22,291 nucleotides of DNA from a virus. The position numbers and the translations under genes are program-made. Of the stretch, positions 1-22,291 are shown one piece after another; position 1 is the stretch's first letter; each line of letters opens with the position of its first letter. Where the stretch lies: positions 1 through 22,291 of the IMG/VR virus record IMGVR_UViG_3300044695_000895. The stretch is one strand, 5' to 3'. The notes beneath the pieces were generated by a model. It searched no databases. It saw nothing but the letters and a program-made list of their open reading frames with translations, and was not told the origin of the DNA.

Positions 1-17
1 ATTGGAATAACGGCCAT
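1..17 (-). CDS. Partial gene, start only, runs off window
   Basis: Only the first five codons are visible (MAVIP...), so no function can be given. The start is proposed because the ATG lies 7 nt after an extended -10 element (TGA-TATAAT, 25-33). The same arrangement precedes several other late genes in this window. It continues the minus-strand structural series and there is no stop in the visible part. Confidence 0.4.
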
Positions 18-24
18 ATATGTG

Positions 25-33
25 ATTATATCA
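25..33 (-). promoter_or_regulatory. Extended -10 late promoter, leaderless type
   Basis: Read on the minus strand: TGATATAAT, followed 7 nt later by the ATG at 17. No convincing -35 box. It belongs to the TGN-TATAAT set seen before eight minus-strand late genes. Confidence 0.5.
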
Positions 34-255
34 TAAAATATAGAATGTACTGCCAATGACTGCTATGCCAATGCCTGGTGTTGTATTAGTAGAAAAACCA
101 GGGTATCCAATATCAGTAAACCTAACTTTAAAAGGATATATACCTTGAATCTCAGTAAGAGTTGCACCAATTCTTTTTATATTGGTTTTAGAATAGTTTG
201 TTTGCTTTACTGAAGTTCTTACTCTATCCAGAGTTGTTACTTTTTGTACTGGCAT
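31..255 (-). CDS. Small late protein of unknown function
   Basis: 74 aa, no recognised family. It has a basic N-terminal half (KVTTLDRVRTSVKQT) and a Gly/Thr-rich, probably beta-structured C-terminus ending in TFYIL. The ATG lies 2 nt after the stop of the upstream gene, so translation is probably coupled. No strong Shine-Dalgarno is visible. Its place at the end of the tail-fibre cluster suggests a small virion or assembly protein, by context only. Confidence 0.6.
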   Translation of the reverse strand: MPVQKVTTLDRVRTSVKQTNYSKTNIKRIGATLTEIQGIYPFKVRFTDIGYPGFSTNTTPGIGIAVIGSTFYIL

Positions 256-257
256 GA

Positions 258-650
258 TTAACTTTCGTATGGACCAGTTATATCAGCAATAACTGTAATT
301 GTTCCTTTACATACCGTCCAAGTTCTTGTACCGTCGGATAGTTGTATATCAAAAGCATCTCCCGTCACAAGATCTTCTGATTCTCCAGAAGTTAGTGAAA
401 CTGTAAACTCTCCCTCGTCATCATTTAATGTTGCTTCAGGAGTAAGAGAAACAATTAATGTATTATTTGTTGATGGTCTAACAATATCCATGGCAATATC
501 CCACTCACTAATTGTTAGTGGAACTCTTTCTTCATCTGTTACATAAACTCTAAATGCTGCGGTGTCTCCACGCACTAGTGTCCATAAAACCGTTGGTGGG
601 GCTGATCCAATAGAAAATGAATCTGATCCTTGACCTCTATATGTTGCCAT
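258..650 (-). CDS. Beta-sandwich 'RGDT' structural protein, paralog 1
   Basis: 130 aa beginning MATYRGQG. The start at 650 is preferred over an ATG at 668 because a TGT-TATAAT element at 657-665 ends 6 nt before it, which would make the 668 ATG untranscribed. The pattern VRGDTAAFRVYV near residue 25, then LTISEWDIAMDIVRP, and a C-terminal GTITVIADITGP matches two other proteins here (11228-11575 and 11697-12092). Similar small proteins occur among phage tail and baseplate gene clusters. The role is probably structural; the exact part is unknown. 'RGD' is simply part of the family motif. Confidence 0.7.
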   Translation of the reverse strand: MATYRGQGSDSFSIGSAPPTVLWTLVRGDTAAFRVYVTDEERVPLTISEWDIAMDIVRPSTNNTLIVSLTPEATLNDDEGEFTVSLTSGESEDLVTGDAFDIQLSDGTRTWTVCKGTITVIADITGPYES

Positions 651-656
651 AATTAA

Positions 657-665
657 ATTATAACA
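657..665 (-). promoter_or_regulatory. Extended -10 late promoter, leaderless type
   Basis: Minus strand TGTTATAAT, ending 6 nt before the ATG at 650. The TAA stop codon of the HNH gene lies inside this element. Confidence 0.6.
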
Positions 666-1314
666 CACTAGTATCTATTTTTTTAAATGCTTTAGGTTTT
701 TTTAAATTACAAAGCCCATGTGCTGGCTTAACATTTTCTAGGCTGTCTGGGCCTCCAATAGCAAGATCTATAACGTGTTCCATGTGAAGACCTTCTTGCC
801 AACCTGGCAAACCGCACTGTCTTGGAGCCGATAAATTAATAGGTTTTAAACAAATATAGCAGTTAGTTCCATACCTAGATAAAACATCTTGCTCTGTATA
901 ATTTTCAGTTTTGTTATTTAATCTTTTGGCTTCTCTTCTTCGCCAAGATTCCCTCTTCTTTTCCCTATTTAACGTTGCCCACCTTTTGTGTCTGTTTTTT
1001 TCTTTTTCTGGATTAAGGTCTCTATATTTTTTATTTACTTCAAGAATTCTTTCTTTATTTTTTAAATAATATTCAGCCTTTTGTTTTTTTCTTTTTTCAG
1101 CAAGTCTTTTGCTGTTTTCTTTATTATATATTTTTGCTTTTTTTAATAAAGATTCTCTATTATCTAGGTAGTACTGGCGCCTGCAATCTTTGCATCTTTT
1201 ATTATAACCATCTTTATTTTTTTTATTTTTATTAAATTCATAAATATTTTTTTCAATTTTACAAAGGCCACAGATTTTTATAATTATGACAGTCCTGCCT
1301 TTACTGCACCCCAA
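658..1314 (-). CDS. HNH homing-type endonuclease
   Basis: Up to 218 aa. An N-terminal zinc-ribbon-like part has C15-x2-C18 and C41-x2-C44. A highly charged Lys/Arg-rich helical linker covers about 50-135. The C-terminal HNH domain has C152-x2-C155, HMEHVIDLAIGG at 177-188, N194, H199 and C202, the expected betabeta-alpha-metal layout. It likely cuts DNA and may spread as a free-standing homing gene. No in-frame ATG or GTG start exists near the zinc ribbon: the longest frame opens with TTG at 1314, overlapping the upstream gene by 31 nt. The start is therefore uncertain. Codon use is far more A-rich than in its neighbours, which fits recent acquisition. Confidence 0.88.
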   Translation of the reverse strand: MGCSKGRTVIIIKICGLCKIEKNIYEFNKNKKNKDGYNKRCKDCRRQYYLDNRESLLKKAKIYNKENSKRLAEKRKKQKAEYYLKNKERILEVNKKYRDLNPEKEKNRHKRWATLNREKKRESWRRREAKRLNNKTENYTEQDVLSRYGTNCYICLKPINLSAPRQCGLPGWQEGLHMEHVIDLAIGGPDSLENVKPAHGLCNLKKPKAFKKIDTSVL

Positions 1315-1805
1315 CTGCCATTGCCTTTAGCAGGGGTAACAAGTATAACGCCTGTTGTTGCATTAGCCTTTAAAACCACTCCTACGGCTCCTGAGCCACC
1401 TGCTGGCTGTGTTGCTGTAAGTCCTCCAGTTGTTCCAACATATAAAATATTTCCAGCGGTATATGAAGAAGTATTTACTCCAGTAAAAATACCAGAAATA
1501 AGTGCTACGCCATCACTACCATTTGTAATAGAAGTTGTTGCTAATCCTATTACTGGAAAGGTTGCAAGGTTTGTTGATACCGATTTTGCAACGGTAGTTT
1601 TAGTAGAAAACCCTGTAGCATAAATAGGATCACCTTTAGCAATTGTTACACCACTGTTATTTCTTATTTCATGTGTAAAATATGGTAAACCTAGGCTTGG
1701 GAGTACCGCTTCAATTCTCTCTGCTAAGGCTTGGATATCACCTGCGACATCAACTGCGTCTGTGTCTAAAGGAAAAGGTAAGTCATAAATTGTAGTTTCA
1801 GCCAT
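1284..1805 (-). CDS. Tail-fibre or minor virion protein
   Basis: 173 aa. The N-terminus (MAETTIYDLPFPLDTDAVDVAGDIQALAERIE, broken here for description) resembles the anchoring segments of phage fibre proteins. The rest is rich in Gly, Thr, Ser and Val with short beta-type repeats (IYATGFSTKTTVAKS, LYVGTTGGLTATQPAG). The ATG at 1805 lies 10 nt after TGG-TATAAT (1816-1824) and has no Shine-Dalgarno. It is the first minus-strand gene downstream of the inverted endolysin, so it needs its own promoter. Virion surface role inferred from composition and position. Confidence 0.7.
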   Translation of the reverse strand: MAETTIYDLPFPLDTDAVDVAGDIQALAERIEAVLPSLGLPYFTHEIRNNSGVTIAKGDPIYATGFSTKTTVAKSVSTNLATFPVIGLATTSITNGSDGVALISGIFTGVNTSSYTAGNILYVGTTGGLTATQPAGGSGAVGVVLKANATTGVILVTPAKGNGSWGAVKAGLS

Positions 1806-1815
1806 GATAACAATT

Positions 1816-1824
1816 ATTATACCA
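1816..1824 (-). promoter_or_regulatory. Extended -10 late promoter
   Basis: Minus strand TGGTATAAT, 10 nt before the ATG at 1805, so the 5' leader would be only about 3 nt. Confidence 0.5.
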
Positions 1825-1872
1825 CTTCATGAGGATTATATTTTATAATTTTATAAAAATGTTGTCTAAAAG

Positions 1873-1902
1873 TTGACCTTTAAGTCCAAAAGATGCTATA
1901 AT
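1873..1902 (+). promoter_or_regulatory. Endolysin promoter
   Basis: TTGACC at 1873-1878, an 18-nt spacer, and TATAAT at 1897-1902 preceded by TGC, so it also has the extended -10 form. The predicted start near 1909 coincides with the first base of the leader hairpin. Confidence 0.7.
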
Positions 1903-1908
1903 TAATAT

Positions 1909-1928
1909 ATGCTACCAACAGGTAGCAT
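1909..1928 (+). promoter_or_regulatory. Perfect hairpin at the 5' end of the endolysin mRNA
   Basis: ATGCTACC and GGTAGCAT pair over 8 bp with the four-base loop AACA. It would form the very 5' end of the transcript, which commonly protects an mRNA from 5' decay. A strong AGGAGG Shine-Dalgarno follows at 1938-1943. Confidence 0.7.
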
Positions 1929-1952
1929 TTGTTCTCTAGGAGGTAATTTACA

Positions 1953-2498
1953 ATGAGAGAAGCAAAAGTTTGGCTAGGGGTGTTGGTTTTGGTTATTTGC
2001 AGTGCCGTTTTTTCTGGTGCTGCAAGAGCCACTGCTGAAAACAACTTATTAAGTAAAGACTCTATGGAAATCTCCGCCACCCCCAAGGTGGCTTTTTTGG
2101 TTTCTAAAGAGAAAAAACTTGAAAGATATGAAAATGCTCACAAGTTGACTGATGAGCAACTAGTTGATATGTTAAAGGCTGTAGGGTTTAAGGGAAAGGC
2201 TTTGAGATCTGCTTGTGCTATTGCTAAGGCAGAGTCTAATGGTCGCCCCCTTGCTTTCAACGGTAACGTAAAAACTGGAGATAGTTCCTATGGCGTATTT
2301 CAAATAAATATGCTTGGAGAACTAGGGTCAGATCGTAGAGAAAAATTTGAACTGGATTCAAACGCTGAGTTATTAAACCCAGTAGTAAATGCAGAGATTG
2401 CTCTTCACATGACTAAGGGTGGAGCAGATTGGTCTTCATGGAGTTCCTTGAATGGAAAACGGTATCACGAGTGGTACAACAAATATCCATGTAAGTAA
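1953..2498 (+). CDS. Secreted lysozyme-like endolysin / lytic transglycosylase
   Basis: 181 aa. A signal peptide is clear: basic MREAK, hydrophobic core at about 6-20 and an SGAARA|TA cleavage site near 26. A linker with charged residues precedes an SLT/lysozyme-like domain at about 65-181. It carries the catalytic-type glutamate E94 in AKAESNG and the SSYGVFQIN motif at 111-119, typical of transglycosylase and goose-type lysozyme folds. It should cleave peptidoglycan outside the membrane, so it may not depend on a large holin pore. It is the only plus-strand gene inside the minus-strand late block, with its own promoter, leader hairpin and terminator. Lysin assignment is strong; the exact bond cleaved is not shown. 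Confidence 0.85.
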   Translation: MREAKVWLGVLVLVICSAVFSGAARATAENNLLSKDSMEISATPKVAFLVSKEKKLERYENAHKLTDEQLVDMLKAVGFKGKALRSACAIAKAESNGRPLAFNGNVKTGDSSYGVFQINMLGELGSDRREKFELDSNAELLNPVVNAEIALHMTKGGADWSSWSSLNGKRYHEWYNKYPCK

Positions 2499-2510
2499 TA
2501 TAATTTGATA

Positions 2511-2556
2511 AACAAATGCCCCCCATTGGAGTAAAATCTTTTGGGGGGTTTGTTGT
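2511..2556. terminator. Bidirectional terminator between endolysin and tail genes
   Basis: AACAAA-TG-CCCCCCA (2511-2525) pairs with TGGGGGG-TTTGTT (2542-2554) with a two-base bulge, followed by TGTTT and an AT-rich tract. It lies between the convergent endolysin and the minus-strand gene ending at 2568 and can serve both. Confidence 0.8.
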
Positions 2557-2567
2557 TTAATTATTTA

Positions 2568-2822
2568 TTATGCAGGTGTTTCTTCTGCAGGTGTTCTTAC
2601 TCCTGTTTCAATCCATACTTTGTTTGCTTCATCCCAGGTATCACCAATGTATGGCTTACCAAATGAGCAGCAACATACTGCCTTGACGTATCCAATTGCT
2701 TCTGCAAATGCTTGGATTTCTGTATCGTTGTGTGCATCTTCTGCAAATACTGCAATTGTTTCAACTACATTATCTGCATTAAGAAATGCGTGTTCGTGTT
2801 CATCTAAATGTGTGATAGTCAT
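2568..2822 (-). CDS. Small 'MAH'-type protein paired with Gly-rich adhesin
   Basis: 84 aa, beginning MTITHLDEHEHAFLN. The ATG is 2 nt after the stop of the adhesin gene (junction GGATAATTATG), so translation is probably coupled. A GTG 15 nt upstream lies in the adhesin's end and is less likely. The segment HAFLNADNVVETIAVF resembles HYAFLNEDNIVTHVI (7821-8333) and MAHFARVENNIVREVIV (4714-4977), and all three genes directly follow a Gly-rich adhesin gene. The C-terminus has WDEANKVWIETG, also W-rich. A role as tail-fibre assembly partner is inferred from this repeated pairing. Confidence 0.7.
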   Translation of the reverse strand: MTITHLDEHEHAFLNADNVVETIAVFAEDAHNDTEIQAFAEAIGYVKAVCCCSFGKPYIGDTWDEANKVWIETGVRTPAEETPA

Positions 2823-2824
2823 AA

Positions 2825-3808
2825 TTATCCAATCCACTTAACAATAACAATTCCTGATGCACCATTACCACCAGCACCACCAGTGCCAGCACCTGCAGAA
2901 CCAGTATTACCACCAGAGCCGCCTGCGGCACCAGTATTGGTACCAGCATTTCCACCAGTTCCGCCAATTAAACCATTGGCAAACCCACCACCACCACCAG
3001 CACCAGGTCCACCTTGACCCGATGTTAAACCACCACCGTATGGAGGAACTCCTCCACCACCAGCAATTCCTAAAACTCCTGCAGCGCCACCAAAACTTGT
3101 ATTGTTAGAATTATTTGCACCAGCCGTTGCTGTTCCAATATAAGCATTAACATTAAAAGAATTTAAAGATTGAAATGTATAAGCATTTCTACTATTGCCT
3201 GCGTTTGGATACATTTGTCCAGGAGCACTTCCATAAGTGTCATTAGTAGCACTAGAAATACTTGCTACGCCACCTTCACCACCTGACAAACCATAAGCAT
3301 CAAAACCGTGATAGACTCTATAACTACTTGTAACACTTGCTATTCCTCTAAGATTAGTTGGAGAAGTAAGCATTGGAGATATAGTTGCTGAGTCGTAATC
3401 AACTGGCTGGGCACCTGCTGCTTTGGTTCCAGGATATCCTGGTCCTGCATAATAACCACCACCACAATAACCATATGTTCCAAACCCAGACCATCCAGCA
3501 TTGCTAGCCAGTGTTAAACCAGTGGTTGCTGCAATTCCAGCAGTTCCATTACTTCCAGCACCAACAACTACTGCTACTGTTCCAGTTCCACCCAAATAAA
3601 GGTTTCTTAAAATTAAAACTCCACCACCACCTGCAACGCTATCAGTATTAGTTGTATTTCTACGTCCACCCGTAGAGCCAGCACCTCCACCTACAATTAA
3701 AACGTCTACAAATTGTGCGGTAGATGGAACTGTCCAGGTTTGAGAAGATGTAAAGGCAACAATATTATTTTGCACTCCAGCAACTGCTGGAATTGTATTT
3801 AATGCCAT
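2825..3808 (-). CDS. Gly-rich tail adhesin 1
   Basis: 327 aa. After a short N-terminus (MALNTIPAVAGVQNN) a beta-rich part, FTSSQTWTVPSTAQFVDVLIVGGGAG, leads into long Gly-rich stretches in which GGG runs alternate with Tyr, Asn and Ala to the C-terminus (GIVIVKWIG). This architecture matches the phage 'glycine-rich domain' fibre-tip proteins. By analogy with T4-type gp38 adhesins it probably binds the host surface through exposed loops. Its ATG overlaps the stop of the upstream 100-aa gene (TAATG). The plus-strand His/Pro-rich frame across it is a shadow. Confidence 0.82.
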   Translation of the reverse strand: MALNTIPAVAGVQNNIVAFTSSQTWTVPSTAQFVDVLIVGGGAGSTGGRRNTTNTDSVAGGGGVLILRNLYLGGTGTVAVVVGAGSNGTAGIAATTGLTLASNAGWSGFGTYGYCGGGYYAGPGYPGTKAAGAQPVDYDSATISPMLTSPTNLRGIASVTSSYRVYHGFDAYGLSGGEGGVASISSATNDTYGSAPGQMYPNAGNSRNAYTFQSLNSFNVNAYIGTATAGANNSNNTSFGGAAGVLGIAGGGGVPPYGGGLTSGQGGPGAGGGGGFANGLIGGTGGNAGTNTGAAGGSGGNTGSAGAGTGGAGGNGASGIVIVKWIG

Positions 3809-4110
3809 TAGGAAATCTCCACTCCTGAGATGTGAAAGTTAATTGTAGTTGCTGATGCTAAACCAGCAATAATCTGTGTAGTTGCAAGAACTTGCTTAAG
3901 ATCAATATATATCGTTGCATTTGCTGCAATAGCAGTTGTTGTATGAAGTGCAACTCCATTAAGTGTAAGTGTGAATGTTCCAGCACTGCCTGCAGTATTT
4001 GTTACTGCAATATTACTTACTACCGTCGTTGTTGACGCAGGCACTGTGTATAGTGTAGTGCTTGATGTCGCTGCTGCTGTACGAGCAAGGACTTTTGTTG
4101 TTGTAGCCAT
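3808..4110 (-). CDS. Small beta-sandwich tail protein
   Basis: 100 aa, Thr/Ala-rich. It contains LYTVPASTTTVVSNIAV followed by TNTAGSAGTFTLTLNG, a pattern common in small phage virion proteins predicted as beta sandwiches. A GAGAGG Shine-Dalgarno precedes the ATG. The stop overlaps the start of Gly-rich adhesin 1 (TAATG), so both are made from one mRNA. No enzymatic motif. Structural or fibre-connector role inferred from neighbours. Confidence 0.72.
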   Translation of the reverse strand: MATTTKVLARTAAATSSTTLYTVPASTTTVVSNIAVTNTAGSAGTFTLTLNGVALHTTTAIAANATIYIDLKQVLATTQIIAGLASATTINFHISGVEIS

Positions 4111-4127
4111 TAGTTACTACCTCTCGT

Positions 4128-4694
4128 TTAGATTGCGTCCATAAGGAGCAAAGTTAGTTCGTCTATTACGCTTCCTGGTCCACCTGCGGCAGATAGATTA
4201 ATATCTCCTGATGCAGTTACTGTTCCAGTTAGTGTTGGTGCTGTTAAAGTTTTGTTACTCATTGTAAGTGTATTGCTTGTAGTTGCTACTACTGTGTCAT
4301 CTACTGATAAAGTTAGTGTTCCACTTGTTCCCCCGCCAGAAAGACCAGTTCCTGCGGTTACTCCAAAAATATCTCCACTGCCTACCCAGGCAGATCCATC
4401 GTATGATTGGATTTGGTTTAGTGCTGCTCCACCTGCATCTTGACGAACAAAACAAATTGTTCCTCTTACTGGTGTAGCAAGTGCTGCGTCACGAGCAGCA
4501 GGATTTAAAAAGTTATTCCATCCATTTGTTGCAGTAACTGCATCATCAAATAAAACGGTATTTGTAAAACTATTCGCTCCAGTAAATTCATAAGCAGCAG
4601 AGGTGTCAATTTTTGCTCCTACTGCAAACCATACGTCTCCAATGGAGTCGTACATGTATGTTGGTTTACCTGCGTCATTAAATGTTGTTGGCAT
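4128..4694 (-). CDS. Tail-fibre protein with GTG-repeat shaft segment
   Basis: 188 aa. The N-terminus MPTTFNDAGKPTYMYDSIGDVW resembles that of the 402-aa fibre at 6583-7791 (PGYVYDSSNDTWYP). The middle has FGVTAGTGLSGGGTSGTLTL, a segment repeated in two other fibre proteins here (5802-6359 and 6583-7791). The C-terminus has NTLTMSNKTLTAPTLTGTVT, a fibre repeat also seen in the 381-aa protein. The ATG at 4694 is 6 nt after TGT-TATAAT and lacks a Shine-Dalgarno, so a leaderless mRNA is likely. Confidence 0.8.
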   Translation of the reverse strand: MPTTFNDAGKPTYMYDSIGDVWFAVGAKIDTSAAYEFTGANSFTNTVLFDDAVTATNGWNNFLNPAARDAALATPVRGTICFVRQDAGGAALNQIQSYDGSAWVGSGDIFGVTAGTGLSGGGTSGTLTLSVDDTVVATTSNTLTMSNKTLTAPTLTGTVTASGDINLSAAGGPGSVIDELTLLLMDAI

Positions 4695-4700
4695 AATAGT

Positions 4701-4709
4701 ATTATAACA
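4701..4709 (-). promoter_or_regulatory. Extended -10 late promoter, leaderless type
   Basis: Minus strand TGTTATAAT ending 6 nt before the ATG at 4694. Same spacing as at 657-665. Confidence 0.6.
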
Positions 4710-4713
4710 GATT

Positions 4714-4977
4714 TTACTCTGGTACTTCCTCCGTTACCGTTGGATATGTGAAAATATCTAATTCAGAATCATAGGTCATTCCAGAGCCTGCATAGGCTCC
4801 TCTAAAGTTTGAGTTGTATGAGGTTTGTAACCATTCTGTATCAGCACCGTAAAGTGATTTACAAAATGCAATACCGATTGGTTCTGATTCTGGGAATGCT
4901 TTGTTTTCTAGTACTTCGTTATTGATTACAATAACTTCTCTAACAATATTATTTTCTACTCTTGCAAAGTGTGCCAT
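4714..4977 (-). CDS. 'MAHFA' small protein paired with Gly-rich adhesin 2
   Basis: 87 aa, MAHFARVENNIVREVIVINNEVL, then FCKSLYGADTEWLQTSYNSNFR and YAGSGMTYDSELDIFTYP. This family (MAHFA start, W-x-QTSYN, YAGxGxxYD, DxF) occurs beside tail-fibre genes in many environmental phages, and its function is not established to my knowledge. The ATG follows the adhesin stop by 2 nt with the same GGATAATTATG junction as at 2822. A fibre chaperone or accessory role is inferred from the repeated pairing. Confidence 0.78.
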   Translation of the reverse strand: MAHFARVENNIVREVIVINNEVLENKAFPESEPIGIAFCKSLYGADTEWLQTSYNSNFRGAYAGSGMTYDSELDIFTYPTVTEEVPE

Positions 4978-4979
4978 AA

Positions 4980-5792
4980 TTATCCAATCACCACAATTAC
5001 TCTACCTGAACCACCATTTGTAGTTGTGACCCCATAGCCACCGCCACCGCCGCCGCCAGTATTAGCAGTTCCTGCAGTACTTCTACCACCACCACCGCCA
5101 GTTCCGCCAGTACCACCAAGTGATTCTCCGCCACCAGCACCACCGCCACCGTATGTAACGGATGTTCCAGTAATTGAGTTTGTTGCTCCTGGTCCACCAT
5201 CGCCATTAGTATTTGAAGTTGTTGGTCTTGCTGGAGTTCCACCCCATCCGCCACCACCGCCAGCCTGTCCGCTTGCACCTGATTGTGCTCCTGCATTTCC
5301 TTGAGAAGACAACCAAGCACTTCCACCAAGACCACCAGGGCTGTATGCACCACCGCCACCTGATGCTCCGTCACCACCACCAGTAATCGTAATTGATCCT
5401 CCTTGACCATACCCTCCGCCAAGGGAAATAAAAGAACCAATTAATGAAGGGTATCCATTTTTTCCAGGACCTTGTTGAGTTCCATTTAATTGACCACCAG
5501 CACCACCAGCACCAACAGTTACTGTAAGCGTTCCCGCTGGAAGTAAGGCAGATGTATTGTAAACATTTCCGCCAGCACCACCACCACCACCGTACATACC
5601 GCCACCACCGCCGCCGCCAATAACTAAAATTTCACAAGTGCCAGCAGTGCCAACAGTAATAGTTCCAGAGCCAGTAAAGTTATAAATAGTTTTTCCAGCA
5701 CGAGTAGATGAATCAACGCTTGGAGAACCTGTAGTTCCAGTTACTGTTGCCTTACCAATTCCACCTGCTGAAACCAAGTTCATTAATGGCAT
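4980..5792 (-). CDS. Gly-rich tail adhesin 2
   Basis: 270 aa. The N-terminal part has STRAGKTIYNFTGSGTITVGTAG (beta), then CEILVIGGGGGGG, followed by Gly-rich loops to the end (SGRVIVVIG). It shares the VIGGG and GTSVTYGGGGAGGG motifs with adhesin 3 at 8330-9445, whose counterpart reads GTSVTYAGGGGGGG. An AAGGAG Shine-Dalgarno precedes the ATG. It probably forms a polyglycine-helix tip domain that contacts the host receptor. Overlapping frames here, including a 147-aa one, are shadows. Confidence 0.82.
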   Translation of the reverse strand: MPLMNLVSAGGIGKATVTGTTGSPSVDSSTRAGKTIYNFTGSGTITVGTAGTCEILVIGGGGGGGMYGGGGGAGGNVYNTSALLPAGTLTVTVGAGGAGGQLNGTQQGPGKNGYPSLIGSFISLGGGYGQGGSITITGGGDGASGGGGAYSPGGLGGSAWLSSQGNAGAQSGASGQAGGGGGWGGTPARPTTSNTNGDGGPGATNSITGTSVTYGGGGAGGGESLGGTGGTGGGGGRSTAGTANTGGGGGGGYGVTTTNGGSGRVIVVIG

Positions 5793-5801
5793 TTTGTCTC
5801 C

Positions 5802-6359
5802 TTATGCGTACTTCACTGGTCCCGCACCAAATACGGTGTAGGTTGCTGATGCTGTCTTAAAAATTGTAAATGAATATGCGTCTTTAGATGATGCGTTTCC
5901 TGCTGCAGGGGCTGTACCACCTGACCAGTTAACTGTTTGTGCACTACCGTCAATTGTTAATGCTGAGTGCTTATATGCTGTACCGCCGTTTGTTACGATA
6001 AAAATAATTGACATTGAGTCACCTGTTGCCAGTATTGAATTCAGGGTAGCGGAACTAGATCCTCTTACATTAAGAGTCCAGTCACTAGTTGCAGATCCTG
6101 TTAAATATAATACCCCTTGAGTACTAGCATCAAAGTTAGTAGTTGTTGTAGGAGCAGATGTAGATACGGTTGTGCGCTCTTCTGGTGTAACAAATGTTTT
6201 ATTAGATAGGGCTTGTACGCTAGTTAAGTCTGCAGTTGTGGCGGTATCAATAGCAATTGTAACTGTTCCTGATGTACCTCCACCAGTAATACCTGTTCCT
6301 GCTGTTATACCCGCAATATCAGCGGTAACGTTATCGGCGTTCACTCTGGCTTTAGTCAT
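5802..6359 (-). CDS. Tail-fibre protein with shared C-terminal domain
   Basis: 185 aa. The N-terminus MTKARVNADNVTADIAGITAG runs into the GTGITGGGTSGTVTI segment, then LSNKTFVTPEERTTV. The C-terminal 105 residues (NFDASTQGVLYLTG ... TASATYTVFGAG) are clearly homologous to the end of the 381-aa fibre at 9457-10602: TLNVRGSSSATLNS versus TLNVRGDGSTTLNS, and VTNGGTAY in both. The ATG overlaps the upstream stop (TAATG) and has a GGAGG Shine-Dalgarno. Likely a fibre or fibre-end protein. Confidence 0.8.
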   Translation of the reverse strand: MTKARVNADNVTADIAGITAGTGITGGGTSGTVTIAIDTATTADLTSVQALSNKTFVTPEERTTVSTSAPTTTTNFDASTQGVLYLTGSATSDWTLNVRGSSSATLNSILATGDSMSIIFIVTNGGTAYKHSALTIDGSAQTVNWSGGTAPAAGNASSKDAYSFTIFKTASATYTVFGAGPVKYA

Positions 6360-6583
6360 TAGTTGCCTCCAAGAAGTAATTGTGCTTCTTCTGCTGTAAT
6401 TCCAAGACGATCTAAGAGTGCCGCTTTTTGTTCAGCCTTGGCTGCTTCTTCTGCAGCCTGTGTTGCGTATGCTGCTTGGTCTGCTTCGTATTGAGCAAAC
6501 TCTGCGTCATTCATTTCACGGTCAACAACTTCATTGGTTGAAATATCGTGAATACGTACTGTTGGACGAGTTGATTTAGCCAT
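6359..6583 (-). CDS. Coiled-coil fibre-associated small protein
   Basis: 74 aa, MAKSTRPTVRIHDISTNEVVDREMNDAEFAQYEAD followed by an Ala/Glu/Lys-rich helix (about 33-60) and LDRLGITAEEAQLLLGG. The pattern of a short beta N-terminus, EMxDxEFAQYEAD and a long helix is common in phage genes placed among tail-fibre genes. Both ends overlap neighbouring genes (TAATG), placing it in one operon with 6583-7791 and 5802-6359. A fibre-assembly role is plausible but not shown. Confidence 0.75.
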   Translation of the reverse strand: MAKSTRPTVRIHDISTNEVVDREMNDAEFAQYEADQAAYATQAAEEAAKAEQKAALLDRLGITAEEAQLLLGGN

Positions 6584-7791
6584 TATTTAACTCCGTAAAG
6601 TAGAACTGTTCCTGTTGAAAGATTACCTTGGTCATTTGAAAACACTAAAGATGTAATTGCTGAAGTAGTATTTATTCCTCCAAATGAATAATAACCTGCA
6701 TCATTTGTTGAATTTACCATGTTGAATGTTCCTATAACTTTAAATGTCTTAATTGCAGTAGTACTTGCATAATTATCTATTTCAAATTTAAAAGCATTAA
6801 CATTGCTTGTTCGGTCAATGGCTTCACCGCCGCTTGTACTAAGTCTTACATAACTTTCGCCGTTGCTGCCCCACGTTGCGGAGGAGGCATTTTGAACTGA
6901 AATTGAATTTGTAATTGTTGTGCTTCCATTTGGAGCGCATCTAAATAAGCCGTTGCCAGTTGCATTTGTTACACCAAAAATTATCGCAACCAAACTGTTA
7001 TAACTTCCACTAATTCCCGAAATTGTTGTGGTCGCACCAGTTAATGAAGTGGTGCTAAGTAAAGTCATTCCGCCAGCAGCGGGAGTAGCCCAAGATAATC
7101 CAGTAGCCTCACCAGATGCAGCAGTTAATACTTGACCATTAGTTCCTACAGCAAGACGAGCAAAAGCATCTGCACCAGTTCCAGCAACCAAGTCACCCTT
7201 AGCATCAATAGCAGTTGCCATTGAGTTTGTAATTGTTACAGTTCCTGAAGTTCCACCACCGCTAATACCAGTACCAGCAGTTACACCTTCAATGTCTGCA
7301 TCTACTGTTCCCCACTCAAGACCACTTGTTGTTGCTGAGTTTGCTTTTAATACTTGTCCATTTGTTCCAACTGGAACTCTAATTGGAGTTGAAGCAGCAG
7401 ATGCTGAAATCAAATCACCTTTTGCTGCAAAGTCTGTGTCAAGAATTGAATCTGTTGTAAGAATATTTGAAGGATTAAATGTAACAACTTCTGCAACGTC
7501 ACTTGCTGCTAGTGCTGTTAGTCCTGTTATTGTTGTACCGTTGGTTGCTGTGTAATCTTGTCCACGTACTAATAGGACTCCGTTTAGATATACCTGCTCA
7601 GTTCCAGAGGTATATGCAAGAGACACTGCATTATCATCATTACCAGAAAGAGAGGTTTCTCCACCTGCTGCAGTCTTTGTCCAGCGATCTACTTGTGATG
7701 CTGGTGCGATACCAACTAGGGGATACCAAGTATCATTTGATGAGTCATATACATACCCTGGTTTTGGATCGGTAGTGTTAAAAGTTGGCAT
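6583..7791 (-). CDS. Large tail-fibre protein with shaft repeats
   Basis: 402 aa. N-terminal PGYVYDSSNDTWYPLVG anchor-like segment. VYLNGVLLVRGQDYTATNGTTITGL is a motif usual in fibre shafts. Two copies follow of AKGDL-(I/V)-x-(S/G) ... VGTNGQVL(K/T)A ... SGLEWGT or GLSWATP, at about 122-160 and 197-236, separated by GVTAGTGISGGGTSGTVTI. A C-terminal beta-rich domain (about 240-402) ends in VLLYGVK. A GAGGAG Shine-Dalgarno and a TGC-TATAAT promoter precede it. It likely forms a trimeric fibre. Confidence 0.85.
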   Translation of the reverse strand: MPTFNTTDPKPGYVYDSSNDTWYPLVGIAPASQVDRWTKTAAGGETSLSGNDDNAVSLAYTSGTEQVYLNGVLLVRGQDYTATNGTTITGLTALAASDVAEVVTFNPSNILTTDSILDTDFAAKGDLISASAASTPIRVPVGTNGQVLKANSATTSGLEWGTVDADIEGVTAGTGISGGGTSGTVTITNSMATAIDAKGDLVAGTGADAFARLAVGTNGQVLTAASGEATGLSWATPAAGGMTLLSTTSLTGATTTISGISGSYNSLVAIIFGVTNATGNGLFRCAPNGSTTITNSISVQNASSATWGSNGESYVRLSTSGGEAIDRTSNVNAFKFEIDNYASTTAIKTFKVIGTFNMVNSTNDAGYYSFGGINTTSAITSLVFSNDQGNLSTGTVLLYGVK

Positions 7792-7809
7792 TGATTCTCC
7801 TCGTTACTT

Positions 7810-7818
7810 ATTATAGCA
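7810..7818 (-). promoter_or_regulatory. Extended -10 late promoter
   Basis: Minus strand TGCTATAAT. The leader would be about 12 nt and carries GAGGAG before the ATG at 7791, so this late gene has a short leader with a ribosome site. Confidence 0.5.
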
Positions 7819-7820
7819 GA

Positions 7821-8333
7821 TTACTCTACTAATAAATTCCATGTTTGGTTTTGTTCATTCCACTGATATTTTTGTTGATCTTGTGGATATGGTATTGGTG
7901 GATTCCAATTATTTGTTTCTTCATCCCATACCCAAGATTCATATACTTTTGGTGGTATAAATAATTCCCAGTTGCCGATTTCTTCATTCCACAAATAACT
8001 GTTTTCATTATCTGGAGGTAAAATTGGGGCATTCCAAGAACAGGTTTCTTCATCAAGAGTCCAAGAATCGTGTGGTTGTGGTGGTATAAAAGCATCTAAC
8101 TCTTCATTATAAAAATGACCTGGAGCCGCATAGTTTTTTCTAAATGGTACTCCACCATCTTTATGCACTCCATTAAAGGTATTGTATGATGTTCTCTTGC
8201 ATTTTTGACCAGTAACGTCTTCATAATGTTTTTCCCAATCAGAAATTCCATCAACAACTTCATCTTCATTGCGTCCAGGAATAACATGGGTAACAATATT
8301 ATCTTCATTTAAAAATGCATAGTGTGCCATCAT
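7821..8333 (-). CDS. 'MAHYA' protein with Trp repeats, paired with adhesin 3
   Basis: 170 aa, MMAHYAFLNEDNIVTHVI, then CKRTSYNTFNG, FRKNYAAPGHFYNEELDAFIPP. The C-terminal half has four tandem repeats ending in Trp: SWTLDEETCSWNAP, SYLWNEEIGNWELF, SWVWDEETNNWNPP, KYQWNEQNQTWNLL (about residues 94-168). The N-terminal part is shared with the shorter MAH proteins at 4714-4977 and 2568-2822. The start overlaps the adhesin stop (ATGATGG), and the second ATG at 8330 is an equally good start. Function unknown; fibre accessory inferred. Confidence 0.82.
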   Translation of the reverse strand: MMAHYAFLNEDNIVTHVIPGRNEDEVVDGISDWEKHYEDVTGQKCKRTSYNTFNGVHKDGGVPFRKNYAAPGHFYNEELDAFIPPQPHDSWTLDEETCSWNAPILPPDNENSYLWNEEIGNWELFIPPKVYESWVWDEETNNWNPPIPYPQDQQKYQWNEQNQTWNLLVE

Positions 8334-9445
8334 ATTGTAAACGTTCCAGTCCCGCCAGTAAATGCATATACTCTATATCCTGATCTTGATGGTTGTGTAA
8401 ATGAAAGACCTGCTGATACTGTTGCTGCTGGAAAACTGTTTGGATATGCTACTACAACTATTCCAGATCCTCCATTTTCTCCAGTATTTTGGTAGGCACC
8501 TTTTCCACCTCCACCACCATTTGCTCCAGGTCCACCACCAGCACCGTTTGAGGCACGTCCTCCTGGACCTGCTCCTCCGCCACCGCCACCGCCAGCATAA
8601 GTTACAGATGTTCCAGTAATAGAAGATGCTAAACCAGCACCGCCTGCTCCAGGTGCCATTCCGCCCCACCACCCATCATAAATTGAATTGTTTCCTGCAG
8701 CGCTTCTTCCTCCGCCGCCACCGCCAGCCTGACCATTACCTGCTCTACTTCCACCGTTGTTTCCTTGACCTGCAGTACCAGATCCGCCACCGCCTCCGCC
8801 TGAACCACCACTTCCAGCACCATTATTCCATACGAAACCATGACCTCCACCAACAGATGTTACAGTAGATATGCCAGATCCAGAAATTTGTGAATTACCA
8901 CCATTTGTTATACCGCCCAGAAAACCAGCAGTATTAGTTCCTCCTGCAGTACCTCCAGCACCAATAGTTACAGTATACGGAACACCACGATTTAAAGTAA
9001 ATGTGGATGCAAGCATACCTCCACCACCGCCACCGCTAGCATCTAGAGTTTGACTTGCTCCACCTCCACCAGCAACAACTAAGTATTCAGCACTTACTGT
9101 TTCTAGTGGAGTTACAGAACTTGATGCACTTGATGAATTACTAGTTCCAACAGCATTAGTTGCTGTCATTGTGAATGTATAAGCCTGATTTGCAACAAAT
9201 GAACCAGTTACTAAAATAGATCCGTCTAAATCTGTATTTGTAAATGATAAGGATATTGATGGAGAAGATACAATATTTATTGTTGAAATTGGCGCTCCAT
9301 TATTTGCACCAAGAGTATATGCAATTGTTACAGATGTTGAACTAGAAACTGTTACAGAGTTAATTGTTGGTGCATTAGGTTTTGCTCCACCAAACCTTCC
9401 AAACCCTCTAACCGAGCCTCCACCACGAGCACCCATTAATGGCAT
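8330..9445 (-). CDS. FN3-like plus Gly-rich tail adhesin 3
   Basis: 371 aa. A Gly/Arg-rich N-terminus (about 1-25) is followed by a fibronectin type III-like domain at about 26-118: PNAPTINSVTVSSSTSVTIAY, then FTMTATNAVGTSNSS, the usual closing strand. A Gly-rich adhesin domain starting EYLVVAGGGGA runs to the end (YAFTGGTGTFTI). An AAGGGG Shine-Dalgarno precedes the ATG. The FN3 domain is missing in the other two Gly-rich proteins here, so the three tips differ in modular design. Receptor binding is inferred by family. Confidence 0.85.
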   Translation of the reverse strand: MPLMGARGGGSVRGFGRFGGAKPNAPTINSVTVSSSTSVTIAYTLGANNGAPISTINIVSSPSISLSFTNTDLDGSILVTGSFVANQAYTFTMTATNAVGTSNSSSASSSVTPLETVSAEYLVVAGGGGASQTLDASGGGGGGMLASTFTLNRGVPYTVTIGAGGTAGGTNTAGFLGGITNGGNSQISGSGISTVTSVGGGHGFVWNNGAGSGGSGGGGGGSGTAGQGNNGGSRAGNGQAGGGGGGRSAAGNNSIYDGWWGGMAPGAGGAGLASSITGTSVTYAGGGGGGGAGPGGRASNGAGGGPGANGGGGGKGAYQNTGENGGSGIVVVAYPNSFPAATVSAGLSFTQPSRSGYRVYAFTGGTGTFTI

Positions 9446-9456
9446 ATTCTTACCCC

Positions 9457-10602
9457 TTATGCAAATCTGGTCTGTGCAGCGAATGCTGTGAAAGCAGCGT
9501 TTCCTGTCTTAATAATTGTAATTGAATAAATATCTACTGAGTTTACATTTCCAGCAGATGGTGCAGCACCATTTTGCCATTCAAGAGTTACTCCTGATGT
9601 AGTTCCGTCAATTTGTAGTGCTGTTAAATAATACGCAGTTCCACCATTTGTAACTAGATGTGCAATTGTTAATGATTGCCCAGTTGACATTACGGAGTTA
9701 AGAGTTGTTGATCCATCTCCACGCACATTTAGTGTATAGTTGCTTGTATTTGAAGCGGTAACATAAGTAACTGCTCCATTTGTAATAACATCATAGTTTT
9801 GTGTTGCAGTAACTGCTGATGTTGAAATTGTTGTTGTTTCTAAAAGTTGTGCAACTTTTGTAGTACCATTAAAAGTTGGCGATGTTAAAGTTTTATTAGT
9901 AAGTGTTTCAGATCCTGCAATAGATACCACATCCGCATCTGATACTGCTGTGTTAAGTTGTGCAAGAGTCATTGAAACTGTATTAGAGCCAAGAGAAATT
10001 GTTTTGTTTGTTAAAGTTTGTGTTGATGAAGCAGTATTTGTCCAAACAAGACCTGAAGTTGTTGAACTATCTGCTGTAAGGGCAAAGCCATTTGTTCCTG
10101 CTGAAAGTGTTGTGATAGAGTCATTTGCACTACCAACTAGTAAATCACCTTTAGCATTAATTGTGGCTGTAGGAATAAAAGGATTTGCTGTGATGTCTGT
10201 AGAATCTTTGTCTACCCAAATTGTTCCAGTTGTAATAGATGTTGTTGGGGCACTGTTTGTAAATACTGCAGTTGCTCCTGTTGGTCCACCGCCAAGGGTG
10301 CCATCTGAGTCTACCCAAATATATCCATTTGGAATTCCTGAAGGAGTAAAACTTCCTGCTACGGGAGCAGTTGTGGCAACGTCTCCACCTGAAGATGGAC
10401 GGTTTTCAAGTGCTGTAATGTCATCTGAAATTTCTAAAAGTCGTCGTGCAATACCTACTGCTGGAAGACTTGTCTGTGCTGCTGTGGCTTCATAACCTGA
10501 ACCACCGTAGTGGTAGACACGTAAGGCTTCTTGGATGTCTGCTGCATCTGCCAAACCTGGAATTTTCGTTGGTACTAAGACACCAATATCTTCAACTGCC
10601 AT
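9457..10602 (-). CDS. Large tail-fibre protein
   Basis: 381 aa. N-terminus MAVEDIGVLVPTKIPGLADAADIQEALRVYHYGG (described in part) looks like a tail-attachment segment. PNGYIWVDSDGTLGGG and GTIWVDKDS form a tandem pair, followed by AKGDLLVGSANDSI and QTLTNKTISLGS / ETLTNKTLTSPTFNG shaft repeats. The C-terminal 110 residues are homologous to those of 5802-6359. A GGAGAGGTGA Shine-Dalgarno follows a TGG-TATAAT promoter at 10622-10630. Probably the main fibre of the cluster. Confidence 0.85.
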   Translation of the reverse strand: MAVEDIGVLVPTKIPGLADAADIQEALRVYHYGGSGYEATAAQTSLPAVGIARRLLEISDDITALENRPSSGGDVATTAPVAGSFTPSGIPNGYIWVDSDGTLGGGPTGATAVFTNSAPTTSITTGTIWVDKDSTDITANPFIPTATINAKGDLLVGSANDSITTLSAGTNGFALTADSSTTSGLVWTNTASSTQTLTNKTISLGSNTVSMTLAQLNTAVSDADVVSIAGSETLTNKTLTSPTFNGTTKVAQLLETTTISTSAVTATQNYDVITNGAVTYVTASNTSNYTLNVRGDGSTTLNSVMSTGQSLTIAHLVTNGGTAYYLTALQIDGTTSGVTLEWQNGAAPSAGNVNSVDIYSITIIKTGNAAFTAFAAQTRFA

Positions 10603-10621
10603 AATGTATCACCTCTCCAAA

Positions 10622-10630
10622 ATTATACCA
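10622..10630 (-). promoter_or_regulatory. Extended -10 late promoter
   Basis: Minus strand TGGTATAAT. The leader is about 13 nt with a GGAGAGG ribosome site before the ATG at 10602. Confidence 0.5.
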
Positions 10631-10640
10631 CATTTTAACT

Positions 10641-11228
10641 CTAACTTGAAAGCCCTGGAACTATTGAAATAACCAGGTGAACAGTTAGATATCCATCTAA
10701 TTCTAACCACTCTGCTGGACCAGACTCACTGCTATATTCTACTGCTGTAATATCTACAACTAAATTAGATCCATCGCCAGTAAGTGCGGGTACAGAAATA
10801 GATGAAGCAATAGGATTTGTATGTGCAATAGAATGTTGAACGTTAAAGTTATCTGCAGTAAGAGGTGATCCAGTTACTTCAACAATATCTGCAACTGGAA
10901 TTGTTATTGATGTTGTCCCAGCAGAAAAAATTGCTTCGTAGTTAATTGAATAAATTGTAGGGTTTAAATCTAAAACCTTAATCCAAGTATCTCCACCAGG
11001 CTCTGATACATACTGGTACATATATCCAAGTTCTCCACCTGGAGATGTATTAATATACAAATCATTAAGAAGTGGGGTTTGACCAATTACGATTGAGTTT
11101 GGATCTCCTACGCCAACAAATACTTGACTTCCACGAGTTCCACTTGGGCCAATATCTACAAGAAGTTCAACTATGGCTGGTGGGCCAAGAACTGTAATGT
11201 CATCATTAGATAGCAATACATCAGGCAT
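10641..11228 (-). CDS. Minor virion / tail protein
   Basis: 195 aa, MPDVLLSNDDITVLGPPAIVEL then DIGPSGTRGSQVFVGVGDPN, a collagen-like fragment and Gly-rich turn typical of phage fibre bases, followed by LLNDLYINTSPGGELGYMYQYV. The C-terminal half is beta-rich (YLTVHLVISIVPGLSS). The ATG overlaps the stop of the upstream RGDT paralog (TAATG). Structural protein by context; the exact part is unknown. Confidence 0.75.
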   Translation of the reverse strand: MPDVLLSNDDITVLGPPAIVELLVDIGPSGTRGSQVFVGVGDPNSIVIGQTPLLNDLYINTSPGGELGYMYQYVSEPGGDTWIKVLDLNPTIYSINYEAIFSAGTTSITIPVADIVEVTGSPLTADNFNVQHSIAHTNPIASSISVPALTGDGSNLVVDITAVEYSSESGPAEWLELDGYLTVHLVISIVPGLSS

Positions 11229-11575
11229 TAAGCAACCGCACCTGTGATATCATCTGTAACTGTTATTGATCCAGTTAGCAAGGTATAAATAACTGATGCT
11301 CCAGTTGTAATCTGTACGTCATAAACATATGTTCCAGGAGATAGTTCTCTTCCAACACCTGGCAAAATTGTGCATGTAACAATATCGGTTGTAGCATTTA
11401 CAACTGCTTGGGCTTCATACTGTGTTGCAGCAGGGCCTCTTTGATTAGCAATAAAAAATTCTGATGTGTAGCCAGTTAAATCAAATGCAGACCCGTTAGC
11501 ATTCTTTGGACGAATGACAAACTCTGCAGTATCTCCACGATAATAATTAAAATTATACGAACCTGGAAAAGCCAT
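11228..11575 (-). CDS. Beta-sandwich 'RGDT' structural protein, paralog 2
   Basis: 115 aa with YYRGDTAEFVIRPKNANG, LTGYTSEFFIANQRG, then LSPGTYVYDVQITTG and GSITVTDDITG. It matches 258-650 and 11697-12092 in motif order: RGDTA at the front, a strand pair, a YDVQ-type strand, and GTITV/GSITV near the end. A CAGGAG Shine-Dalgarno lies within the upstream 41-aa gene, whose stop overlaps this ATG. Likely tail or baseplate surface protein. Confidence 0.78.
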   Translation of the reverse strand: MAFPGSYNFNYYRGDTAEFVIRPKNANGSAFDLTGYTSEFFIANQRGPAATQYEAQAVVNATTDIVTCTILPGVGRELSPGTYVYDVQITTGASVIYTLLTGSITVTDDITGAVA

Positions 11576-11700
11576 TAGGACTCCTGACTAACTGTTGTGT
11601 TGTGCTGAACTTTGTAAAAAGTTTTTTCAACCTTAATAACTGAGGGTAGACGATCATTAACTGAATCAACCTTAACAACTATACCTGTTGGAATACTCAT
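11575..11700 (-). CDS. Small overlapping late protein, 41 aa
   Basis: MSIPTGIVVKVDSVNDRLPSV ... TTVSQES. The ATG overlaps the TGA of the upstream gene (ATGA) and is preceded by a strong GGAGG. The TAA overlaps the next ATG. Both junctions and the ribosome site support a real gene. No family recognised. Its position between two RGDT paralogs suggests a small virion component or connector. Confidence 0.75.
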   Translation of the reverse strand: MSIPTGIVVKVDSVNDRLPSVIKVEKTFYKVQHNTTVSQES

Positions 11701-12092
11701 AGACTACCTCCTGGAGAAACATCTCCCACTACAGTAATTGTACCAATAATCGGAGTCCAGATTGTATTTTCTCCTGCTGTAGGAATATTTACTTGAAGAT
11801 CAAAAGGTAGTTCTGCAACAACTGATTTATATTTTGAACCCCAGTTAAGTGTCAAGGATGCTGGTGCTGTAATGGTTACAGAATAGCCATTAGAGTCCAC
11901 TACGAGTTCATCTAGGACATCTCCATTAGGATCATAGGCTGTAGCCACATAAGTCCATCCAGTGCAGTTAAAACCTGTTATCTCGTCATTTTGTAAAAAA
12001 TCTACATTTAATACTGCGGTGTCGCCACGAACTACTTTCCATTGAATACTCGCTGGATTAGCACCATATTTTTGAATTGTTGAGACGCACAT
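11697..12092 (-). CDS. Beta-sandwich 'RGDT' structural protein, paralog 3
   Basis: 131 aa, MCVSTIQKYGANPASIQWKVV then RGDTAVLNVDFLQNDE, FNCTGWTYVATAYDPNG, and near the end FDLQVNIPTAG, GTITVVGDVSPGG. Same motif order as the other two paralogs. The N-terminal extension before RGDT is longer and parallels paralog 1 (both ...W-(K/T)-(V/L)-VRGDTA). The ATG lies 8 nt after TGG-TATAAT with no Shine-Dalgarno. Confidence 0.78.
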   Translation of the reverse strand: MCVSTIQKYGANPASIQWKVVRGDTAVLNVDFLQNDEITGFNCTGWTYVATAYDPNGDVLDELVVDSNGYSVTITAPASLTLNWGSKYKSVVAELPFDLQVNIPTAGENTIWTPIIGTITVVGDVSPGGSL

Positions 12093-12100
12093 AATATTTG

Positions 12101-12109
12101 ATTATACCA
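12101..12109 (-). promoter_or_regulatory. Extended -10 late promoter, near-leaderless
   Basis: Minus strand TGGTATAAT, 8 nt before the ATG at 12092. Confidence 0.55.
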
Positions 12110-12116
12110 TAAAATA

Positions 12117-12169
12117 AGGCTAGACACCTAGACGCAGTGGGGTGGGGGGTAGAATCTAGGTGCTAGCCT
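12117..12169. terminator. Long inverted repeat with G-rich loop, probable terminator
   Basis: AGGCTAG-A-CACCTAGA (12117-12132) pairs with TCTAGGTG-CTAGCCT (12155-12169): 15 bp with a one-base bulge. The loop is rich in G (GGGGTGGGGGG). On the minus strand the stem is followed by TTATTTTAT, so it could stop transcripts from the 12609 gene just before the 12101 promoter. A DNA-binding or G-quadruplex role is possible. Confidence 0.55.
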
Positions 12170-12393
12170 AAAAATTATAACATTATATTATAAATAGTAT
12201 AAAGATAAAAGGTTTTAATGTATTTCAACCAGTGTATAAAAGTTTACACAATTGTAACAATCCGATATGTCCGTTTTATACTGTTTTATTACAAATGTCC
12301 AGGGTAGCGATAGTGTATACTTAAAATATATAAAGAAAAGAATAACTAGCAAGTAAAGTTTTTAAGATATCTTTTATATATAATATATAGTAA
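12170..12393. other. AT-rich intergenic gap
   Basis: No gene with a credible start is visible. It holds one TGTCCGTTTTAT repeat (12268-12279), two TATACT boxes on the plus strand near 12277 and 12314 without good -35 boxes, and the palindrome AAGATATCTT. A plus-strand transcript from here would run antisense to the holin-like gene. Confidence 0.5.
12268..12279 (+). repeat. TGTCCG-type repeat
   Basis: TGTCCGTTTTAT, one of six copies of TGTCCG(A/T)T(T/A)T(G/A)T-like sequence in intergenic DNA; the others lie at 15049, 15105, 19131, 19140 and 21027. Confidence 0.5.
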
Positions 12394-12609
12394 TTATTTT
12401 TTAGAATGATCTTTAAAGTGTTCAAGCAAAAGGTCAAATAATTTGTCAGTTTTTTCCTCTAGGCGATTAACGGAGTCTTTTAAACTGGATCCTGAATTTG
12501 GCTTAAGTTCGTTTAAATAATGTTTTACGAGCCAACGAATTCCACCAGCAACAATAGTTGTAATGGTAAGAAGAGTTAAAGTTAATGCTGCCCAATCTTG
12601 AGGTGACAT
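12394..12609 (-). CDS. Holin-like small membrane protein
   Basis: 71 aa. One hydrophobic helix at about 7-27 (WAALTLTLLTITTIVAGGI) is followed by RWLVKHYLNELK and a charged coiled-coil tail with a heptad pattern (SVNRLEEKTDKLFDLLLEHF) ending in Lys-rich DHSKK. One membrane segment plus a cytoplasmic coil is common in phage holin or antiholin candidates and in some tail-linked membrane proteins. The ATG follows a TGA-TATAAT by 7 nt without a Shine-Dalgarno. It is the most upstream late gene here. Holin is the best guess, not proven. Confidence 0.62.
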   Translation of the reverse strand: MSPQDWAALTLTLLTITTIVAGGIRWLVKHYLNELKPNSGSSLKDSVNRLEEKTDKLFDLLLEHFKDHSKK

Positions 12610-12616
12610 AAGGTTT

Positions 12617-12625
12617 ATTATATCA
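12617..12625 (-). promoter_or_regulatory. Extended -10 late promoter, leaderless type
   Basis: Minus strand TGATATAAT, 7 nt before the ATG at 12609. Divergent from the plus-strand promoter at 12753. Confidence 0.55.
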
Positions 12626-12647
12626 TTATTTGAGACTAATTTTTAAA

Positions 12648-12673
12648 TTCGGCGGGACAAGAGTTAAGCCGAA
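12648..12673. other. Inverted repeat in divergent promoter region
   Basis: TTCGGC and GCCGAA pair over 6 bp with a 14-nt loop. A second, tighter palindrome GACTGC-AA-GCAGTC lies at 12708-12721. Both sit between the divergent late and cassette promoters and could be operators or weak terminators. Confidence 0.35.
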
Positions 12674-12752
12674 AATAGAGATACCAAACCAACATAAGAC
12701 ACAATACGACTGCAAGCAGTCTAATAATGTCAATAGGATGTAATAACTATGT

Positions 12753-12781
12753 TTGCTTATAATCCCGATATGAGTTATAAT
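12753..12781 (+). promoter_or_regulatory. Promoter of nuclease/speD cassette
   Basis: TTGCTT at 12753-12758, 17-nt spacer, TATAAT at 12776-12781. The predicted start falls on or next to the GTG at 12787, so the mRNA would be leaderless. A second TATAAT at 12758-12763 lies inside the spacer. Confidence 0.5.
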
Positions 12782-12786
12782 GAGAT

Positions 12787-13383
12787 GTGCTAGATATCAT
12801 TAAGAATATTCTCATTGAAGGTTTGACAGAAAAATTAAAAATTCATCACTCTGTCTACCGTCTTCCATGCACCTCAGAATTTTTGGAGGAATTGATATCA
12901 AACACCTTTACCCAGAATGGTCTAATAAACGACTGGCAGCCCAATAGAAGCCATAGCGTCAGTGTTGATATGTCATTGGAGTCAGGCGAATCTTTTTCTA
13001 TCAAATCAGGAGTGTATGCAAATAACACACTCACCTTCTCTGGATCCAGGTTAGGCAAACATGAAACCTTAGATGCCATGATATCTAGCGTTGTCTCTAA
13101 TAGTGCTGATTACTATGTGTGTCTTGCAAAAGCAGATCAGGATTGGTCTTCTGTCCCCTCGCAAAATGAGACAAAGATATATTATCTATTTGTATTTGAT
13201 GCCCAAACCTTAATATACGATAACGGACTATGGAATAAGGTTCAAACCAAGTCTGGAGGATATAATTATGTTATGGAGTCTATAGGCATGTCAGCACGTA
13301 TTAATACCTCTATGTCTTCTCAGTTATGGACTAGTGTTAATGATGCTCTTATAGGTCCCCCGACAAAATTGGAAATATTATGA
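12787..13383 (+). CDS. Unknown protein, possible restriction-like nuclease
   Basis: 198 aa, GTG start, no Shine-Dalgarno, directly after TATAAT. No family recognised with certainty. Acidic residues in the helix EFLEEL (31-36), D61, and S71-I-K73 within ESFSIKSG are spaced like a variant PD-(D/E)xK active site. TFSGSRLGKHETL, DYYVCLAK and YYLFVFDAQTLIY follow, as in core strands of type II restriction enzymes. It overlaps the next gene (ATGA). Placed as an accessory gene between the late block and speD. Nuclease function is a low-confidence inference. Confidence 0.55.
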   Translation: MLDIIKNILIEGLTEKLKIHHSVYRLPCTSEFLEELISNTFTQNGLINDWQPNRSHSVSVDMSLESGESFSIKSGVYANNTLTFSGSRLGKHETLDAMISSVVSNSADYYVCLAKADQDWSSVPSQNETKIYYLFVFDAQTLIYDNGLWNKVQTKSGGYNYVMESIGMSARINTSMSSQLWTSVNDALIGPPTKLEIL

Positions 13384-13571
13384 GTGCCAAACCTTGGGAT
13401 ATGATCAATGGTTCTCCTAGAGTGCCAGAAGAAGTTATTAAAGAGAGATTAGATATTTGTCATGCATGCCCTGCTTTTAGACCACTTACGCAGACATGTA
13501 AGAAGTGTGGATGCTTTATGAAGATGAAGACTCAGTTGGAAAAAGCCTATTGTCCACTTGGCAAGTGGTAA
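13380..13571 (+). CDS. Small Cys-rich zinc-binding-like protein
   Basis: 63 aa. CHACPAF, then C-x2-C-x-C (CKKCGCFM) and a late CPLGKW give six cysteines, probably one or two metal sites. Small proteins with this order (C-x2-C, CxxCGCxMxxKtxL, CPxGKW) are common in environmental phages, function unknown. The start overlaps the stop of the upstream gene (ATGA). A nucleic-acid or protein-binding role is possible. Confidence 0.8.
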   Translation: MSAKPWDMINGSPRVPEEVIKERLDICHACPAFRPLTQTCKKCGCFMKMKTQLEKAYCPLGKW

Positions 13572-13609
13572 GAAATGCTGTATACTGAATATCTTGGAAT
13601 GGGGGAAAT

Positions 13610-14020
13610 ATGTTATTTCACAAACACTTATTGATCAACGCTAAAGTTGAAAAACCAATGAAGACTGAAGGCCAAGCAATGGCTTTCTTAGAAAAGTTGG
13701 TTGAACGTATTGACATGAAAATTATTAAAGGTCCTTTTGCTTCTTATGTTGACAAACCAGGAAATAGGGGACTCACTGCTATTGTAATGATTGAGACTAG
13801 CCATATAGCATTTCATATATGGGATGAACAGGACCCATCATTAGTACAGTTTGATTTGTATACCTGCGGAAAATTGGATCTGCCTGAAGTCTTAAATGTA
13901 ATCCGTGAAGATTTTGATATCGTGTCTATGGACTATAACTTGTTTGACAGAGAGAATGGGTTCGTCTTAGAGCAGAGTGGATCATACCCTGACAAATATG
14001 ACATGCTTGTAGAAATCTGA
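13610..14020 (+). CDS. speD: S-adenosylmethionine decarboxylase-like proenzyme (SpeD family)
   Basis: 136 aa, close to the usual length of prokaryotic SpeD. The N-terminal HKHLLINAKVEKP fits the first strand. GNRGLTAIVMIETSHIAFHIW contains the self-cleavage site: Ser64 would become the pyruvoyl cofactor, His69 and Cys86 (DLYTCG) match the processing and catalytic residues. The residue before Ser64 is Thr, where classical SpeD has Glu, and two extra residues lie between His69 and Cys86. SpeD makes decarboxylated SAM for spermidine; some relatives decarboxylate ornithine or arginine instead, so the substrate is open. GGGGGAAAT ribosome site precedes the ATG. Confidence 0.85.
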   Translation: MLFHKHLLINAKVEKPMKTEGQAMAFLEKLVERIDMKIIKGPFASYVDKPGNRGLTAIVMIETSHIAFHIWDEQDPSLVQFDLYTCGKLDLPEVLNVIREDFDIVSMDYNLFDRENGFVLEQSGSYPDKYDMLVEI

Positions 14021-14098
14021 AAAATTTTGTAAAAACCACTTTTCATAAAATCTGAATATTTTGTTGAGATGTATGATATGTAATTTAAAAAATAAAAT

Positions 14099-14137
14099 AC
14101 AAAAAAAATAGTGAGCACACACATCGCATGCCCACTA
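14099..14137 (-). terminator. Rho-independent terminator of the small minus operon
   Basis: On the minus strand TAGTGGGC pairs with GCTCACTA (one mismatch) and is followed by eight T and more T-rich sequence. It ends the 14700-14148 operon and faces the speD gene. Confidence 0.8.
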
Positions 14138-14140
14138 CTT

Positions 14141-14154
14141 AGCCTATTTAGGCT
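14141..14154. other. Palindrome over the last codons of an operon
   Basis: AGCCTA-TT-TAGGCT. The stop codon of the 57-aa gene lies in its centre. It may help terminate or protect the 3' end. Confidence 0.4.
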
Positions 14155-14321
14155 GTACCTTGTAAATAACCATCTATCCCAATTAGATCACATGTAACTT
14201 TGACTCGTTGATTTTTCTTGAGTGTTGAGCGATAGAGTTTGATAAACTCCAACACCTCTTGCTTAGACATCAGGCTAATGTCTCTAGTGTTACCTTGCAT
14301 AGATGTAATTGTTACTTTCAT
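14148..14321 (-). CDS. Small protein, paralog of 16342-16527
   Basis: 57 aa, MKVTITSMQGNTRDISLMSKQ ... VKVTCDLIGIDGYLQGTA. It aligns with the 61-aa protein at 16342-16527: SG/QG, I-x-L-x-SK, V-x-x-F-I-x-x-Y, VKV-x-CD-x-LGI-x-G-x-L-x-G. Preceded by GGAGGT and overlapping the upstream gene by ATGA. Function unknown. It shows that a gene family sits on both strands of the early region. Confidence 0.75.
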   Translation of the reverse strand: MKVTITSMQGNTRDISLMSKQEVLEFIKLYRSTLKKNQRVKVTCDLIGIDGYLQGTA

Positions 14322-14485
14322 TTATTTACCTCCACTTTCATGATGTTAGCAGAGAACTTAACACGCTTAGCAACCTCGCTAGAGTTTAGTTCTGCTATAA
14401 CCTTATCAACATCCTTGATGTTATTAGCAATGTTATTTATTGAGAGTAGATTGCTACCCTGCCAAATTGAGTAAGTGATAGTCAT
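14318..14485 (-). CDS. Small early protein, 55 aa
   Basis: MTITYSIWQGSNLLSINNIA ... ANIMKVEVNK. The start overlaps the upstream stop (TAATG) and the stop overlaps the next start (ATGA). Asn- and Ile-rich with a probable central helix (KDVDKVIAELNSSEVAKRV). No family recognised. Confidence 0.68.
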   Translation of the reverse strand: MTITYSIWQGSNLLSINNIANNIKDVDKVIAELNSSEVAKRVKFSANIMKVEVNK

Positions 14486-14700
14486 TAGTTAGACTCCTTC
14501 ATGTTAGACATAACCCAACGACTTTCGTTAGGTGATAGGTATTTGTGAGAGATAACTCCCTGAGATGATACCAACATCTCTAGGTATGCCTTTCGGCTAA
14601 TGTAGTTTCCTACTGTATTGCGGAATACCATAGGGTTTCCTGTATTAGATGAAGCCATAGCGTGGCTAGGCTCTAGTGTTATTGTATTTAGTGTAGTCAT
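14485..14700 (-). CDS. Small early protein, 71 aa
   Basis: MTTLNTITLEPSHAMASSNTG ... RWVMSNMKESN. First gene of a three-gene minus-strand operon driven by two tandem promoters. An AGAAAGG ribosome site precedes the ATG. It has Arg/Lys spots (RNTVGNYISRKAYLEML) that could contact nucleic acid, but no family is recognised. The operon is divergent from the main early region. Confidence 0.7.
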   Translation of the reverse strand: MTTLNTITLEPSHAMASSNTGNPMVFRNTVGNYISRKAYLEMLVSSQGVISHKYLSPNESRWVMSNMKESN

Positions 14701-14724
14701 TTTAACTACCTTTCTTTTAATCTA

Positions 14725-14779
14725 GTTAGCGATTTGCTAACCTTTTCCTTGACCTAATTTATTTGCCCTATTGCTAGGG
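14725..14779 (-). promoter_or_regulatory. Leader hairpins of the minus early operon
   Basis: In the roughly 108-nt leader, CCCTA-GCAA-TAGGG (14766-14779) forms a hairpin with a GNRA tetraloop, and GTTAGC-N5-GCTAAC (14725-14741) forms a second. They lie between the promoter and the ribosome site. Confidence 0.45.
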
Positions 14780-14814
14780 GCTCACTTAGGATTTCTATTT
14801 AATTGTATGTCGTA

Positions 14815-14843
14815 AGACTATCACACTTACCCTGAAAAGTCAA
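14815..14843 (-). promoter_or_regulatory. Early promoter P1 of minus operon
   Basis: TTGACT (14843-14838), 17-nt spacer ending TGTGA, TAGTCT (14820-14815). A GlxR-like site is centred at 14872.5, about 64 bp upstream of the predicted start. Confidence 0.75.
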
Positions 14844-14864
14844 GGCGACACGCTGTCTTTTCTA

Positions 14865-14880
14865 TGTGATTTAGGTCACT
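14865..14880. promoter_or_regulatory. GlxR/Crp-like site
   Basis: TGTGATTTAGGTCACT, one mismatch to TGTGA-N6-TCACA, with the central TA of the GlxR form. Upstream of P1. Confidence 0.6.
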
Positions 14881-14897
14881 TATTCGCTACGCTCATC

Positions 14898-14911
14898 CGA
14901 ACATCTGTTCG
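14898..14911. promoter_or_regulatory. LexA-like SOS box candidate
   Basis: CGAACATCTGTTCG has GAAC-N4-GTTC arms flanked by C and G, as in Gram-positive and actinobacterial LexA boxes. It lies between the two tandem minus promoters. A single copy, so chance is possible. Confidence 0.45.
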
Positions 14912-14965
14912 TCTTATTTGGTAGGCTCATTAACCTTATCTATCTCTATTTATTTGTATAAGGGA

Positions 14966-14994
14966 ATACTATCACACTACCCCCCAAAAGTCAA
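14966..14994 (-). promoter_or_regulatory. Early promoter P2 of minus operon
   Basis: TTGACT (14994-14989), 17-nt spacer ending TGTGA, TAGTAT (14971-14966). Near copy of P1 with identical spacing to its own GlxR-like site. Confidence 0.75.
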
Positions 14995-15015
14995 GTCCTA
15001 CATCGGCGTGTCGTG

Positions 15016-15031
15016 TGTGATATAGCCCACA
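15016..15031. promoter_or_regulatory. GlxR/Crp-like site
   Basis: TGTGATATAGCCCACA, one mismatch, upstream of P2 at the same distance as the 14865 site from P1. Confidence 0.6.
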
Positions 15032-15037
15032 TTTTTG

Positions 15038-15046
15038 GGCCGCCCC
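15038..15046 (-). repeat. GC box GGGGCGGCC, copy 1
   Basis: GGCCGCCCC on the plus strand. One of seven identical 9-mers, all intergenic. Confidence 0.65.
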
Positions 15047-15048
15047 AA

Positions 15049-15060
15049 TGTCCGATTTGT
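15049..15060 (+). repeat. TGTCCG-type repeat
   Basis: TGTCCGATTTGT, identical to the copy at 21027-21038. Confidence 0.55.
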
Positions 15061-15071
15061 ACCTATTTAAA

Positions 15072-15087
15072 TGTGGTGTAACTCACA
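15072..15087. promoter_or_regulatory. GlxR/Crp-like site
   Basis: TGTGGTGTAACTCACA, one mismatch, about 76 bp upstream of the predicted start for the 15200 operon. Confidence 0.6.
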
Positions 15088-15104
15088 GTGGCTTATGTAC
15101 CAAA

Positions 15105-15116
15105 TGTCCGTTTTGT
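15105..15116 (+). repeat. TGTCCG-type repeat
   Basis: TGTCCGTTTTGT, just upstream of the 15144 -10 box. Confidence 0.5.
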
Positions 15117-15120
15117 GGTA

Positions 15121-15149
15121 CCAAAAATGTCAGTGGTAGGTGTTATACT
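15121..15149 (+). promoter_or_regulatory. Early promoter for 15200-15729
   Basis: TATACT at 15144-15149 preceded by TGT. There is no classical -35; instead CCAAAAATGTCAGT lies there, nearly the same as at the 16282-16310 promoter (CCAAAAATGTCGGT), so an activator or special -35 contact is likely. Confidence 0.6.
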
Positions 15150-15165
15150 TCTAGTATAAAGAAAG

Positions 15166-15182
15166 TCAGAAAAGGTTTCTGA
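15166..15182 (+). promoter_or_regulatory. Leader hairpin
   Basis: TCAGAAA-AGG-TTTCTGA, 7 bp, in the short leader just before the GAAAGGAA ribosome site of the 15200 gene. Confidence 0.5.
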
Positions 15183-15199
15183 ACTAGAAAGGAATTCAA

Positions 15200-15379
15200 A
15201 TGAATTCAAATGTAATAATCACAGTGTGTAAATCACACGTCCCTAATAAGTCTGCTATCTCAGAGGTAGCAGATACACAATTCACTTTCTGTGAAGAGTG
15301 TGAAAATAACATTGAACGTTGGTATAACGACTCAGACCCTGAGCGTCTACCAATGTGGACATCTTGGCAGGTGTCCTAA
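15200..15379 (+). CDS. Small early protein, 59 aa
   Basis: MNSNVIITVCKSHVPNKSAI ... FCEECENNIERWYNDSDPERLPMWTSWQVS. C-x2-C (CEEC) plus an earlier CKSH could bind zinc. First gene of a four-gene cluster; AGAAAGGAA ribosome site; the stop overlaps the next ATG (TAATG). No family recognised. Confidence 0.75.
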   Translation: MNSNVIITVCKSHVPNKSAISEVADTQFTFCEECENNIERWYNDSDPERLPMWTSWQVS

Positions 15380-15489
15380 TGAACGACTTTGTTAAACAAT
15401 TAGAATTGAATAACTATCTTGCTGATGAGCAGATAGACCCACTAGCAAAAATGCTAGATGAACTTATCCTGAAAGGAGAATACAAGTAA
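15379..15489 (+). CDS. Small early protein, 36 aa
   Basis: MNDFVKQLELNNYLADEQIDPLAKMLDELILKGEYK. Acidic and helical. Overlaps both neighbours by TAATG. It shares the MNDF start and the general layout (acidic helix, K-G-E end) with the next gene, so the two may be diverged duplicates. Confidence 0.7.
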   Translation: MNDFVKQLELNNYLADEQIDPLAKMLDELILKGEYK

Positions 15490-15635
15490 TGAATGACTTT
15501 GAAATTAAAAATAATCTGTTAAATGAAATTAAAGAATTAACAGAAAATAATTATCCTAAAATGTGGGGCAGTGCTTCTGCACTTCTCACAATTGAACAAT
15601 TAGAAATAATTAAATCAGTAATGAAAGGTGAATAA
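15489..15635 (+). CDS. Small early protein, 48 aa
   Basis: MNDFEIKNNLLNEIKELTEN ... LLTIEQLEIIKSVMKGE. Helical, acidic, with an MNDF start like the preceding gene. A GAAAGGAG ribosome site lies inside that gene, and the two overlap by TAATG. No known family. Confidence 0.7.
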   Translation: MNDFEIKNNLLNEIKELTENNYPKMWGSASALLTIEQLEIIKSVMKGE

Positions 15636-15639
15636 CAAA

Positions 15640-15729
15640 ATGGATTTATCTTTTTTTACTGATGGTCGTGCACTTTTATTTTTAACAATTGCAACTTCAT
15701 TTTATTATTTTGTTTTAAATAATAATTAG
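15640..15729 (+). CDS. Very small membrane protein, 29 aa
   Basis: MDLSFFTDGRALLFLTIATSFYYFVLNNN. A single hydrophobic helix (about 10-26). GAAAGGTG lies 5' of the ATG, 4 nt after the previous stop. Single-helix miniproteins often act on host membrane proteins, but nothing specific is visible. Confidence 0.55.
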   Translation: MDLSFFTDGRALLFLTIATSFYYFVLNNN

Positions 15730-15740
15730 TTGCAAAAAAA

Positions 15741-15749
15741 GGCCGCCCC
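15741..15749 (-). repeat. GC box GGGGCGGCC, copy 2
   Basis: GGCCGCCCC on the plus strand. The overlapping CGCCC-CGTTC-GGGCG forms a 5-bp hairpin that could end the 15200-15729 transcript. Confidence 0.6.
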
Positions 15750-15780
15750 GTTCGGGCGTGTCGCTTTGCTTTACGTACGA

Positions 15781-15796
15781 TGTGGTTAAGATCACA
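15781..15796. promoter_or_regulatory. GlxR/Crp-like site, weak
   Basis: TGTGGTTAAGATCACA, one mismatch in the arms. First of a tandem pair before the 15926 gene. Confidence 0.45.
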
Positions 15797-15803
15797 GAAA
15801 TTT

Positions 15804-15819
15804 TGTGGGCTAAATCACA
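15804..15819. promoter_or_regulatory. GlxR/Crp-like site
   Basis: TGTGGGCTAAATCACA, one mismatch, central TA, centred about 84 bp upstream of the predicted start for 15926. Confidence 0.55.
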
Positions 15820-15859
15820 TCGCTGAGCGTCTCATTATTTGGATTTACTGGCTAGTAGG

Positions 15860-15888
15860 TTGTAAATCTCTGCTAAATCTGTTAAACT
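15860..15888 (+). promoter_or_regulatory. Early promoter for 15926-16249
   Basis: TTGTAA (15860-15865), 17 nt, TAAACT (15883-15888) preceded by TGT. Confidence 0.6.
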
Positions 15889-15925
15889 TACATAGTAAGA
15901 AAATAAAGAAAGGAAGTGGCTAATA

Positions 15926-16123
15926 ATGGCTAACTTATACAAAATAGAAGATTTACTAATTGGTAAAACTTATCGCTCAAAATCTTTAACAGGAGAAATC
16001 GTATCTGCTGAAAAAGATAATCGTTCAGTATGGTATGGAGATAATACCGAAAGTTATTTGGTAGAAGTTAATTCTATCTACCGCAACCAATGGCGAACTG
16101 TTGCCGTAAAGGTAGGTGAATAA
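15926..16123 (+). CDS. Small beta-rich protein, possibly SH3-like
   Basis: 65 aa, MANLYKIEDLLIGKTYRSKSLTGEIVSAEKD ... WRTVAVKVGE. The order Y-K/Q-x-x-D...G-x-x-(Y/F)-x-S-K-S-x-TG-x-I resembles the two 56-aa proteins at 19273 and 20018, all with a predicted small beta-barrel feel. AGAAAGGAAG ribosome site. Function unknown. Confidence 0.72.
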   Translation: MANLYKIEDLLIGKTYRSKSLTGEIVSAEKDNRSVWYGDNTESYLVEVNSIYRNQWRTVAVKVGE

Positions 16124-16126
16124 CTA

Positions 16127-16249
16127 ATGGGATACATTGAGATTTTTCGCTTAGATGAAAAGGGTGCTGGCTGGGTTGACCTATCAGAAACCACACCTGA
16201 TGAACTCTTAACCTTAGAGTTAGGGTTATTTCAGGAAGGTGCTTTGTGA
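16127..16249 (+). CDS. Small early protein, 40 aa
   Basis: MGYIEIFRLDEKGAGWVDLSETTPDELLTLELGLFQEGAL. Starts 3 nt after the previous stop, with GGTAGGTGA upstream. A beta-hairpin then a helix is likely. The TGA stop lies inside the next GlxR-like site. No family recognised. Confidence 0.68.
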   Translation: MGYIEIFRLDEKGAGWVDLSETTPDELLTLELGLFQEGAL

Positions 16250-16260
16250 GGTAACTCACA
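16245..16260. promoter_or_regulatory. GlxR/Crp site, perfect
   Basis: TGTGAGGTAACTCACA, exact TGTGA-N6-TCACA with central TA, centred about 64 bp upstream of the predicted start for 16342. Confidence 0.7.
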
Positions 16261-16281
16261 TCGCCACACCCCCTAGAAATA

Positions 16282-16310
16282 CCAAAAATGTCGGTAGCCT
16301 ATGGTAGGCT
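16282..16310 (+). promoter_or_regulatory. Early promoter for 16342-17061
   Basis: TAGGCT at 16305-16310 preceded by TGG. The -35 zone is CCAAAAATGTCGGT, shared with the 15121-15149 promoter. Confidence 0.6.
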
Positions 16311-16341
16311 TACAGTATAAACAAAAAGAAAGGAAGTCAAA

Positions 16342-16527
16342 ATGACTTACACTATGAAACTAGAAACCTTTAGCGGTGAGGTTAAATCTATCGCTCTCCC
16401 TAGCAAGGGTGCTGTTGCTCAATTCATCTCTACTTACCCTGAGAAATTGCCAGTTGGTATTTCTGTAAAGGTTGCTTGCGATGCTTTAGGTATTCGTGGA
16501 ACACTACGAGGAAAGGCATTAGCATAA
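16342..16527 (+). CDS. Small protein, paralog of 14148-14321
   Basis: 61 aa, MTYTMKLETFSGEVKSIALPSKG ... VKVACDALGIRGTLRGKALA. The C-terminal VKV-x-CD-x-LGI-x-G-x-L-x-G motif is shared with the divergent minus-strand gene. AAGGAAG ribosome site. First gene of a four-gene unit (16342-17061) joined by TAATG overlaps. Function unknown. Confidence 0.75.
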   Translation: MTYTMKLETFSGEVKSIALPSKGAVAQFISTYPEKLPVGISVKVACDALGIRGTLRGKALA

Positions 16528-16676
16528 TGATAAACTCTGTAATGTCTTTTGAGTGTGATGAGTGTAATGGCTCAGGGCTTATCTTTTGGGGTAATGACCT
16601 TGACTACAATGTAGAAAAATGCGAGTGTGAAGATTTTGCACTTGGAAACTTATTTACTAGCGGAGAGGCTAAATAA
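16527..16676 (+). CDS. Small Cys-rich protein with CxxCxGxG motif
   Basis: 49 aa. The start MINSVMSF at the TAATG overlap is chosen over an upstream ATG inside the previous gene. CDECNGSGLIFWGNDLDYNV then CECEDF resembles a DnaJ-type CxxCxGxG zinc knuckle, but only one repeat. The 61-aa protein at 17246 has the matching block CYGAGWQFVGNAIDYDV...CEC, so the two are paralogs and the second has lost the first Cys of the pair. Metal binding likely; role unknown. Confidence 0.72.
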   Translation: MINSVMSFECDECNGSGLIFWGNDLDYNVEKCECEDFALGNLFTSGEAK

Positions 16677-16885
16677 TGATAACACTAAACCACTCAATAA
16701 ATCTCGTAACTGAAATTGATGAAAACAAAATGCCTGACCACTTACTTAGTGGCTTGTTGAACTTATCAGAAGTCCAAATGGAAATGCTATTGCGTGAAAG
16801 TTTTATTAGAGGCTTAAACGACCTTGGCGTGTTTGAAAAGTTAAATGAAAATAATTCTTATGCTATTGTAAAGGTGGCAGAATAA
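16676..16885 (+). CDS. Small early protein, 69 aa
   Basis: MITLNHSINLVTEIDENKMPDHLLSGLLNLSEVQMEMLLRESFIRGLND ... AIVKVAE (described in parts). Mainly helical with an acidic bias. TAATG overlap at both ends; GGAGAGG ribosome site inside the upstream gene. No family recognised. Confidence 0.7.
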   Translation: MITLNHSINLVTEIDENKMPDHLLSGLLNLSEVQMEMLLRESFIRGLNDLGVFEKLNENNSYAIVKVAE

Positions 16886-17061
16886 TGATGACTCGCAAGG
16901 ACTATGTTGCCACTGCTGAAATTCTTTCTATGTTTAAAGACTCAATTGATGAATTTGTTTTTCACGATTTAGTTGATGAGTTTTGTGGAATGTTTGAAGC
17001 AGATAATACACGATTTAATTCAGATAAGTTTTTTGAAGCGTGTAATAAAGATAATTACTAA
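16885..17061 (+). CDS. Small phage protein with DNxRF-x-KF-x-AC motif
   Basis: 58 aa, MMTRKDYVATAEILSMF ... EADNTRFNSDKFFEACNKDNY. The order MTRKxY, a helix, then xxDN(P/T)RFxxxKFxxAC is a recurrent small protein in actinophages and plasmids of unknown function. TAATG overlap with the upstream gene. A second ATG three bases on is an alternative start. Followed by the first covarying hairpin. Confidence 0.75.
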   Translation: MMTRKDYVATAEILSMFKDSIDEFVFHDLVDEFCGMFEADNTRFNSDKFFEACNKDNY

Positions 17062-17070
17062 ATAAAAAAA

Positions 17071-17096
17071 TCCTGAGCAAGATCTAAAACTGCTTC
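17071..17096 (+). ncRNA. Covarying hairpin motif, copy 1
   Basis: TCC, then TGAGCA, an 11-nt loop ending TAAAAC, then TGCTTC. Stem has one G-U and one outer mismatch. Lies 9 nt after the stop of 16885-17061. Confidence 0.65.
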
Positions 17097-17105
17097 CACA
17101 AAAAT

Positions 17106-17114
17106 GGGGCGGCC
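17106..17114 (+). repeat. GC box GGGGCGGCC, copy 3
   Basis: Follows hairpin copy 1 and precedes the DnaA boxes by 2 nt. Confidence 0.65.
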
Positions 17115-17116
17115 CG

Positions 17117-17137
17117 TTATCCACAGGGTTATCCACA
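17117..17137 (+). promoter_or_regulatory. Two DnaA boxes, possible replication origin
   Basis: TTATCCACA at 17117-17125 and again at 17129-17137, both perfect to the bacterial consensus TTATNCACA, same orientation, 3 nt apart. In a 184-bp intergenic gap. Could recruit host DnaA for phage replication or regulate the nearby promoter. Confidence 0.6.
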
Positions 17138-17144
17138 ATTAAGA

Positions 17145-17160
17145 TGTGATTAAAAACACA
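17145..17160. promoter_or_regulatory. GlxR/Crp-like half site
   Basis: TGTGATTAAAAACACA: left arm perfect, right arm one mismatch. Centred about 73 bp upstream of the predicted start for 17246. Confidence 0.4.
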
Positions 17161-17189
17161 CCCAAAAACCCCAGAATTGCCATGTCTAA

Positions 17190-17219
17190 TTGGAAAATGT
17201 CACCTTAATCTGATAGGCT
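17190..17219 (+). promoter_or_regulatory. Early promoter for 17246-18254
   Basis: TTGGAA (17190-17195), 18 nt, TAGGCT (17214-17219) preceded by TGA. Confidence 0.6.
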
Positions 17220-17245
17220 TAGATTATTCTAAGAAAGGAAAACTA

Positions 17246-17431
17246 ATGGGAAAATTCAAAGATACCTTAATGGAAATACTTGTTCATAGTGATTGCTATG
17301 GCGCAGGTTGGCAATTCGTAGGAAATGCTATAGACTATGATGTATGGGCGTGTGAGTGTAATCCTTACAATATCCCTGCTGATGAAATACAAGAATACCA
17401 CCAATTATTCAAAACTAAGGAGAACGCATAA
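17246..17431 (+). CDS. Small Cys protein, paralog of 16527-16676
   Basis: 61 aa, start MGKFKDTLMEIL chosen because it follows AAGAAAGGAA and lies downstream of the promoter; a longer frame to 17177 would start before the transcript. HSDCYGAGWQFVGNAIDYDVW then CECNPYNIPADE parallels the block in 16527-16676. Overlaps the next gene (TAATG). Confidence 0.73.
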   Translation: MGKFKDTLMEILVHSDCYGAGWQFVGNAIDYDVWACECNPYNIPADEIQEYHQLFKTKENA

Positions 17432-17646
17432 TGGAATACCTATACTCAGTAACTTGCACCTATGATGGTGATAAGTCCCCTCATTGGATTGGACGCTACG
17501 AGAATGCACTTGACGCAGTAGATGTCTACAATAAGTTTGTTGACTATGGATTGGCTAGCGAATACGCAACAGTTAATCTATCAGAGCCTAGTGGCAAAAT
17601 GCACACTAAGATATTTTATGCTAACGGAACAGTAGGAGGTAAGTAA
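17431..17646 (+). CDS. Small early protein, 71 aa
   Basis: MEYLYSVTCTYDGDKSPHWIG ... VDYGLASEYATVNLSEPSGKMHTKIFYANG. Alternating strand-helix-strand pattern with many Tyr. AAGGAG ribosome site. Ends directly before the ATG of the next gene. No family recognised. Confidence 0.72.
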   Translation: MEYLYSVTCTYDGDKSPHWIGRYENALDAVDVYNKFVDYGLASEYATVNLSEPSGKMHTKIFYANGTVGGK

Positions 17647-17943
17647 ATGGGAAGCGTAACTGCATTAGGAATTAAAGATTCCGTATTAGATTTAGAAACT
17701 CAGATTCTTTATCACTTGCGTGGTAATCACTATCCACCAGTACCCGCAGAAATGGTTGCACCTTGCATTGAGGCTATTGACGCAGCCTATGATGAGGACT
17801 TTAATCGTATGATTGCTATGCCTATGGTTGGTGACTTTCAGATTTTGTATAAAGGAAATACTGAAGCACCAGCGTGGGCTATTATTGAACAACACCACCT
17901 TGACACTTTCATTGACCCAGTAGATGAGGATTTTTATGAGTAA
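17647..17943 (+). CDS. Conserved phage protein with HLRGNHYPPVP motif
   Basis: 98 aa, MGSVTALGIKDSVLDLETQIL then HLRGNHYPPVPAEMVAPCIEA, DAAYDEDFNRMI. The run of H-x-R-G-x-x-x-P-P-V-P followed by A-I-D-A-x-x-x-x-D recurs in proteins of many phages and is annotated as hypothetical. GGAGG ribosome site. A compact alpha-rich fold is likely. Function not known. Confidence 0.76.
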   Translation: MGSVTALGIKDSVLDLETQILYHLRGNHYPPVPAEMVAPCIEAIDAAYDEDFNRMIAMPMVGDFQILYKGNTEAPAWAIIEQHHLDTFIDPVDEDFYE

Positions 17944-18028
17944 AACACTTCAAGAGTTATTAGATGAAGCAACACCTGCTTTAGAAACCGTGTTATGGCA
18001 AATACTAGATGAGATTGAGGCTGAATAA
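17936..18028 (+). CDS. Small acidic helical protein, 30 aa
   Basis: MSKTLQELLDEATPALETVLWQILDEIEAE. Overlaps the previous gene by 8 nt in another frame and ends just before the next start. Amphipathic helix. The short length lowers confidence, but the coding overlaps match the style of the region. Confidence 0.55.
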   Translation: MSKTLQELLDEATPALETVLWQILDEIEAE

Positions 18029-18029
18029 A

Positions 18030-18254
18030 ATGGATGATACCATTGACGTTATGGACTATGTAAAAGTAGATATTTTAACTGCGGGTCAATTGGAAGTAGA
18101 TGATCTAATTCTAGTTAACAACGAAGTTGTATCTATTGTAGAAATAATTTCACTTGCTGATGGTTACACACTTGAAGTCATAAATGATTTTGGCGAAAGA
18201 GAAATCATTGAAGTTGGAGAATACGAACAATTTGATTTAATGATGTTGCAGTAA
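18030..18254 (+). CDS. Small acidic beta-rich protein, 74 aa
   Basis: MDDTIDVMDYVKVDILTAGQLEVDDLILVNNEVVSIVEI ... YTLEVINDFGEREIIEVGEYEQFDLMML (in parts). The VDDLI-x-x-NN-E-V-V-x-I-V-x-I pattern suggests a small beta barrel of the kind seen in several phage early proteins. Start chosen 1 nt after the previous stop; an ATG at 18009 lies inside that gene. Very acidic, so DNA mimicry is possible but unproven. Confidence 0.68.
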   Translation: MDDTIDVMDYVKVDILTAGQLEVDDLILVNNEVVSIVEIISLADGYTLEVINDFGEREIIEVGEYEQFDLMMLQ

Positions 18255-18260
18255 AAATGC

Positions 18261-18269
18261 GGGGCGGCC
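18261..18269 (+). repeat. GC box GGGGCGGCC, copy 4
   Basis: Starts 6 nt after the previous gene and 12 nt before a perfect GlxR-like site. Confidence 0.65.
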
Positions 18270-18272
18270 CCC

Positions 18273-18288
18273 TGTGACCTTGCTCACA
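18273..18288. promoter_or_regulatory. GlxR/Crp site, perfect arms
   Basis: TGTGACCTTGCTCACA, exact arms but TT in the centre. Centred about 58 bp upstream of the GP88 transcript start. Confidence 0.65.
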
Positions 18289-18303
18289 CCTAATTAAGAC
18301 GAG

Positions 18304-18332
18304 TTGATATTTTTCCTGATTTACGGTAGAAT
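18304..18332 (+). promoter_or_regulatory. GP88 promoter, leaderless
   Basis: TTGATA (18304-18309), 17 nt, TAGAAT (18327-18332). The ATG at 18339 lies 6 nt after the -10, so it coincides with the expected +1. No Shine-Dalgarno is present. Confidence 0.65.
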
Positions 18333-18338
18333 TATTTT

Positions 18339-19058
18339 ATGCCACTACTTAGAAGTAAAGATAGGAAAGTTACAAATGCAGTTAGCCCCAATGGAAAAAC
18401 CCCAACAATTGCAAACACCTTCGGTCTCCCTGCTGGAAAGTCTTATTCCTGCCCTGGAGCGACTAGCGTATGCGAGAGTGTTTGTTATGCTGGCAAACTG
18501 GAAAAAGTATTCCCAACAGTAAAAAAGAATTTATTACACAACTGGGAATTACTTAAAGACGCAGATAGCGACACAATGGTATCTCTACTATCAGAAATGA
18601 TAGATGAGTTTATTAAAGATTGCGATAAGCGCAATGCACAAAAGTTATTCCGTATCCACTGGGACGGAGATTTCTTTAATGATACTTATACCAATGCGTG
18701 GAAGACAGTTATCTTAAACAACCCTAGCGTTCAATTCTGGGTGTACACACGTGTTAAGTCTGCGGCACTTATCCTTAATGGTATAGATAATCTTTCTTTA
18801 TACTACTCTACAGATAGTGAGAATGTAAAGATTGGCGTAGATCTAAAAAATACTCATGGCATTCGTTTAGCATACCTTGCCAAAAATTTTGCGGTAGGTC
18901 AAGCGGACATGAAAGCAATGATAGGTAAGGTAGGGGCTAAGTGTCCTGAGAATAATAAACAGATACCACTCATCTCTACAAAAGGCTCCGCTTGCGTTTC
19001 GTGTTCGTTATGTGTATACTCAAAGAGCGACATCGTATTCTCGTCAAGCAAGAAGTGA
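18339..19058 (+). CDS. Gene product 88 family protein (GP88-like)
   Basis: 239 aa, near the usual family length. SCPGATSVCESVCYAGKLEK near the N-terminus gives C38, C45 and C49. RIHWDGDFFND (105-115) and FWVYTRVKSA follow. The C-terminus has C202 and CVSCSLC (C219, C222, C225). Clustered Cys at both ends suggest a metal or Fe-S site. The family (named from mycobacteriophage gene 88) is common in actinophages and has no established function. It is transcribed from a leaderless promoter under a GlxR-like site. A plus-strand frame at 18304 and a minus frame are shadows. Confidence 0.85.
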   Translation: MPLLRSKDRKVTNAVSPNGKTPTIANTFGLPAGKSYSCPGATSVCESVCYAGKLEKVFPTVKKNLLHNWELLKDADSDTMVSLLSEMIDEFIKDCDKRNAQKLFRIHWDGDFFNDTYTNAWKTVILNNPSVQFWVYTRVKSAALILNGIDNLSLYYSTDSENVKIGVDLKNTHGIRLAYLAKNFAVGQADMKAMIGKVGAKCPENNKQIPLISTKGSACVSCSLCVYSKSDIVFSSSKK

Positions 19059-19064
19059 GGACTT

Positions 19065-19130
19065 ATGGAGTTAGTAATAGCAACTATCCTATTTATCATA
19101 ATCCTATCAGCAGGGCTAGGTCATAAGTAA
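19065..19130 (+). CDS. Very small membrane peptide, 21 aa
   Basis: MELVIATILFIIILSAGLGHK. One hydrophobic helix. GAGGAC lies before the ATG, 6 nt after the GP88 stop. A membrane-targeted miniprotein is possible; at this length it could also be chance. Confidence 0.45.
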   Translation: MELVIATILFIIILSAGLGHK

Positions 19131-19151
19131 TGTCCGTTATGTCCGATTTAT
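19131..19151 (+). repeat. Two overlapping TGTCCG-type repeats
   Basis: TGTCCGTTATGT and TGTCCGATTTAT overlap by three bases, just before a perfect GlxR-like site. Confidence 0.5.
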
Positions 19152-19155
19152 ACCC

Positions 19156-19171
19156 TGTGATGTATCTCACA
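19156..19171. promoter_or_regulatory. GlxR/Crp site, perfect
   Basis: TGTGATGTATCTCACA, exact arms and central TA. Centred about 84 bp upstream of the predicted start for 19273. Confidence 0.7.
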
Positions 19172-19199
19172 CAAATAATCATCTCAAAATGTGAGAAAT

Positions 19200-19225
19200 C
19201 TAAGAAATGAACTTGTATTTCTTAG
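19200..19225. promoter_or_regulatory. Perfect inverted repeat over a -35 box
   Basis: CTAAGAAAT-N8-ATTTCTTAG, 9-bp arms. It covers the -35 of the 19213-19241 promoter, so it is a candidate operator for a repressor. Confidence 0.5.
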
Positions 19226-19241
19226 CCAAAAATGTTAGACT
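19213..19241 (+). promoter_or_regulatory. Early promoter for 19273-20188
   Basis: TTGTAT (19213-19218), 17 nt, TAGACT (19236-19241) preceded by TGT. Confidence 0.65.
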
Positions 19242-19272
19242 TGTAGTATCAACAAAACAAAGGAGAAAACAA

Positions 19273-19443
19273 ATGGCAGTATCAAACGCAACTTACAAAG
19301 TAGGAGATACCTACACAAGCCAAAAGTCAAAGGCAACAGGAACAATTACAGAAATCGTGCCACAGGCAAATGGTAATGTTCGTGTTAAGTTAGATGTTAA
19401 TGGCTCAACTCGCTGGACAACTTGGACAGCAAAGAGCGAATAA
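19273..19443 (+). CDS. Small beta-barrel-like protein, paralog of 20018-20188
   Basis: 56 aa, MAVSNATYKVGDTYTSQKSKATGTITEIVP ... VNGSTRWTTWTAKSE. The start is fixed by AGGAG and by the promoter; a longer frame to 19207 begins before the transcript. TY-(K/Q)-(V/L)-GD-x-x-T-x-(Q/S)-K-x-x-x-TG-x-I pairs closely with the 20018 protein. The fold looks like a small SH3/KOW-type barrel, which could bind nucleic acid. Function unknown. Confidence 0.75.
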   Translation: MAVSNATYKVGDTYTSQKSKATGTITEIVPQANGNVRVKLDVNGSTRWTTWTAKSE

Positions 19444-19450
19444 CTCTTTA

Positions 19451-19476
19451 TCCTGAGCAAGATACAAAACTGCTCA
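19451..19476 (+). ncRNA. Covarying hairpin motif, copy 2
   Basis: TGAGCA-(11-nt loop AGATACAAAAC)-TGCTCA, full 6-bp stem. Lies 8 nt after the stop of 19273-19443, inside the operon. Confidence 0.7.
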
Positions 19477-19521
19477 ACACAACCCCCATCAAACCCACCA
19501 AAGAAAAGGAAACCAAAACAA

Positions 19522-19944
19522 ATGGCAAGAGGAAAAGCAATCTCAGTAAAGATACCTACTGAGCGAGTAATCAAAGCACTAGAAGGCTCACTCGCTACAC
19601 TAGAAGTTAATTGGACTTCACAAGAAGCAAACGAAGCAAAGTATAACAAGGCTATGGAAGCATGGCGTAAAGAAGTTATGGAGTTTGCCGTAGAAAGAAT
19701 TGCTAAGGCTGAAAACCTACGCACTAACTTTCGTTCTTGGAACAAGACACTCAATGTTGATTTTGACTTAACAGTAAGTGAGGGAGATTTCCCTGCTGAG
19801 CCTGAGCGCAATTACACAACCCTACACAAGCACGAATACGAAACTCAAAAAGAGGAAATCTCTAATGCTATCCGTATTCTCAAAATGACGGACGAGGAAG
19901 TAGTTAATACTTCTACCTACAACGCAGTAGCCCGTTATCTATAA
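19522..19944 (+). CDS. Conserved early protein, coiled-coil, 140 aa
   Basis: MARGKAISVKIPTERVIKALEG then a long helical, charged stretch (ATLEVNWTSQEANEAKYNKAMEAW... in parts) and RILKMTDEEVVNTSTYNAVARYL. The first 20 residues (xxGKAISVKIPTxRVIxALExxL) and the closing MTDEEVVxTSxYxAVxRYL recur in actinophage proteins of unknown function. AAAGGAAA ribosome site. A long opposite-strand frame over this gene lacks start signals. It sits between two hairpin motif copies. Confidence 0.78.
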   Translation: MARGKAISVKIPTERVIKALEGSLATLEVNWTSQEANEAKYNKAMEAWRKEVMEFAVERIAKAENLRTNFRSWNKTLNVDFDLTVSEGDFPAEPERNYTTLHKHEYETQKEEISNAIRILKMTDEEVVNTSTYNAVARYL

Positions 19945-19959
19945 ACAACTAAATACTGA

Positions 19960-19986
19960 CCTGAGTAAGTCATGCTAAACTGCTCA
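19960..19986 (+). ncRNA. Covarying hairpin motif, copy 3
   Basis: TGAGTA-(13-nt loop ending CTAAAC)-TGCTCA. The C-G pair seen in copy 2 is a U-G pair here. Lies 15 nt after the stop of 19522-19944. Confidence 0.7.
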
Positions 19987-20017
19987 CCAAACCACCATAA
20001 CAGAAAAGGAAAAACAA

Positions 20018-20188
20018 ATGACTCTAGGCGGATACACATACCAATTAGGTGATTTATTCACTACAAGCAAAACAGGCGTAACAGGTAGAATTGTAAAGTT
20101 CTCACCTATCAACTCTAAACTAACTCGTGTTTCTTTACAGTTAGCAAATGGTTCTCGTCGTCTTGCTATGGTAAGCACAACTAAATAA
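20018..20188 (+). CDS. Small beta-barrel-like protein, paralog of 19273-19443
   Basis: 56 aa, MTLGGYTYQLGDLFTTSKTGVTGRIVKF ... QLANGSRRLAMVSTTK. Same length and motif order as the 19273 protein, more basic at the C-terminus (NGSRR), which may favour nucleic-acid contact. AAAGGAAAAAC ribosome site. A minus-strand frame across it is a shadow. Confidence 0.75.
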   Translation: MTLGGYTYQLGDLFTTSKTGVTGRIVKFSPINSKLTRVSLQLANGSRRLAMVSTTK

Positions 20189-20189
20189 T

Positions 20190-20238
20190 TTATCTCTGCT
20201 AAGCCCCATGCCATGATGCGTGGGTATGCCTGAGATAA
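20190..20238 (+). ncRNA. Structured 3' region before hairpin copy 4
   Basis: Outer stem TTATCTC (20190-20196) with GAGATAA (20232-20238), and an inner stem CCCATGC (20205-20211) with GCGTGGG (20218-20224) containing one wobble. Directly precedes motif copy 4. Not matched to a known RNA class. Confidence 0.45.
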
Positions 20239-20241
20239 GAC

Positions 20242-20268
20242 TCCTGAGTATGAGTTCTAAACTGCTCA
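20242..20268 (+). ncRNA. Covarying hairpin motif, copy 4
   Basis: TCC, TGAGTA-(12-nt loop ending CTAAAC)-TGCTCA, then CTTTTT. The U-run could make this copy act as a terminator as well. Confidence 0.7.
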
Positions 20269-20291
20269 CTTTTTAATTCCCCTGCAAAAAT

Positions 20292-20300
20292 GGGGCGGCC
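20292..20300 (+). repeat. GC box GGGGCGGCC, copy 5
   Basis: Placed 24 nt after motif copy 4 and 2 nt before a perfect GlxR-like site. Confidence 0.65.
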
Positions 20301-20301
20301 T

Positions 20302-20317
20302 TGTGATCTAAATCACA
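20302..20317. promoter_or_regulatory. GlxR/Crp site, perfect
   Basis: TGTGATCTAAATCACA, exact arms, central TA, 6-bp symmetry. Centred about 75 bp upstream of the predicted start. Confidence 0.75.
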
Positions 20318-20349
20318 TCTCATTATGTGAGACTAATTAAGAAATGCAT

Positions 20350-20378
20350 TTGCATTCCCCCAATATTCCTGATATTAT
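20350..20378 (+). promoter_or_regulatory. Early promoter for 20412-20891
   Basis: TTGCAT (20350-20355), 17-nt spacer starting TCCCCC, TATTAT (20373-20378) preceded by TGA. Confidence 0.65.
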
Positions 20379-20411
20379 TATATTAATAACCAATAAGAAA
20401 GAGGCCCCACA

Positions 20412-20891
20412 ATGTCAACCAATATTAATGACGCCGTAACAATTGATAAGGTAACAGTACCTTACAATCCACATCTACTCGTAACATATAAAGCAGTCGC
20501 AGGAACATATGCTGCTCCTGAAGAGGCAACATATTTAACATCCAAGGTGACTGACCTTGAATGGGACTTACACAATGCACGGTCTCGTGAAGAATCGCTA
20601 CGTAGTCTGCAAAGCACAATCAATACTCTTGAAGAGCAAATTGTAGAATGGTTTGACCCTAACTATTCTAAGGAAGAAGTTCTCGTAGCAATCTGTGAGC
20701 ACTTTGGTATTAATCCAGTCAAGGAAATTGAAGTAGAAGGTACCATATCATTCAGCGGAACAATCAGTGTTCCACTGTCAGACCTTGCAGACTTTGACTT
20801 AAGCAATGTAACCATTGACGCTGATTTAAATTCATATGACTATGACGCTGACTTAAGAGTTGACGAAGTGTCAGTTGAAGAACAATACTAA
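20412..20891 (+). CDS. Acidic coiled-coil early protein, 159 aa
   Basis: A beta-rich start (MSTNINDAVTIDKVTVPYNP) is followed by a helix with heptads (about 45-80: LEWDLHNARSREESLRSLQSTI, in parts), then WFDPNYSKEEVLVAICEHFGINP, and an acidic tail with VEGTISFSGTISVPLSDL and many Asp. The central NYSKEEVLxxIxxHFxxxP part recurs in phage early proteins. AAGAAAGAGG ribosome site. Function unknown; the acidic beta tail may bind a protein partner. Confidence 0.75.
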   Translation: MSTNINDAVTIDKVTVPYNPHLLVTYKAVAGTYAAPEEATYLTSKVTDLEWDLHNARSREESLRSLQSTINTLEEQIVEWFDPNYSKEEVLVAICEHFGINPVKEIEVEGTISFSGTISVPLSDLADFDLSNVTIDADLNSYDYDADLRVDEVSVEEQY

Positions 20892-20894
20892 ATT

Positions 20895-20933
20895 TGATAG
20901 GGGGCTATCAGAACTGGCGACGGTACAGCCAGT
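20895..20933 (+). ncRNA. Two small hairpins before motif copy 5
   Basis: TGATAG-GGGG-CTATCA (20895-20910) and ACTGGC-N9-GCCAGT (20913-20933). Located between the stop of 20412-20891 and motif copy 5. Confidence 0.45.
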
Positions 20934-20952
20934 ATAAATAAGGGGCCAAAAA

Positions 20953-20978
20953 TCCTAAGCAAGATTTAAAACTGCTTA
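20953..20978 (+). ncRNA. Covarying hairpin motif, copy 5
   Basis: TCC, TAAGCA-(11-nt loop AGATTTAAAAC)-TGCTTA. Here the G-C pair of other copies is replaced by A-U on both sides, a true compensatory change. Confidence 0.75.
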
Positions 20979-20992
20979 CTTTTCTTTTTAAA

Positions 20993-21001
20993 GGCCGCCC
21001 C
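20993..21001 (-). repeat. GC box GGGGCGGCC, copy 6
   Basis: GGCCGCCCC on the plus strand, between motif copy 5 and the next GlxR-like site. Confidence 0.65.
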
Positions 21002-21002
21002 C

Positions 21003-21018
21003 CGTGATCTATATCACA
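21003..21018. promoter_or_regulatory. GlxR/Crp-like site
   Basis: CGTGATCTATATCACA, one mismatch at the first base, central TA. Centred about 83 bp upstream of the predicted start for 21120. Confidence 0.65.
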
Positions 21019-21026
21019 CCAGGAAA

Positions 21027-21038
21027 TGTCCGATTTGT
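21027..21038 (+). repeat. TGTCCG-type repeat
   Basis: TGTCCGATTTGT, identical to 15049-15060. Confidence 0.55.
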
Positions 21039-21058
21039 CCTATGTTTAAGAAGATGAA

Positions 21059-21087
21059 TTGACATTCCCCAAAATTTTTGCTATGCT
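21059..21087 (+). promoter_or_regulatory. Early promoter for 21120-22247
   Basis: TTGACA (21059-21064), 17-nt spacer starting TTCCCC, TATGCT (21082-21087) preceded by TGC. Strongest consensus promoter of the early set. Confidence 0.75.
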
Positions 21088-21119
21088 TAATTAAACAATC
21101 TACAGAAAGAAGAAAACTC

Positions 21120-22136
21120 ATGGCACATGACCTAGAAGAACAAAACGGAAAAACATCTTTTGCATCTTTCCGTGAACCCGCATGGCATGGATTGGGTACT
21201 GTTTTCACAGAAGAAAAAACAACATCAGAAATGCTAGAAGCAGCAAATCTAAATGGTTGGAATGTTCGTCTTGAAGATATGCCTATCCCATCACACTTAA
21301 CAAGCGACAAGGAATACCAATATGTTGTTCGCACTAACCCTACAGACAAAACCCAAACAGATGTTTTAGGTGTTGTTGGTGAGCGTTACCATGTATTGCA
21401 GAATGAAGATTTATTTTCATTTGGTGATAACATTCTAGATGGTGGTGGACGTTGGGAAACCGCTGGCTCAATTAAGGGTGGACGTGTTGTATTTGGTGCA
21501 TTAGCACTAGAGCGTGAAACTATCCTTGACCCTAATGGTGTTGCAGATAAGGTTAAAACTTATCTTCTCATTAACACATCACATGATGGCTCAATCGCAA
21601 TTCAAGCAAGCATAACACCTGTTCGTGTTGTGTGCGCTAATACTCTTAATCTTGCGCTTAATCGCACTAAGAAAAAAGATGGCGTAAAGCAATCATTCAA
21701 GATTCGTCATACACAAACTGCTAATGGTAAAGTACAAATTGCTCGTGAGACTTTAGGCATGGCTAATAAGTACATGGACGAATTTGACATGATGGCTAAG
21801 GCAATGATTGAAAAGACTGTTGATGCTAAAATGTTTAACGACATTATTCTTGCTGCTTATCCTAAGCCAGATGCAGATGCAAAAGGCTCATTCAAGAAGT
21901 GGGAAAATAAAATAGATATGATTAACGATATCTATACTGGTGAATTTAACGGAATGATTGCTGGTAATGCGTGGGGTGCTTTCAATGCACTAACTGAGCG
22001 CCTTGATTGGTATCGTTCTGCTCGTGGTGGTTCTAACGAATCTATCCTTGCAAGTGCATCAGGATTTGACCCTGCTATTAACGCAGAAAAGAATCGCTTA
22101 CTAAAAGTTGTGCAAAATACTTTGCAACTAGTTTAG
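21120..22136 (+). CDS. DUF932 / TIGR03299 phage-plasmid-like protein
   Basis: 338 aa, about the usual family length. Start MAHDLEEQNGKTSFASF follows AGAAAGAAGA; a longer frame to 21078 begins inside the -10. EPAWHGLGTVF near residue 18, YVVRTNPTDK, VLGVVGERYHVLQNEDLFSF, then INTSHDGSIAI and PVRVVCANTLNLAL are hallmark segments. C-terminal AWGAFNALTERLDWYRSARG. The family is spread in actinophages, plasmids and other phages; its function is not established, with recombination or DNA-related roles suggested by context only. Followed by hairpin copy 6 and tRNA-Asp. Confidence 0.88.
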   Translation: MAHDLEEQNGKTSFASFREPAWHGLGTVFTEEKTTSEMLEAANLNGWNVRLEDMPIPSHLTSDKEYQYVVRTNPTDKTQTDVLGVVGERYHVLQNEDLFSFGDNILDGGGRWETAGSIKGGRVVFGALALERETILDPNGVADKVKTYLLINTSHDGSIAIQASITPVRVVCANTLNLALNRTKKKDGVKQSFKIRHTQTANGKVQIARETLGMANKYMDEFDMMAKAMIEKTVDAKMFNDIILAAYPKPDADAKGSFKKWENKIDMINDIYTGEFNGMIAGNAWGAFNALTERLDWYRSARGGSNESILASASGFDPAINAEKNRLLKVVQNTLQLV

Positions 22137-22144
22137 TAAAAAAA

Positions 22145-22170
22145 TCCTGAGCAAGATTTAAAACTGCTCG
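22145..22170 (+). ncRNA. Covarying hairpin motif, copy 6
   Basis: TCC, TGAGCA-(11-nt loop AGATTTAAAAC)-TGCTCG. Loop identical to copy 5. Ends 3 nt before the tRNA, so it may serve in processing there. Confidence 0.7.
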
Positions 22171-22173
22171 CAT

Positions 22174-22247
22174 GGAGTGTTAGCATAGTTGGTTAATGCG
22201 CTACCCTGTCACGGTAGAGATCACGGGTTCAAGTCCCGTACACTTCG
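22174..22247 (+). tRNA. tRNA-Asp (anticodon GTC)
   Basis: Acceptor stem GGAGTGT/ACACTTC (one G-U) with discriminator G, D stem GCAT/ATGC, anticodon stem CTACC/GGTAG with loop CTGTCAC (anticodon GTC), T stem ACGGG/CCCGT with loop TTCAAGT. 74 nt. CCA is not encoded. It likely supplements translation of the phage's Asp-rich proteins. Confidence 0.93.
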
Positions 22248-22254
22248 CAAATGC

Positions 22255-22263
22255 GGGGCGGCC
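22255..22263 (+). repeat. GC box GGGGCGGCC, copy 7
   Basis: Eight nt after the tRNA, suggesting that another boundary module begins at the window edge. Confidence 0.6.
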
Positions 22264-22291
22264 TCAACAATAGGATATTAACACATAAAAT

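Follow-up and report, generated by a model that had tools for sequence, protein, structure and literature searches.

A SpeD-fold proenzyme gene of a freshwater phage and its placement beside a pelagiphage arginine decarboxylase

The window analysed here is the whole stretch of 22,291 nucleotides taken from IMG/VR virus record IMGVR_UViG_3300044695_000895, whose source is a freshwater phage. On its plus strand, an ATG-initiated gene at 13610..14020 encodes a SpeD-fold proenzyme of 136 aa, as indicated by Pfam, PHROG and a structural model, and a ribosome-binding-like GGGGG (13601..13605, plus strand) is located 4 nt before the start codon. Self-cleavage is expected at the junction of Thr63 and Ser64 (codons ACT AGC, 13796..13801, plus strand), the latter being the expected pyruvoyl source, and would yield a beta chain of residues 1-63 and an alpha chain of residues 64-136. 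By alignment, the plus-strand codons of His69 (13814..13816) and Cys86 (13865..13867) correspond to His68 and Cys83 of the T. maritima enzyme, and a profile alignment put two residues that are extra relative to SpeD at approximately Gln80-Phe81 (13847..13852, plus strand). The upstream neighbour is a gene for a 63-aa Cys-rich protein (DUF6171, phrog_13558; 13380..13571, plus strand), which had a relative in 26 of 80 related loci and is itself preceded by a gene for a 198-aa protein of no known family (12787..13383, plus strand; a relative in 17 of the 80). A sigma-70-like promoter match, TTGGCA-17-TATACT, was found at 13558..13586 (plus strand) in a scan whose overall yield was not above that of shuffled sequence (7 found vs 8.2 expected). 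Downstream, a terminator-like stem-loop of 16 pairs with a T-run lies on the minus strand at 14106-14140, between speD and the following minus-strand ORFs, and a tRNA-Asp (GTC) gene is present at 22174-22248, close to the right end of the window.

The 136-aa product matched Pfam AdoMet_dc (PF02675) with E=9.6e-14 and 52.1 bits (curated cut-off 25) and PHROG_3125, S-adenosylmethionine decarboxylase, with E=1.4e-17. An AlphaFold2 model built with 41 related sequences had a mean pLDDT of 92.8, and in the PDB it best matched SpeD of T. maritima, with a TM score of 0.80 normalised by target length and an rmsd of 1.8 for chain 1vr7_B. With the PF02675 cut-off passed, a SpeD fold, and Ser64, His69 and Cys86 all in place, the protein belongs to the SpeD superfamily. 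Its junction region reads IVMIETSHIAFHIWDEQDPSLVQFDLYTC, and between His and Cys it has two residues more than the aligned PDB SpeD chains. Thus, the features that the initial annotation had noted from the DNA alone, namely a SpeD-like protein with the three self-processing residues, Thr before the cleaved bond and a two-residue insertion before the Cys motif, are real, as is the ORF itself, and the structure prediction that it had proposed agrees with them.

An IMG/VR scan revealed 214 stretches with relatives, 80 of which were fetched and examined. These proteins were 64-90% identical to the window protein and 126-182 aa long, save one start-trimmed member. Thr63-Ser64 followed by His was kept in all 80, and Thr63, Ser64, His65, His69, Trp71, Asp72, Glu73 and Cys86 were invariant in the 78 members scored by position, as was Ile70 within the family. 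Pairwise dN/dS against close relatives was 0.06-0.12 in the nine computable pairs, with two further pairs saturated. The conservation of Thr-Ser-His, these ratios and the model match put the gene far beyond chance, and the family is a maintained one under purifying selection rather than a set of decayed copies. We also searched 84,980 species genomes for a cellular source, using two conserved motifs only, which a diverged source could escape. Two loci were detected, both on phage-like contigs within bacterial MAGs, so that no cellular donor was found in this set. These carrier contigs (L090 and L091, in Paceibacterota and Neomarinimicrobiota MAGs) look phage-derived and hence were probably misbinned; in L091, phage-type helicase, DNA polymerase and ribonucleotide reductase ORFs adjoin the SpeD gene.

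Of 23 related records, 15 contained WhiB, an actinobacterial regulator that Corynebacterium alone has among the control genomes. In the window, the DUF932 protein was nearest to Streptomyces phages (52%) and the gp88 protein to mycobacteriophages (56%). On the basis of these genes, the host of this phage group is probably an actinobacterium. The host may be one of the freshwater acI bacteria, a guess that we base on the GC content of 39% and general knowledge. Putative spermidine/putrescine transporters have been reported in acI bacteria (PMC5574706). A single PF02675 copy was observed in all 32 related records in which it was counted. The 23 related records contained no agmatinase, no member of the deoxyhypusine/homospermidine synthase family and one marginal match to spermidine synthase; since many of these records are fragments, such absences are weak evidence.

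Classical class 1b SpeD proteins (T. maritima, B. subtilis and cyanophage S-PM2) share with the window protein the fold, the processed Ser, the catalytic His and Cys, and the Trp after the His. The window protein differs from them in having Thr63 for Glu before the Ser, Asp72 for the Pro of HTWPE (with which we equated the published Pro by inference), two extra residues, and a score below the cut-off of the TIGR03330 AdoMetDC equivalog (45.2 vs 75.65 bits). The HTWPE Pro is also missing in phiYS40 and phiN3, which are tested AdoMetDCs. The phiN3 protein, placed close to SpeDC, has an Asp-Ser junction; this agrees with the idea that Thr marks the loss of AdoMet activity, although it is a single case.

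According to Li and colleagues (PMC10407285), the SpeD-derived pyruvoyl ornithine decarboxylases (SpeDC), which occur in bacteria, archaea and lake phages, have four diagnostic residues, Gln, Thr, Phe and Tyr, of which the Thr precedes the processed Ser in active, self-processing enzymes. We mapped these four positions from SpeDC-type sequences of CPR genomes and phages; their pattern resembles VQLIETSNICAHF....DAYIDVFSC and places Thr immediately ahead of the processed Ser. The window protein resembles SpeDC in its fold and Glu-Thr-Ser junction, but on this mapping it carries one of the four hallmarks (Thr63): Val59 replaces Gln at -5, Ile70 stands where SpeDC has Phe next to the catalytic His, and the Tyr that precedes the Cys motif in SpeDC is missing. 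It also departs from SpeDC in His65 and Trp71, which are as in classical SpeD, and in the two extra residues. In the 2023 study (PMC9992855), the lake-phage proteins with ornithine activity were 117-122 aa long, a range into which most of the phage SpeDC collected here fall. None of these tested enzymes (LBP and UCP01-04) was identified among our phage-collection matches, and they were compared with the window family by length only; given its 126-182 aa, the window family has probably not yet been assayed.

The nearest tested relative is the SpeD homolog of pelagiphage HTVC201P, a pyruvoyl-dependent arginine decarboxylase with no ornithine or lysine activity, which did not restore spermidine and had no AdoMetDC activity (PMC9992855, from the group that also described SpeDC). 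This protein (AXH71538, SpeDA) reads LQAIETSHIAFHSWDEDEPAMVQLDVYTC and shares Thr-Ser and the SHIAFH.WDE motif with the window protein; both also have the two-residue insertion ahead of the Cys motif and are encoded by a stand-alone single gene. Judging from these sequences, neither Thr-Ser nor the insertion is private to the window phage. On the other hand, the two proteins are only ~45% identical, and HTVC201P has Gln at -5 and Ser after the catalytic His where the window protein has Val59 and Ile70. Pelagiphages have Gln-Leu at the insertion rather than Gln80-Phe81, the C-terminus of the window protein is longer, the pelagiphage gene adjoins ribonucleotide reductase genes, and the probable hosts of the window phages are actinobacterial, not SAR11. 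HTVC115P, in the same clade as HTVC201P, also lacks Gln at -5. A second likely arginine decarboxylase, BAR31446, was absent from the one marine record examined.

A careful tree of 54 sequences was built, along with a wider quick tree, with SpeDC represented by CPR-genome stand-ins for the named references (Methanospirillum and others). In the 54-sequence tree, the window family grouped with the pelagiphage proteins, including HTVC201P, in one clade (99/98). SpeDC together with the phiN3 protein formed its sister (99/96 for the two sister clades combined), and classical SpeD stood on the opposite side (98/91); the wider tree was in agreement. A constraint that united the window family with SpeDC and left the pelagiphage proteins out was rejected (p=0.035), whereas joining the window/pelagiphage clade to classical SpeD was not rejected by the AU test (p=0.235), which makes the deep branching tentative. 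When scored with group profiles, the window protein reached 126.7 bits for pelagiphage, 59.7 for SpeDC and 53.7 for SpeD. No match was obtained when a CPR stretch containing SpeDC served as a DNA query. Thus, the tree comparison suggested at the outset groups the protein with HTVC201P and apart from SpeDC as well as classical SpeD, and on sequence grounds we assign it to a probable actinophage clade of an established enzyme type, the pyruvoyl amino acid decarboxylases derived from SpeD.

We infer that this class 1b SpeD-fold proenzyme would cut itself between Thr63 and Ser64, and that its pyruvoyl group would decarboxylate a basic amino acid in place of S-adenosylmethionine. By analogy with HTVC201P, the reaction would most likely be that of L-arginine to agmatine, a product that could contribute to the polyamines of the infected cell, which is probably actinobacterial. 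That the protein is a self-processing amino acid decarboxylase not using AdoMet appears likely. Since the closest homolog of tested activity acts on arginine, we favour arginine as the main substrate, with slightly better than even confidence. The ~45% identity, Val at -5, the AU result and the want of a phage agmatinase were counted against it; as no agmatinase was detected in the phage genomes searched, agmatine would have to be used by the host. Together with that level of identity, the differences at -5 and after His69 leave room for ornithine or another substrate. The same self-processing enzyme might act on L-ornithine, or on ornithine and arginine, and make putrescine directly, which would require no agmatine pathway. 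Thr before Ser, a SpeDC hallmark (PMC10407285), and the sister relationship to SpeDC are consistent with this, as are five freshwater phage homologs described as HTVC201P-like and ornithine-active, one of them also on arginine (PMC9992855). However, the other three SpeDC residues, as mapped, are missing, the protein falls outside the SpeDC clade, and the family is longer than the tested ornithine-active phage proteins; we regard ornithine use as possible but rather unlikely.

The remaining readings appear less plausible still. A true AdoMet decarboxylase with an unusual junction would fit the fold and the classical His65 and Trp71, the AU test allows a grouping with SpeD, and the tested AdoMetDCs phiN3 and phiYS40 also deviate from the usual motif (PMC9992855). 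It is nevertheless improbable in view of Thr for Glu and Asp for Pro, the TIGR03330 score, the lone marginal spermidine synthase match among the 23 records, and the inactivity of the nearest tested relative on AdoMet (PMC9992855). The initial annotation had raised the idea of a new specificity: the protein is indeed not a classical SpeD and has probably lost AdoMet use, but Thr-Ser is no pointer to a new specificity, since SpeDC and HTVC201P have Thr as well. A pyruvoyl enzyme acting on an amine acid other than arginine, ornithine or AdoMet would accord with Val at -5, where SpeDC and HTVC201P have Gln, and with the invariant Ile70, Trp71 and Asp72. Such a substrate is hardly probable because every substrate-shifted homolog tested in PMC9992855 and PMC10407285 used arginine or ornithine, and no SpeD homolog tested in these papers used lysine; the putative enzyme of HTVC115P, of the same clade, lacks the Gln too. 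Taken further, and with the same slim chance, this reading would give the actinophage clade a substrate of its own, set by invariant pocket residues in VMIETSH, AFHIWDE and QFDLYTC, and phages of freshwater actinobacteria would gain an amine that their host cannot make. The non-processing homolog that had also been suggested, whether inactive or regulatory, draws on a residue at the cut unlike that of classical SpeD and on cleavage of this family being a prediction. This reading is very unlikely: Thr precedes Ser in the active HTVC201P enzyme and in the active, self-processing SpeDC enzymes (PMC9992855 and PMC10407285), and the intact, invariant Ser64, His69 and Cys86 under strong purifying selection argue against a decayed or non-processing copy.

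These results widen the range of the SpeD-derived pyruvoyl decarboxylases, tested to date in one pelagiphage and a handful of lake phages, by a large family of probable actinophages. Virome genes of this type that are labelled 'S-adenosylmethionine decarboxylase' probably do not act on AdoMet. Since the family groups with the tested arginine enzyme and has the ornithine enzymes as its neighbours, the activity of one member would help to identify the residues separating the two activities. Our literature search found no paper on an AdoMet decarboxylase of freshwater actinophages.

Polyamine gene sets of other composition were also observed. A SpeDC-type query was used to retrieve 80 viral contigs (L190-L269), of which 44 had a second SpeD-like ORF nearby, nearly always of the classical Glu-Ser type (for example, L193, L199, L200 and L202, at about 1600-3200), and a spermidine synthase match adjoined this second ORF in 14 of the 44. 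The arrangement looks like an ornithine-to-spermidine gene cluster in putatively viral contigs. In Microcystis phage MaAM05 (MW495066.1 246315-249093; L286:2316-5094), a run of adjacent genes comprises speB (agmatinase), speE and a pair of SpeD-like genes; of this pair, one member is classical, with HTWPE, and the other reads HSFID and lacks the Pro. An arginine-to-spermidine route would be present in this one putative phage record if the HSFID protein were an arginine decarboxylase. In addition, several CPR genomes (L156, L161 and L163-L169) contain ORFs of ~440-470 aa with a C-terminal SpeD-like domain, whose junction reads like SNSN or SNSS, not ESH.
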